64,000 bases of DNA. Origin: an uncultured Acidobacteriaceae bacterium (GTDB taxonomy: Bacteria; Acidobacteriota; Terriglobia; Terriglobales; Acidobacteriaceae). A program made the translations under genes and the position numbers. Under the pieces are notes generated by a model. It was not told where the DNA came from. It did not search any database and saw only the letters and a program-made list of their open reading frames with translations. The stretch covers positions 1-64,000 of the forward strand of contig CAIVDV010000015.1 in NCBI GenBank assembly GCA_903904755.1, given 5' to 3'. Below are positions 1 through 64,000 of this stretch, piece after piece. Positions within the stretch are counted from its first letter, which is position 1, and each line of letters begins with the position of its first letter.

Positions 1-317
1 AACTCCGCCTCAGTCTCCGCCGCCACCTTTGACAGCTTGTAGCTGTCCCCCGTCGCATCCGCAAACCGAATCACCTCGTCCCGCTGGTAGTGGTGGCCCA
101 GCATCACCACCCGGCTGCCCAACTTCGCGCGCGCCGCAGCGATCCGCTCGTCCATCGAGTGGTCCGGCAAGCGCAAATAATGGTCCAGGGAGCATGCGTC
201 ACCCGCATCGGGAGCAAGCCCGTTCTCCACAGGCACTTCATCCAAAACAGAAATCACGTCTTCCGCCTTCAGTCCCACGCGCACAACCAGCCGCCGGAAC
301 GGAGATGTTGAAAGCAT
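1..317 (-). CDS. nadA: Quinolinate synthase NadA, N-terminal part (runs off the left edge)
   Basis: The frame is open from an ATG at 317 down to base 1, so only the first 105 residues are present. Residues 70-80 read VVMLGHHYQRD and residues 85-101 FADATGDSYKLSKVAAE, the hallmark first domain of NadA, a 4Fe-4S enzyme. By family knowledge it condenses iminoaspartate with dihydroxyacetone phosphate to give quinolinate for NAD synthesis. The iron-sulfur cysteines of the later domains lie outside the window. About 70 residues precede the HHY motif, which fits the longer NadA form. No clear Shine-Dalgarno precedes the ATG, so the start is uncertain, but the identity is not. The + strand here is C-rich, like everything left of 4.55 kb. 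Confidence 0.9.
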   Translation of the reverse strand, partial: MLSTSPFRRLVVRVGLKAEDVISVLDEVPVENGLAPDAGDACSLDHYLRLPDHSMDERIAAARAKLGSRVVMLGHHYQRDEVIRFADATGDSYKLSKVAAETEAE

Positions 318-493
318 TCGAAGGTTGCAGTCAGCTCGCTACGCCCCGGCAAATTCCTTTGCCCGCAAACGCCCAGCCAACGGGGATGTTGCAACCCGCA
401 GCAGACCATGGCCACCGCGCGTTCGCGCTCTTCCGGCCCGGCCTTGCTTCCACTATTGTAACGGAAAGATGAATTCGTGAGACGATTTCCGGC

Positions 494-988
494 TCAGCTC
501 ATCCCAACTGCCGCGTCGTACCCCGTCTGCAACTCCCGGCAATAGGCCTGCACACCCGGTCCCGGATTCGCCATCACATGCCCTGCGTTCCACACTTCGC
601 CAATCTCAGCCAGGGTCGAGGCTTTGCGTACTTCCATCACATAATGGTTAAAAAAACGCACAAACTCGCTCGCCAGCAACTCCAGGTCCGTATGCAGCGC
701 ATCCACATCCCGGCTCTGAAAATTCGGGAACAGCATCTGCCACGGCCCAAAGCTACTCGCCGCAGCCGAGCCATACTGCGCCACCAGCGCCGCCTGCGCT
801 CCCGTCGCGTACACTCCGCCGGCATCAAACGCCGGCTCTCGCCGCGGCCCGCAGTTGGCTCCAAACGTTGACTCATTACTGGCAATCGCCGTCATCACCT
901 TCACCGGGTCCAGCCCATCCGGCACATTCAACTGCGGCCCATAGTTCGCACACGCCGCTATCACCAGGTCTCGGGGGAAAGTATCCAT
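494..988 (-). CDS. Lysozyme/lytic-transglycosylase-like protein
   Basis: 164 aa without a signal peptide. Residues around 37-44 (ASNESTFG) supply a candidate catalytic Glu in the context seen in SLT/lysozyme-like folds. SFGPWQ near residue 79 resembles the S-x-G-x-x-Q block, and GEVWNAGH near 130 resembles the usual N-A-G motif. These are features of the lysozyme-like superfamily that cleaves the peptidoglycan glycan strand; activity is inferred. Lack of a signal peptide is more phage-like than housekeeping. It stands alone between nadA and tatB. An alternative is a catalytically dead lysozyme fold. Confidence 0.55.
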   Translation of the reverse strand: MDTFPRDLVIAACANYGPQLNVPDGLDPVKVMTAIASNESTFGANCGPRREPAFDAGGVYATGAQAALVAQYGSAAASSFGPWQMLFPNFQSRDVDALHTDLELLASEFVRFFNHYVMEVRKASTLAEIGEVWNAGHVMANPGPGVQAYCRELQTGYDAAVGMS

Positions 989-1063
989 GGTTGCTCTCCT
1001 GTGTACGCGAGTCTAGCAAACAACCGAATAATTCCGAGCAATTTCTATCCCAAGAAAGAAACA

Positions 1064-1192
1064 TCCGGGTGCCACCGGTCCGTCGCATTTGGGGACCGGT
1101 GAATAACCGCCACCCAGTCTCAGCAATCCACACAGAAATCGAGCACAGCTCGATCCTCCCGGACCCTTGATCCCTGACCCCTGATCCCTGTC
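1064..1192 (-). repeat. Dispersed intergenic repeat, copy A
   Basis: Read on the minus strand, this segment aligns with 9970-10096 on the + strand. In order it has GATCAGGG-type short tandem words, the palindrome ATCGAGCTGTGCTCGAT, a GTGTG stretch, a G-rich block and a terminal GGCACCC. It fills most of the 289 bp gap between the lysozyme-like gene and tatB. Function unknown. Confidence 0.6.
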
Positions 1193-1277
1193 CATTTGTG
1201 ACCCACCACCGCCGACAGGTATCATGAACACTTGAAATCGCAATTGGCCGGGCCTCTCAGCCCCAATCGCCACAGGC

Positions 1278-1922
1278 ATGGTGGGAATGCACCCTATCGC
1301 AGCAGCCAGTATCGGAATTCCTGACACCCTGTTCCTCATGGTGCTCGCCCTTGTCGTCTTCGGACCCCGCCGTCTGCCCGAAATCGGACGCCAGATCGGC
1401 AAACTCATGTACGAGTTCCGCAAGGTCTCCAACGACTTCAAGTACCAGATGGAAGAGGAATTGCGCGCCGCTGAGGAAGCCGACCGCCAACGCAAGCTCG
1501 CCGCCACCATCTCCATGCCCGCGGTTCCCGAAATTGCCGCCGAATCTACACCCGCACCACCCACAACCGACCCGGCTTACGCAGACACCACCCCAGCCGA
1601 AGCCGCATTAGAAACTACCCAGGCACCCTCCGAGCACGCCCCCTCCGCCAACCTGCTCCCTTCGGAACGCAACCGCCTCAGCGCGCAGATGATTGAGGTC
1701 CCCTACACCCCTGCTGCCACCCCGGTCACGGAATCCGCCGCAGCCGACCCCTACCCCGCCGGCAATCCCCCGGCCCCCGAGCCCTTGGCCGTGAAGCCCC
1801 CCAGCCAGGGCGAGTCCGTCGCCGCTGCCCGTCCCTTCCGCAGCGCAGGCGGCCTTCCGATCGACACCACCGAGCCCGAAACCACGGCCTCCGCCGAAGA
1901 ATCCGAGGCCACCCATGGTTGA
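1278..1922 (+). CDS. tatB: Twin-arginine translocase TatA/TatB family subunit
   Basis: 214 aa. One N-terminal membrane segment (about residues 14-28) is followed by the diagnostic FGPRRLPEIGRQIG hinge, then an amphipathic helix (EFRKVSNDFKYQMEEEL) and a long Pro/Ala/Glu-rich tail from about residue 75. The family forms the receptor (TatB) or pore (TatA) of the Tat system, which exports folded proteins across the inner membrane. The extended charged helix and the position directly before tatC favour TatB, but a single dual-role TatA/B cannot be excluded, since no second tatA is visible. Its stop overlaps the tatC start by 8 bp, so the two are translationally coupled. An in-frame ATG at 1287 is an alternative start. 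Confidence 0.9.
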   Translation: MVGMHPIAAASIGIPDTLFLMVLALVVFGPRRLPEIGRQIGKLMYEFRKVSNDFKYQMEEELRAAEEADRQRKLAATISMPAVPEIAAESTPAPPTTDPAYADTTPAEAALETTQAPSEHAPSANLLPSERNRLSAQMIEVPYTPAATPVTESAAADPYPAGNPPAPEPLAVKPPSQGESVAAARPFRSAGGLPIDTTEPETTASAEESEATHG

Positions 1923-2724
1923 TCTCCCCAACATCCCCGACGCGCTCGACCGCGCCCGCACCGCCGTCAAAGACCGCGCCGACCTGCCCGGCATGAGCCT
2001 CTTCGAGCATCTCGACGAACTCCGCCGCCGCCTCGTCCACTCCGCCCTTTATCTCGTCGCCGGCTACCTGGTCGCCGTCATCTTCGCCAAGCAGCTCACA
2101 AGCTTCATGCAGGCACCGCTCAACCAGATTCACATCCAGCTCAACTTCACGCACCCGGCTGACCTCGTCAATCTCCGGTACATCCAAATCCCCATCGTCG
2201 GCGGCATCCTCCTCGCTTCCCCCTTCATCCTCTTCCAGGTCTGGCTCTTCATCGCCCCCGGCCTCTACGCCCGCGAAAAACGCTACGTCATCCCCTTCAT
2301 GGCCGCTGCCATCCTGCTCTTCCTCTCCGGTGCATGGCTCGGCTACCACTTCGTCTTCCCCGGCCTCCTCCGTTTCCTCATCTCCGACCTCGGCAACTCC
2401 CTCGGCATCCATCCCCTCATCAGCATTGAGGAGTACACCAGCTTCTTCTTCTCACTCATCATCGGCATCGGCGCCACCTTTGAGATGCCGGTCATCATCG
2501 TCTTCCTGGCGCTCTTCGGCATCGTCAGCCCCAGCTTCCTCTGGAAAAACTTCCGCTACGCCATCCTCGTGATCTTCATCATCGCGGCCATCATCACCCC
2601 CACCCCCGAAATCACCACTATGTGCGCCTTCGCCGCGCCCATGCTCGTCCTCTATCTCGTAGGCATTGCCGGCGCATGGCTCGTCCACCCCTCCCGCCGC
2701 AAAAAGAAGGAGAAGGCTGCTTAA
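1915..2724 (+). CDS. tatC: Sec-independent translocase subunit TatC
   Basis: 269 aa. The signature MSLFEHLDELRRRL lies at about residues 27-40, and the hydrophobic profile fits the usual six membrane helices, ending in a basic cytoplasmic tail (RRKKKEKA). TatC recognises the twin-arginine signal. A plausible client in this window is the Tat-signal isomerase-like protein at 15089. The gene overlaps tatB upstream and shares a TAATG junction with the M28 gene downstream. An N-terminal extension of about 26 residues precedes the usual start of the family. Confidence 0.96.
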   Translation: MVDLPNIPDALDRARTAVKDRADLPGMSLFEHLDELRRRLVHSALYLVAGYLVAVIFAKQLTSFMQAPLNQIHIQLNFTHPADLVNLRYIQIPIVGGILLASPFILFQVWLFIAPGLYAREKRYVIPFMAAAILLFLSGAWLGYHFVFPGLLRFLISDLGNSLGIHPLISIEEYTSFFFSLIIGIGATFEMPVIIVFLALFGIVSPSFLWKNFRYAILVIFIIAAIITPTPEITTMCAFAAPMLVLYLVGIAGAWLVHPSRRKKKEKAA

Positions 2725-3653
2725 TGCGCCCCCTGCGTCTCTTCCCCGCTATCCTTCTCGCCCTTGTCTCGCTGACGGCCCAGGCCCAAGGCTTCAACGG
2801 TCAGCGCGCCCTCGACATCACCCGCCAATTCGTCTCCATCGGCCCCCGCTGGGTCCTCAGCCCCGGCCATCTCAAGGCCGAATCCTTCCTCCGCGCCCAG
2901 TTCGCAGCCGAAGCCAAGGCGGGCCTCGTCGAGGAAGACACCTTCACCGCCAGCACCCCCATCGGCGCAGTCCCCATGCGCAACTTCATCGTCCGCTTCC
3001 CCGGCAAAAAAGACGGCGCAATCGTCCTCGCCACCCATTACGAAACCAACTACCCACTGCGCACTATCAACTTCGTCGGCGCCAACGACGGCGGCTCCAC
3101 CACCGGCCTGCTCTGCGAACTCGCCAACGAACTCCGACTCAAGCTCGCTGCCGGCGGCGGCAAACTCGAAGGGTACTCCGTCTGGCTCGTCTTCTTTGAC
3201 GGCGAAGAGGCCATCCAAACCTGGCAGGGCATGGACCACACCTACGGCTCCCGCCACCTCGCCTCCAAATGGTCCGCCGACGGCACCGCCAAGCGCGTCA
3301 AGGCACTCCTCCTCACCGACATGCTCGGCGACAAGGACCTCAACGTCATGAAGGAGACCACCTCCACCCCCTGGCTCTCTGACCTCGTCCAGAAGGCCGC
3401 TCAGTCCGCCGGACAAGCCAAGTACTTCTTCAGGACCCAGGGCGCCGAGTTAGACGACCACGAGCCCTTCCTCCAGCGCGGCATGCCCGCCATTGATATC
3501 ATCGACGTCGACTACGGCCCCAAATCCGCCGCCAACAACTACGACGGCTACCACCACACCGCAGACGATACGATGGACAAAATCAGCGCCCACTCGCTCA
3601 CCGTCGTCGGCTCCGTCCTCCTCGAAACCATCAAACTCCTCAACCAGCGCTAA
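2724..3653 (+). CDS. Glutaminyl-peptide cyclotransferase-like M28 family enzyme
   Basis: 309 aa with an N-terminal signal peptide ending near AQAQG. The ATG at 2724 is chosen because it overlaps the tatC stop (TAATG) and gives a clean signal peptide. The core matches the glutaminyl cyclase branch of M28: GANDGGS with the metal-binding Asp, FFDGEEA with Glu, the W...YGSRHLA block, DDHEPFLQRGMPAIDIID, and a terminal YHHTADDTMD His. Known relatives convert N-terminal Gln to pyroglutamate; some family members are aminopeptidases instead. It acts in the periplasm or outside the cell. Co-transcription with tatBC suggests a role in maturing exported proteins, which is an inference. Confidence 0.82.
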   Translation: MRPLRLFPAILLALVSLTAQAQGFNGQRALDITRQFVSIGPRWVLSPGHLKAESFLRAQFAAEAKAGLVEEDTFTASTPIGAVPMRNFIVRFPGKKDGAIVLATHYETNYPLRTINFVGANDGGSTTGLLCELANELRLKLAAGGGKLEGYSVWLVFFDGEEAIQTWQGMDHTYGSRHLASKWSADGTAKRVKALLLTDMLGDKDLNVMKETTSTPWLSDLVQKAAQSAGQAKYFFRTQGAELDDHEPFLQRGMPAIDIIDVDYGPKSAANNYDGYHHTADDTMDKISAHSLTVVGSVLLETIKLLNQR

Positions 3654-3656
3654 CCC

Positions 3657-4532
3657 ATGCCAGCATCCCTCAGCACCGTCCTCTGGGGAGCACCCCTCCG
3701 CTGGTGGCTCTGGTTCCATCTCGCCGTCGCCATCCTCGTCCTGGCAGACGCACTGCTCCCCCACGGCCGAGGTGACCGCCCCCGTGCCCGTCTCGCCTGG
3801 TCCTGGAGCCTCTTCGTCGCTGCCACAGCCGGCCTCTTCGCCTTCTGGCTTAACTTCGCGCTCGGCCGCGAAACCGCTCTCGAGTTCGTCTCCGGCTACA
3901 CCATCGAGACGTCGCTCTCCATCGACAATCTCTTTGTCTTCCTGCTTCTCTTCAAGGGCTTCCGCCTCGGCCACGCCCGCCAGCATCGCGCCCTCATGTG
4001 GGGCATCGCCGGTGCCATCGTTCTCCGCGCCATCTTCATCGCTCTCGGAGTTTCCCTGCTCGCCCACTTCGCCTGGGTCAGCTACCTCTTCGGAGCCATC
4101 CTCCTCTACGCCGCCTGGCGTCTGGTCGGCACCCACTCAGCCGAAAACGCACTGCCAAACTGGATTCGCAATCTCCAAACAGGCGCCCGCAGCCTCTTCT
4201 GGGTCATCGTCTGCGTTGAAGCTACCGACCTCCTCTTCGCCATCGACTCCATCCCCGCCGTCCTCGCCGTCAGCCGCAACCCCTTCGTCGTCTACACCTC
4301 AAACATCGCCGCCATCCTCGGCCTGCGCTCGCTCTTCTTCGCCCTCTCCAGCCTTCTCGACCGCCTCCGCCTCCTCCACTACGGCCTCGCCGCCCTGCTC
4401 GCCTTCGTCGCCATCAAAATGCTCCTCGCCCACTGGCTCGAAATCCCCATCGTCCCCTCCCTCAGCATCATGGCCGCAATACTTCTCACCACCGCGCTGG
4501 CATCCCTCTACCTCGACCGCAAAAGGCCGTAA
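3657..4532 (+). CDS. TerC/Alx family integral membrane protein
   Basis: 291 aa with about seven to nine membrane segments. The TerC family signatures are clear: FVSGYTIETSLSIDNLFVF with the conserved acidic residue in the membrane, and VEATDLLFAIDSIPAVLAV followed by YTSNIAAILGLRSLFFAL. Family members are linked to tellurite resistance and, for Alx/MntP-like relatives, manganese export that loads exported enzymes. Only 3 bp separate it from the preceding M28 gene, so it ends the tatB-tatC-M28-terC run. A role in metal supply for exported proteins is plausible but inferred. Confidence 0.88.
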   Translation: MPASLSTVLWGAPLRWWLWFHLAVAILVLADALLPHGRGDRPRARLAWSWSLFVAATAGLFAFWLNFALGRETALEFVSGYTIETSLSIDNLFVFLLLFKGFRLGHARQHRALMWGIAGAIVLRAIFIALGVSLLAHFAWVSYLFGAILLYAAWRLVGTHSAENALPNWIRNLQTGARSLFWVIVCVEATDLLFAIDSIPAVLAVSRNPFVVYTSNIAAILGLRSLFFALSSLLDRLRLLHYGLAALLAFVAIKMLLAHWLEIPIVPSLSIMAAILLTTALASLYLDRKRP

Positions 4533-4600
4533 CCCTTCCCGCTTCGCTCAGAATGGCAAACCTCCCTTGGAACGGAGGTGCGATGCAGGCTGGAGAAACG
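4533..4600. other. GC-skew switch point
   Basis: Left of this point the + strand is C-rich whatever the gene strand; right of it the + strand is G-rich to the end of the window. Hand counts of 60-base blocks: 481-540 (minus gene) C26 G13; 2221-2280 (plus gene) C27 G10; 7261-7320 (plus gene) G24 C13; 38881-38940 (minus gene) G28 C14. The change falls between the convergent terC and tetR. No DnaA boxes were seen. Confidence 0.6.
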
Positions 4601-5132
4601 GTGCCAGTCCGAGCTCGAAGGCATCCAACGGGCCAGAGTTGCCAAAGCGGCCTGCGAGTTCGAGGGCAACGAACCCATGCAGAAACGACCAGAGTGCGAC
4701 GGCCCGGGAGGTGTCGTCAGGGATGCCCGTGTGCTCGCAGAGGGTGACCAGCAGAAGGTTCCAAAGTTGCTTTCCCGCAGGAGAGTAGCCGCTCCCGGGA
4801 GCCTGCTGCATCAGGAAGGTGTAGAGGCGTGGGCGTGTACGGGCGAAGTTGAGGTACGCACTGGCTAGGGTACGCAGACGTTGGGTGGGCGTGGCCTCGG
4901 GGATCGCCTGCAGTTGCGCAGCGAGTTCCTCGAAGAGGAACGCTGAGCCCTGCTCGATGAGAGCAGCCTCAAGGGCAGATTTGTCGGGGAAATAGTGGTA
5001 CAGGCTGGGTGCACGGACACCCATGCGCGCAGCAAGGGCTCGGAGAGAAAGAGCATCAGGGCCTTCAGACTCAAGAAGTTCGAGTGCAGCGGCGAGGACC
5101 TGGTCTGCGGAGATTTGACGGGGATGCGGCAT
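4548..5132 (-). CDS. TetR family transcriptional regulator
   Basis: 194 aa from the ATG at 5132. The N-terminal TetR helix-turn-helix is clear (ISADQVLAAALELLESEG, then LRALAARMGVRAPSLYHYF). The C-terminal ligand domain contains LWSFLHGFVALE, typical of the WHG subfamily that responds to small hydrophobic compounds. It is divergent from the DUF4260 gene, with a perfect 17 bp palindrome between them at 5214-5230. It therefore probably represses that gene and possibly itself. The inducer is unknown. Confidence 0.88.
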   Translation of the reverse strand: MPHPRQISADQVLAAALELLESEGPDALSLRALAARMGVRAPSLYHYFPDKSALEAALIEQGSAFLFEELAAQLQAIPEATPTQRLRTLASAYLNFARTRPRLYTFLMQQAPGSGYSPAGKQLWNLLLVTLCEHTGIPDDTSRAVALWSFLHGFVALELAGRFGNSGPLDAFELGLAPFLQPASHLRSKGGLPF

Positions 5133-5193
5133 CGTTGGGTGTCTCACGTATGACAATAGACGAAATAAAAAAGGAAGTCTAACAACGTAAGCC

Positions 5194-5230
5194 TTGACAC
5201 GGATTCAATCATAGACTTACAGTGTAAGTC
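5194..5230 (+). promoter_or_regulatory. Promoter and TetR-type operator of the DUF4260 gene
   Basis: A -35 TTGACA at 5194-5199 and a -10-like TACAGT at 5218-5223 (18 bp spacer) are overlapped by the perfect palindrome GACTTACAGTGTAAGTC (5214-5230), which ends directly before the ATG at 5231. Binding there would block polymerase. The short distance means the first ATG would be nearly leaderless. Confidence 0.7.
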
Positions 5231-5692
5231 ATGAACGAGAGATCGCTTCGCACTGAAGAAAACAGGCGCGCCCAGGAGAATCCCGCCGGGGTGCAGATGG
5301 GTGAAAATGGCCCAGAGCAGAACAACCAGGCGTGGCCGGGACCTGGGCTTATGTTGCGTCTGGAGAGCCTCGGAATGCTCTCCGCAGTGGTGGTGCTCTA
5401 CGGGCGAATCTTCGGCGGGCACTGGGGACTGTTCTGGCTGCTTTTCTTCCTGCCGGACGTGAGCTTTGTAGGCTGGATTGGCGGAGAGCAAAGCTGGGCA
5501 GCAACAGGCTACAACCTGCTGCATTGGGAGGCGGCAGCGATGGCCCTGGTGGTGGCAGGGTGGCTGGGAGGCACGATGCTCCCGCTCCAACTGGGGCTGA
5601 TCTGGCTGGGCCACATCAGCTTCGACCGAGTCGTAGGCTATGGGCTGAAGTACCGGGGAGTCTTTCGCAGGACACATCTGCAGCGGGTCTGA
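5231..5692 (+). CDS. DUF4260 family small membrane protein
   Basis: 153 aa as drawn. The conserved core begins at MLRLESLGML (ATG 5351) and has about four hydrophobic segments, including GHWGLFWLLFFLPDVSFVGW and LGLIWLGHISFDRVVGYGLKY, which match DUF4260. The first 40 residues are polar and could be non-coding, so in-frame ATGs at 5297 or 5351 are alternatives. If the promoter at 5194-5223 is used, the 5231 start would be leaderless. The biochemical role is unknown. Control by the divergent TetR suggests a stress- or compound-inducible membrane function. Confidence 0.75.
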   Translation: MNERSLRTEENRRAQENPAGVQMGENGPEQNNQAWPGPGLMLRLESLGMLSAVVVLYGRIFGGHWGLFWLLFFLPDVSFVGWIGGEQSWAATGYNLLHWEAAAMALVVAGWLGGTMLPLQLGLIWLGHISFDRVVGYGLKYRGVFRRTHLQRV

Positions 5693-5733
5693 GGGACGAT
5701 CTCAAAGAAATGCGAGCCGTGCGGATTTCGGTT

Positions 5734-7083
5734 CTAGTCGAGCTGCCGAAGGGCAGGGCTGACCGTATAGATGCCGAGAAAGACTGCGGCGGCAAGCGCC
5801 AGCATACCGGAAAGGACAAGGTCCGTGGAAAAGTGGCGCGAGAGTTCGCCGGCGGCGAGCGCGCCAACAGGCGGAAGACCGAGGAAGGCTGTGGCGTAGA
5901 TGCTCATGGCGCGGCCGCGCATTTCGTCACTGGAGAGCTCCTGCATGGAAACGGTGACAGCGGAGAGGGCAAGGATCATGCCGAACCCCTCAAAAAACAT
6001 GCACGCCTCAGAGAGCCAGAGGATGGTGGAGTTGCAGAAGACGATAAGAACGAGCATGACGGCGGCGGCGGAGAAGGCGATGAGGCGGCCGCGGTGGCGG
6101 AAGCTGCCGCGCCAGGCGACAAGGCCCGCGCCGAGGACGGAGCCGAGGCCGGAGGCGGCGAGCATGAGGCCGTAGACGTGCTCGCCCTGGTGAAGCTGGT
6201 TTTTGACGAACCAGGGGATGAAGGAGAGGAAGGGGAAGAAGAGGAGGCTGGAGGTGCAGATAATCCAGACGAGGACGTACATCTGGGGATGGCGGCGGAC
6301 GTAGCGGAGGCCTGCGGAGAGGGAGTCGAGGATGGAGGCGTGGTGCTCGCGAATTTCCTCTGGGTAGCGGATGTGGAAGAGGGCGGCGAGGACGGCGAGG
6401 AAGCTGACGCCGTTGAGGAAGAAGTTGCCTGCGACGCCGACGGCGGCCATGGCGTATCCGCCAAGGGTGGGGCCGAGTATGCGGGAGAGGTTGAACTGGG
6501 CGGAGTTGAGGGCAATCGCGTTGGTGAGGTCTTCGCGGGGAACAAGGCGGGGGACGAGGGCCTGGTAGCTGGGGGCGTTCATGGCCTGGGCGACGCCGTT
6601 GAGGAAGCTGAGGACGGCGATTTCCCAGATGTTGATCAGCGGAGTGCCGTCAGGGTGCCGGAGCCAGGCGAGGAGGGCCAGGGCGAATGCCTGGATCATC
6701 ATGGCGGACTGGGTGGCCAGCAGGAGGCGGCGCTTGTCGACGCGGTCGGCGATGACTCCGCCATAGAGAGTGAAAAGGAGGAAGGGGAAGGAGCCGGCGA
6801 AGGTGACGACGCCGAGCCAGAAGGCGGAGTTGGTGAGGGTGAGGACGAGCCAGCCGAGGGCGACGTTCTGCATCCAGGTGCCGATGTTGGAAGTGAAGTT
6901 GCCGGCCCAGAAGAGGCGGAAGTTGGGGTTGCGGAGGGCGCGGATGATGGCCGGGAGGGGCCGGGAGGGCTGGTCGGGCGGAATGAGGAGGCCGGGCGAC
7001 TGGGGCTGGCCAGCGTGATCCAGCGGCTCAAGCGGCTCTGTGGAGCGGGCCGAGGTCTGGGGGAAGTTGTCCGGCTCAGGCAT
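5734..7083 (-). CDS. MFS transporter of the EntS/MFS_3 type
   Basis: 449 aa from the ATG at 7083; further upstream codons give no sensible protein. A proline-rich cytoplasmic start is followed by about 12 membrane helices. Motifs include NFRLFWAGNFTSNIGTWMQN, GGVIADRVDKRRLLL (MFS motif A) and FEGFGMILALSAVTVSMQ. Relatives export siderophores, drugs or lipids; the substrate cannot be read here. It is divergent from the M28 carboxypeptidase-like gene with a 64 bp gap. Confidence 0.88.
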   Translation of the reverse strand: MPEPDNFPQTSARSTEPLEPLDHAGQPQSPGLLIPPDQPSRPLPAIIRALRNPNFRLFWAGNFTSNIGTWMQNVALGWLVLTLTNSAFWLGVVTFAGSFPFLLFTLYGGVIADRVDKRRLLLATQSAMMIQAFALALLAWLRHPDGTPLINIWEIAVLSFLNGVAQAMNAPSYQALVPRLVPREDLTNAIALNSAQFNLSRILGPTLGGYAMAAVGVAGNFFLNGVSFLAVLAALFHIRYPEEIREHHASILDSLSAGLRYVRRHPQMYVLVWIICTSSLLFFPFLSFIPWFVKNQLHQGEHVYGLMLAASGLGSVLGAGLVAWRGSFRHRGRLIAFSAAAVMLVLIVFCNSTILWLSEACMFFEGFGMILALSAVTVSMQELSSDEMRGRAMSIYATAFLGLPPVGALAAGELSRHFSTDLVLSGMLALAAAVFLGIYTVSPALRQLD

Positions 7084-7147
7084 CTTCTTAGTGTAATCTG
7101 AGGCTTCGCGGCCCACCCGGGCCGTAGTTCCCTGCCGAGGTCCTGTC

Positions 7148-9295
7148 GTGATGAATTCTGTCGTGCGAGTAGCTGTGCGTTTGGGTTGGTGTGTCCTGTT
7201 GTCGGTGAGCGTGCCGGTGCTGCACGCACAGTCAGCCGGGCCGGAGACGGTATTCGGGTACAAGGATTTTGCGCCGCAGGCGAAGGTGGATGCGGCGTTT
7301 CTGGCAGTTCCGGATGCGAGGCTGGCGGGCGAGCACCTGAAGACGCTGACGGCGGAGCCCCACATTGCCAGCTCGCCAGAAGACAGGAAGACGGCGGAGT
7401 ACGTGGCGGCGAAGTTTCGCGAGGCCGGGCTGGAGACGGAGATTGTGCCCTACCGGGTGCTGCTGAACCAGCCGCGGAAGGTGAGCTTTGAGGCTCGGGA
7501 TGCGGCGGGCAAGGTGCTGGCGACAGGGCCGACGCGGGAGCATGTGGGGGGCGATCCGTTTGAGGATGATCCGCGGGTGGTGATGCCGTTCAACGGGTCG
7601 TCGGGGTCGGGCGATGTGACCGGCGAGGTGGTGTACGCGAACTATGGGCGGCTGGAGGACTTCAACAAGCTGGCCGAGATGCACGTGGACCTCAAGGGGA
7701 AGATTGTGCTGGTGCGGTATGGCGCGAACTTCCGCGGGGTGAAGGTATATATCGCGGAACAGCGGGGCGCGGCCGGCGTGCTGATTTACTCCGACCCGAT
7801 CGATGACGGTTACTTCAAGGGGGACATGTACCCGAAGGGGCCGTGGCGGCCGGAGACGGGCGTTCAGCGGGGGAGCGTGCAGTACCTGTTCAAGTATCCG
7901 GGAGATCCGGAGACGCCGGGTGTGGCCTCGACGGTGGATTTGCCGGATTCGGCGCGCCTGGATGCGGCGAAGACGGGCAACCAGCCGCTGATTCCGGCGG
8001 TGCCAATCAGTTACCGCGATGCGGGTCCGATGCTGGCGGCGCTGGGTGGTGCGGGGGTTCCGGCGGGCTGGCAGGGTGCGCTGCCGTTCCACTATCACGT
8101 GGGGGGAACGGGGGTGACGGTACATTTGGTGAGCGACCAGGACTACCAGGTGCGGACGATTTGGGATGTGATTGGGAAGATCAAGGGCGCGACGGATCCG
8201 GATGCGTGGGTGGTGGCGGGAAATCACCGGGATGCGTGGGTGTATGGCGCGGTGGACCCGAACAGCGGCACGGCGGCGATGCTGGAGACGGTGCACGGGC
8301 TGGGAGCGCTGCTGAAGACGGGTTGGCGGCCGGCGCGGACGATTGTGATGGCGAGCTGGGATGCCGAGGAGGAAGGGCTGATTGGCTCGACCGAGTGGGT
8401 GGAGGAGCACGCCAAGGCGCTGGAGAAGGCGGTGGCTTACTTCAACGTGGATGTAGCGGTGGCAGGACCGGACTTTGGCGCTGAGGCGGTGCCGAGCCTG
8501 AAGCAGTTCATCCGCGAAGTGACGCGGGGGGTGCAAAGTCCCAAGGGCGGCAGCTTGTACGCAGTGTGGGCGAAGAATGAGAAGGGATCAGGGCGGGATG
8601 CGAGCACCGGACATACTGTGAAGGCAAATGCCGAGCAGGGGGATGTGGCGGTTGGTGATCTCGGGTCGGGGTCGGATTACACGCCGTTTTTGCAGCATGT
8701 GGGGGTTCCGTCAACAGATATTGGGTCGCACGGGGACTACGGGGTGTACCACTCGGTGTTTGACAACTATGCGTGGTTCACGATGAATGCGGACCCAGGC
8801 TTCCTGTATGAGCAGGAGATGGCGCGGGTGTTTGGGCTGGAAGTGCTGCACATGGCGGATGCGGATGTGCTGCCGTATGACTATGTGACCTATGGCAAGG
8901 AGATTACACAGTACCTTGAGGCGGCGAAGCGGAAGGCCGGGGCTGTATCTGGTTCTGGGGATTTTGGGCCGGCGCTGACGGCTGCGGCGCGGCTGACGGT
9001 GGCGGCTGAGGCGGTGGAGAAGCGGCAGCGGGCGGCGCAGGGGGATTTGAGCGGGCTGAATGCCGCCCTGCGTGCGACCGAGGCTGCGCTGATTTCACCG
9101 GCGGGGCTGCCGAACCGGCCGTGGTACAAGCACACGGTGTATGCGCCGGGCGAGTTTACCGGGTATGCCGCAGTGGTGATTCCAGGGGTGAATGAGGCTC
9201 TGGATGCGGGCAAGGCTGAGGTGGCCGCGAAGCAGTTGGGGGTGCTGACGGAGGCGCTGAACCGGGCAGCGGGGGTGCTGGAGGGGGCAAGGTAG
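7148..9295 (+). CDS. M28 family glutamate carboxypeptidase II-like secreted peptidase
   Basis: 715 aa from GTG 7148, or 714 from the adjacent ATG at 7151; both give the same signal peptide ending near LHAQ. Domains in order: N-terminal region, PA insert (DLKGKIVLVRYGANFRGVK), M28 catalytic core, and a transferrin-receptor-like dimerisation domain. Dinuclear zinc ligands appear as GNHRDAWVYGAVDPNSG (His, Asp), SWDAEEEGLIGS (Glu pair), FNVDVAV (Asp) and YHSVFDN (His). Relatives remove C-terminal Glu from peptides or folates. It probably acts outside the cytoplasm in peptide scavenging. Confidence 0.9.
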   Translation: MMNSVVRVAVRLGWCVLLSVSVPVLHAQSAGPETVFGYKDFAPQAKVDAAFLAVPDARLAGEHLKTLTAEPHIASSPEDRKTAEYVAAKFREAGLETEIVPYRVLLNQPRKVSFEARDAAGKVLATGPTREHVGGDPFEDDPRVVMPFNGSSGSGDVTGEVVYANYGRLEDFNKLAEMHVDLKGKIVLVRYGANFRGVKVYIAEQRGAAGVLIYSDPIDDGYFKGDMYPKGPWRPETGVQRGSVQYLFKYPGDPETPGVASTVDLPDSARLDAAKTGNQPLIPAVPISYRDAGPMLAALGGAGVPAGWQGALPFHYHVGGTGVTVHLVSDQDYQVRTIWDVIGKIKGATDPDAWVVAGNHRDAWVYGAVDPNSGTAAMLETVHGLGALLKTGWRPARTIVMASWDAEEEGLIGSTEWVEEHAKALEKAVAYFNVDVAVAGPDFGAEAVPSLKQFIREVTRGVQSPKGGSLYAVWAKNEKGSGRDASTGHTVKANAEQGDVAVGDLGSGSDYTPFLQHVGVPSTDIGSHGDYGVYHSVFDNYAWFTMNADPGFLYEQEMARVFGLEVLHMADADVLPYDYVTYGKEITQYLEAAKRKAGAVSGSGDFGPALTAAARLTVAAEAVEKRQRAAQGDLSGLNAALRATEAALISPAGLPNRPWYKHTVYAPGEFTGYAAVVIPGVNEALDAGKAEVAAKQLGVLTEALNRAAGVLEGAR

Positions 9296-9376
9296 CGAAA
9301 CGGACGAGTCGCTCCAGGGTTGCTTGTTACCCCGTTGTCCAAGAATCAGGACATGGAGTGTCAGCGGATTTGCGCC

Positions 9377-9907
9377 TCACGGCTTTTTGTCAGGGAGTTG
9401 AACGGTATCCTTGTTGTTCAAAAACGAGCGGGAGCGGCCAGCGGTGGAGAGAGCCGGGTCGTGGATGGGCGGACGGTTGGAGTCAGGGTTGAAGCCCTTC
9501 AGCAGGCGGGGATTGGGCCTGAAGCGTGGAGGGCCGCCGGAGAACTGGCGAACGTGACTGAGAACGATGCCCATACGCCCGTGCATCGGGCGGACAATCC
9601 CACGGATGTGAACATTCATATCGCGATACTGCAGCAGAGGGCCCACGGTATCACGGTCTTCCGCAAGGGAGAGGATGATGAAGCGGCAGTCGTTGTCCGC
9701 CATCGACAGCGGGCAGACGTCGAGGAAGCGGGAGCCGTCTGTGAGCTCGAGAATCTGGTAGATATGCGCGGTCACGCAGACCTCGGAGTTGGGGTGGGCT
9801 GCGGCCTGCTCGGCGGTGAGGCAGGGGGCTGGGGCGCGATTGCGGGCATGGGCGGGCGTGAGGGCGCCAAAGAGAAGGCAGGCGAGGAGGAGCCGGGTGA
9901 GGGACAT
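9377..9907 (-). CDS. Hypothetical secreted protein
   Basis: 176 aa starting MSLTRLLLACLLFGALTPA, a clear signal peptide cleaved near HARN. The mature part holds three Cys and a compact beta-rich stretch (SEVCVTAHIYQILEL, MNVHIRGIVRPMHGRMGIVL) resembling an OB-like fold, then a Pro/Arg-rich tail. I do not recognise a family. It is convergent with the M28 peptidase gene and stands alone. Coding is supported by the signal peptide, the codon pattern and the RBS-like GGAGCACC before the ATG. Confidence 0.65.
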   Translation of the reverse strand: MSLTRLLLACLLFGALTPAHARNRAPAPCLTAEQAAAHPNSEVCVTAHIYQILELTDGSRFLDVCPLSMADNDCRFIILSLAEDRDTVGPLLQYRDMNVHIRGIVRPMHGRMGIVLSHVRQFSGGPPRFRPNPRLLKGFNPDSNRPPIHDPALSTAGRSRSFLNNKDTVQLPDKKP

Positions 9908-9969
9908 GGGTGCTCCGGTGGGTGAGGAGGTGTTGGGAGAAGAGTAGCGCGGTTTTTGGGGTGGGGCAA

Positions 9970-10096
9970 GTCGGGGTCAGAGATCAGAGATCAGAGATCA
10001 GTTGGATCGAGCTGCGCTCGATTGCGGTGTGCGGACACGGGAGTGGTTACTCCCAAATCTGACCGCAAAGGGCGCGGTCAGATATGGGGCACCCGG
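9970..10096 (+). repeat. Dispersed intergenic repeat, copy B
   Basis: Begins with three tandem GATCAGA words (9976-9999), then the hairpin ATCGAGCTGCGCTCGAT at about 10006-10022, then a stretch ending in TGGGGCACCC at about 10085-10094. It matches 1064-1192 in reverse orientation. It occupies the gap before the GH31 gene. Confidence 0.6.
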
Positions 10097-10188
10097 AGGC
10101 CTTTGGGGGTGGAGGTTGGGAGGGTGGGGGGATATACTTTCCTGTGCTTGCGGTAAATCGAATTTCCCCGGTATGGAATGGAGTTGGC

Positions 10189-12585
10189 ATGAGCGGTGTG
10201 ATGGGTAAGGTGGCGGGAGTTGCGTTGGCGGCGCTGGTGATGGCGGCGGGCGCGGTGGGGCAGGAAACGGCGGCTGGGCAGAGGCTGGAGATGAACTATC
10301 GCGGTGCGACCCTGTTGCTGGAGCCGTATGCGCCGAATATTGTGCGTGTCTCGATCAGCCTGCAGAAGGACGCGGCAGAGGGAGCGGCCGGGTGGGGCAT
10401 TGTGGCCAAGCCGGATGCGACGGGCTGGACGCATACCAAGGACGCGCATGGGGAGAGCTACCGCTCGGGCGAGATGTCGATTACCTTCCCCGGCTGGCAC
10501 AAGTCTCCCCAACTGCCGATGCCGAACGAGACGGGCAAATACTTCTCCGGCTCAACTCCGGGGGCGGACCTGATGTTTTCGCGGGCGGACGGAACGGAGC
10601 TGGTGGAGTGGACGGGCTGGCAGCAGTCGGTTCCGAATTACAAGGACGGCAATGAGCAGTTGCTGAATGACCGGCGGCCGACGGACGACCCGTTTTACGT
10701 CGTTGGAGCGAATTTCCGCTCGCCGGACGATGAGCACTACTACGGGCTGGGGCAGAACCAGGAAGGGTATCTGGATCATCGCGGACATACGGTAGATTGC
10801 TGGAATGACTACAACGCGACGGCGGGCGCGAGCACGTGCGTGCCGTTTCTGGTGACGAACAAGGGCTACGGGATTTTGTGGGATAACGCGTCGAAGACGA
10901 CGATTCGCGCGGGGTGGAATGACACCACGAGCTGGACGAGCGAAGTAGGGACGCGGGTTTCGTTTTTTGTGATTGCGGGCAAGACGACAGATGAGATTTA
11001 TGCCGGCTACAAGCAACTGACAGGGCCCACGCCGCTGCTGCCGAAGGCGGCGTATGGGTACATCCAGTGCAAGCAGCGGTACCGGAGCCAGAAGGAAGTG
11101 CTGGATGTGGCGCGCGAGTACCGGAAGCGGAACTTGCCGGCGGATGTGATGGTGGTGGACTGGTTCTACTACACGAAGATGGGCGAAATGGACTTTGACC
11201 CGGCGCTGTGGCCGGACCCGAAGGCGATGAATGACGAGCTGCACAAGCTGGGATACCAGACGATGATCAGCGTGTGGCCGCGTTTTGTGCCGGAGGACCG
11301 GTACTACTCGACGATCTTGAAAAATGACTGGTTTGAAAAGCTGGCGGATGGCACGCCGACCAATGGGCTGCCATATGACAAGGCCGGCAGCGACATTGAT
11401 ACGACGAATCCGGAGGCGGCGAAGTGGTACTGGGGGCTCATCCGGGACAAGATTCTGTCGCAGGGATTTGACTCCATCTGGTTGGACGAGACCGAGCCGG
11501 ATTTGCCGCCGAATGGGAGCTACTACCATGTGGGGCCGGGGACGGAGTACTTCAACCTGTATCCCCTAGTGCATACGGCGCTGCTGAAGGATGGGTTCGC
11601 GCAGGATATTCCGCAGAAGCGGGCGCTGAGCCTGGCGAGGGATGCGTTTACGGGCATCCAGCGGAATGGCGTGATTGTGTGGTCGAGCGACATCACCGGG
11701 AACTGGGATACGCTGAAGCGCCAGGTGCCGACGGGGCTGGACTTTACGGCCTCCGGAGTGGCGAACTGGTCGAACGACACCGGCGGATGGCAGTACTTGC
11801 CGTCGTACCACAAGGCCGCGCACAAGGTGTTGCTTGACCCCACGGATGCGAAGGATAACGTGGGCGATTTCGAGGACTACCCGGAGCTGTATACGCGATG
11901 GTTTGAGTACGCGACGTTTCTGCCGATCATGCGGACGCATGGCAGCCGGCCGAACAATGAGACGTGGTCGTACGGGAAGCAGGCCGAGCCGATATTGGAG
12001 AAGTACCTGAAACTGCGGTATGAGCTGATGCCGTATCTGTACTCGAACGAGTACCACACGTGGAAGACGGGTGCACCGCTGATGCGGGCGCTGTTCATGG
12101 ACTTCCCGAAGGACGAGCAGGTTGCGGACCTGAGGGATGAGTACATGCTGGGGCCGGCGCTACTGGTGGCTCCGGTGGTGGAGCAGGGCGCGACCAGCCG
12201 GAAGGTATATTTGCCCGCCGGGACGGACTGGTACAACTACTGGACCAACGAGAAGCTGAAGGGCGGCCAGACGGTGACGGTTGCCGCGGGGATTGAGACG
12301 ATTCCGGTGTTTGTGAAGGCAGGGTCGATTTTGCCGGTGGGCGCGATGATTTCGTCCACGGCCGAGGCGCAGGCGATCGCGAAAGTGAAGGTGTATGCCG
12401 GGGCGGATGGCGCGTTTACGCTGTTTGACGACGATGGCGTGAGCTACGCGTATGAGAACGGCGCGGGCAAGGTGACGGAGCTGAAGTGGGACAACAAGAC
12501 CCAGAAGCTGACGCACACGGGCGCAAGCGCGTGGACGAAGGCGGACGCATCTGTGGTTGAGGTAATCGGCAAGACCGGAAAGTAG
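10189..12585 (+). CDS. Glycoside hydrolase family 31 (alpha-xylosidase/alpha-glucosidase type), secreted
   Basis: 798 aa. The ATG at 10189 has GGAGTT just upstream and gives a signal peptide (about 25 residues, ending AVGQ). Domains: N-terminal beta-sandwich, (beta/alpha)8 barrel from about residue 280, and C-terminal beta domains. IWLDETEPD near residue 432 carries the expected nucleophile Asp, and WSSDITGNW near 500 the acid/base Asp. VMVVDWFYYTKMGEMDFD is typical of the alpha-xylosidase-like branch. It retains anomeric configuration while releasing alpha-linked xylose or glucose. The DUF5916 gene follows in the same direction, suggesting a saccharide-use unit. Confidence 0.88.
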   Translation: MSGVMGKVAGVALAALVMAAGAVGQETAAGQRLEMNYRGATLLLEPYAPNIVRVSISLQKDAAEGAAGWGIVAKPDATGWTHTKDAHGESYRSGEMSITFPGWHKSPQLPMPNETGKYFSGSTPGADLMFSRADGTELVEWTGWQQSVPNYKDGNEQLLNDRRPTDDPFYVVGANFRSPDDEHYYGLGQNQEGYLDHRGHTVDCWNDYNATAGASTCVPFLVTNKGYGILWDNASKTTIRAGWNDTTSWTSEVGTRVSFFVIAGKTTDEIYAGYKQLTGPTPLLPKAAYGYIQCKQRYRSQKEVLDVAREYRKRNLPADVMVVDWFYYTKMGEMDFDPALWPDPKAMNDELHKLGYQTMISVWPRFVPEDRYYSTILKNDWFEKLADGTPTNGLPYDKAGSDIDTTNPEAAKWYWGLIRDKILSQGFDSIWLDETEPDLPPNGSYYHVGPGTEYFNLYPLVHTALLKDGFAQDIPQKRALSLARDAFTGIQRNGVIVWSSDITGNWDTLKRQVPTGLDFTASGVANWSNDTGGWQYLPSYHKAAHKVLLDPTDAKDNVGDFEDYPELYTRWFEYATFLPIMRTHGSRPNNETWSYGKQAEPILEKYLKLRYELMPYLYSNEYHTWKTGAPLMRALFMDFPKDEQVADLRDEYMLGPALLVAPVVEQGATSRKVYLPAGTDWYNYWTNEKLKGGQTVTVAAGIETIPVFVKAGSILPVGAMISSTAEAQAIAKVKVYAGADGAFTLFDDDGVSYAYENGAGKVTELKWDNKTQKLTHTGASAWTKADASVVEVIGKTGK

Positions 12586-12648
12586 TGCCACGTGCAGGAA
12601 ATTGAGCAGGCTCGGAACAACGGGGGAGCAGGTTGCGTACTTGCTACC

Positions 12649-14970
12649 ATGTTGAACCGGGCCTTTTTCTTATTGCTGATGACGATGCTGGCGAGTGTAC
12701 CGAGTGCGCTGGCGACCCATGGTGCGCAGGGGACCCCCAAGCCTGCTCCGCTGCAGGTTCCACTGCTGGCAGATGGGCTGAAGCTCTCGGAGTTTGACGG
12801 GATGGGACCGCGGGTGGAGCTGAAGGACAAGCTGCTGCGGGTGACGGATTTTGTGCAGCAACAGCCGTCAGACGGCAAGCCGGCAACGCAAAAAACTGAG
12901 GCGTATCTGGGCTACACGCGGACGACGCTGTATGTGGTGTTTGTGTGCCATGACGAGCATCCGGAGCTGATTCGGAGCCATTTGGCGCGGCGGGAGAATA
13001 TCCAGGCGGATGACAATGTGTCGATACTGCTGGACCCTTTCCAGGACCATCGCAAGGGTGTGGTGTTTCAGGTGAATCCCAACGGTGTGCAGGGTGATGC
13101 GGCGTGGTCAGAGAACAACCAGATGGACTACAGCTACGACCAGGTATGGGACTCCGAAGCTCGCATTACGAATCAGGGGTATGTTGCGCTGCTGGCGATT
13201 CCCTTCCGGAGTCTGCGCTTCAGGCCGGATGGCGAGAGCTGGGGCGTGGTGATGAACCGGAACATTCCGCGGAACAGCGAATCGGACTTCTGGCCGCGGG
13301 TGGCGGCAAATGTGAGCGGCGTGCTGAGTCAGGAAGCGACAATCAGCGGCATTCACGGGGTGACAGGCTCGCATAACGTGCAACTGAATCCGTATATGCT
13401 GGCGCAGAACGAGCGGGTGCTGAACAACCTGGATCCGACGAATCCTTTCTTCAGCGACCGACGGCTGGAAGGCACGGGGGGCGGCGAGGCGAAGTTCATC
13501 CTGAAGGACAGCATTGTGGTGGATGCGACGGTGAATCCGGACTTCAGCAATATTGAGTCGGACCAGCCGCAATTTACGGTGAATCAGCGGTACCCAGTGT
13601 TCTTTCCGGAGCTGCGGCCGTTTTTTCTGGAAAACGCGAGCTACTTTGCGACGCCGACGAATTTGCTGTACACGCGGAATATTGTGCATCCGGAGTTTGG
13701 GGTGCGGGCGACTGGCAAGGTGGGGAAGACGAACGTGGGGCTGGCGGCGGTGGATGACCGTGAGCCCGGGGAGACGGTTGCACCGGGAGATGCGCTCTTC
13801 CACAAAAGGGCGCTGTATGCGGTGGGGCGGGTTTCGCAGGATATCGGCAAGGGATCGTCGCTGGGGCTGATGTTTACCGACGCGGAGTTTGGACAGGGCT
13901 GGAACAGGATTGGCGCCCTGGACTTTGTTGCGCGGTTGGATGACAAGTGGACCGCCCAGGGCCAATGGTCACAGAGTTCGACGATGGGAACAAAGGACAG
14001 CGGGAATCCACCGAGCTATGCAGCAGGGCCAGCGCTGGAGCTGATGCTGAACCGGAACGGGCACGCCTTCAACATGTTCAACGACTACATGGATGTGAGC
14101 AAGGGATTCCAGACACAGTTGGGATTTCTGCAGACTTCGAACATTCGCAGCGAGCACACGCACATCAACTACCAGTGGTTCCCGAAGTCGAAGACGCTGC
14201 AAAGCTGGGGCCTGGAATGGAACGACAACATTGCATACGACCATGACGGGAACCGGGTGTACCGGAATCTGACGGCAGATCCGTTCTTCTTGCTGTCGCG
14301 GAATACGGTGCTGGCGCCACTCGTGGGCATGAACAGCGACACGCTGGGCCCGCAGGACGGGTATGGGTTTACGACAAACCGGAATTTTGAAGAGAACTCC
14401 GTGGGGCTGGTGCTGCGAAGTGCGCCGTGGTCGCAATTGAACTTCAACGTGGTGGCTGTGGATGCGTCGAATGTGAACTACAACCCGGTGGCTGGGCGGT
14501 TGCCCACGGAGATGCGGCAGCAGTTTGTGCAGGCCAATGTCACGCTGCAGCCGATACAGCAGTTGACCGCCGACAACACCTATTTGCTCGATCGCGAGCA
14601 CAGCGCAAAGGACGGGGCCCTGGTGTACGAGAGCCAGAAGCTGCGGACCAAGATTAACTACCAGTTCACTCGGGCAATTTCCGCACGGGTAATTGTGGAG
14701 TATGACTCGACGCTGGTGAACCCCGCCGAGACGACGCTGCAGCGGACCAAGCAGATTGGGACCGAAGCGCTGCTGACGTGGTTGCCGCATCCGGGGACGG
14801 CGGTTTACATCGGCTATAACAACGACCTGCAGAACCTGAGCCGCGCTCTCTGCAATCGCCTGCCGGGTGGCGGTTGCGACCCGAACAAGACGACGCCACC
14901 GATGGGGCTGGATTACCTGAATGATGGCCGTCAGATTTTCGTGAAGGCATCGTATCTGTTCCGCTTCTAG
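12649..14970 (+). CDS. CBM9-like/DUF5916 outer-membrane-type protein
   Basis: 773 aa. The ATG at 12649 yields a signal peptide ending near ALATHG. An N-terminal carbohydrate-binding family 9-like domain (about residues 60-240; LGYTRTTLYVVFVCHDE, ILLDPFQDHRKGVVFQVNPNG) is followed by the DUF5916 region. That region is predicted to form a C-terminal beta-barrel (NPDFSNIESDQ, RPFFLENASYF) and ends in ASYLFRF, the aromatic terminus expected of an outer-membrane barrel. Members sit beside glycosidases and peptidases and may bind or import oligomers; the exact role is not established. It follows GH31 after 63 bp. Confidence 0.8.
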   Translation: MLNRAFFLLLMTMLASVPSALATHGAQGTPKPAPLQVPLLADGLKLSEFDGMGPRVELKDKLLRVTDFVQQQPSDGKPATQKTEAYLGYTRTTLYVVFVCHDEHPELIRSHLARRENIQADDNVSILLDPFQDHRKGVVFQVNPNGVQGDAAWSENNQMDYSYDQVWDSEARITNQGYVALLAIPFRSLRFRPDGESWGVVMNRNIPRNSESDFWPRVAANVSGVLSQEATISGIHGVTGSHNVQLNPYMLAQNERVLNNLDPTNPFFSDRRLEGTGGGEAKFILKDSIVVDATVNPDFSNIESDQPQFTVNQRYPVFFPELRPFFLENASYFATPTNLLYTRNIVHPEFGVRATGKVGKTNVGLAAVDDREPGETVAPGDALFHKRALYAVGRVSQDIGKGSSLGLMFTDAEFGQGWNRIGALDFVARLDDKWTAQGQWSQSSTMGTKDSGNPPSYAAGPALELMLNRNGHAFNMFNDYMDVSKGFQTQLGFLQTSNIRSEHTHINYQWFPKSKTLQSWGLEWNDNIAYDHDGNRVYRNLTADPFFLLSRNTVLAPLVGMNSDTLGPQDGYGFTTNRNFEENSVGLVLRSAPWSQLNFNVVAVDASNVNYNPVAGRLPTEMRQQFVQANVTLQPIQQLTADNTYLLDREHSAKDGALVYESQKLRTKINYQFTRAISARVIVEYDSTLVNPAETTLQRTKQIGTEALLTWLPHPGTAVYIGYNNDLQNLSRALCNRLPGGGCDPNKTTPPMGLDYLNDGRQIFVKASYLFRF

Positions 14971-15088
14971 CGGTGGTTTTGGGAGCGATGGAGTGCGGAG
15001 GCGCGAGGATCGCTGAATCTGGTATGCTTTGGCGCGATTGCACGGCTGGGGAAACCGGCGCGTGAAGCAAATCGATTCAGGAGACACG

Positions 15089-15979
15089 ATGATCACTCGC
15101 CGCCGTTTTGTTGCCCTGGCTGCCGCAGCAGCCGCCACACCAGCAATCCAGAGCTTTGCCATGACCGCAGCCAAGACTCGTTCTGGATTGAAGTTCGGCG
15201 TTCAGCTGTATGAGGTGCGCAACCTGATTGCGGCTACGCCGACGGCCGAGGGGCTGGCGACCATTCTGGGCCAGATTGCTGCGATTGGCTATGCCGAAGT
15301 CGAGGGCTTTCCATCGGTGTACAAGTATCCGGCAAAAGACCTCAAGAAAATGGTGGACGACCACGGGCTGAAGCTGACCAGTGGGCACTTTGACTTTGCC
15401 AAACTCGACGAGATGGTTGAATACGCGGCCGAGGCGGGCATGGAGCACATGGTTTGCCCGTTTACGCCGCAGGAGTTCTGGGGATCGGCGGAAGGATTTG
15501 CGCGTGCTGCGGATCGGTTCAACAAGGTGGCGACGAAGGCGAAGGCCGCAGGGCTCAAGTTTGGGTACCACAACCATAATTACGAGTTCAAAAAGCTGCC
15601 AGCGGTGAACGGGGTTGTCGATGACGCATTTACTGTGCTGCTGCGGGAGTTTTCCAGCGATGTGACGGTGGAGTTGGATGTCTTCTGGGCAGTCGCTGGC
15701 GGAGCGGATCCGATTGCGCTGCTGAAGCAGTATCCGGAGAAGATTCGGCTGATCCACATGAAGGACCGGACGGCCGCTGCGCCGGTGGGTGCGCCCCCCT
15801 CAGGCGAAGCGAGCCAGTTTACCGAGATGGGCGCGGGGACAATCGACTGGAAGGGTGTCCTCGCCCTGTCCAAACAGCACGGGATTACGAAGTACTTCAT
15901 GGACCAGGATGGGGTTTCGATTCCGGTGATGGACAGCCTGGCGAAGAGCTTCGAATTCCTGAAGAATGTGGCGGTTTAG
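15089..15979 (+). CDS. Sugar phosphate isomerase/epimerase-like TIM-barrel protein with a Tat signal
   Basis: 296 aa. The ATG at 15089 follows CAGGAG at good spacing. Residues 1-27 form a twin-arginine signal (ITRRRFVALAAAAAATPAIQ), so export through the TatBC encoded at 1.3-2.7 kb is expected. The rest is an AP-endonuclease-2/xylose-isomerase-like barrel: GYAEVEGFPS, KFGYHNHNYEFK (metal His), VTVELDVFWAVAGGADP (Glu) and IRLIHMKD (His). Such proteins isomerise or epimerise sugars or act on inositols; the substrate is unknown. Position after GH31 and DUF5916 suggests saccharide metabolism. Confidence 0.85.
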   Translation: MITRRRFVALAAAAAATPAIQSFAMTAAKTRSGLKFGVQLYEVRNLIAATPTAEGLATILGQIAAIGYAEVEGFPSVYKYPAKDLKKMVDDHGLKLTSGHFDFAKLDEMVEYAAEAGMEHMVCPFTPQEFWGSAEGFARAADRFNKVATKAKAAGLKFGYHNHNYEFKKLPAVNGVVDDAFTVLLREFSSDVTVELDVFWAVAGGADPIALLKQYPEKIRLIHMKDRTAAAPVGAPPSGEASQFTEMGAGTIDWKGVLALSKQHGITKYFMDQDGVSIPVMDSLAKSFEFLKNVAV

Positions 15980-16005
15980 CGGCTGCCTCTAGCGTGGTCA
16001 ACCTT

Positions 16006-16037
16006 GGGCCCCATCCCGCGTCTAACGGGTGGGGCCC
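16006..16037 (+). terminator. Strong hairpin after the isomerase gene
   Basis: GGGCCCCA (16006-16013) pairs with TGGGGCCC (16030-16037), and inside it CCCG pairs with CGGG around a 7-base loop, giving 12 bp with one bulge. No T-run follows, so it may be a repeat-type hairpin rather than a true terminator. It lies 26 bp past the stop at 15979. Confidence 0.45.
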
Positions 16038-16088
16038 TGTTGCGTATGGCGGATGGGCCAACTTCCCTTCCCAATTGGTATACGAGCG

Positions 16089-17222
16089 ATGAAAGTTTTG
16101 TTTTCCCTGGCGATGATGGCTGCAGTAGGAGTGAGTGGCGCGGCGTGTGGCGCGCAGCAGAGTGGCGCACCGCCGGTCCTGACGGTGAAGGCGCAGAGCG
16201 CCGAGGTACTGCTGCCAGTGACGGTGCGCGACAAGAAGGGGCAGATTGTGGCGGGGCTGAAGGCAGAGGATTTTGAGCTGATGGCGGATGGCAAGCCAAT
16301 GGCTATCAGGAGCCTGACCACGGTAGGTGGCCAGCCGATGCGGCTGGGCCTGCTGGTGGATACGAGCCGCAGCCAGGCAGCGGCGCTGGAGGGCGAGAAA
16401 GCAGCCGGCGAGAAGTTTGTGGACCAGATGCTGGCGCAGCCCACAGACAAGGCGTTTCTGCTGCACTTTGACCGTCAGGTGGAGTTGCTGCAAGACTTTA
16501 CCGCGCAAAAGGACAAGCTGCGCAAGGAACTGGATGCGATGGGGTCGGCCGAGGGCGGCTATGGCAAGGGCGGGGACCGGCCTGAAGTGGAAGCCGGAAG
16601 CGGCCGCGATAGCGACGAAGGCGGTGAGCGTCGGCAGGGTCACCGCGGCGGGACCCAGATGTATGACGCGATTTACCTGGCGAGCAGCGAAGTGATGGCG
16701 CAGCAGCTGGGGCGGAAGGCGATGGTGCTGTTCTCAGACGGGGTGGACAAGGGCAGCCGAGAGTCGATGGCAGACGCTGTGGATGCAGCGGAGAAGGCGA
16801 ATGTTTCCGTGTACACGGTGTACTTCAAAGGAGACCAGGAGGGACGAGGCTTTCAGCGGGCAACGGTGGGTGATGAGTACCCCGGTGGCGGCTACCCGAG
16901 AAGCCGATACCCCGGAGGTGGATGGCCGGGCGGACGCCGGCCGACGGTGGGATCCGACGAAAAGCCGGTAGACGGCAAGCGGGTGATGGAGAAGATTGCA
17001 GAGAGGACCGGAGGCCGCTTCCTGGAGGCGAAAAAGAAGGAGAGCTTTGCGGAAGTTTGCGCGGAGATCAGCGAGGAACTGCGTGGGCAGTACCTGGTGA
17101 GCTTTGTGCCGGCGAAGGCGACCGATGACGGGGGCGATGGATTCCACAAGGTGACGCTGAAGGCGAAGAATGCGGATTACACGGTATTTACGCGGGAAGG
17201 GTACTTCGACAGCGGCCGATAG
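16089..17222 (+). CDS. Secreted VWFA-domain protein (acidobacterial type)
   Basis: 377 aa. The ATG at 16089 gives a signal peptide (MKVLFSLAMMAAVGVSGA). A VWFA fold follows with an intact metal site: DTSRS (DxSxS), Thr in GGTQMYDAI, and Asp in LFSDGVD. The first 50 mature residues (LLPVTVRDKKGQIVAGL, DFELMADGKPM) match the leader typical of the VWFA-related proteins abundant in Acidobacteria. A Gly/Arg/Tyr/Pro-rich loop (residues about 258-290, YPGGGYPRSRYPGGGWPGG) interrupts the C-terminal half. Likely metal-dependent protein binding outside the cell; partner unknown. Confidence 0.85.
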   Translation: MKVLFSLAMMAAVGVSGAACGAQQSGAPPVLTVKAQSAEVLLPVTVRDKKGQIVAGLKAEDFELMADGKPMAIRSLTTVGGQPMRLGLLVDTSRSQAAALEGEKAAGEKFVDQMLAQPTDKAFLLHFDRQVELLQDFTAQKDKLRKELDAMGSAEGGYGKGGDRPEVEAGSGRDSDEGGERRQGHRGGTQMYDAIYLASSEVMAQQLGRKAMVLFSDGVDKGSRESMADAVDAAEKANVSVYTVYFKGDQEGRGFQRATVGDEYPGGGYPRSRYPGGGWPGGRRPTVGSDEKPVDGKRVMEKIAERTGGRFLEAKKKESFAEVCAEISEELRGQYLVSFVPAKATDDGGDGFHKVTLKAKNADYTVFTREGYFDSGR

Positions 17223-17271
17223 GTGGAGGGCACTTGGTAGGCGAGGGCAGCCGTGATAGGAATAGCGATGG

Positions 17272-18423
17272 ATGCGTGCCGCCAATGCCAATGCGACTGG
17301 ATGGAATGTGCCTGAGCTGAACCGGGCGCGGGTGCGGGAGCTGGCGCTGGGAGCCGGGTTTACCGCGGCGGGGATCGCTGCCCTTCCCCATGCAAACACA
17401 GACGAAAATGCCGAGCGCTTCGAGGCCTTTGTGCAGGCCGGGCGTGCAGGGACGATGGAGTACTTGACGCGTCGCGATGCGCCGGGCAAGCTGCTGAGAG
17501 CGCGGGTGGAGACACCGTTCCCGTGGGCGCGGAGCGTGATTGTGTGCGTGGCGGGATACAACCCGGATGCGCCGCTTTCGATCGCACAGACGGAGCCAGG
17601 CGCAGGATGGATTGCGCGCTATGCCGTAACGGCCAAGCACGACCCGCAGACAGGCGAAGTGCAGCCGAGCGACTACCACAAGGTGCTGCTGAAGCGGATG
17701 AAGAAGCTGGAAGCGGAACTGAAGCAGGAGCTGGGGAAGTTTGAGGCCAAGGCGTTTGTGGATACGGGCCCGGTGGTGGAGCGAAGCCTGGCGGAGGCCG
17801 CTGGGCTGGGATGGACGGGGAAGAATACCTGCCTGATTGACGAGAAGCTGGGGAGCTGGAATTTTCTGGCAGTGCTGGTGACATCGCTACCATTGGAAGC
17901 ATCCGGAGAGCTGAGGGTGGCAGACCGGTGCGGAAGCTGCAAGCGCTGCCTGGATGCCTGTCCTACTGGCGCGCTGACAGGACCCCGTGAGATGGATGCG
18001 CGGCGGTGCATTGCCTACCTGACAATTGAGCACAAGGGGCCGATTGATGAGAGCCTGCGTGCTGGAATGGGGCGGCAGGTGTTTGGGTGCGATATTTGCC
18101 AGGATGTATGCCCGTGGAACCGGAAGGCGCCGATAGCGCGGGATGCCGAGCTGGCGGTGAGGCCTGATCTGGTAAATCCGGCGCTGGACTGGCTGGCAGG
18201 GCTGGATGAGGCGGGCTTTGAGGCGATGGCGAACGGGTCGCCCATGCGGAGGACGGGGCTGGAACGGCTGCGACGGAATGTGGCAATTGCCATGGGCAAC
18301 AGTGGGGAACGGAGCTGGGAGCCAATCCTGCAGGAGTGGGCTTCGGGAAGCTGCGGAGGAATTGTCGCGGAGGCTGCGAGCTGGGCTCTGGAGGAGTTGG
18401 TGAACAAGCACAAACGCTCCTGA
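17272..18423 (+). CDS. queG: Epoxyqueuosine reductase QueG
   Basis: 383 aa. Last step of queuosine synthesis: reduction of epoxyqueuosine in tRNA using cobalamin and two 4Fe-4S clusters. Visible features are the DUF1730 cobalamin-binding part (DYHKVLLKRMKKLEAEL, VDTGPVVERSLAEAAGLGWTGKN) and two ferredoxin-like motifs (CGSCKRCLDACPTGAL; CDICQDVCPWN), then a HEAT-like tail. The start is uncertain: ATG 17272 lacks a good RBS and GTG 17308 is an option. A 15-codon cysteine-rich frame (17268-17315) overlaps the start. Confidence 0.94.
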   Translation: MRAANANATGWNVPELNRARVRELALGAGFTAAGIAALPHANTDENAERFEAFVQAGRAGTMEYLTRRDAPGKLLRARVETPFPWARSVIVCVAGYNPDAPLSIAQTEPGAGWIARYAVTAKHDPQTGEVQPSDYHKVLLKRMKKLEAELKQELGKFEAKAFVDTGPVVERSLAEAAGLGWTGKNTCLIDEKLGSWNFLAVLVTSLPLEASGELRVADRCGSCKRCLDACPTGALTGPREMDARRCIAYLTIEHKGPIDESLRAGMGRQVFGCDICQDVCPWNRKAPIARDAELAVRPDLVNPALDWLAGLDEAGFEAMANGSPMRRTGLERLRRNVAIAMGNSGERSWEPILQEWASGSCGGIVAEAASWALEELVNKHKRS

Positions 18424-18484
18424 ACCGGCAAAAAGAGCCAGTCAGGAGCGAAGTGACTTTCGCGAATATCAGTTCAGGCGCGGA

Positions 18485-18691
18485 TTAAACGCCGCGGGTT
18501 ACCTGCACAGCGTTGAGGCCTTTGGGACCCTGCTGTATTTCAAACTCGACCGACTCGCCCTCGTTCAATGAACGGTAGCCATCGGACTGAATGGAAGAAA
18601 AGTGCACAAAGACATCTTCGCCCGTACTGCGCTGAATAAAGCCGTACCCTTTGGCGCCGTTAAACCACTTGACGATTCCCTGCTCCCTCAC
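18485..18691 (-). CDS. Cold-shock domain protein (CspA family)
   Basis: 68 aa, one OB-fold cold-shock domain with both RNA-binding motifs: KGYGFI (RNP1) and VFVHF (RNP2). It binds single-stranded RNA/DNA as an RNA chaperone. The start is GTG at 18691 with AAGAGG about 10 bases upstream; no in-frame ATG exists. It is convergent with queG. A leader of up to about 190 nt precedes it, as is common for csp genes. Confidence 0.95.
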
Positions 18692-19012
18692 TCAACTACA
18701 CCTCTTGGTCGCCATTGGCTCCGCTGCCGGTATGCGGGTTTCCCCGGAAATTAGCGCACGCTGAACGCGAGCTGACTCGCCGGAAAGTTGACCGTTACTG
18801 AACCGGCCCGAAGCGATAGCTTCAGCGGGGCGGATAAGTTCCTGCTGCGGAAGCAATGGCTTGGACTGTGAAACCGTTATGTCAGGAATTCGCTAAAAAT
18901 GCAAGTAGTAGTCGTTTGTAGACGATTTTTGCGAATTGGTGCCCGGCAGGGCCGAAAGGCTACATTGACGGATGCGGGACAGGGTTCTGCTAGCATCGAG
19001 AAGAGAGAGACG
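18692..19012. promoter_or_regulatory. Divergent csp/yihY intergenic region
   Basis: 321 bp without a gene. On the minus strand it would be the csp promoter and long leader, with a GAAGC/GCTTC stem around 18810-18823. On the + strand a TTGACG at 18965-18970 may be the -35 of yihY, with a weak TAGCAT further on. No recognised riboswitch. Confidence 0.35.
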
Positions 19013-19927
19013 ATGGAAACGATTTCGAAATCAGAGATGGAAACGCCCGTATCCGAGAGCGTTTTCAGCCCCAATGGGGCCCCCGCTGCCGGCGCGGCAG
19101 TGACCGGATTTGAATGGAAGCGGGAGGGGAAAACGCTTCTGCACTACCTGCTGGACAGCGAAGTCCACACCTTCGCCTTCAGCGTGGCTGCCAATGCGAT
19201 TCTTTCGTTCATTCCCCTCATTGTGCTCCTGTACTCGTTTGCCGACGGCGTGTTTCATTCCCCTGCGATGGTGTCAGTCATCGGCGACATGGTCAAGTAT
19301 TTCTTCCCGTCAAATCAGGATTTTGTGGCTCAGAACCTTGCCCTGATTGCAGCGAACAAGGGGCTCAAGCTATTTTCCTTCGTGGTGATTCTGATCAGCT
19401 GCACGGGAATATTTCTGCCGCTGGAAGTCGCACTCAACCGGTCGTGGGGCGTGAAGGTCAGCCGCAACTACCTGATGAACCAGTTGGTGGCCCTGGGCCT
19501 GGCCCTGGGAATGGTAATACTCGGGTTGACGAGCGTTCTCCTGAATGCGGGAGCGCGGGCGTTACTGACCCTGCTGTTTTTCGGGCATGTGGACAACTTC
19601 CTGTTTCGCACACTGACCGGTGGATGGCTGGTAGTCTCGACGGCGGTGGCAAGCGTACTGTTCTTTTTCTCGATCTACTGGCTGTTGCCGAACCGCAAAG
19701 TTCCTTGGCGCCCGGTGCTGCGGGTCGCTATTGTGACTGGCCTTCTGTGGGTCGGCGCAAAGTACCTTTTCGTAGCGCTTCTGCCGCGGCTTGAGTTGCG
19801 GGCACTGTACGGCCCGTTTTATGTGTCAGTGGGTCTGCTGCTATGGGCATATGTATCGGGTCTGCTGCTGTTTGCAGGCGCCCAGTTCAGCGCCATGCGA
19901 CTTATCCCGGCCGAGCCAGGCAAGTAA
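19013..19927 (+). CDS. YihY/BrkB family inner-membrane protein
   Basis: 304 aa. The ATG at 19013 follows an AGAGAGA purine stretch. After a polar N-terminal 50 residues come about six membrane helices with family motifs: ILSFIPLIVLLYSF, NRSWGVKVSRNYLMNQ, and YGPFYVSVGLLLWAYVSGLLLFAGAQF. YihY/BrkB proteins are widespread, once misnamed ribonuclease BN; their transport or envelope function is unresolved. It stands alone, convergent with the winged-helix gene 4 bp away. Confidence 0.88.
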   Translation: METISKSEMETPVSESVFSPNGAPAAGAAVTGFEWKREGKTLLHYLLDSEVHTFAFSVAANAILSFIPLIVLLYSFADGVFHSPAMVSVIGDMVKYFFPSNQDFVAQNLALIAANKGLKLFSFVVILISCTGIFLPLEVALNRSWGVKVSRNYLMNQLVALGLALGMVILGLTSVLLNAGARALLTLLFFGHVDNFLFRTLTGGWLVVSTAVASVLFFFSIYWLLPNRKVPWRPVLRVAIVTGLLWVGAKYLFVALLPRLELRALYGPFYVSVGLLLWAYVSGLLLFAGAQFSAMRLIPAEPGK

Positions 19928-19931
19928 GTAC

Positions 19932-20243
19932 CTACTTTATGCTGCCGTTAATCAGTTGAATGAGATCCCCGATCGAGCGGTCTGCTTCTACGGGATGACG
20001 GAGCGGCAACTCTAGCACTACCTGGTAATGGTTCCGGCGGCCAACCCTGGAAACTACAAGGTAGCCTGCGATGGAAAGTTCCTCGACGATACGCTGAACT
20101 GCGCGCTCGGTAATACCTACGGTGATGGACATCTCGCGCATGCGGATATCGCCGTTGCGGGAGATAAGTAAAAGGACATGGGCATGGTTGGTGAGAAAGG
20201 TGAAGCCGGTTGGAGCGGTGGCGGAATTTTTAGCAGTGCGCAT
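19932..20243 (-). CDS. Small winged-helix DNA-binding protein
   Basis: 103 aa from the ATG at 20243. It looks like a single MarR/ArsR-like winged helix: FTFLTNHAHVLLLISR (helix 1), IRMREMSITVGITERAVQRIVEEL (helix-turn-helix), and GYLVVSRVGRRNHYQVV (wing). A short C-terminal helix could serve dimerisation. No ligand domain. It is probably a local regulator, but its target is not evident; the palindromes at 20386-20549 upstream are candidates for autoregulation. Confidence 0.75.
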   Translation of the reverse strand: MRTAKNSATAPTGFTFLTNHAHVLLLISRNGDIRMREMSITVGITERAVQRIVEELSIAGYLVVSRVGRRNHYQVVLELPLRHPVEADRSIGDLIQLINGSIK

Positions 20244-20707
20244 AGTCCAAGGCCTTCGATTCAATAGTCATATCTCACGGCAGAAATCTTGTGTTCCGCC
20301 TGATCTGACCCGTAGCATGCGCTCCAGTGCCAGAGGGTTCGTCCAATATCCACGGATCCCGCTTAACAAGCGATAAATCACGCCCACAGTGTCGGCACTG
20401 TATTGTCCGACGGGACGAAGAAAGCAAAATCGGGATACTGGGGCCCTGTCTCCATCCTAGACGGGATGTGTCCCAAAAGGGACGCAAGGTGTCTCAATAC
20501 GCACAATCCAAAGTAACCCGATGGTAACCATCAGGGTACAGCGGTACCCTAAACTGGATTGGTGAGGTAGGTGCGATAAGACGCTCACTGAAACGAAATG
20601 CTGACACCAAAATAAACTAACCCACAAACAATCAGGACGGCAGCAGAGGAAAGTGCTGAAGCTGATTGGCCGCAGTACCCAGCGGGGCCAGTCTGGTGCA
20701 GATCTGT
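20244..20707. other. Non-coding stretch rich in short palindromes
   Basis: 464 bp of somewhat lower GC than its surroundings. It holds perfect inverted repeats: ACAGTG-TCGG-CACTGT (20386-20401), GTCCC-AAAA-GGGAC (20470-20483), GATGGTAACCATC (20520-20532) and GGGTAC-AGCG-GTACCC (20534-20549). A minus-strand frame at 20275-20487 with a CRHCGRD motif starts only at TTG and has no RBS; I do not call it a gene. Confidence 0.4.
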
Positions 20708-21880
20708 CTAGCTGACTTTGAACGACTTGATGGTAATCGCGTTGGGCTCGCGTCCGGAAGGAAGAAGGGTGACCAACGAACGTGTGCTGGTGCGAACGAT
20801 TGCTACATCTCCGGACCTTCCATCGACAGCAAGCAGAAGGTGCCCCTCCGCGGAGAAGGCCAAAGCCGCGGGGCCGTCCCCGACATGGATGGAAAGTGCT
20901 CGCTTGCCGTCGTCGATGGCGTAGACGGCAACTTCCTGGGACCGGAAATTGCACTCGTAGACGAGTGAGTTGTCCGCTGACACGAGTCCTCGGACAGGGT
21001 CGGGGCCCATCAGGTATGCCCCGATGACATCGTCAGTCCCGGTGATGACCTCAGAGATGGAGTCCGAGAGGGAGTTGGAGACGAAGAGTTCGCCACCGTC
21101 CGGCTTGAGAGCGAGGTGGACCGGGGCCTGGCCCACCTGGAGCATCGCTTCAAGAGCGTCTTCACGGGCGAGCGCGCCGGAATCGGCGCTGCGGGCAAGG
21201 AGGATGGCCATAACCTGATGACCGGCGGAGCAAGCGGCAAAAGCTTTGGAGGAGTCCGGGAGAATTGCGATATCAGCCGCGCCGGGACAACCGGAGATGA
21301 CCTTCCGGAGTTGACGTGAACGAGGATCGATGATGGAAACACTGCCTGCACCGCGATTGGCAACAACGAGGGATTTGCCGTCGGGAGAGAGACGCAGAGC
21401 ATATGGTGCCTCGCCAACGCCGATGACGCCGACCTCACTTCGGTTTTTCAAGTCCACGATGGAAACCGAGTTGGAACCGGTATTGGCCACATAGGCAAGG
21501 TCGCCGTCCTTGTCAATTTCAATGGAAGTGGGAGACCGGCGGACAGCGATAGTGGCAACAACCGCGTTCTGCTCCGCATTGAGGACAGAGACTGTTCCGG
21601 AGCCCTGAGCCGTACCCTGATTGAGGACGTAAACCTCGTTGCGGGCTGGACTTGGGGCGACAGCAATGGGATGCTGGCCGACGTGGATTTCGCGGTCAAC
21701 CCGGACGTGGACGATGTCGAGGATGCTGACTGTGTCGCTGGCACCGTTGGTCACGTAAGCGAATTCCCGGTAGTTCGCCGGGAAATCCGGAAAATCGTGG
21801 CGGCGGCAGCCCGTGAACGTTGCAAGGGCTGCCAGAGTTGCAAGGCCGGCGAAAACGGGAAGAATGCGAAGTTTGCTCAA
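20708..21880 (-). CDS. YncE-like beta-propeller lipoprotein
   Basis: 390 aa with a lipoprotein-type signal (LATFTGC, Cys near residue 25). About seven repeats of the YVTN/YncE type follow, such as AYVTNGASDTVSILDI, VYVLNQGT, AYVANTGSNSVSIVDL, SLVVANRGAGSVSIID and LFVSNSLSDSISEV, building a propeller on the periplasmic side. Relatives bind DNA, peptides or quinoproteins; no catalytic role is assigned. The start is TTG at 21880, overlapping the aroF stop (TTGA), so it is translationally coupled to an aromatic-synthesis gene, an odd pairing. Confidence 0.85.
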   Translation of the reverse strand: MSKLRILPVFAGLATLAALATFTGCRRHDFPDFPANYREFAYVTNGASDTVSILDIVHVRVDREIHVGQHPIAVAPSPARNEVYVLNQGTAQGSGTVSVLNAEQNAVVATIAVRRSPTSIEIDKDGDLAYVANTGSNSVSIVDLKNRSEVGVIGVGEAPYALRLSPDGKSLVVANRGAGSVSIIDPRSRQLRKVISGCPGAADIAILPDSSKAFAACSAGHQVMAILLARSADSGALAREDALEAMLQVGQAPVHLALKPDGGELFVSNSLSDSISEVITGTDDVIGAYLMGPDPVRGLVSADNSLVYECNFRSQEVAVYAIDDGKRALSIHVGDGPAALAFSAEGHLLLAVDGRSGDVAIVRTSTRSLVTLLPSGREPNAITIKSFKVS

Positions 21881-22929
21881 CGGGCCTCAGAGGTGGCGCG
21901 AATGCCGCGCGGCAGGCTGCGATGGACAACGGCACCGATTTGCTCGAGCTCGTCCATCATGGTGGCGAATTGGTCAGGATAGATGGATTGCGGTCCGTCT
22001 GAAAGAGCCTTGTCGGGCTGGTTGTGGACCTCAACCATGATGCCGTCGGCACCGACGGCTACGGCGGCACGCGCGAGCGGGAGCACCTTGTCGCGCTTGC
22101 CGGTACCGTGGCTGGGGTCAACCAGGATGGGCAGGTGGCTGAGGCTTTGAACCGCTGGAACGATGGAAAGGTCAAGCGTGTTGCGGGTGTGATCAGCAAA
22201 GGTGCGCACGCCGCGCTCGCACAGGATGACCTGATAGTTGCCCTCGCTCATCACGTACTCGGCGGCCATCAGGAACTCATCGAGCGTGGCAGAAAGGCCG
22301 CGCTTGAGCAGGACGGGCTTGCGGAGCTTTCCGGCGCGCTTCAGCAGGGAAAAGTTCTGCATGTTGCGTGCGCCTATCTGAATAACGTCAGCGTACTCAT
22401 TTGCGAGTTCGAGGGACTCGTTGTCGAGGGCTTCGGTGACGATACGGAGGCCGAAGGCTTCGCGGATCTCGGCCATGATGTGGAGGGCTTCCAGGCCGAG
22501 TCCCTGGAAGGCGTAAGGCGAGGTGCGGGGCTTGAAAGCGCCGCCGCGATAGAACTGCGCTCCTGAGGCTGCGACCTGCTCGGCAATGGCAAATGCCTGC
22601 TGGCGGGATTCGATGGAACATGGGCCGGCGACGATGGCCAGGTTGCGGCCGCCGATGGTGGCGTCTGTGCCCGGGAAGGTGACAACGGTGTCTTCTTCCT
22701 TCACTTCGCGGCTGGCGAGCTTGTACGCACGGGTAACGCGAATGACATCCGCCACGCCGGAGAGGGACTCGAGATTCCCGCGGTCGACTTCACCCTTGTT
22801 CCCGGTAATGCCGATGGCGGTGCGCTCAGCTCCGGGAAGAGGATGAGGCCGGAGGCCGAGTTGCTCAATGTGTTCGCAGACAGCCTGGATTTCTTCCGGC
22901 AAGGCTGTGGCTTTCATCACTACCAGCAT
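21877..22929 (-). CDS. aroF: 3-deoxy-7-phosphoheptulonate (DAHP) synthase, AroA-beta/KDO8P-like type
   Basis: 350 aa from the ATG at 22929, which follows GGGAGACTCACC. First step of the shikimate pathway, joining phosphoenolpyruvate and erythrose 4-phosphate. A ~70-residue N-terminal ferredoxin-like regulatory domain ([18 protein letters not shown]) precedes the barrel. Motifs: [43 protein letters not shown], and [10 protein letters not shown]. The N-terminal domain usually confers feedback control by aromatic amino acids or by a fused chorismate mutase, which is absent here. Downstream yncE is coupled. Confidence 0.95.
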
Positions 22930-23136
22930 GGTGAGTCTCCCAAACAACCAAGTGTAACGGCTGTCTGGCGTTGACGGCAACGCGAAGGCGAACGGAACAT
23001 GGAGCGGACAAAAGAAACGTGCCGCAAAGCGGAACTGGCCTGCGGCAACTCGGGGCGCACTCTGGGGAATCACAAGTTCGGAAGGATACCGGAATAAGAA
23101 ATCGGTCTGTGGAACTTCCGGCGATCTGGAAACGGC

Positions 23137-23217
23137 CTACTTCTTTGAACGGGCGTGGACAATTGCCGGAGCAACCAGCAGGCCGACGAACGCAAGTGAA
23201 ACGATAAAGTCGTGCAT
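23137..23217 (-). CDS. Small hydrophobic peptide, 26 aa, beginning MHDFIV
   Basis: A 26-codon frame with the strong ribosome site GGAGGA about 8 bases before the ATG. Residues 1-21 form one hydrophobic segment (MHDFIVSLAFVGLLVAPAI) and the peptide ends in RSKK, a positive-outside or cytoplasmic anchor. No family is recognised. It lies between ccmD and aroF on the same strand. Start Met-His, length of hydrophobic part, strong RBS and structured leader resemble the 49-aa frame at 27266-27415 on the other side of the ccm operon. Coding status is inferred from RBS and composition. Confidence 0.5.
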   Translation of the reverse strand: MHDFIVSLAFVGLLVAPAIVHARSKK

Positions 23218-23285
23218 GATTCGAGTCCTCCGTGAGCCGGGAAAGCAAACCCGGTACTTGAAGTTTCAGGTGAGCTGAGATGAAA

Positions 23286-23343
23286 CCCCATCACACTTCA
23301 TGGGGGGCGAGTGAAACTAAAGTGTACACCAAATTACACCAAA
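23286..23343 (-). promoter_or_regulatory. Leader/promoter of the 26-aa peptide: hairpin and tandem operator-like repeats
   Basis: CCCCAT (23286-23291) and ATGGGG (23300-23305) form a hairpin 70-90 nt upstream of the ATG. Above it are two direct copies of TACACCAAA at 23325-23333 and 23335-23343, one base apart, the first overlapping the palindrome GTGTACAC (23322-23329). Tandem 10-base-period copies look like a protein-binding site; the factor is unknown. Confidence 0.45.
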
Positions 23344-23676
23344 GTGTTCATAGTGGTTACCTTTAGATTCTGCACTGGAGAGGTGCAGGCTTGCCCTCGG
23401 GGGGCGAGCACCCCTTGGCGCGAAGGCGGAAGGGGTGCCCCCTTGAACCTGAAAACCCTTGATTTGATTCACATTACGCCGGACGAGAACCAGCAAATGC
23501 CGAAATTGCGATTCTCTGACGACCCCGGAAACCACCCACCTCAAATCGAACAGCGGTGAGCAGGATAAGAGCCTGACGACTCTCTAAGGTACGCAGGATT
23601 TAAATCCCGCAGCAAGCCGACAACTCCAGCACAGTCGTCAACGCCTGCCGCCACCCGCCGCGATTGCGCAGCGTAC
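23344..23676. repeat. Intergenic stretch with a long hairpin (23408-23438)
   Basis: No gene seen in 333 bp. GCACCCCTT (23408-23416) pairs perfectly with AAGGGGTGC (23430-23438) around a 13-base loop. Such GGGGTGCC hairpins are reminiscent of the dispersed repeats elsewhere in this window. It lies downstream of ccmD and could end the ccm transcript, though no T-run is present on the minus strand. Confidence 0.4.
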
Positions 23677-23790
23677 CTAGCTCAGCTTCTTCCTCTGGGA
23701 TCCCCATTTTGCCGCAAGCAAGGCTACATAACCGAGATGGATGACCCAGGTGACGATGAAGGCCGCGACCATGAATTTTTGTCCGTTCAT
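23677..23790 (-). CDS. ccmD: CcmD-like small membrane protein, 37 aa
   Basis: A 37-codon frame, ATG 23790 to TAG 23677, starting MNGQKFMVAAFIVTWVIHLG. One membrane helix is followed by a basic tail (KWGSQRKKLS), the typical plan of CcmD: short, single-pass, with a conserved Tyr after the helix start and a positively charged cytoplasmic end. CcmD helps release holo-CcmE from the CcmABC complex. It lies 63 bp after ccmC in the expected order, which supports the call despite its small size. Confidence 0.82.
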   Translation of the reverse strand: MNGQKFMVAAFIVTWVIHLGYVALLAAKWGSQRKKLS

Positions 23791-23853
23791 ACGAAAAGCT
23801 CACTTTCAGGCCCAAGCGGGGCCGGGATGCGTATTGGGGGAGTCAGGGCACCA

Positions 23854-24561
23854 TTACTCGGCGGCGAGTGCGGCAGCAGCCCGGGCGTTTTCAATCTTCT
23901 GCTGGCGGCGTTCGACGTAGACTCGAAACACAAGAATCAGCAGACCCCACACCGCCCAGGACAGTACATTCCAGCCAAAGGCGGCGAGCATGTGTGGATC
24001 CTTGATGCCAGAGTCATCACCACCACCGAAAACGGGTGCTGGGTGCTGGGTGCGCCACCAGCGGTTGGCCATGTAAACAATGGGCACGTCGAGCGCACCA
24101 AAGACTGCGAGAACGGCAGCCAGCGTCTGCATCTGCGGGCCGGCGGCAAACTTGCGCAGCAGCAGGTAGCTGACGTAAATGAGCCACAGCACCAGGGTAG
24201 TGGTCAGGCGGGCATCCCATGTCCACCAGATGCCCCAGACCGGGCGGCCCCAGAGAGGCCCCGTGGTGAGCACGACGGTGCAGAAGATGACGCCGACTTC
24301 CGCGCCGGCCAGGGCCCAGGCATCTGCCGCCTGGGCAACGGGAGCGTTGCTGCGGCGGGTGGCCAGGTAGACCAGCGAGGCGAGGAAGCTGATGGCGAAG
24401 AAGAGAAACGCCAGCATCGCGTTGGGGACGTGGTAGTAGAAAATACGCTGCACATCGCCCATCGTGGCTTCCATGGGAGCGGCATACATCGCCTGGTAGT
24501 AGCCCCAGATCATCAGGGCGACGGTGACCAGAACACTGACTGAAACCAGCAGTTTCTTCAT
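23854..24561 (-). CDS. ccmC: Haem exporter/CcmC subunit of cytochrome c maturation
   Basis: 235 aa, six membrane helices, with the tryptophan-rich haem-handling motif WGIWWTWDARLT and conserved His residues on either side (IFYYHVPNA; the second near DPHMLAAFGW). CcmC transfers haem to CcmE in the periplasm. It sits between ccmB (53 bp upstream) and ccmD. Confidence 0.95.
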   Translation of the reverse strand: MKKLLVSVSVLVTVALMIWGYYQAMYAAPMEATMGDVQRIFYYHVPNAMLAFLFFAISFLASLVYLATRRSNAPVAQAADAWALAGAEVGVIFCTVVLTTGPLWGRPVWGIWWTWDARLTTTLVLWLIYVSYLLLRKFAAGPQMQTLAAVLAVFGALDVPIVYMANRWWRTQHPAPVFGGGDDSGIKDPHMLAAFGWNVLSWAVWGLLILVFRVYVERRQQKIENARAAAALAAE

Positions 24562-24614
24562 TCGAATGATTCCTTGCCCGCCCTGTCCGGTGGGTGCCGG
24601 AGGGCGATGAAAAC

Positions 24615-25319
24615 TTACTCTGCCTGCAAGACAGTGTCGAACAGCAGCAGGCTAACCGTCATGAAGATTATGTCGTACCCGGCCAGCATCTTGATCCAGA
24701 GCAGGTGCGGGTCACTGCCGTCGCCGGTGAGGATGGTCTTGACCGAGAGGACCATGGCCAGCAGGGCGGGCAGAAAGATGGGGAAAAGAATCAGTGGCAG
24801 CAGCAGGTCGCGGCTCTTGCAGCGCAGGCTCATGGCCGCGAAAAAGGTTCCGTTGGCGACCAGCGCCCATGTGCCCAGTGGTATCACAATGGCGAGCAGC
24901 CAGGTATCTCCCAGTGGGTGGAGGTTGTAGAAGATGAAGAAAACGGGACCCAGGACGACCTGCACGATGCAGACGAAGAAGAAGTTCGTGAGGACCTTCG
25001 CAAAGAAGAGCGCGGCGCCGTCGGCGGGAGTCATGCGGAGCGCGTCGATAACCTGATGGCGAGTTTCGCGCGCCCATGCCTGGTTGAGCAGGCTCACCGA
25101 CGCAAACATGGTGGCGACGCAGAGGACACCGCCTGCGATTTGGCGGCTGACCTCAAGGGTCGGGTCAAAGGCGATGGAGAAAAGCACAACGACCAGCAAC
25201 GCGTAGAACAGCATGGAGGTGACGGCCTGCCAGGAGCGCCATTCGATGCGGAGGTCTTTTTGGAGATGGGTCCAGACGAGGGCGAGCCAGGATTCGCGAT
25301 GGGTGACGTGGATGCTCAT
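24615..25319 (-). CDS. ccmB: Cytochrome c maturation ABC transporter permease CcmB
   Basis: 234 aa, about six membrane helices. The opening THLQKDLRIEWRSWQAV, then LNQAWARETRHQVIDALRMTP and GTWALVANGTFFAAMSLRCKSRDLLLPLILFP, is characteristic of CcmB. With CcmA it forms the ABC unit that drives release of haem-loaded CcmE from CcmC. Its ATG overlaps the ybaK stop by 4 bp. Confidence 0.94.
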   Translation of the reverse strand: MSIHVTHRESWLALVWTHLQKDLRIEWRSWQAVTSMLFYALLVVVLFSIAFDPTLEVSRQIAGGVLCVATMFASVSLLNQAWARETRHQVIDALRMTPADGAALFFAKVLTNFFFVCIVQVVLGPVFFIFYNLHPLGDTWLLAIVIPLGTWALVANGTFFAAMSLRCKSRDLLLPLILFPIFLPALLAMVLSVKTILTGDGSDPHLLWIKMLAGYDIIFMTVSLLLFDTVLQAE

Positions 25320-25816
25320 CGGGCATGCTCCTCGGGTTGGACGGACTTGGTCAGATCAGTAACCGTTGCTTTGGCGGCAAGGATGTAGTCCAGGGGGCTC
25401 AGGACAATCTGGGTGCCGCGGGTACCGGCGGAGACACTGATTTCGCCGAAGAGCTCAACAGTCTCATCGACGAAAACCGGGTATGCCTTTTTGGCGCCGA
25501 ATACGGTGACTCCGCCGCGGATGTAGCCCGTCAGGGGCTGGACGTCCTTGAGCGAGACCATTTCTGCCTTGCGGACATTGGCGGAGCGGGCGAGCTTCTT
25601 GAAGTCGAGCTCGGCGTCGCCGGGGATAACGGCAAAGAAGTAATCGTTCGGGCCGGCGGTGGTCAGCAGGGTTTTGAAGACTTGCTCGGCGGGCATGCCG
25701 ATTTTGCGGGCTACCGAGGTGGCAGTCAGGTCTTCCGGGTCTACCTCGTACTCCAGAAGACGGTAAGGTACGCCGAGACCGTCAAGGAAGCGCGCGCCGT
25801 TGGTTTTGGTACTCAC
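25316..25816 (-). CDS. ybaK: YbaK/EbsC-type Cys-tRNA(Pro) deacylase
   Basis: 166 aa, the full length of the family. Motifs: ATSVARKIGMPAEQVFKTL, YFFAVIPGDAELDFKKLAR, LTGYIRGGVTVFGAKKAYPVFVDET and SAGTRGTQIVLSPLDYI. YbaK hydrolyses Cys mischarged on tRNA(Pro). Here it lies inside the ccm operon with 4 bp overlaps on both sides (ccmA upstream, ccmB downstream), so it is translationally locked to haem-export genes. That may be chance packing, or reflect a link to cysteine or CxxCH proteins; the sequence cannot decide. Confidence 0.93.
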   Translation of the reverse strand: MSTKTNGARFLDGLGVPYRLLEYEVDPEDLTATSVARKIGMPAEQVFKTLLTTAGPNDYFFAVIPGDAELDFKKLARSANVRKAEMVSLKDVQPLTGYIRGGVTVFGAKKAYPVFVDETVELFGEISVSAGTRGTQIVLSPLDYILAAKATVTDLTKSVQPEEHAR

Positions 25817-26514
25817 AGGGAAGGGCTCCCTTCTTCCAGGCTGGCCACGCGGCCTGCGCGCAGGGTGAGGACCCAGTCTGCGATCGGGGCGGCAAGTTCG
25901 CGCTGGTGCGTGGTGAGTACGATGGTGCGATTGCCGGTGCGGAAGCGGGCGAGAAGGGCGACCATCTGGTGCGCGCTTTCCACGTCCATGTTGGAGAATG
26001 GCTCGTCGAGGAGCAGCAACTCTGGCTGGGAGAGCAGAACACGGGCAAGCGACGCGCGCTGGCGCATGCCTTGGGAATACTGGCCGAGGGTACGCTCGAG
26101 AGCCGGGTCAAGGTTGACCTGGCGTAAAGCTTCTTCCGGGCTGAGGCACTCGCGGCCCTGGTAGAGGCGGGCGAAGTAAGTAAGATTCTCAACGCCGGTC
26201 AACTCGTCGTAGAGCATGGGCGCGTGCGACATGTAACCGACGCGTTCACGGGCCTCAATCGGAGTCAGGTCGCCAAAGAGACGGACAGTCCCCGAAGTCG
26301 GCGCGAGCAGGCCGGCAAGGATGCGCAGCAGTGTGGACTTCCCTGCCCCGTTTTCGCCGAGCAGGACGTAGCACTTGCCCGGCTGGAGTGTTACAGAAAT
26401 CTGGCGCAGGGCGGCGAAGGCTCCGAAGAGGCGCGAGACCTGCTCAACCCGCGCCTGCGGGGCCGGTTCCGAGTTCAATTCCTTGACGGCGGGCTTCGGA
26501 GCGTTCTGCGTCAT
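25813..26514 (-). CDS. ccmA: Haem ABC exporter ATP-binding protein CcmA
   Basis: 233 aa ATPase. Walker A GENGAGKST, signature YSQGMRQRASLARVLL, Walker B LLLLDEPFSNMD and the switch His in VLTTHQREL are all intact. It powers CcmB and drives release of holo-CcmE. About 30 polar residues precede the domain. It overlaps ybaK by 4 bp and starts 6 bp after ccmE. Confidence 0.9.
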   Translation of the reverse strand: MTQNAPKPAVKELNSEPAPQARVEQVSRLFGAFAALRQISVTLQPGKCYVLLGENGAGKSTLLRILAGLLAPTSGTVRLFGDLTPIEARERVGYMSHAPMLYDELTGVENLTYFARLYQGRECLSPEEALRQVNLDPALERTLGQYSQGMRQRASLARVLLSQPELLLLDEPFSNMDVESAHQMVALLARFRTGNRTIVLTTHQRELAAPIADWVLTLRAGRVASLEEGSPSL

Positions 26515-26520
26515 GCAGGG

Positions 26521-27066
26521 TTACTGCCCTGCCGTTGTGGTGTTGTTGACCTGCTCAGGCGCTGGTGCCGGGGCGGCAGAGGCGCGCTTGTCCGACGCGG
26601 GAGCCGCGGAACCGGCCGGGGCTGCGCCGGGAGCGGCCGGAGCGTACTTCGAGGCGCACTTGGCCTGAAGCTGCGTGGCATGGAAGACACCGTCGCGGCC
26701 GTAGGTGCCGATGGCGAGGGCCTGGGCGTCGCCCTTGAAGGTATCCGGCGGAGGCTCGGTGCCGTCGTAGACAACCTTGACGTTCAGCGCGTCGCCGGTG
26801 GCCTTCGGATTGTGGCTCTCAAACTGGGTGAGCACGAAATTGACGTGGGTACCAGCCTGCTGGATGGTGTCGGGCTTGACGAAGCCATCGAGGCGCAGAT
26901 TGGCGCTGTACGCCTTGTCGCCCATGCCGGCCATCTCAGGGATGGTGACAAAGTAGCTCTTGTTGGAAGCCTGCGCGGTGAAAGCCAGGTAGCCGATGAC
27001 GCCGAGGACAATGACAACGGCAGCGCCGATGCGCATCGATGAATTCTTCTTGGCAGATGTACTCAT
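26521..27066 (-). CDS. ccmE: CcmE-type haem chaperone with CxxxY instead of HxxxY
   Basis: 181 aa. One N-terminal membrane anchor (about residues 11-31) and a periplasmic OB-fold match CcmE: VKVVYDGTEPPPDTFKGD and ALAIGTYGRDGVFHATQL precede the haem-attachment site. There the usual His is replaced by Cys137 in AKCASKYAP (codon 26656-26658), while Tyr141 is kept. This CxxxY form is known from archaea and some sulfate reducers, in a reduced Ccm machinery lacking CcmH. An Ala/Pro/Ser-rich tail follows. The rest of the operon is ccmA-ybaK-ccmB-ccmC-ccmD; no ccmF, ccmG or ccmH is in the window. Confidence 0.85.
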   Translation of the reverse strand: MSTSAKKNSSMRIGAAVVIVLGVIGYLAFTAQASNKSYFVTIPEMAGMGDKAYSANLRLDGFVKPDTIQQAGTHVNFVLTQFESHNPKATGDALNVKVVYDGTEPPPDTFKGDAQALAIGTYGRDGVFHATQLQAKCASKYAPAAPGAAPAGSAAPASDKRASAAPAPAPEQVNNTTTAGQ

Positions 27067-27265
27067 GGTGGACCCCACGTTCCCTGGCGTTTCCGCCGGC
27101 CTGGCTTTGAAGGTGAGACGCGAACCCGGCCGATGGGGGAAGTCGCCAGACTCTAGTCTACGAGCCGCCGCAAGAGGGGGTCAATTATGGGGCGTCACCT
27201 TTGGTTGTGCGCGGGAACACAGACTTGCGCCTGAGGACGGCTGAGGGAGGCCTTTGGAGACAAAA

Positions 27266-27415
27266 TCAGAGAGCAGCGAACCAGCAGCGCAGCCTGTCAG
27301 CGATTCCGTCACTCTTCGGTGCCTCTGCCGGCTCGGCGCTGGAACTCAGACGAGCAACCATATCGGGTAAACCGAGGCAGGCGGCGAACGATACGAAGAG
27401 AAGGGCGTGATGCAT
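27266..27415 (-). CDS. Small hydrophobic peptide, 49 aa, beginning MHHALL
   Basis: ATG at 27415 with a good AGGAG site about 7 bases upstream. Residues 1-22 (MHHALLFVSFAACLGLPDMV) are hydrophobic like a signal peptide or single membrane helix; the rest is polar with one Cys. No family is recognised. It points the same way as the ccm operon, which starts 199 bp downstream. It shares start, hydrophobic span and structured leader with the 26-aa frame at 23137-23217. Confidence 0.4.
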   Translation of the reverse strand: MHHALLFVSFAACLGLPDMVARLSSSAEPAEAPKSDGIADRLRCWFAAL

Positions 27416-27443
27416 GACAGGCTCCTGGGGGAGGGAAAGCTGC

Positions 27444-27488
27444 ACAGCCTTTCGGGCTGTCATTCCAAAGTAACCTCACTTTTGGAAT
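27444..27488 (-). promoter_or_regulatory. Two adjacent inverted repeats upstream of the 49-aa peptide
   Basis: ACAGCC (27444-27449)/GGCTGT (27455-27460) and ATTCCAAA (27462-27469)/TTTGGAAT (27481-27488) are perfect. The first would form a hairpin in the leader; the second resembles an operator. The remaining bases to 27707, before the M48 gene, show no other gene. Confidence 0.45.
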
Positions 27489-27707
27489 TTTTCAAGCTAA
27501 AAGTAACTTTTTTTGATTACCCACCGTGCGAAGCAGCCCCGGACCCTGTTTCGGTGCGAAGTCTTCTTTGCGGGTTGCAGGGAAAATGGGGCAGGAGTAT
27601 TCTGACGGCGGATTTTGGGGCCGTATCAGGATAGATTTGAGTGAAGCCCACCCAGAGCGAGATTGGAAGCTCAGGGAAGGACGCGTTCGGTGGATCAAAG
27701 GAATTTT

Positions 27708-29111
27708 ATGAAGAATCGAAGGCTCGCATGGGGTGTCGCCGGCTGCGTGCTGGCGCTGGCTGCCGTACCGGTTCAGCGGGTGTGCCAGGCGCAGGAAGAA
27801 TCCAGGGAAGCGACCGCGTTCCAGTTTACCGACATTGACAAGCAGGTTCTGGACGAAGCAAAGACGATGGACGAGGTTTTCCAGCACAAGGGGCTGGTGA
27901 TGCACGACGCCGATTTGCAGGCTTACCTGGATATGGTGGGGCGGCGGGTGCTCGGGAGTCGGGCTGCGCCGGAGAATGTCAGCTTCCAGTTCCGCGTGCT
28001 GCGAGACCCGATGGTGCAGGCCTTTGCGCTGCCGAACGGGACCGTCTACGTGACGATAGGGCTGCTGTCGCTACTGCAAAATGAGGCACAACTGGCGGGA
28101 GTGCTGGCGCATGAGACGTCGCACGTGTATGAGCGGCATGGGTATCTGGAGAACCGCAGCGTGCGAAAGAAGATGCTGACGATCAATATCCTGCAGATTG
28201 CCGCGTCTGCCGTTCCGATTGGGCCCAATGTAGGGACGGTGGTTTCGGCATTTGGATTGGCACTGCAGCTTGGATCGATGGCGAGTTCTGTGGCGCTGGT
28301 GGCGAGCGTCTTTGGCTACAGCCGGGAGATGGAGCACGAGGCGGACAGCGATGGACTGATAGCCATGACGGCCGCGCACTACAGCCCTGCCGAGCTGGCC
28401 AAAGGGTTTGGCCTTCTGAAGGACGACAGCCACCTGGAGTTTGAGCCATTCACGACGTTTTACAGAGACCATCCGAAGCTGGAGGAACGGCAGACCTTTG
28501 CCGCCGGGTACGCGGCGAACCATGCAGCAGAGAAACTCGATAGCGGCGATGAGAAGGGGTACTTGGCAAAGGTCGCGCCTGCGATTTGTGCTGAGATTGA
28601 GAGCGACCTGCGCAGTCGCCGCGCGCGGACAGCCGTAGCGCGCGCGACGCGGCTGAACGGGATCTTCCCGGAGAACCTGCGCTACCGCACTTTGCTCGCC
28701 GATGCCTACCGGGCCCTAGGGCCAAAAACGCCTTTGCCGACCGATGCGGAGAAGACCGATCACGGTCAGTCCGAGCACCGCAAGGAATATTTCAAGATGA
28801 CCGAGCAGGAGGAAGCAGCACGCCTGCTCAAGACTCCTGAGGGCCAGGCGGCACTGAAAGAGAGCCAGGACAAGGCAGAGGGTCTGTACAAGAACGTGCT
28901 GTCGGACGATGCGAATTTCTCTGCGGCGCTGAGGGGGCTGGGATTCCTGTATGAAGACGAAGGCCGTTACGAAGAGGCTGCGACGGAGTACAAGACCTAC
29001 CTGAGTGTGGAAGCAGGCACGAGCATGGACCATATGCGAATGGAGCGGCGACTGGCAGCGGTGCAGAAGCTTGCCGATGCAGCGGCAAGCACCGGGCCGG
29101 CAAAGAACTAG
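27708..29111 (+). CDS. M48 family (Ste24/BepA-like) metallopeptidase with TPR-like tail, secreted
   Basis: 467 aa. The ATG at 27708 follows AAAGGA and gives a signal peptide. Zinc motif HETSH at residues 135-139 with the third ligand in EHEADSDG near 208. The C-terminal third (LYKNVLSDDANFSAALRGLGFLYEDEGRYEEAATEYKTYL) is TPR-like, as in BepA, which clears misfolded outer-membrane proteins. A periplasmic quality-control role is likely. A short gap of 49 bp to the next gene suggests co-transcription. Confidence 0.88.
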   Translation: MKNRRLAWGVAGCVLALAAVPVQRVCQAQEESREATAFQFTDIDKQVLDEAKTMDEVFQHKGLVMHDADLQAYLDMVGRRVLGSRAAPENVSFQFRVLRDPMVQAFALPNGTVYVTIGLLSLLQNEAQLAGVLAHETSHVYERHGYLENRSVRKKMLTINILQIAASAVPIGPNVGTVVSAFGLALQLGSMASSVALVASVFGYSREMEHEADSDGLIAMTAAHYSPAELAKGFGLLKDDSHLEFEPFTTFYRDHPKLEERQTFAAGYAANHAAEKLDSGDEKGYLAKVAPAICAEIESDLRSRRARTAVARATRLNGIFPENLRYRTLLADAYRALGPKTPLPTDAEKTDHGQSEHRKEYFKMTEQEEAARLLKTPEGQAALKESQDKAEGLYKNVLSDDANFSAALRGLGFLYEDEGRYEEAATEYKTYLSVEAGTSMDHMRMERRLAAVQKLADAAASTGPAKN

Positions 29112-29160
29112 ATTGAGAAGACAGTCCATCGCACAGAATGGACGGAGGAAAGGAAAGATC

Positions 29161-29883
29161 ATGAAGACTAGATTCGCTTGGATGATGATTCTTGCACTGC
29201 TGGTCGCCCCCGCGGCGAAGGCGATTACACCCTCCTGGTCGTATGAAGCGGCGAAGATTACCAACGGCAGCTTCCCGATTCGGTCGGCTTGCATGATGCC
29301 GGCAACGGGTAAGCTGACGCGCATCGGGATGAAGGGCGCGGAAGGAATGTCAAAAGAGTCAGAAGATTGGGCTGCCGCGTTGGAAAGCCTGGTGGAAGCG
29401 CATCTGAAGACAGCGAATGTGGAAATGACTCCGGCAATGAGCGTGGGAACCAGCAGTGCCAGCGCCGAGGAAGTGCAGCAGGCTGTACTGCAGGTTGCCG
29501 AAAAATACAACGGGATAGCGGCGCAAATCAATCGCAAGCCGAAGGAGATTGGCAAGGGCCGGTACACGCTGGGCGACGAAGTGGCCCTGCTTCCGTGCGC
29601 GGCGAAGGCCGATGTCATTGTGTTTGTCGCCGCCGAAGGCCAGGTGACTACGGGCGGGAAAAAGGCGATGTCGCTGCTGGTGGGTGGTGCCATTCCCTAC
29701 GCCAGCCTGGTGCTGACAATGGCGGACGCAAAGACTGGCGAGATTGTCGCTTTTGCGCGGATGTCGAATGCTGAGAACTTCGGTGAGAAGTTCGTGGCCC
29801 AGGCGAATGACGTCTTTGGCAAGGCGCTGGACAAGCAGTTTGGAAAGCTGCGGCTGGGGACCTACCAGAAGGCGCACCCGTAA
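29161..29883 (+). CDS. Hypothetical secreted protein downstream of M48 peptidase
   Basis: 240 aa. The ATG at 29161 has a perfect GGAGGAAAGG site upstream. Signal peptide MKTRFAWMMILALLVAPAAKA, then a soluble domain with mixed helices and strands (ADVIVFVAAEGQVTTGGKK near residue 145) and few cysteines. I do not recognise the family. Tight spacing to the M48 gene suggests the two act together in the periplasm. It is convergent with the glycosyltransferase gene, 9 bp away. Confidence 0.72.
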   Translation: MKTRFAWMMILALLVAPAAKAITPSWSYEAAKITNGSFPIRSACMMPATGKLTRIGMKGAEGMSKESEDWAAALESLVEAHLKTANVEMTPAMSVGTSSASAEEVQQAVLQVAEKYNGIAAQINRKPKEIGKGRYTLGDEVALLPCAAKADVIVFVAAEGQVTTGGKKAMSLLVGGAIPYASLVLTMADAKTGEIVAFARMSNAENFGEKFVAQANDVFGKALDKQFGKLRLGTYQKAHP

Positions 29884-29892
29884 GCGCGAACT

Positions 29893-31113
29893 TCAGTTCC
29901 AGAACGGTCCGGCAGCCTTGCGAAGTTCTGCCAGCGGGTAAAGCGTACCCCGCCAAGTGACGCCACCTCGGATCAGAGCGAGGGCCATGGACCGGACCAT
30001 CGCGAAGAGAAAGAGTGCGGCGGCGAAGGGATAGAGCAGGACGTAACCGGGCGGAACGCGCGTGATGTGAGCCGAGCGCGAATAGACAACCAGCGGCGCA
30101 ACCCCGATGGCGACCGCAGCCAGCCTCGGTGCGCCGCCGACTGCCAGCGCGACCAGCGGCAGCGCTATCTGCACCGCAACCCCCGCGATGGCCATAGTCG
30201 CCAGCAGCACGCGGAACCGGTAGAGCGAAAAGAGATTCTTCTCAAGGTTACGCACAACTCCCCAGGCGCCGTGGGACCAGCGCACGCGCGCCAGGCCCGG
30301 ACCAAGGGCCAAACGCTGCCGGTAGCCCGCGCGTTTTACCCGCCAACCGAGGCGCACATCTTCCAGCACTTCCATACGAAGCGACTCAAATCCACCAAGC
30401 GCGTCATACGCGCTGCGGCGTAGGAGGTTGAATGCGCCGACACCGAGAAAATCCCGGGCAGTAGGGTCAGCGACCTTCCACATGCGCAGGGTCCATCCTG
30501 CGATTGCGTGCATGGCGCCGTGCATCGCGCACTCGCCGGGGCTGCCCATCACCCAGTCGGGCATCAGAACGAGGTGATCTGCCTCCTCGGATTCGGCGTA
30601 AGCCAGGGCGCGGACGAGCGCGTGGGCATCAAAACTGACATCACCGTCGGTGAAGAGAATCCAGGGGGTGGTGGAGCGCTGGGCACCGAGCGCGAGGGCA
30701 TGGGGCTTGCCCAGCCACCCGGCAGGTAGTTCGGTAATGTGGAGAGCCTGCAGCGAATGAGGCGAAGAGGACATTGCGAATTCAGCTGCAACCTGGTCGA
30801 TGATTTGCCCCGTCGAGTCGGTCGAGCGGTCGTTGATGGCGATGATCTGCAGGCGGATGTCCTGGCTGGACAGGAGCGACCGAAGGGTCTGGGCGATGGA
30901 GGATTCCTCGTTGCATGCCGGGACGACAACAGTCAGATGGTAGGCGCCAGGAATTGGGTCCGGCAGTCTGGGAAGTGGGAGACGCGTGAGATCGGGCAGC
31001 TCAGAACCATGAAGCAGCCACTGCAAAGCCTGCCAGAGCCAGCCGAGTGCAAAGAGCCAGGCGACTACGGTGAGAATCGGGTGGGGGCCAGGGACAGCGA
31101 GAACGAAGGTCAC
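29893..31113 (-). CDS. Family 2 glycosyltransferase with membrane segments
   Basis: 406 aa. One N-terminal membrane helix, then a GT-A domain: HLTVVVPACNEESSIAQTL, IIAINDRSTDSTGQII, WILFTDGDVSFD (metal-binding Asp-x-Asp-like) and EVLEDVRLGWRVKRAGYRQ. Three or so C-terminal helices follow. The layout resembles HpnB/CrtQ-like transferases that glycosylate hopanoids or carotenoids; no such pathway genes are adjacent, so the acceptor is unknown. The codon start at 31113 may be a few residues early. Confidence 0.82.
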   Translation of the reverse strand: MTFVLAVPGPHPILTVVAWLFALGWLWQALQWLLHGSELPDLTRLPLPRLPDPIPGAYHLTVVVPACNEESSIAQTLRSLLSSQDIRLQIIAINDRSTDSTGQIIDQVAAEFAMSSSPHSLQALHITELPAGWLGKPHALALGAQRSTTPWILFTDGDVSFDAHALVRALAYAESEEADHLVLMPDWVMGSPGECAMHGAMHAIAGWTLRMWKVADPTARDFLGVGAFNLLRRSAYDALGGFESLRMEVLEDVRLGWRVKRAGYRQRLALGPGLARVRWSHGAWGVVRNLEKNLFSLYRFRVLLATMAIAGVAVQIALPLVALAVGGAPRLAAVAIGVAPLVVYSRSAHITRVPPGYVLLYPFAAALFLFAMVRSMALALIRGGVTWRGTLYPLAELRKAAGPFWN

Positions 31114-31190
31114 GGATTCAGTATCGCCTGTCGAGCGCGAAAGACAGGCAGACGCGTTGAGGAGATGAAACTGCGTGCTTCCCGCTGGCG

Positions 31191-31940
31191 CTATTCCGAA
31201 GGCGGCTGCAGCGCGGGTGGCTGTCCCTGCTGCTCTTGCATTTGCTGCTGACGCATCTGCATCTGCTGCAACATCTGCTGGGGACTGCGGCCGACATTCG
31301 CCGGGGCCATCGGATTGCCCGGCCGGTTGCCGGGGTCGCCGGGCTGAGGCTGGTCGACGGGGTCGTTGTCTTCCACAACCTCTTCGTCGCCACCATCAGG
31401 GTTTGGTGCCTGGCCAGCTTGGCCCGGGGTCTTGGCGGCTCCGCCAGTGGTGGTCAGAACCAGTTGCCGGGGAGTGCCCGAGCCCTGTTCGCCGACCATC
31501 AGAATGTTGTACCCGGAGCCCTGCAGGAGTAGAGAGAGAACTGCGCGGGCGGGGGCGGGACCATAGTTGCCGAAGACGCGCTGGTCAGTGGAGAAACCCT
31601 CGATTTTGAGTCCGGTCGCGGTAGCGACGGAGTCGAGAATCTGCTTGAGGCTGGAGTTGGCCGCTCGAACGGTCAGGGTACTGCCATCAAAACTTACCTC
31701 GGCCGGATGGGCCTCCGCCAGGGCTGGCCAGTCTGGCTTGGGCGGCTCGGGAGGAGGAACTTCTTCCGGCTGTGCGACCGGGGCTGGCTTGGGCTTGTGG
31801 GCGGCGCGATGATGGCTCGGCTTTGCCGCAGAAGCGTGAGCGGGCGCTGCGGGAGTTTGTGCGGAAAGAGTAGCTGCAGCAAGCAGAAGGCAGGCGAAGG
31901 CCGAGGCGCCAAATGCGAAGTTGCCGGGGCGTGAGGCCAT
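31191..31940 (-). CDS. Secreted STN/secretin-N-like protein with Pro-rich linkers and Met/Gln-rich tail
   Basis: 249 aa from the ATG at 31940. Signal peptide ending near LSAQ, a Lys/Pro/His linker, then a domain (residues about 80-165) with VRAANSSLKQILDSVATATGLKIEG and ARAVLSLLLQGSGYNILMVG. This matches the small alpha/beta STN fold found in secretins and TonB receptors. The last 60 residues are Gly/Pro/Asn-rich, ending in MLQQMQMRQQQMQ. No secretin channel follows. Probably a periplasmic interaction protein; partner unknown. Confidence 0.68.
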   Translation of the reverse strand: MASRPGNFAFGASAFACLLLAAATLSAQTPAAPAHASAAKPSHHRAAHKPKPAPVAQPEEVPPPEPPKPDWPALAEAHPAEVSFDGSTLTVRAANSSLKQILDSVATATGLKIEGFSTDQRVFGNYGPAPARAVLSLLLQGSGYNILMVGEQGSGTPRQLVLTTTGGAAKTPGQAGQAPNPDGGDEEVVEDNDPVDQPQPGDPGNRPGNPMAPANVGRSPQQMLQQMQMRQQQMQEQQGQPPALQPPSE

Positions 31941-32064
31941 CGAAGAAGTCTCCAGTGCGTCCAACGGAAAGGGCCGGGAAAGTGGTACCTCCGGGCTCCC
32001 CATCACTGTACTAGACTAACAATGTTTCCGGAACGCTCATCTGCGGTGGATTTTGACTGTGGGT

Positions 32065-33108
32065 ATGGGGTTCAGATGCGAGGAATGCTTGGGTAACTTG
32101 TCGATTTGCCGTGGATTGCTTTCGTTTTTGGCCGGATTGGGAATTTTGGCACTGGGCGGGATGCCTGCGCGGGCGGTGAGCTGCCTGACGCAGGGTACGA
32201 TTCCGGGCCCGGAGCGGGACCTGATTTCCGCAGCGGCAACTCCGCTTGCAGGCGCATTGGCCGCGCAGAACCTGGACGCGCTGCAGGCGGCGCTACTGCC
32301 GGCGGCGGTGGGCGACTGGGAGGGAATCCGGGCGGCGGCGCAGGCGGCCAAGGTGCTGACAGCGGGCGGAACCTTTGCCTGGCGCACCAGCTATCTCCTG
32401 GATGCAACAGATCTGAAGGCAGCCGGAGATGCGCAGTTTTTCTGCACAAATACAGACAGCAGCGTAACGGTGACGGTGAACCTGCGGAGCCTGCCGCCGG
32501 GCCGGTACGCGCTCGTGATTGGGGATTATGCGGGCGGACCGCTGGCCGGGCAGTTGGGCTTGCTGCTCGGGCAGGATGCAACGCAGAACAATCGCTGGAA
32601 GCTGGGCGGGATATTTGCACGCGAGGGCGCGCTGGGCGGGCATGACGGCATTTGGTATTGGGTACGGGGGCGAAACCTGGCGCAGAAGAAACAGAACTGG
32701 AGCGCATACTTCAGCTATGAAGCGGCGCGGAGTTTGCTGCTGCCGGTGGACTTTGTGGCGACGCCGAATTTGGACAAACTGAATTCGGAAGTGCAGCAAC
32801 TGAAGCAGCCGACCGAGGAGATGCCGCTGAGCGTGGCGGGGAGTGGACCGTTTACAGGAATCAGCTGGCGGATAACCGGAGCACGGCTGGACCTGAGCCT
32901 GCATGAGGCGGACCTGGGCGTGACCTTTGAGAGCACAGGGGTGGCCGATGCGGTTGCGGCACGACAAGAGGCGGTGGCGGTAATGACAGGGCTGCTGCGG
33001 GCGCATCCGGATTTGCGGGATAACTTCCACGGGTTGTGGGCGTATGCGATGCGGGACGGGAAGCAGAGCTTTGCGATTGAGCTGGCGATGAAAGATATTC
33101 CACAGTGA
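32065..33108 (+). CDS. Hypothetical secreted protein
   Basis: 347 aa from ATG 32065. The N-terminus is Cys-containing and hydrophobic (LLSFLAGLGILALGGMPARA), read as a signal peptide or anchor. The body shows no recognisable catalytic motif; a beta-rich middle (SSVTVTVNLRSLPPGRYALVIGDYAGG) is the most regular part. Its stop overlaps the NUDIX start by 4 bp (GTGA), so the two are coupled. Function unknown. Confidence 0.65.
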   Translation: MGFRCEECLGNLSICRGLLSFLAGLGILALGGMPARAVSCLTQGTIPGPERDLISAAATPLAGALAAQNLDALQAALLPAAVGDWEGIRAAAQAAKVLTAGGTFAWRTSYLLDATDLKAAGDAQFFCTNTDSSVTVTVNLRSLPPGRYALVIGDYAGGPLAGQLGLLLGQDATQNNRWKLGGIFAREGALGGHDGIWYWVRGRNLAQKKQNWSAYFSYEAARSLLLPVDFVATPNLDKLNSEVQQLKQPTEEMPLSVAGSGPFTGISWRITGARLDLSLHEADLGVTFESTGVADAVAARQEAVAVMTGLLRAHPDLRDNFHGLWAYAMRDGKQSFAIELAMKDIPQ

Positions 33109-33578
33109 CGGAGCGGGAGTTTCCCCAGGTGCCGCTGGTGGGAGTGGGCGGCGTGGTGGTGGATGGCGCTGGGAGGGTGCTGCTGATTCGGCGCGGGAAA
33201 GAGCCGATGAAGGGGCACTGGTCGATTCCAGGCGGGCTGGTGGAACTGGGCGAGACGCTGGAGCAGGCAGTGGTGCGGGAGATGGCCGAGGAGACTGGCC
33301 TGACCGTGGAACCGGTGGTGCTGGCGGAGCTGTTGGACCGGATTTATCGGGAAACTCACGATGGGCTGGAGCGGGTGCGGTACCACTACGTGCTGGCAGA
33401 CTACGTGTGCCGGGTGCTGAGCGGCGAGGCGGCAGCGAACAGTGACGCGGCAGAGGTGGCCTGGGCGACGCGGGCCGAGTGGCACGACACGAACCGGTTT
33501 GAGTTGCAGGAGTATACGCGGGATGTGATTGAGAAAGGCTGGCAAATGGCCAGGGAGCGAGGGATTCATGGGGCGTAG
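33105..33578 (+). CDS. NUDIX hydrolase
   Basis: 157 aa starting at GTG 33105. The Nudix box is complete, GGLVELGETLEQAVVREMAEETG, in split form G-x5-E-x7-REMAEE. Such enzymes hydrolyse nucleoside diphosphates linked to another group (for example ADP-ribose or oxidised nucleotides); the sequence resembles ADP-ribose/MutT-like members, but the substrate is not determined. Coupled to the secreted protein upstream and overlapping the hydrolase downstream by 11 bp. Confidence 0.9.
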   Translation: MTEREFPQVPLVGVGGVVVDGAGRVLLIRRGKEPMKGHWSIPGGLVELGETLEQAVVREMAEETGLTVEPVVLAELLDRIYRETHDGLERVRYHYVLADYVCRVLSGEAAANSDAAEVAWATRAEWHDTNRFELQEYTRDVIEKGWQMARERGIHGA

Positions 33579-34533
33579 TGCGAAGCTTGGGATTCGGCTG
33601 GCAGTGTTGGCGGGGTTTGTGTTGGCGGCGGCGGGGTCAGTGTTCTATGCGCGGCCGGTGGAGTGCCTGCGGGCGTGGCAGCATGTGAAGATGCGGCTGG
33701 ACGGGGTGGAAGGCAGTTGGGTGACGGTGAACGGCGTGCGGATGCGCAGCTATGTGCGGGGGCCGGTGGATGGCAAGCCGGTGGTGCTGGTGCATGGGCT
33801 GGGCGGCAGTGCCGAGGATTGGCTGAAGTTGGCACCGTACCTGGTGAAGGCCGGGTACCGGGTGTATACGCCCGATTTGCCGGGGTATGGAGAGAGCGAA
33901 CAGCCGGGGAGCTGGACGTATTCGATTCCCGAAGAAGCCGGCGCGGTGGTGGGCTACATGGACGCACTGGGGTTGAAGCAGGTGGATTTGGGTGGCTGGT
34001 CGATGGGGGGATGGATCGTGCAGCGGGTGGCGGCGGAACATCCGGAGCGGGTGCGGCGGCTGACGATTTTTGACAGCGCCGGGCTGAAGCTGAAGCCGGA
34101 TTGGGATACGGGGCTGTTTACGCCGAAGAACCGGGCCGACGTGGAGGCGCTGAGCGCCATGCTGTATCCGAAGCCGCAGCCGCTGGCGGAGTTTATTGTG
34201 CGGGATGTGGTGCGGAATGCCAAGGAGAACGGCTGGGTGATCCAGAGCGCGCTGAAGCAGATGCTGACGGCCAAGGATGTGACGGACGCTCAACTGCCCC
34301 AGTTGAAAATGCCGGTGCTGATGCTTTGGGGAGATGCCGACCGGGTGACGCCGATGAGCGAGGGGCGGACGATGCACGGGCTGGTGCCGCAGTCGCACCT
34401 GGCGGTTGCGCCGGGATGCGGGCACATGGCGCCTGTGGAGTGCTCGGCGAGCTTTGGGCCGGAGCTGGTACGGTTTTTGCAGGCGGAGCCGGCGGTGACG
34501 GGTGGAGAAGTGACGCTGAAGCTGCCGATTTAG
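33568..34533 (+). CDS. Alpha/beta hydrolase with N-terminal membrane anchor
   Basis: 321 aa. The ATG at 33568 lies within the end of the NUDIX gene and has an AGGGAG site. One N-terminal hydrophobic helix (LGIRLAVLAGFVLAAAGSV) is followed by the fold: VVLVHGLGGSAEDW (oxyanion), GGWSMGG with the nucleophile Ser, LWGDADRVTP (Asp) and GCGHMAPVE (His). It is a serine hydrolase anchored to or exported across the membrane. Esterase or lipase-like activity is likely; the substrate is unknown. Confidence 0.86.
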   Translation: MGRSAKLGIRLAVLAGFVLAAAGSVFYARPVECLRAWQHVKMRLDGVEGSWVTVNGVRMRSYVRGPVDGKPVVLVHGLGGSAEDWLKLAPYLVKAGYRVYTPDLPGYGESEQPGSWTYSIPEEAGAVVGYMDALGLKQVDLGGWSMGGWIVQRVAAEHPERVRRLTIFDSAGLKLKPDWDTGLFTPKNRADVEALSAMLYPKPQPLAEFIVRDVVRNAKENGWVIQSALKQMLTAKDVTDAQLPQLKMPVLMLWGDADRVTPMSEGRTMHGLVPQSHLAVAPGCGHMAPVECSASFGPELVRFLQAEPAVTGGEVTLKLPI

Positions 34534-34535
34534 GG

Positions 34536-35126
34536 CTATTGGTCGGGCTTCCAGACGTAGGCTTCTGACTGGGGGAGGCCGAGGTGCGCGAGGACGCGGA
34601 AGACGAACTGGCGAGCCATTTCCGTGGAGTCGATGGGCTTGTTGTAGAAGCTGGGGATGACGGGGAAGATGACGGCGCCGGCTTCGGCTGCAAGGGTCAT
34701 GTTGCGCAGGTGGATTCGGTTGAAGGGGGTTTCGCGGACGCAGAGCAGGAGCGGGCGGCGCTCCTTGAGGGTGACGTCAGCAGCGCGGTGGATGAGGCGG
34801 TCGGCGAGGCCGTTGGCGATGGAGCCGAGGGTGCCCATGGAGCAGGGCAGGATGATCATGCCGCTGGTCAGGTAGCTGCCGCTGGCGATGCTGGCGCCGA
34901 TGTCGGAGTCAGAATGCTGGGTGATTTTGGCCGAGGGCGCGCCGAGGAGCTTCTCGATGAGGCCGGTGCGGCCGGAGATGCCGAGTTCTTCCGCGAGCAC
35001 GCGGAGGGAGTTCTCACTGGGAACGAACTGGATGCGGGCGACGCGGGGATCGGCGTCGAGCGCGCGCAGGAGTTCGCGGGTGAAGACTGAGCCGGATGCG
35101 CCGGTGGTGGCTACGATAATATTCAT
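34536..35126 (-). CDS. ubiX: Flavin prenyltransferase UbiX
   Basis: 196 aa, full length. ATTGASGSVFTRELLRAL (flavin binding), LPCSMGTLGSIANGLADRLIHRAADVTLKERRPL and CVRETPFNRIHLRNM are diagnostic. UbiX prenylates FMN for the UbiD decarboxylase used in quinone synthesis and aromatic acid metabolism. No ubiD is in the window. It is convergent with the hydrolase, 2 bp away. Confidence 0.94.
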   Translation of the reverse strand: MNIIVATTGASGSVFTRELLRALDADPRVARIQFVPSENSLRVLAEELGISGRTGLIEKLLGAPSAKITQHSDSDIGASIASGSYLTSGMIILPCSMGTLGSIANGLADRLIHRAADVTLKERRPLLLCVRETPFNRIHLRNMTLAAEAGAVIFPVIPSFYNKPIDSTEMARQFVFRVLAHLGLPQSEAYVWKPDQ

Positions 35127-35653
35127 CAGATTTCCAGCTCCTAGTGTAGCGTCTCACTGGCTGCTTCCGTTCGGGCGGCGCTGCGAATGGGTTTGACGGG
35201 ATGACGGCGTTCCGCCGCGGAGCCAGGTCCAATGCGAGTTTTTGGGGGAGGTAACCACCGCAAAGGGGGGGGGTGGGGTGTTTTTTGCCGTTTTTTGACT
35301 TCTATGTGATTGATGGGATTTAACTTACATGGTGGTTACCTGGTGCATTTCATGGCGTTTTTGTGCCCTTTTTGCGCGTTTTGGGGGGAATTCGGTTTGG
35401 GGCGGTGATTCGGGGGCCGGGATTTCGGGTGTCTGCTGGCATGGAATTCTCCGCTCTGAGGGACTGCTTCCATTGTGCGCTTTTGGGTAAGAATTCCCGG
35501 CAGCGCCGGCTGGATTTTCTTGCGCCGGTAGTGGTTTGTTTTGTTGGGTTTTGGGGTGGTGCGAAAGTTCTGGGGGATTGACAAAAAAGCTGGGGCCGTG
35601 ACCTGCGGCCAAAAGTCCTGATTCCCGGGGTGAGCGGTGCGCACCGGAAAGGA
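35127..35653. other. Non-coding, G-run-rich stretch with a wide inverted repeat
   Basis: 527 bp with long G and T runs on the + strand (for example near 35265-35290). The perfect 10-mers GGTAACCACC (35250-35259) and GGTGGTTACC (35331-35340) are inverted copies about 70 bp apart. No convincing gene; candidate frames are short, lack RBS and are compositionally odd. Confidence 0.4.
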
Positions 35654-35690
35654 TTGACATCATGATGCGTCTATAACTAGCATCATGATG
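35654..35690 (+). promoter_or_regulatory. Promoter and duplicated palindromic operator of the VapBC-type module
   Basis: -35 TTGACA (35654-35659), 18 bp spacer, -10 TAGCAT (35678-35683). The perfect 10-bp palindrome CATCATGATG occurs at 35658-35667 and again at 35681-35690, covering both hexamers. This is what an autorepressing antitoxin would bind. The start codon GTG begins at 35690, so the mRNA would be leaderless. Confidence 0.72.
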
Positions 35691-35935
35691 TGCGAACGAC
35701 ACTTACCATTGACGACGATATTGCCGTGCTGCTGGAGCAGGAAGTGCAGCGCAGTGGCAAGCCATTCAAGGCTGTGGTCAACCACCTGCTAGGCCTTGGC
35801 TTGGTTCAAGTGCGTCAGAGGCAGCCTGCGCCCAGGTTTCAGGTGAAGCCGCGGGCTCTTGGTCTGCCGAGAAGCGGCAATTATGACAACATCGCCGCTG
35901 TGCTTGAAGAGCTGGAAGGACCGGAGCACCGGTGA
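35690..35935 (+). CDS. VapB-type antitoxin
   Basis: 81 aa. N-terminal ribbon-helix-helix-like stretch RTTLTIDDDIAVLLEQE, then a helix (FKAVVNHLLGLGL) and a C-terminal tail (PRSGNYDNIAAVLEELEG) of the kind that wraps the toxin. The start is GTG at 35690 without an RBS, consistent with a leaderless transcript. Stop overlaps the vapC start (GTGA). The family is inferred from RHH pattern plus the PIN partner. Confidence 0.78.
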   Translation: MRTTLTIDDDIAVLLEQEVQRSGKPFKAVVNHLLGLGLVQVRQRQPAPRFQVKPRALGLPRSGNYDNIAAVLEELEGPEHR

Positions 35936-36366
35936 TTGTCTTCGACGCCAATCTGCTTCTTTACGCCTACAACAGCGCGGCTCCCAATCACGCCCGCGCT
36001 CGCCAATTTGTCGAAGACGCATTCTCCGGCACGGAAGCAGTTGGCCTGCCGTGGCAGACGGTCTCCGCATTCCTGAGGATCATCACCAACCGGCAGTTGG
36101 CGGGAGATTGCTTTTCAATGGAAGAGGCCGCGGCAGTGGTGGAGGAATGGGCCGCGATGCCGGTGGTCCACTTGCTGGCGCCGGGGGAACGGCATTGGGC
36201 TTTTTTTCGGCGGATGTTGCTTGAGGGCCAGGCGAGCGGGGCGCTGACGACGGATGCCGAATTGGCTGCGCTGACGATGGAGAACGGCGGGGTGCTGTAC
36301 ACGACGGATCGGGATTTTACGCGGTTTCCGGGGCTGAAGTGGGTGAATCCGCTGGCGGATGGGTGA
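35932..36366 (+). CDS. PIN-domain toxin (VapC-type ribonuclease)
   Basis: 144 aa. PIN motif residues: Asp in IVFDANLLLYAYN (residue 5), Glu near TVSAFLRI/TNRQLAG region, Asp in TTDAELAALTMENG, and TTDRDFTRFPG. Such toxins cleave RNA, often tRNA, and are held in check by the upstream antitoxin. Starts with GTG at 35932, coupled by 4 bp overlap. Confidence 0.85.
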   Translation: MIVFDANLLLYAYNSAAPNHARARQFVEDAFSGTEAVGLPWQTVSAFLRIITNRQLAGDCFSMEEAAAVVEEWAAMPVVHLLAPGERHWAFFRRMLLEGQASGALTTDAELAALTMENGGVLYTTDRDFTRFPGLKWVNPLADG

Positions 36367-36408
36367 CGTTCCGCATTTCACAATTGGTTTCCACCAATTG
36401 AGTGCGAG

Positions 36409-36972
36409 CTATCGCTCCTTCCTGGTGTACTGATGCGTCAGGATGTATTTGGCTCCAGTGAAGTGCAAGACTCCTGTGATGGTATAGCCAGCCGCCGAGC
36501 CCCAAGTGGAGCAGATGTCGCGGTACCCGTGGGAGCGGGTGGGGAGTAGCTGGAGAGTAAGCGCGTTGGCAAAAAGGATGACCTGGGCGCAACTGCCGAC
36601 GGGGCGGATGAGCCAGAACCAGAAGCAGTCCGCGCCGGACAAGGGAAGACTGCCGAGCTCGATGTAGTCGGTCTCATTCCGAGAGCCGAGGTTAATGGGG
36701 ACAACCTGAAAGAGACTGCGGAGCTTTTCGCGGTCGAGGGCGGCGAGTTGTACCCTGGCGTCCTTTGCTTCGGGTGTCTTGAGGAGGGCATCGAGGACTG
36801 CGTCGGAGGGTGGTTCGGCGGCGTCGAAGCCGCGATTTTCGTCGTCTGGTGCGAAGAAGGTGATTTCGGCGGGATGGGTGCGTTTGTAGGGCTGGGCGGA
36901 GGCGGCGAGGCTGGCGCAGAGGATGCCGAGGAGCAGTGCGAGCCGGGCTGGGGTGGATGGGATTCTGTTCAT
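36409..36972 (-). CDS. Hypothetical secreted protein
   Basis: 187 aa from ATG 36972, with a GGAGGG about 13 bases upstream. Signal peptide LALLLGILCASLAASAQ. The mature protein has TFFAPDDENRGFDAAEPPSDAVLDALL and a C-terminal half rich in aromatic and hydroxyl residues with two or three cysteines. No recognised family; it is probably periplasmic. It points away from the REP/RAYT cluster upstream. Confidence 0.65.
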   Translation of the reverse strand: MNRIPSTPARLALLLGILCASLAASAQPYKRTHPAEITFFAPDDENRGFDAAEPPSDAVLDALLKTPEAKDARVQLAALDREKLRSLFQVVPINLGSRNETDYIELGSLPLSGADCFWFWLIRPVGSCAQVILFANALTLQLLPTRSHGYRDICSTWGSAAGYTITGVLHFTGAKYILTHQYTRKER

Positions 36973-36992
36973 CTGTGCCAGTTTTCCCTCCG

Positions 36993-37203
36993 GGGCTGAA
37001 GCCCTGTCGTCGATGAGGGTCAGAAACGTAGGTGCTGAAGCCTGTCCCCTTCCCAATATCAGGGCGGTCAAGCACCGTCCCTACGGGACTCCGGGGATAT
37101 TTCGGGCACCTTACCCAGCGCTGAAGCGCTGGGCTAAGATACGCTGCGCCTGCGGCGCGGGGGTGGTGGTGAACGCGGGATATTCGGCATGGCGAGTCGT
37201 TTG
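36993..37203 (+). repeat. REP-like repeat, short variant plus copy 1 (37073-37203)
   Basis: A short hairpin GGGCTGAAGCCC (about 36995-37006) is followed by the full 131 bp unit. The unit contains three stems: GTCCC-TAC-GGGAC, CCCAGCGCT-GA-AGCGCTGGG (9 bp, two-base loop) and GCGCC-TGC-GGCGC. Copy 1 is immediately followed by copy 2 head to tail. Confidence 0.85.
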
Positions 37204-37310
37204 CACCGTCCCTACGGGACTCCGGGGATATTTCGGGCACCTTACCCAGCGCTGAAGCGCTGGGCTAGGATACGTTGCGCCTGCGGCGCGGGGGTGGTTG
37301 TGAACGCGGC
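37204..37310 (+). repeat. REP-like repeat copy 2
   Basis: Direct tandem continuation of copy 1 with the same three stems; diverges after about 107 bp. 37311-37399 between it and the RAYT stop holds no gene. Confidence 0.85.
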
Positions 37311-37399
37311 ATGGATCTGCGTCGCTGGGGTAGTGGCAGACAGATTGGATCTGGTGCAATCCATATCCAATCGAGTCCCGCAGGGGCGGTGAGGTTTTG

Positions 37400-37834
37400 T
37401 TAGCCGAAGACGTGGTGCTCGTCGTAGGTAATTCCGCAACTGCGGAGTAGGGCTACGAATTCTTCTTCGAAGTTGCGGCGGCGGTGATGTTGTTGCTGGT
37501 TCTGGATGTACTTTTGCACGACAGGGAGTTGCGATGGGCTGACGCTGAAGGCTCCGTAACCTTGCTGCCACGAAAACCCCGGGCCGAGCCAGCGGGAGGA
37601 GCTGCCCTTGAGTTTCTGCATGGCTTGGGCGAGAGAGATGATTGGCGGCAACGAAATTAGCAGGTGAAGGTGGTTGGCGGTTCCGCCGGAGGAGATGAGG
37701 GAAAAACCCTCGTCGCGGGCGATGGCGGAGAGGTAGGCGTATAGATCTGGTGTACGTTCCGGAGGGATGGCGGGGGCGCGGTCCTTGGTGCTGAAGACAC
37801 AGTGGATGAAGACGCTCGAGTAGGTGTGGGACAT
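37400..37834 (-). mobile_element. RAYT: REP-associated tyrosine transposase (IS200/Y1 type)
   Basis: 144 aa from the ATG at 37834. HUH motif in the string HLHLLISLP, preceded by SGGTANH; catalytic Tyr in QKYIQNQQQHH; DUF-like opening MSHTYSSVFIHCVFSTKDR. All key residues are present and no internal stop is seen, so the gene may be active. RAYTs are domesticated relatives of IS200/IS605 transposases that recognise REP hairpins; they do not carry the ends of a full IS. Here it is flanked by two tandem pairs of the hairpin repeat, all in one orientation. Confidence 0.86.
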
Positions 37835-37944
37835 GGAGCACCGTTCCGAGAGATTTTGAGGATTGTGGTTGGGAAAAGGATACGCCTGTGGGGGTGGAGC
37901 GTGGGTGAGATTCCGCGAGATTTGCGTGACAGTCGTGGAGTGGG

Positions 37945-38075
37945 CACCGTCCCTACGGGACTCCGGGGATATTTCGGGCACCTTACCCAGCGCTGAATCG
38001 CTGGGCTAAGATACGCTGCGCCTGCGGCGCGGGGGTAGAGGTCAACGCGGGATATTCGGCGTGGCGGGTCGTTTG
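37945..38075 (+). repeat. REP-like repeat copy 3
   Basis: 131 bp, same length and direction as copy 1. The central stem has one change (CTGAATCG in place of CTGAAGCG), weakening the inner pair. Copy 4 follows directly, so copies 3-4 repeat the arrangement of copies 1-2. Confidence 0.85.
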
Positions 38076-38183
38076 CACCGTCCCTACGGGACTCCGGGGG
38101 GCTTTATTGGGCGCGTGTACCCAGCGCTGAAGCACTGGGCTAAGATACGCTGCGCCTACGGCGCGGGGGTGGTGGTCAACGCA
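38076..38183 (+). repeat. REP-like repeat copy 4
   Basis: About 108 bp; carries GCTTTATTGGGCGCGTGT in place of the usual middle and one stem mismatch (AGCACTGGG). The gap 38184-38286 holds an 11-base C run at 38212-38222 and the hairpin at 38227-38259, no gene. Confidence 0.8.
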
Positions 38184-38226
38184 GTCTGGGGCTGTTGCGC
38201 GGGGTAGGTCGCCCCCCCCCCCGACA

Positions 38227-38259
38227 ATGCGCCTGCAACGCAAGGTGTTACAGGCGCAT
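38227..38259 (-). terminator. Hairpin 28 nt after the purB stop
   Basis: ATGCGCCTG (38227-38235) pairs perfectly with CAGGCGCAT (38251-38259), with AAC/GTT extending it past one mismatch. No T-run follows on the minus strand, so termination is likely but not certain. Confidence 0.5.
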
Positions 38260-38286
38260 GATGTGGCGCGGGGGTGGTGTCAGGCG

Positions 38287-39597
38287 CTACTCCGCGAGCA
38301 CGCGGGCGAAAATGGCATCCACATTGCCGAGTTGGCGGGTCATGTCGAAGGTTTTTTCCAGTTGGGCGGGGGTGAGAAGGTTGGTAATCTTTTCGTCTTT
38401 GGCGACTTCGTCGCGGAAGATGAGGTCTTCCTTCCAGGCGCGCATGGCGTGGGACTGGACGAGGCGGTAGGCGTCTTCGCGGAGCATGCCGGCTTCGGCG
38501 AGGTCGAGGAGGAGTTGACCGCTGAACATTAGGCCGCCGGTGGATTCAAGGTTTTTGATCATGCGCTCGGGGTAGACGAGGAGGCAGTCGAGCAGGCTGG
38601 TGGTTTTGGTGAGCAGGTAGTGGGTGAGGATGGTGGAGTCCGGGAAGATGACGCGCTCGACCGAGGAGTGGGAGATGTCACGCTCGTGCCAGAGGGGGAT
38701 GTTTTCAAAGGCGGCCTGGGTGTTGGAGCGGAGGATGCGTGCGAGGCCGGAGATTTGTTCGCTGATGATGGGGTTTTTCTTGTGGGGCATGGCGGAGGAG
38801 CCTTTTTGCTTTTCGCTGAAGTACTCCTGGGCCTCGCGAACCTCAGTGCGCTGGAGGTGGCGGATTTCGGTGGCGATTTTGTCGAGGGTGGAGCCGATGA
38901 GGGCGAGCACGCTGATGAAAGCCGCGTGGCGGTCGCGCTGGATGACTTGCGTTGCGACGGGGGTGGGCTTGAGGCCGAGGCGGGCGCAGATGCGCTCTTC
39001 GTGAGACGGCTTGAGGTGGCCGAAGGTGCCGACGGCTCCGGAGAGCTTGCCGACGCGCATATCTTCGGCTGCAAAGTCGAAGCGGGCCAGGTTGCGCTGC
39101 ATTTCCGCATACCAGTTGAGGAACTTGAGGCCGAAGGTTGTGGGTTCGGCGTGGATGCCGTGGGTGCGTCCGATGGTGGGGGTGTGCTGGAACTCGATGG
39201 CGCGGCGCTTGAGGACGGCGAGGAAGTCGACGAGCGCGGTGCGGATGAGGGCGGCGGCTTCGGCGACCTGGAGGGCCTGGGCGGTGTCGACGATGTCGTT
39301 GGAAGTGAGGCCGTAGTGGAGCCAGCGAGACTGGGCGTCGAGGCCCTGGGCCTTGAGGGATTCGGCGACGGCAGTGGTGAAGGCGATGACATCGTGGCGG
39401 ACTTCGGCTTCGATTTCCTGGATGCGGGCGACGGAGAAGCTGGCCTTGGTCTCAATGGCGAGGGCGGCTTCGACGGGGATGACGCCGTCTTCTGCGAGGA
39501 CGTTGGAGGCGGCGGACTCAACGCGGAGCCAGCAGCGGTACTTGTTCTCTTCGGTCCAGATGCGGCCCATGGCGGGCAGGGTATAGCGCTCGATCAC
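38287..39597 (-). CDS. purB: Adenylosuccinate lyase
   Basis: 436 aa. Catalyses two steps of purine synthesis: release of fumarate from SAICAR and from adenylosuccinate. Motifs: RTHGIHAEPTTFG (catalytic His), and the family signature GSSAMPHKKNPIISE containing the mobile loop Ser. YERMIKNLESTGGLMFSG fits the bacterial PurB C-terminal part. It stands alone between the REP cluster and the ABC genes. Confidence 0.96.
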   Translation of the reverse strand: MIERYTLPAMGRIWTEENKYRCWLRVESAASNVLAEDGVIPVEAALAIETKASFSVARIQEIEAEVRHDVIAFTTAVAESLKAQGLDAQSRWLHYGLTSNDIVDTAQALQVAEAAALIRTALVDFLAVLKRRAIEFQHTPTIGRTHGIHAEPTTFGLKFLNWYAEMQRNLARFDFAAEDMRVGKLSGAVGTFGHLKPSHEERICARLGLKPTPVATQVIQRDRHAAFISVLALIGSTLDKIATEIRHLQRTEVREAQEYFSEKQKGSSAMPHKKNPIISEQISGLARILRSNTQAAFENIPLWHERDISHSSVERVIFPDSTILTHYLLTKTTSLLDCLLVYPERMIKNLESTGGLMFSGQLLLDLAEAGMLREDAYRLVQSHAMRAWKEDLIFRDEVAKDEKITNLLTPAQLEKTFDMTRQLGNVDAIFARVLAE

Positions 39598-39816
39598 GAG
39601 GGAATCCTTGGGGCCGGTGGGCCATGTGCCGGGCCGAAAAAGGGCGCAGGCAACCCTTCATTGTAGCGGTTGGAGAGCTGGGGGAGGCAGGAATTGGCTG
39701 TATGCCGGATGGGATGTTGGCAACGGCGTGGAGCGGGGGCAAGGCAGGGGCGGGCTATTCCCCGGTCTCAGCAGCGAGACCGGGGTTACCCTGCAATCGG
39801 TTGGTTGGGGTGGGGC

Positions 39817-41088
39817 TTAGCTGTAGCGCAGCCAGCGAAGGAGTTCGGGCAGGCTGGCGCGTTTGCCGTACATAAGGATGCCGATGCGGTAAAGCTTGGT
39901 GGAAAACCAGAGCACGATGCGGATGGAAACCAGCATGAGCAGGATGGAGAGCAGAATTTGCCATGCCGGGGGCATCTGCGAGCCCATGCGGAGGAACATG
40001 ACGATGGGGGTGCAGGGCGGGAAGAGCGAGGCGATGACGACCCATTTGGATTCCGGATCGCTGGTGATGAGGGCGATGAGGGAGAAGCTGAGCCAGACGG
40101 GGACGGCGGCGAGCGGGGAGTACTGCTGGAGTTCCTGCTCGCTTTCGAGCGTAGCGCCCAGGCCGGCGAAGAGGGCGGAGTTGAGGGTGTAGCCGAGCAG
40201 GAAGTAGACAACGAAGAGGACAACCTGCTCAATGCTGATGGTGAGGTGCCACTTGCCGGAGAATGCCTGGGCGGCGAGGCCGGAGGCGGCGAAGGTGCCG
40301 GCTGCGCCTATCCAGATGCCGACCTGGGTGAGGCCGACTGCGCCGACGCCGACGAGCTTGCCGGCCAGCAGATCCTGGGCGCGGGCGGTGGCCAGCATCA
40401 CCTCAAAGATGCGGCTGGTCTTTTCCTGAATGACGCTGCGGCCGACGTTCATGCCGTAGATCATGGTGGTCATGGTGAGCAGCAGGGCCATGCCGTATGC
40501 GGTGTAGAAGCTAGTGAGGGCGTTGGATTTGCGCTCGACGCCGTGGGTTACCTGCCAGGTTTCGAGGTCAATCTGGCTCATGAGGTGTTCGATTTCCGCC
40601 GGAGTCATGGTGCGCTGCTGGAGCTGCCAGCGGAGGATGCCGTCGTTGGCGGCCTTTTCCAAGCGGTTGTTGGTGACGAAGTCGGCCGAGGAGCGGGCGT
40701 CGTAGCTGATGCGGAAGCTGTCGTGGCCGGTGGGTTCGACCCAGAGGAAGCCGTCGATGGCGCGGTTGCCAACCTGGGCGACAAGGGTGGCACGGTCGGC
40801 CATGGTGAGGCCGCCGGCGGGGGTGGGGTAGAGCTGGACGGTGGCCTTGGCGTCTTTGTCAGCGAGGATCTGGCTGCGGACCTGGGCGGCGAGGGCCGGG
40901 TTGTCGGCGGCGACGGCAATGTTGCGGTCGACGCCGAGGTACTTGCTGGAGAGGAAGACGAGGCCGAAGACGAGGGCGAATACGCCGGGCAGCAGGATGG
41001 TGGCCACCAGGAAGCCCTTGCTGCGGACGCCTTCGACGTACTCGCGGCGGGCGATGAGCGAGACATTGCGCAGGGTGTTTTTATGCAT
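39817..41088 (-). CDS. ABC exporter permease, NatB/ABC-2 type
   Basis: 423 aa from ATG 41088. First helix after LIARREYVEGVRSKGFLVATILLPG, then a large extracytoplasmic domain, then about five membrane segments ending in FSTKLYRIGILMYGKRASL. NatB-like permeases are reported in sodium extrusion and antibiotic resistance; the substrate cannot be set here. Its start overlaps the NatA-like gene end by 8 bp. Confidence 0.88.
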   Translation of the reverse strand: MHKNTLRNVSLIARREYVEGVRSKGFLVATILLPGVFALVFGLVFLSSKYLGVDRNIAVAADNPALAAQVRSQILADKDAKATVQLYPTPAGGLTMADRATLVAQVGNRAIDGFLWVEPTGHDSFRISYDARSSADFVTNNRLEKAANDGILRWQLQQRTMTPAEIEHLMSQIDLETWQVTHGVERKSNALTSFYTAYGMALLLTMTTMIYGMNVGRSVIQEKTSRIFEVMLATARAQDLLAGKLVGVGAVGLTQVGIWIGAAGTFAASGLAAQAFSGKWHLTISIEQVVLFVVYFLLGYTLNSALFAGLGATLESEQELQQYSPLAAVPVWLSFSLIALITSDPESKWVVIASLFPPCTPIVMFLRMGSQMPPAWQILLSILLMLVSIRIVLWFSTKLYRIGILMYGKRASLPELLRWLRYS

Positions 41089-41983
41089 CGGCTTTGCCTC
41101 CCACGGCCTGGATGAAGATCTCTTCGAGCGAGGGTTCCATGAGCTCAAAGCGATAGATGGTGGCCTGGGCAGCGGCCAGGTGGAGGAGCTTCTGGGCGTC
41201 GGCGCCGGGTTTCAGGCGGATTTCCGCGTGGCCGGAGTAGTTTTTGGCTTCGGCAATCTCCGGGCTGTCGAGGAAGGAAGCGTCGCCTTCAAACTCCATT
41301 TGGACGCGGTCGCGGGGGTAGCTCTTTTTGATTTCGCGAAGGTTGCCGGCCAGGACCTGGCGACCGTTGTGGATGAGGGTGATGGCGTCGCAGAGCTTTT
41401 CCACCTGGTCCATGCGGTGGGTGGAGAAAAGGATGGCCTTGCCCTCGGCCTTGAGTTCGAGGAGAGTGTCCTGCAGGAGGGTGGCGTTGACGGGGTCGAG
41501 GCCGCTGAAGGGCTCGTCCATGATGATGAGCTCCGGGTCGTGCATGAGGGCGGCGATGAACTGGATCTTCTGCTGCATGCCCTTGGAGAGCTCTTCGGTC
41601 TTTTTGTCGATTGCACCGGAGATATCCATCCGGCGGGTCCAGGCCAGGGCGCGCTCGCGGGCGGCGGCGTGGGTGAGGCCGTGCAGGGAGCCCATGAAGA
41701 TGAGCTGGTCGAGGACCTTCATCTTTTTATAGAGGCCGCGCTCTTCCGGCAGGTAGCCGACGCGCTCAAGGGCGGAGCGGGTGAAGGGCTGGCCGAATAG
41801 GGAGACTGACCCGGCGTCGGGGTAGGTGATGCCCATCATCATGCGGATGGAGCTGGTTTTGCCGCTGCCGTTGGGGCCGAGGAGGCCGAACATCTGGCCG
41901 GGCTCAATCTGGAAACTGAGCTCCTCGACGGCGACCTTGTTTTCGTAGACTTTGCGGACCTTGTTGAGCTGGACGACCGGCAT
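41081..41983 (-). CDS. ABC exporter ATPase, NatA type
   Basis: 300 aa from the ATG at 41983. Walker A GPNGSGKTS, signature ELSKGMQQKIQ, Walker B LIIMDEPFSGLD, switch His in LFSTHRMDQ. A C-terminal extension of about 80 residues is common in NatA-like ATPases. Partner of the permease at 39817-41088, overlapping it, and 47 bp after the SRPBCC gene. Confidence 0.92.
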   Translation of the reverse strand: MPVVQLNKVRKVYENKVAVEELSFQIEPGQMFGLLGPNGSGKTSSIRMMMGITYPDAGSVSLFGQPFTRSALERVGYLPEERGLYKKMKVLDQLIFMGSLHGLTHAAARERALAWTRRMDISGAIDKKTEELSKGMQQKIQFIAALMHDPELIIMDEPFSGLDPVNATLLQDTLLELKAEGKAILFSTHRMDQVEKLCDAITLIHNGRQVLAGNLREIKKSYPRDRVQMEFEGDASFLDSPEIAEAKNYSGHAEIRLKPGADAQKLLHLAAAQATIYRFELMEPSLEEIFIQAVGGKADA

Positions 41984-42030
41984 CGGTTCTCCGAGGGGGT
42001 GGGAGGGGACAGCTTGGAGGATGAGCGCCG

Positions 42031-42552
42031 TTATGCGGATGGTTGCAGGTACGCGTGGAGCTGGGCGAAAGTTCCCGACCAGCCCTGGTTGGTGGCCGCG
42101 TGCATGGCGTTGAAGCAGGAGATTTCGGCCGCGGTGGCGCGCTCGGGCGTCCACTCGACGGTGATGCGGACTCCGGCGGGGTCGGCATCGAAGGTGACAG
42201 TGGCGAGCAGGATGAGCGGCCAGTCGGCGGCCAGAGGATGGCGGGTGTAGCCGCGGTCAACGTCAGAGAAGCTGTGCTCCCAGACGAGGCGGGCGTGGCC
42301 GTGCGCCGGCGCCGAGATTTCCCGGAAGAGCCACTTGCCCCACATGCGGGCGCCGTTGGGCAGTTCCATGGCGAAGTGGTAGAGGCCGCCGGGGCGGAAG
42401 TCCATATCGCTGACGACAATTTTTGTGCCCTGGGGACCGAACCAGCGGGCGAGTTCGGTGGGGTTGGTCCAGAGTGTGAAGGCGTGTTCGACGGTGGTGG
42501 GGAAGACATCAGAGATGGTGAAAGGGTTGGCGACCGGGATGGTTGCAGACAT
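42031..42552 (-). CDS. SRPBCC/AHSA1 family protein
   Basis: 173 aa from ATG 42552 with a clear AGGAGG site. START-like hydrophobic-pocket fold: FPTTVEHAFTLWTNPTELARWFGPQG, FRPGGLYHFAMELPNG, and LLATVTFDADPAGVRITVEW. Members bind small hydrophobic ligands or activate Hsp90-like chaperones. Likely first gene of the operon with the NatAB-type exporter, but no ligand is known. Confidence 0.86.
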   Translation of the reverse strand: MSATIPVANPFTISDVFPTTVEHAFTLWTNPTELARWFGPQGTKIVVSDMDFRPGGLYHFAMELPNGARMWGKWLFREISAPAHGHARLVWEHSFSDVDRGYTRHPLAADWPLILLATVTFDADPAGVRITVEWTPERATAAEISCFNAMHAATNQGWSGTFAQLHAYLQPSA

Positions 42553-42647
42553 GGGGAGCCCTCCTGGAGCGCAGCGGGAAGTTCTGCGCGGGGATGAGGG
42601 AATTGTAGCCCCTTGCACTCTCAGGAATGGGCGGTTAGAGTGCGGGG

Positions 42648-42872
42648 ATGCGCAATGCACTGGCCCGCGGGGTGATTGAAGTCGCGTTTATCTTGTTTCT
42701 GTTCTACGCCAACCTGCTGATGGGTGAGTACAACCGGTCGGGGGCGGCGCGGGGGCACGACCTGATGTGGGCGCTGGGGGATGTGTTTACGGCGGCGAAC
42801 TTCGGGATTGGGCTGGCGGCGGGGTTGGTGGGCTATGTGGTGGTGGAGTTGCTGCGGAAGCGGCTGCTTTAG
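42648..42872 (+). CDS. Small two-helix membrane protein
   Basis: 74 aa from ATG 42648. Two hydrophobic helices (VIEVAFILFLFYANLLMG and FGIGLAAGLVGYVVVELL) joined by a charged turn, with a basic end (RKRLL). Unrecognised. It is divergent from the SRPBCC gene and 75 bp before recG. Composition and placement support it, but no homology is visible. Confidence 0.6.
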   Translation: MRNALARGVIEVAFILFLFYANLLMGEYNRSGAARGHDLMWALGDVFTAANFGIGLAAGLVGYVVVELLRKRLL

Positions 42873-42947
42873 GGTTGGCTGGTCCGGCAAATAAGCTTTG
42901 CACAGGCAGCTTTTCGGCGGGGGATGGTGGGGCTTACCATCAGGGGT

Positions 42948-45254
42948 ATGCCCGGCCTGGATACACCCGTCATGTACGTCAAAGGCGTTGGCCCGAAGAT
43001 CGCCGAGCTGCTGGCGGCCAAGGGCATTGTCACGGCCGAGGACCTGCTGTACCACCTCCCTTTCCGGTACGAGGACAGGCAGAATCCGCGATCGCTTGAC
43101 GAGCTGAAGCCGGGCGAGATGGCTTCGGTCATCGGCGAGGTGCGGGGGGCGATGCTGCTGCGCACGCGGCGCATGCCGATTTTTGAGTTGACGGTGGGCC
43201 AGGGGAACCTGGCAATCAAGTGCATGTGGTTCCATGGGGCGTACCTGGAGGGCCGGTTCAAGGCCGGGCAGACGGTGGCGCTGTATGGGCGCGTGGAGCC
43301 GAGCCGGTCGACCCGGAACCTGAAGATGGTGCAGCCGCAGTTTGAGATTCTGCCGGATGAGACGGATGCCGAGGCGCGGCTGCTGGAAGTGGGCCGGATG
43401 ACGCCGGTGTATGAGTCGCTGGGTGGCCCCAGGCTGAATGCACGCTGGCTGCGGAAGGTGCTGTTCCACCTGGTGGAGGGGATGACGGGCCAGGTGCCGG
43501 AGGTGTTGCCGGCCAAACTGCTGGAGCGGCATGGGTTGCCGGGGCGGGAGCAGTCGCTGCGGGAGGCGCATTTTCCCCCAGAGACCGCTACGGTTGAAAT
43601 GCTGATGGAGGCTCGAACACCGGCCCAGCGGCGGCTGATTTTTGAGGAGCTGTTTTTTCTGGAGCTGGGGCTGGAGCTGAAGCGGCGCAAGGGCAAGAAG
43701 CGGACAGGCATCGCCTTTGCCACGACGGACAGGGTGCGGGAGGCGCTGCGTCAGTTGCTGCCCTTCCACCCCACGGCGGCGCAGAAGCGGGCGCTGGGCG
43801 AGATTGTGCAAGACATGCGGGAGCCGCACCCGATGCGGCGGCTGCTGCAGGGGGATGTGGGTTCGGGGAAAACGATTGTGGCGCTGCAGGCGATGCTGGT
43901 GGCGATGGAGAACGGCTACCAGGCGGCGCTGATGGCGCCGACCGAGATTCTGGCGACGCAGCATTACCTGGCTGCGAAAAAGCTGCTGGCGCGGGGAGAC
44001 AAGCCCTACCGGGTGCTGCTGCTGACGGGCTCTCTGGAGCCGGACCGGAAGCGGCTGGCGCATGCCAGAATTGCCAGCGGCGAGGCCGACCTGGTGATTG
44101 GCACACATGCGCTGATTGAGGAGAAGGTGGAGTTTGCCCGGCTGGGACTGGTGGTGGTGGATGAGCAGCACCGGTTCGGCGTGCTGCAGCGCTTCCGGCT
44201 GATGAAGAAGCCGGGCGAGGGCGAGCCGGATGTGCTGGTGATGACGGCGACGCCGATTCCGCGGACGCTGGCGCTGACACTCTATGGCGACCTGGACGCG
44301 AGCGTGCTGGACGAGTTGCCGCCGGGCCGGACGCCGATTGCAACCCGGGCGGTGGGCGAGGACCGCGCCGCCGAGGTGTGGGATTTTGTGCGCAAGCAGG
44401 TGGAGCAGGGGCGGCAGGCCTACATTGTGTATCCCGTGATTGAGGGAGCCAAGGAAGACCAGCCGGAGCTGGACTTTGCCCAGGCGGAGCCGCTGACGCT
44501 GGAGGAGGCCGAAGTGGTGGCCCCGGTGACGGCGGCGAAGCGCGGGCGAAAGGCTGCCGGCAAGCCTGAGGCCGCGCTGAAGAAGGGCGGAAAGGCGACG
44601 CTCTTCCCTGCCCCGGTGCTGAAGGAGATGCCGAAGAGCGACCTGCGATCGGCGACGGAGATGTATGAGCAGTTGCGGACCGGCGCTCTGGCGGGGCTGC
44701 GGGTGGGGCTGCTGCACGGGCGGCTGGATTCCGACGAGAAGGAAGTGGTGATGCGGCGGTTTCAGCGCGGCGATTTGGACGTGCTGGTTTCGACGACGGT
44801 GATTGAAGTGGGCGTGGACGTACCGAATGCCAGCGTGATGGTGGTGGACCATGCGGAGCGCTTCGGGCTGGCGCAGTTGCATCAGTTACGAGGGCGGGTG
44901 GGGCGCGGGGCGGCAAAGAGCTACTGCATACTGATGACGGGTGAGCGGGTTTCTGCCGAGGCGGAGCTGCGGCTGGCAGCAATGGTGCGGACGCAGAACG
45001 GCTTTGAGCTGGCGGAGTTGGATCTTGAGATGCGGGGGCCGGGAGAGTTTTTTGGGACCCGGCAGGCGGGGGTTCCGAGCTTCAGGGTAGCTAACCTGGT
45101 ACGAGACCGGGAGCTGCTGGAGGTGGCCAAGGCGGAGGCTGCGCGATTTACCGAGGCACCGGAAGAGGGGATTCCGGAGGTGGAACGCAAGCGGGTTTGG
45201 GAGCATCTGATGAAGGCGTGGAACCGGCGGTATGGGTTGATGGAAGCGGGTTGA
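42948..45254 (+). CDS. recG: ATP-dependent DNA helicase RecG, with an insertion
   Basis: 768 aa from ATG 42948 (an upstream GTG at 42924 is possible). N-terminal wedge/OB domain (YVKGVGPKIAELLAAKGI), Walker A GDVGSGKT near residue 300, DEQHRFG near 404, MTATPIPRTLA and the arginine-finger region GLAQLHQLRGRVGRG. RecG remodels stalled forks and Holliday junctions. Residues about 500-570 hold an unusual low-complexity block (Ala/Lys/Pro-rich, KRGRKAAGKPEAALKKGGK) between helicase motifs in domain 2, absent from the E. coli enzyme. All key motifs are kept, so it should be active. Confidence 0.95.
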   Translation: MPGLDTPVMYVKGVGPKIAELLAAKGIVTAEDLLYHLPFRYEDRQNPRSLDELKPGEMASVIGEVRGAMLLRTRRMPIFELTVGQGNLAIKCMWFHGAYLEGRFKAGQTVALYGRVEPSRSTRNLKMVQPQFEILPDETDAEARLLEVGRMTPVYESLGGPRLNARWLRKVLFHLVEGMTGQVPEVLPAKLLERHGLPGREQSLREAHFPPETATVEMLMEARTPAQRRLIFEELFFLELGLELKRRKGKKRTGIAFATTDRVREALRQLLPFHPTAAQKRALGEIVQDMREPHPMRRLLQGDVGSGKTIVALQAMLVAMENGYQAALMAPTEILATQHYLAAKKLLARGDKPYRVLLLTGSLEPDRKRLAHARIASGEADLVIGTHALIEEKVEFARLGLVVVDEQHRFGVLQRFRLMKKPGEGEPDVLVMTATPIPRTLALTLYGDLDASVLDELPPGRTPIATRAVGEDRAAEVWDFVRKQVEQGRQAYIVYPVIEGAKEDQPELDFAQAEPLTLEEAEVVAPVTAAKRGRKAAGKPEAALKKGGKATLFPAPVLKEMPKSDLRSATEMYEQLRTGALAGLRVGLLHGRLDSDEKEVVMRRFQRGDLDVLVSTTVIEVGVDVPNASVMVVDHAERFGLAQLHQLRGRVGRGAAKSYCILMTGERVSAEAELRLAAMVRTQNGFELAELDLEMRGPGEFFGTRQAGVPSFRVANLVRDRELLEVAKAEAARFTEAPEEGIPEVERKRVWEHLMKAWNRRYGLMEAG

Positions 45255-45263
45255 GGGGCCTGC

Positions 45264-45665
45264 TCACGCGGCCTGGCCGGAGTTGATGAGGTCGGCGGAT
45301 TCCAATGGGAAGGTGTGGATCTCAATGTCCACGCTGACGATTTCGCTGCCGCACTCCTCGATATGGCTGCGGGTGCACTGGCAGAGCTCGGTAAAGCGCA
45401 TGTGGGCCTGCTGGCTGAGCTCCAGGCCGGTGGCGATGAGCACGGTATAGATATCGACGCACTGCCGCCGTTCGAACTCAAACAACATATTGATGACGCC
45501 GAGGTCGCTTGCGCCGCGGCTCAGGATCCAGCCGCCGTTGGCGAGGAGCGCGCCGGTGAGGACCTGAATGATGCGGGATGGCTCATCTGCCGAGGTGGCC
45601 TTCATTTGGAGGGCCCAGAAGGAGCTTTGTCGTGCTTCCGAAGGTGCCAGGGCGAGAGTATTCAT
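45264..45665 (-). CDS. Hypothetical protein with ACT-like pattern
   Basis: 133 aa from ATG 45665; the upstream extension of the frame is not plausible. The central region (ALLANGGWILSRGASDLGVINMLFEFERRQCVDIYTVLIATGLEL) has the beta-alpha pattern of a small regulatory fold. Contains four Cys and no signal. The gene is convergent with recG and divergent from acpS. Family not recognised. Confidence 0.6.
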   Translation of the reverse strand: MNTLALAPSEARQSSFWALQMKATSADEPSRIIQVLTGALLANGGWILSRGASDLGVINMLFEFERRQCVDIYTVLIATGLELSQQAHMRFTELCQCTRSHIEECGSEIVSVDIEIHTFPLESADLINSGQAA

Positions 45666-45810
45666 GTTGGGTTCATCGGTATTGACGGGCGGGAGTTGAT
45701 GCAGAAGCAGTGCCCGGTGCGGTATGCACTGAAAACGGACACTGCCTGGATGAGGATGCAGCAGGCAAGAACTGAAACCGGAGTACCTGTGTGGTAGCCT
45801 CACTGACATT

Positions 45811-46206
45811 ATGGTTGTGGGAACTGGAATTGATTTGACGGAGATTGGCCGGATCAAGGCCTCAGTGGAGCGGTATGGCAGCCGTTTTCTGAACCGTGTG
45901 TATACGCCGAAGGAGCAGGCGTACTGCCTGCGGAAGAAGAAGTCGGCGGAGAGCTTTGCGGCGCGTTTTGCGGCGAAAGAGGCGGCGGCGAAGGCTTTGG
46001 GGACGGGAATCAGCCACGGAGTGACGTGGCTGGAGATTGAGGTGACCCGGGAGCTGACCGGGCGGCCGGGGTTGAAGTTCCACGGGCGGGCGGAGGAGCT
46101 GGCGCAGCGGATGGGCGTAACACGTGCGGCGCTTTCGCTCACACATACGAATGATTTGGCGATGGCCAGCGTTATTTTGGAGCGCGACGCGACGAGCGCC
46201 ATCTAA
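45811..46206 (+). CDS. acpS: Holo-[acyl-carrier-protein] synthase
   Basis: 131 aa. Transfers phosphopantetheine from CoA to ACP for fatty acid synthesis. Signature GTGIDLTEIGRIK (Asp, Mg ligand) and FAARFAAKEAAAKALG (Glu, Mg and substrate) are intact, as is WLEIEV. Usual size of the AcpS type, a trimeric enzyme. Confidence 0.95.
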   Translation: MVVGTGIDLTEIGRIKASVERYGSRFLNRVYTPKEQAYCLRKKKSAESFAARFAAKEAAAKALGTGISHGVTWLEIEVTRELTGRPGLKFHGRAEELAQRMGVTRAALSLTHTNDLAMASVILERDATSAI

Positions 46207-46292
46207 GGAATGAGGCGGGCAATTCCGGGGAATCCACCCGACTTTTGAGGTGGGTGTCTGGTATGCTCTAGGCCATACGGAGGAGTGCGTCA

Positions 46293-47369
46293 GTGCCCAG
46301 TCAGAGCGAAATCAAGTGGTCGCAACTGAAGGTTGGAACCCTGGTGGTTTCAGCGCTTGCGGCGCTGATAGTGCTGATTTTCCTGATGTCGAACTCCAGC
46401 GGCGGTCTGCTGACAAAGAAGATTACGCTGAATGCGTATTTTGAGAATGCGAACGGGCTGAAAGTTGGGGCCCCGGTAACGCTGGACGGGGTGACGATTG
46501 GTAATGTGACCGTGGTGCGCATAGTGCCCCATCATGAGCCAGGGTCGGTTGAGGTGGAGTGCAAGGTGGGCGCGCAGTATCTGCCGTCGCTGCATACGGA
46601 CTCGAAGGTGGAGATTGTGCAGGCGGGCGTGCTGGGCGACTCGTACGTCGATATTCTTTCGACGCACGCCAACGGGCCGGAGCCGAAAGACCATGCAGTG
46701 CTGCAGGCAGCGAGCACGCCGGGCATCCAGGATGTGATCCGGACAAGCCAGGATACGATTGCCGCGGCGACGGATGTCATCCACAAGCTGGGCAACACGG
46801 TGGACAAGATCAACGCCGGGCAGGGTACAGCCGGGGTGATGATGAACGACCCGCAACTGGCGAAAAAGATCAGCTCGACGATTAGCCAACTGAGCGCGAT
46901 TACCGACCAGGTTTCCTCTGGCAAGGGAACGCTGGGCAAACTGGTGTATGACGAGACGATGTATGACCAGTTGAGCCAGACGGTGAGTCGGCTGAATACC
47001 ATCTCTGCCGGGCTGGCGCACGGGGATGGCACGGCCGGCAAGCTGCTGAAGGACGACACCCTCTACAAGAACCTGAACGAAGCGGTGGCCAACACGAACG
47101 GGCTGCTGGCGACGGTGAATTCGGGGCAGGGGTCGCTGGGCAAGCTGGCCAAGGACCCGGCCTTTGCGCAGCAGTTGAGCGAGTCGGTGACGCGGCTGAA
47201 CTCCATCCTGAAGAATGTGGATGAGGGCAAGGGGACGATGGGGCAACTGCTGGTGAACCGGTCGTTGTATGACAATGCCAACACAACGCTGGAGCAGGGT
47301 TCGCAACTGATTACGGCGATGCGGCAGGATCCGAAAAAGTACCTGACGGTGCACGTAAAGCTGTTCTAA
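46293..47369 (+). CDS. MCE-domain (MlaD-like) protein with C-terminal repeats
   Basis: 358 aa. GTG start at 46293 preceded by ACGGAGGAG. One N-terminal helix (LKVGTLVVSALAALIVLIFLM), then the MCE domain (FENANGLKVGAPVTLDGVTIG, VQAGVLGDSYVDI). Residues about 175-340 contain about four to five copies of a ~36-residue repeat with the core GKGTLGKLV. MCE proteins carry lipids across the periplasm; here no mlaE/mlaF neighbours exist, so it is an orphan. Confidence 0.88.
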   Translation: MPSQSEIKWSQLKVGTLVVSALAALIVLIFLMSNSSGGLLTKKITLNAYFENANGLKVGAPVTLDGVTIGNVTVVRIVPHHEPGSVEVECKVGAQYLPSLHTDSKVEIVQAGVLGDSYVDILSTHANGPEPKDHAVLQAASTPGIQDVIRTSQDTIAAATDVIHKLGNTVDKINAGQGTAGVMMNDPQLAKKISSTISQLSAITDQVSSGKGTLGKLVYDETMYDQLSQTVSRLNTISAGLAHGDGTAGKLLKDDTLYKNLNEAVANTNGLLATVNSGQGSLGKLAKDPAFAQQLSESVTRLNSILKNVDEGKGTMGQLLVNRSLYDNANTTLEQGSQLITAMRQDPKKYLTVHVKLF

Positions 47370-47540
47370 CAGGGGACAGGAATTCTGGGGCTGGCGGGGA
47401 TGCACTGCCCCTGGATGCGGGATGCGTGATACCGTTAACGGCAGCGGCGCGGGCGGTTTTCAGCGTCGCTCTATCTCCGGCGGGCTGGCCCGGTTCTGTC
47501 TCGTTTGGTCCGGACCTGGCCGCGTCTTGAAGGACAATCC

Positions 47541-49628
47541 ATGAATACACGCAATCTTCTTCTTCCCGTGGCTCTGCTGCTGGCACTGCCCTTGGGGCTG
47601 ACTGCACAGAATCCTGCCGCCTACCTGCCGATGGCCGAGGCCGCGCCCGCGCCGCCAGCCAATGTGAAGAGCTTTGACACCAGCGCCATCGACAAGACGG
47701 CAGACCCGTGTACGGACTTCTACCAGTTTGCCTGCGGCAACTGGGTCAAGAACAATCCGATTCCGGATGACCAGGTTCGCTGGGGAACCTTCAGCCTGCT
47801 TGGGGAGCGGAACCGGTACCTGCTGTGGCAGGAGCTGGACGCGGCCGCCAAGGCACCAAAGAGCCCTCTGCAGAAGAAGTATGGCGAGTATTTTTCCGCC
47901 TGCATGAATACGGATTTGATTGAATCCAAGGGACTTGCTCCCCTGAAGCCGGCGCTGGACAAGGTGGCCGGGCTGAAGAGCTCGAAGGACCTGGCGACGG
48001 TGATGGGCGAACTCGCCAAGATGGGCAGTTCGGCACCTCTGTTCCGGTTTGACGTCGGCCAGGATGCCAAGGACTCGTCCAAGCAGATTGCCGAGATCAG
48101 CCAGGGCGGGCTTTCGCTGCCGGACCGGGACTACTATCTGACCGACAACTTCAAGGCGGTCCGGGAGCAGTACGTGGCCCACGTGGTGAAGATGCTGACG
48201 CTGGCCGGGGACTCGCCGGAGGTGGCCACGAAGGAAGCTGCGGACGTGCTGCGGATTGAGACGGCGCTGGCGCAGGGCTCGATGGCGCGCGTGGATATGC
48301 GGAATCCGGACAAGGTTTACCACATTTACAAGGTGACGGATTTTGCGGCGCTGACGCCGGATTTTGCCTTTTCGGCGTACTGGAAGGCGACGGGGATTCG
48401 CAGCTTTGACTCGCTGAACGTGGGTACGCCGGAATTCTTCAAGACACTGCAGACGCTGATTGCGAGCGAGCCGGTGGATGCCTGGAAGTCGTATTTCCGG
48501 TGGCACGCGATTCACAGCGCAGCGGGCAACCTGCCCAAAGCGCTGTACGAAGAAAACTTTGCCTTCTTTGGCAAGGCGCTGAGCGGACAGAAGGAAATGA
48601 CGCCGCGGTGGCGGGTTTGCACCAGTGCCACCGATGGCGCGCTGGGTGAGGCCGTGGGCCAGGACTGGGTTGCGGAGCACTTTCCGCCGCAGGCCAAGGC
48701 GAGCATGGACAAGCTGGTGGCGGCGCTGGACAAGGCGCTGGCCGACGACATCCGTACCCTGCCGTGGATGACTGAAGAGACCCGCAAGGCTGCCGAAGAG
48801 AAGCTGAGCCTGTACCGGAACAAGATTGGGTATCCGGAGAAGTGGCGCGACTACTCGGCGCTGAAGGTGGAAAAGGACGACGCGCTGGGCAATGCGCAGC
48901 GGGCCGGAATCTTCCGCCGCAACTGGGATCTGGACAAGCTGGGCAAGCCGGTGGACGAGAAGGAGTGGGGGATGACGCCGCCGACGGTGAATGCTTACTA
49001 TGATCCGTCGATGAACGACATCAATTTCCCGGCGGGCATTCTGCAGCCGCCGTTCTTTGACTTCAAGATTGATCCTGCGGTGAACTTTGGCGGCATTGGC
49101 GTGGTGATTGGCCACGAGATGACGCACGGGTTTGACGATGAGGGGTCGAAGTTCGACGGGCACGGCAACCTGCGGGAGTGGCAGACGGAGGCGGATCGCA
49201 AGGCATTTACCGAGCGGACGGGATGCGTGGCGGATGAGTACTCCGGTTTTGAAGCCAGCCCGGCCCACGACGGGCTGCCGGCGATGAACCTGAAGGGTGA
49301 GCTGACGCTGGGCGAGAACACGGCCGACAATGGCGGCCTGCGGATTGCCTATGCGGCGCTGCTGGACACGCTGGCGGCCGAGAAGAAGTCTGCCAGCGAG
49401 CAGATTGACGGCTATACGCTTGCGCAGCGGTACTTTATCGGGTTTGCGCAGATATGGTGCGGAAGCCAGACGGACCAGATTGCCAGGATGCTGGCAACGA
49501 CGGACCCGCACTCGCCGGGCAAGTGGCGCGTGAACGGAAGCGTGCAGAACTTTGACGAGTTCGGCAAGGCGTTTGGCTGCAAGCAGGGTACGGCGATGTA
49601 CCCGGCCAAGAGCTGCCGCGTCTGGTAA
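47541..49628 (+). CDS. M13 family (neprilysin/PepO-like) secreted metallopeptidase
   Basis: 695 aa from ATG 47541 after AAGGACAATCC. Signal peptide ending near GLTAQ. M13 features: CTDFYQFACGNWVKNNPIP, zinc site HEMTH at 524-528, GENTADNGG with the third ligand near 592, YFIGFAQIWC and the Cys-x-x-Trp end (KSCRVW) expected for this family. Cleaves oligopeptides outside the cytoplasm. Single gene with its own terminator at 49653-49683. Confidence 0.94.
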   Translation: MNTRNLLLPVALLLALPLGLTAQNPAAYLPMAEAAPAPPANVKSFDTSAIDKTADPCTDFYQFACGNWVKNNPIPDDQVRWGTFSLLGERNRYLLWQELDAAAKAPKSPLQKKYGEYFSACMNTDLIESKGLAPLKPALDKVAGLKSSKDLATVMGELAKMGSSAPLFRFDVGQDAKDSSKQIAEISQGGLSLPDRDYYLTDNFKAVREQYVAHVVKMLTLAGDSPEVATKEAADVLRIETALAQGSMARVDMRNPDKVYHIYKVTDFAALTPDFAFSAYWKATGIRSFDSLNVGTPEFFKTLQTLIASEPVDAWKSYFRWHAIHSAAGNLPKALYEENFAFFGKALSGQKEMTPRWRVCTSATDGALGEAVGQDWVAEHFPPQAKASMDKLVAALDKALADDIRTLPWMTEETRKAAEEKLSLYRNKIGYPEKWRDYSALKVEKDDALGNAQRAGIFRRNWDLDKLGKPVDEKEWGMTPPTVNAYYDPSMNDINFPAGILQPPFFDFKIDPAVNFGGIGVVIGHEMTHGFDDEGSKFDGHGNLREWQTEADRKAFTERTGCVADEYSGFEASPAHDGLPAMNLKGELTLGENTADNGGLRIAYAALLDTLAAEKKSASEQIDGYTLAQRYFIGFAQIWCGSQTDQIARMLATTDPHSPGKWRVNGSVQNFDEFGKAFGCKQGTAMYPAKSCRVW

Positions 49629-49652
49629 GCCGCAAAAGAAACCAACCCGAGG

Positions 49653-49683
49653 GCCCGGCGAAAGCGATTTCGCCGGGCTTTTT
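49653..49683 (+). terminator. Rho-independent terminator after M13 gene
   Basis: GCCCGGCGAAA (49653-49663) pairs perfectly with TTTCGCCGGGC (49668-49678) around GCGA, followed by TTTTT. The rest of 49684-49949 holds the promoter at 49836-49865 and no gene. Confidence 0.9.
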
Positions 49684-49835
49684 GCCGGCAGGTGGCAGGT
49701 GGGTTGGGTGGGATTTTGGTGGACGGGAGAGAAGTTTTGCCGCAGTTGGTGACGGGTGGAGGGTAGATTCGTCCAACTGAGGCAGGAAACCGCCGGGGAA
49801 TGCCGAAAGAATGCACGGTAAGGCACAGGCGGAAC

Positions 49836-49865
49836 TAGGCACAATGGCCCCCCGCCTTTTACAAT
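49836..49865 (+). promoter_or_regulatory. Shared-type promoter of propeller gene 1
   Basis: TAGGC, 15 bases, then CTTTTACAAT (TACAAT as -10, 49860-49865), 84 bp before the ATG. The same motif with identical spacing precedes genes 2 and 3. Confidence 0.6.
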
Positions 49866-49949
49866 GGCCAGAGGGACCCAACCCCACCCAGCACTGCTCG
49901 GGAACATGAAACCTGACCGCTTCAGGCAGGCTCAGGACGAAGGAATCGC

Positions 49950-51293
49950 ATGAAGTTCAGGAAATTTGGCAAGACGGTGCTGACCGCTGCCCTCAGTTCG
50001 GCCATAGTGTTCAGCCTCAGTTCTTGCGTTCAGAGCTTTACTTCCGGATACATTTACGTCACGGGAACGGTGACGGCGACTCCCTCCGGAAACGGGATCA
50101 TCACCGGCTACAAGATCGACAACAACACGGGCAAGCTGAATCCGATTCACGGAACGCCTGTCAGCTCAGGCGGAGCCAACCCGGTGCGCGCGATTCTGTA
50201 CCCCGGTGGCCGTTTTGTGTACGTTCTGAACCGCGGCATCAACGCGGCAGGCAATGGGGACTGCACCACGGCCGATCCCTGCGCGAACTCGAACATCACG
50301 CAGTTTGTGGTGGGCGGCAATGGCATTCTGACGGCGCAGGAGACTTTCTACTCGCAGGGTACGAATCCTGAGCGGATCATGATGGACAGCTCGGGCAACT
50401 ACCTGTTTGCGCTGGACCATGACGCGCCTGCGGCGACCTACTGCGGCACGGTTGTAGCCGGATCGGTCCACTGCGGCGACATCACGGTATTCAAGATTGA
50501 TTCGACGACGGGCCGGTTGTCTCTGATGACCAACGCGCAGTTGACCTCATCGGCGGGAACGCCGGTGACCTACTTCCCTGTTCCGGCCAATCCGGTTGAG
50601 TTTGCGGTTGCCGCAGGCTACGTGATTACGCTGAGCGGAACGCCGGGCGATGCGGGCGGTCAGGTTGCCTATCCGTACACCTACAACTCGACGAACGGCC
50701 AGCTCACGGTGAGCGAGAATACGCCGCAGGTGCTGAACAATGGTTCCGGCGGTCTTCTCCAGCAGGCTTCGGCGATTGTTTACGCTGGCGGCAAGATTTA
50801 CGTCCTGGACAATGAGCCGCTGACGGCGACGGTGGGCGGAGTGACCTCGACGAGCCCGAGCCAGATTCTTCCCTTCACGGTGGGCACGAATGGTGCCTTG
50901 CAGTCGGTAACTGGCGGCGCAGTACAGGATGACCCGAACGAGTCGAATCCGGTATGGCTGATGCAGGAGTCGAAGGGTAAGTTCATCTATGTAGCCAATG
51001 CCTCGGGCGCGGGAATTTCGACGGGCAGCGGCATCACGGGCTACACGATTGATCCTTCATCGGGCATTCTTCAGGAAGACGCCGGCTCTCCGTGGGGAAC
51101 CGGCGCGGGCCCGAAGTGCATGATTGAGGACCCGTCGAACCAGTTCATTTACACCGCCAATGGTGACTCGACCGTGACCGGGCGCGTCATCAGCCCGAAC
51201 ACGGGTCAGTTGACCTCGATGCACGGCAGCACGGGCACCTTCCAGTTGGAAGGGCCTGCGACGTGGTGCTTTGCAACTGGCCGCACGAACTAG
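49950..51293 (+). CDS. Lactonase-like beta-propeller lipoprotein 1
   Basis: 447 aa, starting MKFRKFGKTVLTAALSSAI, with a lipobox LSSC (Cys near residue 26). Repeats of the 6-phosphogluconolactonase-like seven-bladed propeller follow: GGRFVYVLNRGI, GNYLFALDHD, GKIYVLDNE, GKFIYVANASG and NQFIYTANGD. Periplasmic or outer-membrane lipoprotein; function in this family ranges from lactone hydrolysis to binding. It has extra Cys pairs (CTTADPCANS) that may form a disulfide. First of three tandem paralogs. Confidence 0.85.
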   Translation: MKFRKFGKTVLTAALSSAIVFSLSSCVQSFTSGYIYVTGTVTATPSGNGIITGYKIDNNTGKLNPIHGTPVSSGGANPVRAILYPGGRFVYVLNRGINAAGNGDCTTADPCANSNITQFVVGGNGILTAQETFYSQGTNPERIMMDSSGNYLFALDHDAPAATYCGTVVAGSVHCGDITVFKIDSTTGRLSLMTNAQLTSSAGTPVTYFPVPANPVEFAVAAGYVITLSGTPGDAGGQVAYPYTYNSTNGQLTVSENTPQVLNNGSGGLLQQASAIVYAGGKIYVLDNEPLTATVGGVTSTSPSQILPFTVGTNGALQSVTGGAVQDDPNESNPVWLMQESKGKFIYVANASGAGISTGSGITGYTIDPSSGILQEDAGSPWGTGAGPKCMIEDPSNQFIYTANGDSTVTGRVISPNTGQLTSMHGSTGTFQLEGPATWCFATGRTN

Positions 51294-51317
51294 CGGTGCA
51301 GGAATCCACCCAAGCCG

Positions 51318-51346
51318 GAAAGGCCCGCGTGAGCCGCGGGCCTTTC
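51318..51346 (+). terminator. Hairpin after propeller gene 1
   Basis: GAAAGGCCCGCG (51318-51329) pairs perfectly with CGCGGGCCTTTC (51335-51346) around TGAGC. T-run is short. Confidence 0.75.
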
Positions 51347-51387
51347 TGCTAAACCCGGTCAAAGCAGCAAGGCCGGCAACTACCCCG

Positions 51388-51417
51388 TAGCCCAACCCCG
51401 GCGGCAACTTTTACAAT
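51388..51417 (+). promoter_or_regulatory. Shared-type promoter of propeller gene 2
   Basis: TAGCC, 15 bases, CTTTTACAAT (51408-51417), 69 bp before the ATG at 51487. Confidence 0.6.
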
Positions 51418-51486
51418 GCCAAAGGGAAGAAGGTTGTCCTACGGCCCAGCGCGCGCAAGCGCCCCAGTTCATTGCGAAGGAAGCAC

Positions 51487-52674
51487 ATGAAGTTCGGCAA
51501 AGTCGGCCAGGCTGGCCTGGTCTCCGCCATAGCACTCGTCGTGGCCACACTGTTTACCGCATGCGGTAATCTCAACGTCGGCTTCCTGTTTCTGACGGCC
51601 AACAAGTTTTCGCCGGGCCAGGTGCTGGTGTATGAGGTGAATTCGGAGTCCGGCGCGGTGCGTCCTATCCCGACCTCTCCGTTCCCCTCGGGCGGCCGCA
51701 ACCCAGTGGCGGAAGCGGTGAGCCCGAACTCGAAGAACCTGTACGTGGTGAACGAGGACGACAACAACATCACGCAGTTTGGCATTGGTACAGACGGCAA
51801 GGTGTATCCGCAGAGCACGGTGAATACGCCGGGCGCATTCCCGCTGGCGGCAGAAATTGACCCTGCTGGGAAGTTCCTGTACACGATTGACACGCTTTCG
51901 CCGATAGCCGGCTGCAGCCCGGCCAATCCCTGCCCCGGTGACATTGCCGTATTCCCGGTCAACGCCGATGGCTCGCTGGGCACGGCGATTGCGAACACGG
52001 CTCAGAATCCTGACTACTGGCCGCTGCAGTTGACGCCATCGAATGCCCGCACGGTGCTGACGCCGACGGCGCTGACGATTTCCGGCGACGGCGGTTATGT
52101 GTATGTGGGCGCGACGAACAAGGCGACCGGCACTGGCTACCTGTTTGGGTTTGCCACCTCGGCCAGCGGCACGCTGACTCCGCTGAACGGCGGCCTGCCC
52201 TATGTAGCGGGATCGCAGCCTTCGGCGCTGGCGACCGACGCGGCGGGCGCGACCCTTTTCGTGGCCGATGGCAAGTTGAATGAGATTGAGTCGTACTCGC
52301 TGGCGGGGGGCGTTCCGACGCTGGCCTCGACGGTGGCGACTGGCAACTCACCCTCGGCAATGGCGCTGGATGGAACCGGCTTCCTCTTCGCGACCAACTC
52401 CGCTGACGGCAATGTGACCGGCTACAAGGTGAGCGGCAGCGGACTGACGGTGATTTCGACCAAGGCAACGGGGATCAACCCGGTTGCGGTGATTGTGGAT
52501 CCCCGGCACGTGGGCTATCTGTACACGGTGAACTTTCTGGGCGCCACCATCAGCGGCTTCCAGATTCAGAGCGACGGGTCGTTGTTGAACACGCAGAATT
52601 CGCCCTATGCCACCAATGCCCAGCCAAATGCGATTGTGGGCATTGCGCACAACGGCACGGTGCAAAAGAAGTAG
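51487..52674 (+). CDS. Lactonase-like beta-propeller lipoprotein 2
   Basis: 395 aa from ATG 51487, which has GAAGGAAGCAC upstream. Starts MKFGKVGQAGLVSAIALVVA, lipoprotein Cys near 25 (LFTAC). Propeller repeats: KNLYVVNEDDNNITQFGIG, KFLYTIDTLSP, GYVYVGATNK, ATLFVADGKLNEIESY and GYLYTVNFLGATISGF. Very close to gene 3 in plan and start sequence; likely arisen by duplication. Confidence 0.85.
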   Translation: MKFGKVGQAGLVSAIALVVATLFTACGNLNVGFLFLTANKFSPGQVLVYEVNSESGAVRPIPTSPFPSGGRNPVAEAVSPNSKNLYVVNEDDNNITQFGIGTDGKVYPQSTVNTPGAFPLAAEIDPAGKFLYTIDTLSPIAGCSPANPCPGDIAVFPVNADGSLGTAIANTAQNPDYWPLQLTPSNARTVLTPTALTISGDGGYVYVGATNKATGTGYLFGFATSASGTLTPLNGGLPYVAGSQPSALATDAAGATLFVADGKLNEIESYSLAGGVPTLASTVATGNSPSAMALDGTGFLFATNSADGNVTGYKVSGSGLTVISTKATGINPVAVIVDPRHVGYLYTVNFLGATISGFQIQSDGSLLNTQNSPYATNAQPNAIVGIAHNGTVQKK

Positions 52675-52763
52675 CGCCTGGGGCGCGGTAACAACCGGGA
52701 GGGAGCCTCGTCTAAAATGGCAAAGCTCCCAGGCCCGGATTCGAATCTTCGCGGCAGGTGCAG

Positions 52764-52793
52764 TAGCCGCAGTCCGTCCGAAGCTTTTACAAT
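52764..52793 (+). promoter_or_regulatory. Shared-type promoter of propeller gene 3
   Basis: TAGCC, 15 bases, CTTTTACAAT (52784-52793), 70 bp before the ATG at 52864. Confidence 0.6.
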
Positions 52794-52863
52794 CGAGACG
52801 GAAGACTCAACATCCAACTGTTTTCTCACGGCCAATATGTATGGCCAATAACGAAGGAAGCGC

Positions 52864-54075
52864 ATGAAGTTCAGCAAACTCGGCCAGGCAAGCCTGATTG
52901 CAGCCGCCGCCCTCCTGGTGGCCACCGCGTTCACCGCGTGCAGCCCGGTCACCATCGATTACCTGTATGTTGTTGGAAACCGCCAGAGCCCAGGGCAGAT
53001 TCAGACGTTTGAGATTGACCGCCAGACGGGCGCGCTGACGATTGTTGGCGCGTCGGTATCGTCGGGTGGCGCAAACCCTGTGGCCGCAGTGGCGCATCCC
53101 TTTGGCAAAGCGCTGTATGTGGTGAACCAGGACGACAACAATGTGGTGCAGTTTGGCGTGAGCGGCACGGGTGTGCCCAGCGCGCCCGTGGTAACCAGCC
53201 TGGCGGCAGCGGGCACTGCTCCGGTTGCGGTGGCAATCAACGCGACAGGCTCCCTGCTGTATGTGGTTACCAAGTACCAGCCGGGCTGCTCGACGGCCGT
53301 GGTTGGCGCGGGAAGCTGCAACGGGGGCGCACTGTCGGTATATCCGGTAAGCGCGACGGGCACGGTTGGCGCAGCGGTGGCCAACGGCGGCCAGAGCTAC
53401 TGGCCGGTGGGCATCAATCCGACGGCCGTGAATGCGCTGGCCGACGGATCTGGCGTACTGGTCAGCTCCTATGACCCGAAGGCGGGCCTGGGCTATCTGT
53501 ACAGCTTTACGGCCACCTCAGCCGGTGCGCTGGCAACGGCCACGGGCAGCCCCTTCCCTGCCGGTGTCCGCCCCTCGGGCATTACCAGCACACCGACGAC
53601 CCGGTACGTGTATGTGACCGACTTTGCGCAGAACGAGATGATTGCGTACTCGATTCTGGGCAATGCAACGCTGCGTCCGCTGCTGAACGGGCCGTTCCGT
53701 ACCGGCAACCAGCCGACGGCAATTACGATTGACCCGCGGGGCTCGTTCCTGTACCTGACCAACGAGCTGGATAACTCGGTATCCGGCTTTGAAATCAACC
53801 TGCAGAACGGCACTCCGGCCGGCGCCATCAATCCGACGGGTTCTTCGACGAACTCGACCGGAACGCTGCCAGTCTCCGTGCTGGTGGACCCGGGCTTTGG
53901 CCGTTACGTCTTCAGCGCCAACTACCTGGATAACTCGGTGACCAGCTTCCAACTGAACCCGAGCACAGGCACGCTGAGCCCGACCCAGGGCGGCCCCTTC
54001 CCGACGGTTGGGCAGCCGGTGGCGATTGCAGCGATTCCTCGCGGCAACCACTCTGTGCAGACGGTTCAGCCGTAA
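52864..54075 (+). CDS. Lactonase-like beta-propeller lipoprotein 3
   Basis: 403 aa, starting MKFSKLGQASLIAAAALLVA with lipoprotein Cys near 26 (AFTAC) and the same GAAGGAAGCGC ribosome site as gene 2. Repeats include KALYVVNQDDNNVVQFGVSG, SLLYVVTKYQ, RYVYVTDFAQNEMIAYSI, SFLYLTNELDNSVSGFEI and RYVFSANYLDNSVTSFQL. Last of the trio, followed by a terminator. Confidence 0.85.
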   Translation: MKFSKLGQASLIAAAALLVATAFTACSPVTIDYLYVVGNRQSPGQIQTFEIDRQTGALTIVGASVSSGGANPVAAVAHPFGKALYVVNQDDNNVVQFGVSGTGVPSAPVVTSLAAAGTAPVAVAINATGSLLYVVTKYQPGCSTAVVGAGSCNGGALSVYPVSATGTVGAAVANGGQSYWPVGINPTAVNALADGSGVLVSSYDPKAGLGYLYSFTATSAGALATATGSPFPAGVRPSGITSTPTTRYVYVTDFAQNEMIAYSILGNATLRPLLNGPFRTGNQPTAITIDPRGSFLYLTNELDNSVSGFEINLQNGTPAGAINPTGSSTNSTGTLPVSVLVDPGFGRYVFSANYLDNSVTSFQLNPSTGTLSPTQGGPFPTVGQPVAIAAIPRGNHSVQTVQP

Positions 54076-54098
54076 GCTGAGCAAGTGGAAATGAGACG

Positions 54099-54132
54099 GG
54101 CAGCCTGCGGGCTGCCTGTTTTGTTTTTGGGA
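54099..54132 (+). terminator. Terminator after propeller gene 3
   Basis: GGCAGCC (54099-54105), loop TGCG, GGCTGCC (54110-54116), then TGTTTTGTTTTT. Confidence 0.85.
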
Positions 54133-54233
54133 GACGCATCCTCAGCCAGAGGACGGATGAATCATCGAACCCGCGCCCTTAGACTTGAATCGGGCGATAT
54201 TGGAGGGAATCCCCTTGGGGAAACGCTCCAACG

Positions 54234-54449
54234 ATGACATGGCACCTGAGGACACCGAGCTTCGCTCCTTCCTGCCAGGGCAGAACTGTTCCAGCGAAAG
54301 CTGAGAACGCTTGCGAGCAAGAAGCGACTCTCAGCGATGGAGAGGAGCAGTCCCTGACCTGGAAGCAATACCTCACCTCGGGCACTGTCATATCCAATGA
54401 TTTCATGGCAGACGTGGAGCGTGTGGAAGTGCAAGAGAGAGATGCGTGA
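54234..54449 (+). pseudogene. Probable remnant of an AbrB-type VapB antitoxin
   Basis: A 71-codon frame without RBS. Its last 30 residues (WKQYLTSGTVISNDFMADV...QERDA) look like the C-terminal tail of SpoVT/AbrB-type VapB antitoxins, which usually ends in a Trp...DDFM...QER pattern. The first 40 residues do not look like the DNA-binding part and no PIN toxin follows. I read it as decayed. The remaining gap 54450-54697 holds the inverted repeat GAGAGATGC (54437-54445)/GCATCTCTC (54477-54485) and the HU promoter. Confidence 0.3.
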
Positions 54450-54547
54450 GGTATTGATGCATGCAGTTTCGTGTCTGCATCTCTCCCGCGCTCACACGGC
54501 CATGTCCAGGTGAGGCAAAGTATCGAGCATACCGTCTAATTTTCCCC

Positions 54548-54575
54548 TTGCGAGTGTCTACTTGCCTTGTATCAT
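54548..54575 (+). promoter_or_regulatory. Promoter of the HU gene
   Basis: TTGCGA (54548-54553), 16 bp spacer, TATCAT (54570-54575), about 122 bp before the ATG. Confidence 0.45.
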
Positions 54576-54697
54576 GGGGGAACCCCTTTTGCCCTGGTGG
54601 AATTCCACATCCAAGCCTATGAGGGGCAACGAGTTTCCACACTTTTTGCTGAAAACGAACGAGTTTGCGGTTATTCTGTTTACCGGAGGCAATTGGC

Positions 54698-54985
54698 ATG
54701 ACAAAAGCGGACCTGGTAGAGAAGGTTACCCTGCTGGGGGACCTGACCCGTCGCGATGGGGAAGTGATTGTCGAAACCATCTTTGACTCAGTGATTGGCG
54801 CGCTGCAGTCGGGCGACAAGATTGAGATTCGTGGATTTGGATCGTTCCGGATTCGAGAGCGCAACCCGCGGATTGGGCGCAATCCGAAGACCGGGGACCG
54901 GGTGGAAGTTCCGGCCAAGCGAGTGCCGTACTTCAAGCCGTCGAAGGAGTTGCGCGACTTGGTGAACCCTGGCGAAGCGAACTAG
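54698..54985 (+). CDS. HU/IHF-family DNA-binding protein
   Basis: 95 aa from ATG 54698 with ACCGGAGG upstream. TKADLVEKVTLLGDLTRRDGE opens the family fold and IRGFGSFRIRERNPRIGRNPKTGDRVEVPAKRVPYFKPSKEL holds the DNA-binding arm with the intercalating Pro (residue after RNP). It bends DNA and organises the nucleoid. Sequence details lean to the IHF-beta-like group often found in this phylum. Confidence 0.94.
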   Translation: MTKADLVEKVTLLGDLTRRDGEVIVETIFDSVIGALQSGDKIEIRGFGSFRIRERNPRIGRNPKTGDRVEVPAKRVPYFKPSKELRDLVNPGEAN

Positions 54986-55034
54986 ATCTGCCCCTGATTC
55001 CGAAATCTGTTCTTCGAAATCTGCTTTTATCGGG

Positions 55035-55061
55035 AGGCCTGGCCATGGTGCCGGGCCTTTT
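55035..55061 (+). terminator. Terminator between HU and pgeF
   Basis: AGGCCTGGC (55035-55043) pairs with GCCGGGCCT (55050-55058) with one wobble, then TTTTC. It ends HU; pgeF comes from the other strand. Confidence 0.7.
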
Positions 55062-55871
55062 CTATTGCGCTATGGCCGGGCGGATGCCGATCAGCGACAT
55101 CATGCGCCCGGTCCGGCCCTGGTCGGCACGGTGGGAGAAGTAGAGATCCGGGTGGCAACTGGTGCAGCCGCCGGCGCGCTGGATGGAGCCAGGGGCGAGG
55201 CCCGCGGCAAGAAGCTGGCGGCGGTTGGCCTCGGGCAGGTCGAGCCGCAAGTTGCCGTCGACGGTGTGGAAAAGCTCTGCGGCGTAGCCGAAACTGGCGA
55301 TGAAGCGCTCGTGAACCTCAGCGCCGACGGTATAGCAGCAGGCACCGATGCCGGGACCGATGGCGGCTTGCAGGTCGGCGGGGTTGGAGCCGAAGTCGGC
55401 GACGATGCGGGCGACGCCCAGCTCGACAACGCGGGCAACGGTGCCGCGCCAGCCGGCATGGAAGGCGGCAACAACGCGGCGGACGGGGTCGGCAACAAGG
55501 ACCGGGATGCAGTCTGCGGTGAGAATCGCCAGCAGGACGCCGGACTCGGCCGAGATGAGGCCGTCGGCCTCTGGCGGATTCCAGGGGCCCCTGCCGGCCA
55601 CCACAGAGCGTTCACAGTGGATTTGGCGGACGGTATGGATTGGGGTGGCAGGATCGCCGGTGAGCGCCTGGGCGAGAAGGAGGCGGTTGGCAGCAACGGC
55701 TGCCGAGTCGTCATCGGGGGTAAAGCCGAGGTTGAGTTCGCCGTGGGGATTGTAGACCGTGCTGAGGCCGCCGGGGCGGGTGGTAAAGCCGTGCCAGAGC
55801 CAGGCGGAGCCCTGCCACTGGGGTGCGGTGAGCCACTGCGGAGAATTAGAGGTCGGGTGGGAGGCGGTCAT
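55062..55871 (-). CDS. pgeF: Purine nucleoside phosphorylase/polyphenol oxidase, YfiH (PgeF) family
   Basis: 269 aa from ATG 55871. Family motifs: HTVRQIHCERSVVA, LLAILTADCIPVLVAD (Cys metal ligand), AAFHAGWRGTVARVVE and AIGPGIGACCYTVG. The zinc site ligands H-C-H are present. Reported to act on purine nucleosides and to correct peptidoglycan precursor errors in E. coli. Single gene convergent with HU. Confidence 0.92.
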   Translation of the reverse strand: MTASHPTSNSPQWLTAPQWQGSAWLWHGFTTRPGGLSTVYNPHGELNLGFTPDDDSAAVAANRLLLAQALTGDPATPIHTVRQIHCERSVVAGRGPWNPPEADGLISAESGVLLAILTADCIPVLVADPVRRVVAAFHAGWRGTVARVVELGVARIVADFGSNPADLQAAIGPGIGACCYTVGAEVHERFIASFGYAAELFHTVDGNLRLDLPEANRRQLLAAGLAPGSIQRAGGCTSCHPDLYFSHRADQGRTGRMMSLIGIRPAIAQ

Positions 55872-56212
55872 CTGAACCCGATTGTAGCGGGAAGGGACCG
55901 GGATGGGGCGCAAAAGCGATGGGCCCCCCTTCCGGGGGACCCGCTCTAGAGGCAATTTGGAGGGTTTTCAGCAGATTGGGTGAAAGGAGTCCATTGCTGG
56001 ACCAACAACGTAGATGGTGGTACTTGAGGGGAAGTGTTACAGGTTGCCTCTATTCGTTACTTGTTAGGATGCAGGATTGAGAAAATGGTTGCCAGGGAGC
56101 AGCGGAAGATTTCTCAGGCAAATCGCACTTGTTGCCCAGGCTGGCACTCCACGGGCATTTTTGGGAACAAGCGGCTTGCGGCAGCCGCCCCTGGCACGGC
56201 AAGCTCAAGAGT
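55872..56212. other. Intergenic region without a gene
   Basis: 341 bp. A GC-rich hairpin CCCCC-TTCC-GGGGG (55925-55938) lies near the pgeF start; otherwise nothing convincing is seen. Confidence 0.4.
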
Positions 56213-56872
56213 ATGAAGCGGATGGCACCCTACATTTTGGCGATTTTGCTGGTGGTGGGGGTGTACTACGCCTGGACGACCTATGGGGCGGGGGAGCGGC
56301 CGAAGCAACTGCCTGAGATGACGAAATTTATGACGACGCGGAAACCGCTGGAGCCTGCCGCGGAGTGGCGGGAGATTGACCAGACGGCGGAAGGCTTCAA
56401 GGTAAGAATGCCGCGCGAGCCAAAGCCGACAACGGCGATGGCCGACAACGAAACAGGCGGGACGGAGCCGGTGAAGATGCTGCTTGCCGACAGCGAGACC
56501 GCAACGACCTATGCGGTGGCGTGGGCGGACAATCCACCGGTAGAGCGGGTGACGGCGCAGCGGCCGGACGCGACACTGGACCAGGCCCGCGACGGAGCCC
56601 TGCGGCGAACCGCGACGACGATGATTGCCGAGAGCCGGATTGCGCCGCAGGGGTATTCTGGCCGGGAGTTTGTGGCACGCAACGTGGGCGGGGGATACCT
56701 GGAGACGCGGTTTGTGCTGGCAGGCAAGCGGTTGTATATGCTGATAGCCGCCTCGCCGAGTGTGAATGTGCGTCACGACCAGGAAATACAGAAGTTTTTC
56801 AACTCGTTTACGCTGGCCAGCAGCGCGCAGGCGCCCGGGGCGATGCCCACGGCCGGCGGGGTATCGAACTAA
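56213..56872 (+). CDS. Hypothetical membrane-anchored protein
   Basis: 219 aa from ATG 56213 (MKRMAPYILAILLVVGVYYA, one N-terminal helix). No strong RBS. The rest has a beta-rich soluble domain: WREIDQTAEGFKVRMPREPKP, ATTYAVAWADNPPVERVT, GYSGREFVARNVGGGYLETRFVLAGKRLYMLI and a C-terminal helix FFNSFTLA. This pattern resembles small periplasmic domains with an RxF repeat, but no family is assigned. It is convergent with the SDR gene, 3 bp away. Confidence 0.65.
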   Translation: MKRMAPYILAILLVVGVYYAWTTYGAGERPKQLPEMTKFMTTRKPLEPAAEWREIDQTAEGFKVRMPREPKPTTAMADNETGGTEPVKMLLADSETATTYAVAWADNPPVERVTAQRPDATLDQARDGALRRTATTMIAESRIAPQGYSGREFVARNVGGGYLETRFVLAGKRLYMLIAASPSVNVRHDQEIQKFFNSFTLASSAQAPGAMPTAGGVSN

Positions 56873-56875
56873 GCC

Positions 56876-57679
56876 TCAAAGTTGGGGCAAATCGTCCTTG
56901 GGACGCGCCGCTTTTGCGACGAACCAGGTGATGAAGCCCGTTGGCACCAGGCGAACCGCGAGCGCGGAGATCCAACCGGAAAAGTAGGGAATGATGGTGC
57001 GCTGGCCGCGCAGCAGGGCATCGATTGCCTTGCGCGCCACAACTTCCGCAGACTGGACGATGCGGCCGCGGAATTGCTGGGCATGGGCCACCTCAAAGAA
57101 TTCGCTTTCCGTGGGGCCGGGGCAGAGTGCAGCAACGTTGATGCCAAATGGAGCGAGTTCTTCCGCAAGGCCGAGTGCGAAGTAGCGGTCAAAGCCTTTG
57201 GTGGCGGCATAGGTGGTCAGGAACGGTACGGGCTGGAAGCTGGCGGTAGAGGCGACGAGGAGGATCCAGCCGCGGCGGCGGGCGACCATCTTCGGGACGA
57301 AGAGCCGGGTGATGTGGACAACGGCCTCGCAGTTGACGCGGATCTGGGTGAGTTCCTGTTCCAGGTCGCAGGAGCGAAAGCTGCCGTACTGGCCCAGGCC
57401 GGCGTTGTTGACGAGGATGTCGATGGCGATGCCTGCGCCCTCAGTGGCGGCGTAAAGCACCTGGGGGGCTTCGCGCTGGTTGAGGTCGGCGGAGATGGTG
57501 AGGACTTCCCTGCCCTGGGAGCGGAGCTCGGCGGCGAGTGCATTGAGGCGGTCAAGTCGGCGGGCGGTAAGGACGAGGTTTGCGCCGCGGCGTGCGAGGT
57601 CGCGGGCGAGCGCAGTGCCGATGCCGGCGCTGGCTCCGGTGACGAGCGCCCATTTGCCTTGGAGTTCGAGAGTAGCCAT
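56876..57679 (-). CDS. Short-chain dehydrogenase/reductase
   Basis: 267 aa. Classical SDR: TGASAGIG (NADP-binding glycine motif), DILVNNAGLGQYG, catalytic Ser in VASTASF and YAATKGF (Tyr-x-x-x-Lys). The C-terminal segment after FSGWISALAVRLVPTGF is hydrophobic, hinting at membrane association as in some acyl-reducing SDRs. Substrate unknown. Confidence 0.88.
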   Translation of the reverse strand: MATLELQGKWALVTGASAGIGTALARDLARRGANLVLTARRLDRLNALAAELRSQGREVLTISADLNQREAPQVLYAATEGAGIAIDILVNNAGLGQYGSFRSCDLEQELTQIRVNCEAVVHITRLFVPKMVARRRGWILLVASTASFQPVPFLTTYAATKGFDRYFALGLAEELAPFGINVAALCPGPTESEFFEVAHAQQFRGRIVQSAEVVARKAIDALLRGQRTIIPYFSGWISALAVRLVPTGFITWFVAKAARPKDDLPQL

Positions 57680-58021
57680 GGGCCAAGGATATCGGAAGGG
57701 CGGGACGATTCGAATCGCACTTCGTGATTCACTTTGGTATAACAGGCCGTTCGTCGGCCCGCGAACTCACTTTTGAAAATTTGCTTTCACGCTGTCGGCT
57801 TCCTCCCGTACAATCGTCTGCAGTTTTCGGCAACTATTCCCAACTCATAGTTTCGCAAGGGTTTCCATATCCATTGCCAACGATGAGGTACTGCCGGGCT
57901 CGAGGTATAAGGCATACCGAAATTCCCAGCTTTCCCTGGACGACCCCGTAGAGGGCGTCCGAACTCCACAGTTTTGCCCAAAGATGGCGCACCAACCGGC
58001 TGTTCGCGTCCGGAGATTGCC
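57680..58021 (+). promoter_or_regulatory. Leader of the NHL/Ig protein, with two hairpins
   Basis: 342 bp without gene. TACAAT near 57808-57813 may be a -10. Downstream GGTAT-AAGGC-ATACC (57904-57918) and GGACG-A-CCC ... GGG-CGTCC (57938-57960, one bulge) form stems that would sit in the leader. No riboswitch known to me fits. Confidence 0.35.
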
Positions 58022-60913
58022 ATGAGTTTTCGCTCCCGATTTTCACTTGTTGCCTTGTTGCTGTGTACCGGCTTGTGCACGTTTCTGCCGCCCAGGGTGT
58101 CGGGCGTCGGGTTGACCATCAGCTTTACCAGTGCCAACCATACAACGTTCACTGTCGGCAGCGCGGGAAGCTTCACGCTTACAAGCACGGGTTTCGGCTC
58201 TCCGGCGTACAGTGCGTTGACCCCGCTCCCCTCCTGGCTGAGCTTGAACCCAGGGAGTGGCGTTCTCAGCGGGACTCCGGTGTTGCCGGGGGTTTATACA
58301 TTCACGCTGCAGGTGATTTCTGGCGCTTCATCGGCACCGGCGGGAGGATTCGGACCGGCGGGTCCGGTGGGAGGGGGCTCAGCATCGCAGGTTTTCACGT
58401 TGACGGTGAACCCGCTGGTTGAGAGCGTGGGAAGCACTGCGCCAACCTACCCGGTGACTGTGACCTTTGCTAATTCGGGAACACTGGCCAGCGTAAATGT
58501 ACTGACGCTGGGCACCCCGAACCTGGACTTTACTGAAGCAAGTGATACCTGCTCGCTGTTGTCGCATCCCCCCGGCGATACCTGCGTGGTGAATGTGAGC
58601 TTCAAGCCGACGACGGCTGGACTGCGGCCGGGCGCGATCGTTCTGGAGGACGCGAGCGGGAATGTGGTGGGGATGGCGTATATCGGCGGCATTGGAAGCG
58701 GACCACAGGCTGCGCTGCCGGGCGTGATTTCGACCATAGTTGGAACGGGCGTCTCGGGGAATACAGGCGACAGTGGCCTGGCCACAAATGCCACCATGGA
58801 ATTTCCGCGCGGCATGGCGTTCGACGGTGCCGGAAACCTGTACATCGCCGACTACAGCGCCTCTGTCGTTCGCAAGGTAACAGCCAGCACCGGCTTGATT
58901 TCGACGGTAGCCGGCAACGGTACCTCGGCCAACACCGGAGACGGCGGGCTGGCCACCAGCGCGGAGCTGAATCGACCCATCTGGGTGGCGGTGGATGGTG
59001 CCGGCAATCTGTATATTGCCACCTTGTTTGGAAACGTCATCCGCAAGGTAACGGCGAGTACGGGCGTGATTTCGACCTTCGCCGGGAACGGGACTGCCGC
59101 TTATGCAGGAGATAACGGCGCCGCCACCAGTGCGAGCCTGTACTTCCCGTCGAGCCTGGCGTTGGATGTGGCCGGGAATTTGTATATCGCAGACGATTAC
59201 AACAGTGCGGTTCGCAAGGTGACCGCCAGCACGGGCGTAATCACGACCGTGGCGGGAACCGGGAGCTACGGTTACAGCGGAGATGGCGGTGCAGCCACCA
59301 GTGCGCTATTGCGGCGTCCAACGGGGGTAGGTCTGGATGCCAGCGGGAACCTGTACATTTCCGACTCAGGGAGCGGCACCGTGCGCAAGGTGAGTGCAAG
59401 CACCGGGGTAATTTCCGCAGTGGCCGGCTCTGGCGTGAACGGCTACGGTGGCGACGGAGGCGCAGCCACAAGCGCTTTACTGGACCTGCCGGAAGGCGTT
59501 GCGGTAGACGCTGCCGGCGATCTCTTCATTGCGGACTACGGCAACCACGCAATCCGTAAAGTTGCGGCCGGCTCAGGGATTATCACCACGGTGGTTGGCA
59601 CCGGAAGCGCCGGCTACGCCGGCGACGGCGGAGCGGCTGCAATGGCGCAATTGAAGTTCCCCTCAGATGTGATCCTGGACAGCACCGGCAACCTGTACAT
59701 TTCCGACACCATCAACAGCGTTGTGCGCGAAGTGAACGTGATCGCCGCGAATGTGAACTTCCCGACCACGACAACGATTGGAACGACGGACGGCAGTGAC
59801 GGCACTGAAGACGTGCCGGTGAGCAACATCGGCAATGCCAACCTGACGCTCAGCTCGTTGACGTTCCCGAGTGATTTCCCAGCCGGCTCCAGTGCAAGCG
59901 ACTGCGCGGTGGGGGTAGCCGTGAGCAGCGGAAACAGCTGCACGGTTCCGGTGACCTTTGCACCGCAGCAGGCAGGGGCGCTGAGCGAGGTGGTGGGCTT
60001 TACGGATGACGGAATCAACGCCTCCGGGGCAACGCGCAACATCGCTGTGACGGGCACCTCGGTCAAGGCTTTAGCAACCGAGAGTGTCTCGTTTGCAAGC
60101 AACCCGGTCACGGTTCCGGACTCGTTTACCGCAACGGCGACATTGACCGGCAGCGGCCCGACGCCGACCGGGACGATTCACTTTGTAGTAGGGACCGAGT
60201 CGGAAACGCCGGTAACGCTGGTGGGTGGGCAGGCGACGCTGACTCTCCAGAAGCCTTCCGGATCCTACATGGTGACTGCGTACTATTCGGGGGATTCCTT
60301 CTACCAGAAGAGCGTGGCCAAGCTGGCAGTGCAGGTGATTCGGCTTGCACCGGTGGATACGCTGGACGTATCGCCCAGCCCGGCATCCCTTGGGTCGCCC
60401 GTTACGGCAACCTTCACTGTCCCGACGACAGGCGGAGTGGTGCCGACCGGGACAGTGAAACTGACCGGCTTGAGTGCGACGCCGGTAACCGTATCGCTGG
60501 TGGACGGAGTGGCGACCTACCAGACAAGTTCGCTGGGAATTGGAAACCACGGGGTAACTGCGCAATATAGCGGCGACGCCTACTATGCCGGGAGCCGACT
60601 GACCTCTTCCGTTCTGGTGGGGAAGGCCAGCAGCAATGTCTCCCTGAGCAGTTCCGGGAGTCCTGCAAATCATGGGACGACAGTGAGCTTTACCGGCTCG
60701 GTTGCCGAGTCACTGGCAGGTGTGGTGCCCACCGGCAGGGTCCAGTTCTACCTGGATACCGTGCTGGTGGCGACCAAGACGCTCGTGAGTGGCCAGGCCA
60801 TCTACAGCAAGAGTTTCCTGACCGCAGGCAACCACTCCTTGTACGTTGTCTATTCCGGGGATGGACACTATGCCGGCAGCACGTCAACGACGATAGTGCA
60901 GAACATCCAGTAA
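58022..60913 (+). CDS. Large secreted protein with NHL propeller and Ig-like domains
   Basis: 963 aa from ATG 58022. Signal peptide ending near VSGVG. Order: putative Ig (He_PIG-like; residues about 40-130), an ASH-like domain (FANSGTLASVN, CVVNVSFKPTTAG), then six NHL-type blades of about 55 residues beginning GVISTIVGTG, GLISTVAGNG, GVISTFAGNG, GVITTVAGTG, GVISAVAGSG and GIITTVVGTG, then another ASH-like segment and three C-terminal Ig repeats of the Ig_3/Big type (VVPTGTVKLTG, VVPTGRVQFYLD). Likely surface or extracellular binding; no catalytic motif. Confidence 0.86.
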   Translation: MSFRSRFSLVALLLCTGLCTFLPPRVSGVGLTISFTSANHTTFTVGSAGSFTLTSTGFGSPAYSALTPLPSWLSLNPGSGVLSGTPVLPGVYTFTLQVISGASSAPAGGFGPAGPVGGGSASQVFTLTVNPLVESVGSTAPTYPVTVTFANSGTLASVNVLTLGTPNLDFTEASDTCSLLSHPPGDTCVVNVSFKPTTAGLRPGAIVLEDASGNVVGMAYIGGIGSGPQAALPGVISTIVGTGVSGNTGDSGLATNATMEFPRGMAFDGAGNLYIADYSASVVRKVTASTGLISTVAGNGTSANTGDGGLATSAELNRPIWVAVDGAGNLYIATLFGNVIRKVTASTGVISTFAGNGTAAYAGDNGAATSASLYFPSSLALDVAGNLYIADDYNSAVRKVTASTGVITTVAGTGSYGYSGDGGAATSALLRRPTGVGLDASGNLYISDSGSGTVRKVSASTGVISAVAGSGVNGYGGDGGAATSALLDLPEGVAVDAAGDLFIADYGNHAIRKVAAGSGIITTVVGTGSAGYAGDGGAAAMAQLKFPSDVILDSTGNLYISDTINSVVREVNVIAANVNFPTTTTIGTTDGSDGTEDVPVSNIGNANLTLSSLTFPSDFPAGSSASDCAVGVAVSSGNSCTVPVTFAPQQAGALSEVVGFTDDGINASGATRNIAVTGTSVKALATESVSFASNPVTVPDSFTATATLTGSGPTPTGTIHFVVGTESETPVTLVGGQATLTLQKPSGSYMVTAYYSGDSFYQKSVAKLAVQVIRLAPVDTLDVSPSPASLGSPVTATFTVPTTGGVVPTGTVKLTGLSATPVTVSLVDGVATYQTSSLGIGNHGVTAQYSGDAYYAGSRLTSSVLVGKASSNVSLSSSGSPANHGTTVSFTGSVAESLAGVVPTGRVQFYLDTVLVATKTLVSGQAIYSKSFLTAGNHSLYVVYSGDGHYAGSTSTTIVQNIQ

Positions 60914-60938
60914 GGTACGGAAACAGGGTCAACAAAAA

Positions 60939-60990
60939 CAGCCCCTTGCCTCCCAACCGCAGCGATTGCGGCTTGGGAAGCAAGGGGCTG
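60939..60990 (+). terminator. Long two-sided terminator hairpin
   Basis: About 22 bp in blocks: CAGCCCCTTGC/GCAAGGGGCTG, TCCCAA/TTGGGA, CCGCA/TGCGG. Flanked by AACAAAAA on the left, which would be a T-run for the minus-strand M3 gene. Convergent genes share it. Confidence 0.8.
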
Positions 60991-61003
60991 ATTCTGTTGC
61001 GGC

Positions 61004-63007
61004 TTATGCCAGTGCGCCGTCGGCAAATTCCTCGTTGAGCCAGTCAGAGAAGGGGCCGAAGTCTTCGTCGCGGCCGAGGAAGTCCTGCACCATTTGCCTA
61101 CCGGAGCGGGAGCCGCCCTGTGCGAGCACAGTCTCGCGGTATTTTTTGCCGGCATGGCCATCGAGCAGGTTGTCGGGGTCGAACTGGGCGAAGAAGTCCA
61201 GTGCGATGACCTTGTCGAAGGCGTAGGTGTAGTAGTTGGAGCTGTAGCCGGTGAGGTGGCCAAAGCTGGCATACATGCGGTTGCCTTCCACCCACTGCCA
61301 GGGCTGCAGGCTCTCGTAGAGGCGGCGGGTGATGCGGTCGAGATCGAGGGCGTGGGGGTCCTGGTCGTGCAGGTCGAGCGACAGGGTGGTGTAGTAGAGC
61401 TGGGAGCGCATCCAGTCTGCGCGGCCAAAGGCCCCGGCGAGCTTCATCTTGCGGATAAGCTCGGCGGGGAGGACCTCTCCGGTCTGGTAGTGTCGGGCGA
61501 AGCTCTGCAGCAGCGGAATGTCGCGGAAGAACTCTTCCAGCATCTGCGAAGGGACTTCGATGAAGTCACCTTCCGTGGCGAAGCCGGAGAGGCCCGCCCA
61601 CTCTGTACGGCCGCCGAGGATGGCGTGCATGAGGTGGCCGAACTCATGGAAGTAGGTGACGACGTCGGAGTACTGCATCAGGCCGGGGTCGCCAGGGTCG
61701 CCGCCGGGGAAGTTGCAGATGAGCGCAGCCTCAGGGAGATAACGGCCCCGCACACCGGAGACGACCGGGGCGGCGGAGAACCACTTGTCCTTGCCGTCGC
61801 GGGGGTGCATGTCGAGATAGAAGCGGCCGACGTGCTGGTTGGCCTCGTAGACGTCAAAAACGGAGACGGCGGGGTGCCAGGCGATGACACTGGAGCGGCG
61901 GAACTCGATTTTGAAGAGGCGGGCGGCGGTGTCGAGGACGCCCTGCTCGACCTGCGCGTAGGGGAAGTAGGGGCGAACGGACTGGGAGTCGAAGGCGAAC
62001 CGGTCACGGCGGAACTGCTCGTACCAGTAGGCACGGCTGGCGGCGTTGATGTTCTCAAGTTCAGGCTGGTGGGTTCGGGCGAAGGCGAGAACCATCTCCA
62101 CTTCGCGCTCGGCACCGATGCGGCTGGCTTCTTCCAGCTTGGCGATGAAGGTGCGGACGTTGGCAGCGGAGCCCATCATCTGGTCTGCGGTGGCAAGGTC
62201 GGCCCAACTGCGGAAGCCGAGCAGCGTGGCGATGGCCTGGCGGGTGTACAGCAGGTCAAGCAGCACCTGCACGTTGGCAGGAAAGGCGCGGGTGTTGTAG
62301 GCGATGAACATGCGCTCGCGCAGGGCCTGGGACCTGGCAAAGGTCATCACGGGCTGCATGTCTGGCTGGTCCGTGGTGAGCAGGTAGTGGCCGTCGCAGT
62401 TGGGGGTGTGGCGGGCGAGGTAGTCCTCGGGGAGGCCATCGAGCTCGCCGGCGTCTTCGACGAGGACGGACTTTGCGCCTTCCTGGATGTTGCGGCCAAA
62501 CTCGAGCGAGAGCCGCGTGGTGGTCTCGTGGAGCTGGGCGAGGTGGGCGCGGGTGGCTTCGTCCTTGTCCACGCCAGAGAGGCGGTAGCCGAGCAGGGTG
62601 CGCTCGACAAGACGGCGGGTGGCGGGAGAGGCGGGCGTGAGGTTGACGGCGCTGAGCGCCTCGTAGACGTCGCGGTTGAGGCCGAGGGCGGTGCCAACCA
62701 TGGCGACCTGCTGCGCGGCCTCCTGGGCCTGATCGCGCACGGCTTTGTCGGCAGCGACGGAGTTCAGAACACCTGCCTGGGAGCCGGCAAGGTTGAGCTG
62801 TTCAATGGCAATGTCGTAGAGGCGCAGGGTGTTGTCGATGGTGCGGGGGCCCTGTACCGCGAGGAGGGCGGCAATGGCCGCGTCGGCGGTAGCAAGACGG
62901 TCGCGCACCCAACCGGCAAAATCCTCGGCGGTGAGCGGATGGCCGATGGGCGTTTCCCAGGAATGGGTGCGCGGCGTGGGATCAAGCAGGGTGCCAGTTT
63001 CGCTCAT
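61004..63007 (-). CDS. M3 family oligopeptidase
   Basis: 667 aa from ATG 63007 with GGAGGC upstream. Zinc motif HEFGH at residues 454-458 and downstream Glu in GFATEGDFIEVPSQMLE. Thimet-like helical domain. Cytoplasmic; degrades short peptides, complementing the secreted M13 and M28 enzymes. No signal peptide. Family members are about 680 aa, so it is full length. Confidence 0.92.
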   Translation of the reverse strand: MSETGTLLDPTPRTHSWETPIGHPLTAEDFAGWVRDRLATADAAIAALLAVQGPRTIDNTLRLYDIAIEQLNLAGSQAGVLNSVAADKAVRDQAQEAAQQVAMVGTALGLNRDVYEALSAVNLTPASPATRRLVERTLLGYRLSGVDKDEATRAHLAQLHETTTRLSLEFGRNIQEGAKSVLVEDAGELDGLPEDYLARHTPNCDGHYLLTTDQPDMQPVMTFARSQALRERMFIAYNTRAFPANVQVLLDLLYTRQAIATLLGFRSWADLATADQMMGSAANVRTFIAKLEEASRIGAEREVEMVLAFARTHQPELENINAASRAYWYEQFRRDRFAFDSQSVRPYFPYAQVEQGVLDTAARLFKIEFRRSSVIAWHPAVSVFDVYEANQHVGRFYLDMHPRDGKDKWFSAAPVVSGVRGRYLPEAALICNFPGGDPGDPGLMQYSDVVTYFHEFGHLMHAILGGRTEWAGLSGFATEGDFIEVPSQMLEEFFRDIPLLQSFARHYQTGEVLPAELIRKMKLAGAFGRADWMRSQLYYTTLSLDLHDQDPHALDLDRITRRLYESLQPWQWVEGNRMYASFGHLTGYSSNYYTYAFDKVIALDFFAQFDPDNLLDGHAGKKYRETVLAQGGSRSGRQMVQDFLGRDEDFGPFSDWLNEEFADGALA

Positions 63008-63164
63008 GATTACAGAAGCCTCCAAAAGTATAGGGTGCCATATTTGGCTGGGGGTGTGCTGCGGGAAGGGTGCAGCGTTGGCGCGCTGTGGCGGAATTGG
63101 AAGCACCCGCGCGGGAATACTTGCATAACCGGCGCATCCGCTTTAAGATGCCGCAGTTACCCCT

Positions 63165-64000
63165 ATGCCGGACCGGAGTTCCATCACGACTGCTTCTTCC
63201 CTGCGATCGCGGGCGGGGCGGCTGTGCGTTGCCCTGCAGGGAGCGACAGTGGACGAGATCCTGCGGCGCGCAGAAGCGGCGCTTGGGGAGAGCGCGTTTC
63301 TGGAGTTCCGGCTGGATTCGCTGGAAAAACCCGAGGCTGGGGTGGAGCCGATTGCGCGCGTCCTGGCCGAGCAGCAGGCGCGGCGCGGGGAGCTGGCCGC
63401 GATTGCCACCTGCCGGCGCAAGGAAGCCGGGGGCGGATTTGCCGGGACGCTGGACGAGGAAGTGGAGATTCTGACAGCAGCGGCCGAGGCGGGATTCTCG
63501 ATTCTGGACCTGGCAATTGAGTCGGCTGAGGCGCTGGGAGCGAGCCGCGTGGAGACGCTGCACGAAAGCTGGAACGATGCCGGAGCGGCGATGCTGGTCA
63601 GCTTCCACGACTTCCGGAAAGCAGCCGACCCGACCGCGGTGCTGGAGCGGGTGCGGCGGTTTGAGCCGGACTTCCTGAAGATTGTGACCACCGCGCGCAC
63701 GCTGGCCGACAGCCTGAATCTGCTGGATTGGCTGAAGGAGCACGCCGACGACGGCCAACTGGTGGCGATTGCGATGGGCGAGGCGGGGATACTGACGCGG
63801 ATTCTCAGCCTCAGGGCCGGGTCGGCATTTACCTTTGCCGCGGCACCGGACGGAGCGGAGACCGCGCCGGGCCAGATGACGGCTCGCACGCTGAAGGATC
63901 TGTACCACATTGGCGAGTTGGACCAGGCGACGCGGATTTACGGCGTGGCGGGCAATCCGGTCTCGCACTCCCTGAGCCCGCTGATGCAAAACACGGCCTT
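63165..64000 (+). CDS. aroDE: Bifunctional 3-dehydroquinate dehydratase/shikimate dehydrogenase, 5-prime part
   Basis: 278 codons to the right edge. First domain: type I dehydroquinase (FLEFRLDS with Glu, SFHDF with the catalytic His at 148, and FLKIVTTA with the Schiff-base Lys near 172). After residue about 255 the second domain starts: YGVAGNPVSHSLSPLMQN, the shikimate dehydrogenase motif. The fused arrangement resembles plant enzymes and several Acidobacteria and Planctomycetes. Two adjacent steps of the shikimate pathway in one protein; pairs with the aroF at 22 kb in the same pathway. Confidence 0.92.
   Translation, partial: MPDRSSITTASSLRSRAGRLCVALQGATVDEILRRAEAALGESAFLEFRLDSLEKPEAGVEPIARVLAEQQARRGELAAIATCRRKEAGGGFAGTLDEEVEILTAAAEAGFSILDLAIESAEALGASRVETLHESWNDAGAAMLVSFHDFRKAADPTAVLERVRRFEPDFLKIVTTARTLADSLNLLDWLKEHADDGQLVAIAMGEAGILTRILSLRAGSAFTFAAAPDGAETAPGQMTARTLKDLYHIGELDQATRIYGVAGNPVSHSLSPLMQNTA

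Follow-up and report, generated by a model that had tools for sequence, protein, structure and literature searches.

A cysteine-type CcmE haem chaperone in an Acidobacteriaceae genome, and the pairing of such chaperones with cysteine-rich CcmH proteins

Either His or Cys has been named as the ligating residue of the haem chaperone CcmE (PMC12285233), and the Cys form has been described in delta-proteobacteria, Chloroflexi and Firmicutes in a 2011 review (PMC3601427). In that review the motif is CPSKY in 25 of 36 genomes with a Cys-CcmE, with F for Y in four. The closest described system, System I* of Desulfovibrio, has a CxxxY CcmE together with CcmABC and CcmF, and lacks CcmH and CcmG (Goddard 2010, as given in PMC3601427). 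Absence of CcmH was a mark of System I* in its original description of 2006 and was dropped in the review, according to which about one third of the bacteria with a Cys-CcmE keep CcmH (PMC3601427). The co-occurrence of the two proteins is therefore already in print and not new. Covalent attachment of haem to the Cys is reported for the D. desulfuricans protein (PMC3601427). In Methanosarcina acetivorans, which has CcmABCEF with a Cys-type CcmE, Cys120 is needed for haem, and Cys and His are not interchangeable (PMC9084895). For D. vulgaris CcmE, non-covalent haem binding through the same Cys has been described (PMC3884852). Archaea generally lack CcmD and CcmH, with CcmH homologues reported only from Ferroglobus placidus (PMC4429474). 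The breaking of the stable Cys-haem bond in CcmE, and the role of CcmH, are called unclear in the review (PMC3601427).

The stretch of DNA analysed here, 64,000 nucleotides from an uncultured Acidobacteriaceae bacterium (the window), encodes a periplasmic haem chaperone of this type at 26521..27066 on the minus strand, an ATG-initiated open reading frame of 181 aa. The protein matches PF03100 (E = 3.3e-20; 72.7 bits, cut-off 24.6). In an AlphaFold2 model built from 18 aligned sequences (pLDDT 81.7), a single long helix at the N-terminus precedes the strands, in agreement with one membrane helix followed by an OB fold, and the top three Foldseek matches of this model are the solved CcmE structures 8ce8_E, 1lm0 and 1j6q. 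In the motif QAKCASKY, where a classical protein has HxxxY, Cys137 occupies the position of the haem-binding residue of E. coli CcmE, His130, and its codon (26656..26658, read from 26658 to 26656 on the minus strand) is TGC. Four residues further lies Tyr141 (26644..26646, minus strand), at the site of the Tyr that ligates the haem iron in classical CcmE (PMC3884852). The original prediction of a CcmE with CASKY in place of HxxxY is borne out on all these points: judged by its sequence, the protein is the Cys-type ("System I*") form already described in archaea and Desulfovibrio, with CASKY for the commoner CPSKY.

On the minus strand ccmE is followed by ccmA, a YbaK-like gene, ccmB, ccmC and a candidate ccmD. 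The ABC ATPase CcmA (25813..26514, minus strand) scores 138.1 bits against TIGR01189 (cut-off 131.6), and the membrane subunit CcmB (24615..25319, minus strand) matches PF03379 (E 5.1e-30). CcmC, the haem-handling membrane protein (23854..24561, minus strand), has a WWTWD stretch in its translation and matches PF01578 (E 7.3e-30) and, under its cut-off, TIGR01191 (E 4.4e-36). Directly after it, at 23677..23790 on the same strand, the candidate ccmD encodes 37 aa with one hydrophobic segment; it was assigned on position and shape, and gave no Pfam match. The gene between ccmA and ccmB (25316..25816, minus strand) encodes a YbaK-like aminoacyl-tRNA editing domain (PF04073, E 1.7e-26) and occupies the same position in 17 of the 22 other loci of the family that we looked at; we know of no tie between such editing genes and haem.

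Profile matches place CcmA, CcmB, CcmC and CcmF in the genome. The one CcmF, on contig 68 (PF16327, 181 bits), has the motif WGGYWGWD, and two proteins belong to the CcmH family (PF03918, 69.2 and 73.2 bits, cut-off 25). The gene for CcmH1 shares a single base with the end of ccmF; the protein reads MMCTCGCAQVLLECNHVGC, with the motif MMCTCGC...ECNHVGC. CcmH2, on contig 32 with a cytochrome c gene nearby, has MAPCCYSQ, and the redox motif LRCxxC is absent from both. The separation of ccmF and ccmH from ccmE-A-B-C is also seen in single-contig genomes of the family, as in G201, where ccmE lies at about 2.97 Mb and ccmF at about 0.81 Mb. The genome search for CcmG gave seven weak matches to TIGR00385, none of them over the NCBIfam cut-off, so that no gene is assigned to the periplasmic reductant. 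A profile search of the assembly (4.22 Mb, 97.5% complete) returned one CcmE match, with no second CcmE, His-type or otherwise, and 27 matches to Cytochrome_CBB3, 24 of them over the cut-off, which leads us to expect a functional maturation pathway served by a Cys-type chaperone. Of the original interpretation, the Cys-type CcmE thus stands, and its link to a CcmH-less system has to be given up for this genome in view of the two PF03918 matches. Its suggestion that a ccmFGH set would render the Cys form accessory is contradicted by the sole-copy status of ccmE and by the cytochromes that call for maturation; of that set, CcmF and CcmH are present, and CcmG has the seven weak matches given above.

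In contrast to Desulfovibrio System I* (PMC3601427), the window genome thus has two CcmH-family proteins, keeps ccmF/ccmH apart from ccmE-A-B-C and carries CASKY; in contrast to the archaeal system (PMC9084895), it has CcmH and a candidate ccmD in addition to the shared Cys-type CcmE, CcmABC and CcmF. With the classical System I of E. coli it shares the CcmE fold, CcmABC, CcmF and the CcmH family, but the His of CcmE is replaced by Cys, and CcmH has MCTCGC...CNHVGC and no LRCxxC.

Since the sole CcmE is of the Cys type, CcmF and CcmH are present and the 24 cytochrome c domains have to be served, and since the Cys is reported to bind haem in the relatives from D. desulfuricans and M. acetivorans (PMC3601427; PMC9084895), ccmE-A-[ybaK]-B-C and the candidate ccmD in the window very probably make up the haem-export half of a cytochrome c maturation pathway of the System I* type, which CcmF and a Cys-rich CcmH from another contig would finish. 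By analogy with these relatives, we infer that CcmE binds haem covalently: CcmABC(D) would load haem onto Cys137, with Tyr141 as the likely iron ligand, and holo-CcmE would pass it to CcmF and the Cys-rich CcmH, which are encoded together and would attach it to CXXCH apocytochromes. Counting against this pathway are the non-covalent haem of D. vulgaris (PMC3884852), the lack of a CcmG over the cut-off and the departure from CPSKY. The D. vulgaris report could mean that Cys137 holds haem by coordination, with no thioether; we consider this rather unlikely in view of the covalent binding reported for D. desulfuricans (PMC3601427) and of the haem-stained band that is lost in the C120A variant of M. 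acetivorans (PMC9084895).

Among the 217 genomes of Acidobacteriota searched, CcmE was matched in 139, CcmH in 109 and CcmF in 141, CcmF being found in all 139 genomes with CcmE. The CcmE motif was read in 131 of these 139 (the other eight are outside the motif count) and has Cys in 115 and His in 16; the Cys type is the usual form, and no exception, in the sampled Acidobacteriota that have CcmE. All 23 genomes read from the family of the window, itself included, have Cys (24 sampled genomes of the family have CcmE). A sequencing error at 26656-26658, or a decayed accessory gene, can be dismissed, as the column is Cys in all 23 of these genomes and in 115 of the 131 motifs read across Acidobacteriota, and the gene is the only ccmE matched in its genome. 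In line with the view that the form is little described for Acidobacteria, our literature search listed no paper describing it there, its one full match being a study on Paracoccus. A CcmH match accompanies the Cys-type CcmE in 86 of 115 acidobacterial genomes, as against 16 of 16 with the His type; 29 of the 115 have no such match, so CcmH does not appear to be strictly needed.

Less expected than the Cys-type CcmE is a CcmH with extra cysteines, which in the genomes compared is nearly always paired with a CxxxY CcmE. The comparison covers 146 genomes in which both motifs were read (81 from Acidobacteriota, 32 from Chloroflexota, 16 from a mixed set of named genomes and 17 from the phylum to which a Desulfobulbaceae genome belongs). 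With CxxxY (n = 102), CcmH has an extra downstream Cys in 95 genomes, is read only in an APCC form in seven and is canonical in none, where "extra Cys" denotes any Cys that follows the first Cys of the motif at a distance of 8-21 residues, a definition made after the sequences had been seen, which makes the table descriptive and not blind. With CxxxF, CcmH is canonical in 17 of 18 genomes, the exception (G513) combining CPSKF with an extra-Cys CcmH, and it is canonical in all 26 genomes with HxxxY (22) or HxxxF (4). Of the 86 Cys-type acidobacterial genomes with CcmH, 65 contributed a CcmH motif, read from part of the CcmH copies per genome. For Chloroflexota, 40 of 131 genomes with CcmH were sampled around that gene; both proteins were obtained in 32, and 31 of these obey the rule. 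The phylum of G218 has CcmH in 20 of 197 genomes, with CcmE in 17 of the 19 searched. A scan of named records (N handles), taking the best 80 of 554 confirmed matches, lies outside the 146-genome count, because some of its rows duplicate genomes of the unnamed sample, and inside both the CcmF tree and a set of 174 distinct CcmH sequences whose genomes also yielded a CcmE motif. In this set CxxxY goes with 121 extra-Cys and 9 APCC proteins, CxxxF with 16 canonical and one extra-Cys, and HxxxY/F with 27 canonical. The window genome pairs CASKY with CTCGC...CNHVGC; in Chloroflexota, a CPTRY CcmE occurs with the CcmH CPVCENTPLDVCPTEAC and a CPSKF CcmE with CPVCQGESVADS.

Cys-rich CcmH proteins have CxCGC, then CxC(G) or CNHxGC, and some members (Desulfosporosinus, Desulfobulbaceae) keep a plain CxxC with one more Cys. 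A profile of 17 such proteins aligns to the CcmH N-terminal domains 2KW0 (E 3.5e-12) and 2HL7 (E 9.1e-12). Read by eye in the printed alignment, the extra Cys falls on the conserved Ser of ADS in both structures, and many members have CxCxC where these have CxxC. The model (pLDDT 85.9) of a Cys-rich relative from locus L198, which stands in for the window genome's own CcmH, has 2kw0 (E 0.024) and the three-helix 2hl7 (E 0.029) as its only high-probability matches, both weak, with a TM-score of 0.60 on the target. No mention of a Cys-rich CcmH was found in the titles and abstract beginnings of the open-licence matches listed by our search, nor in the excerpts of the CcmE papers cited above. On sequence grounds, the pathway with this CcmH appears to be a variant for which the literature searched gave no description, its CcmE being a known form.

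The pairing may reflect nothing but shared descent, with two old sub-lineages of the cluster (CxxxY with a Cys-rich CcmH; HxxxY/F or CxxxF with a canonical one) inherited as blocks. On a tree of 236 CcmF sequences, four changes of CcmE class and three of CcmH class suffice, which implies few independent switches, and hence that descent explains much; joint switches of both would number at most about two. The genomes with a canonical CcmH fall mainly into a single clade, in which CxxxF, HxxxF and HxxxY all occur. The CxxxY Chloroflexota neighbour this clade and are separated from it by a node with a support of only 0.109, and three His-type genomes of Acidobacteriota (family f20) lie away from the clade. 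Even with the motif cut out, a tree of CcmH still parts largely by class, the extra-Cys, canonical and APCC classes together requiring 11 changes, where shuffling gives a mean of 63.8 and a minimum of 55. Descent alone accounts less well for the few extra-Cys proteins (G171, G001, G016, N238 and N244) that group with canonical ones in this tree, and for the absence of a canonical CcmH from every CxxxY genome read. It also sits uneasily with a C-to-H change inside the canonical-CcmH clade (an HGPEF group beside a CPSKF genome, support 0.938) that leaves CcmH canonical. Shared descent remains the leading reading, and we slightly favour it as a full explanation; the extra Cys is a mark of the CxxxY branch and was probably inherited with it.

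Functional coupling is plausible, if less probable than inheritance in blocks. The extra Cys of CcmH could work with the Cys/Tyr CcmE, for instance by reducing or resolving the chaperone Cys as haem leaves, the two sites having changed together. The near-complete association of the classes, its recurrence in Chloroflexota and the alignment of the extra Cys with the Ser of ADS are in favour of such coupling; the few changes on the CcmF tree, the CPSKF genome G513 and the 29 Cys-type genomes without a CcmH match speak against it. As a tentative extension, the CcmE residue that carries haem might form one co-adapted unit with the CcmH active site. In such a unit a Cys/Tyr CcmE would work with no CcmH or with an extra-Cys CcmH (Cys for the canonical Ser), since the chaperone Cys would have to stay reduced, or be set free, while haem is handed on, and CxxxF chaperones would link it to the His system. 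With natural intermediates (CxxxF, HxxxF), a sequence rule connecting both positions offers a direct handle, through single-residue swaps, on the release of Cys-bound haem and on the role of CcmH.

Alternatively, the extra cysteines might bind a metal such as zinc, with loss of thiol reductase work. The succession of CxCGC and CxC(G) or CNHxGC recalls a zinc knuckle, and the L198 model has short strands with high pLDDT in that region, but the CxxC with a single further Cys in Desulfosporosinus and Desulfobulbaceae provides too few cysteines for a four-Cys site, and we regard this reading as doubtful. The extra Cys possibly has a redox or metal role, beside being a mark of its lineage.

Several further features of these loci were observed. 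In a number of acidobacterial families CcmF and CcmH are read through in a single frame of roughly 820-975 aa and look fused (L131, L132, L133, L152, L156, L159-L162, L164, L169 and L170). The second class of CcmH, with APCC(W/Y)xQ replacing LRCxxC, occurs at L009:9606-10061 (minus strand) and among L059-L068, and is the only CcmH read in seven Cys-type acidobacterial genomes. Upstream of the second ccmH, at about L009:7480-8000 (approximate, from open reading frame translations), a low-complexity repeat translates into Lys/Ala/Arg from one strand and into Leu/Pro or Cys/Phe from the opposite strand. L245 and L256 each contain two CcmE-like motifs, CPSKY with CPHRY or CPENY, possibly from two closely spaced copies of CcmE.

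In the window genome, a third Cytochrom_C_asm match scores 84 bits, against a CcsB cut-off of 187.6, and lies beside genes that we take, by eye, to be hemA and hemC; given this score and these neighbours, it looks like HemX and was rejected as the CcsA side of a real System II, which may otherwise exist as a second route. The gene directly after ccmH1 encodes 93 aa that include a single hydrophobic segment and give no match over a cut-off; the product may resemble the N-terminal part of CcmI. A 446-aa protein encoded after ccmFH (L005:9111-10451, minus strand; also L370-L389) has a weak carboxypeptidase-regulatory-like match and homologues in 17 of 20 ccmFH loci of the family, with weaker ones in loci of Chloroflexota, Latescibacterota and Dadabacteria; it is possibly an unnamed maturation partner.
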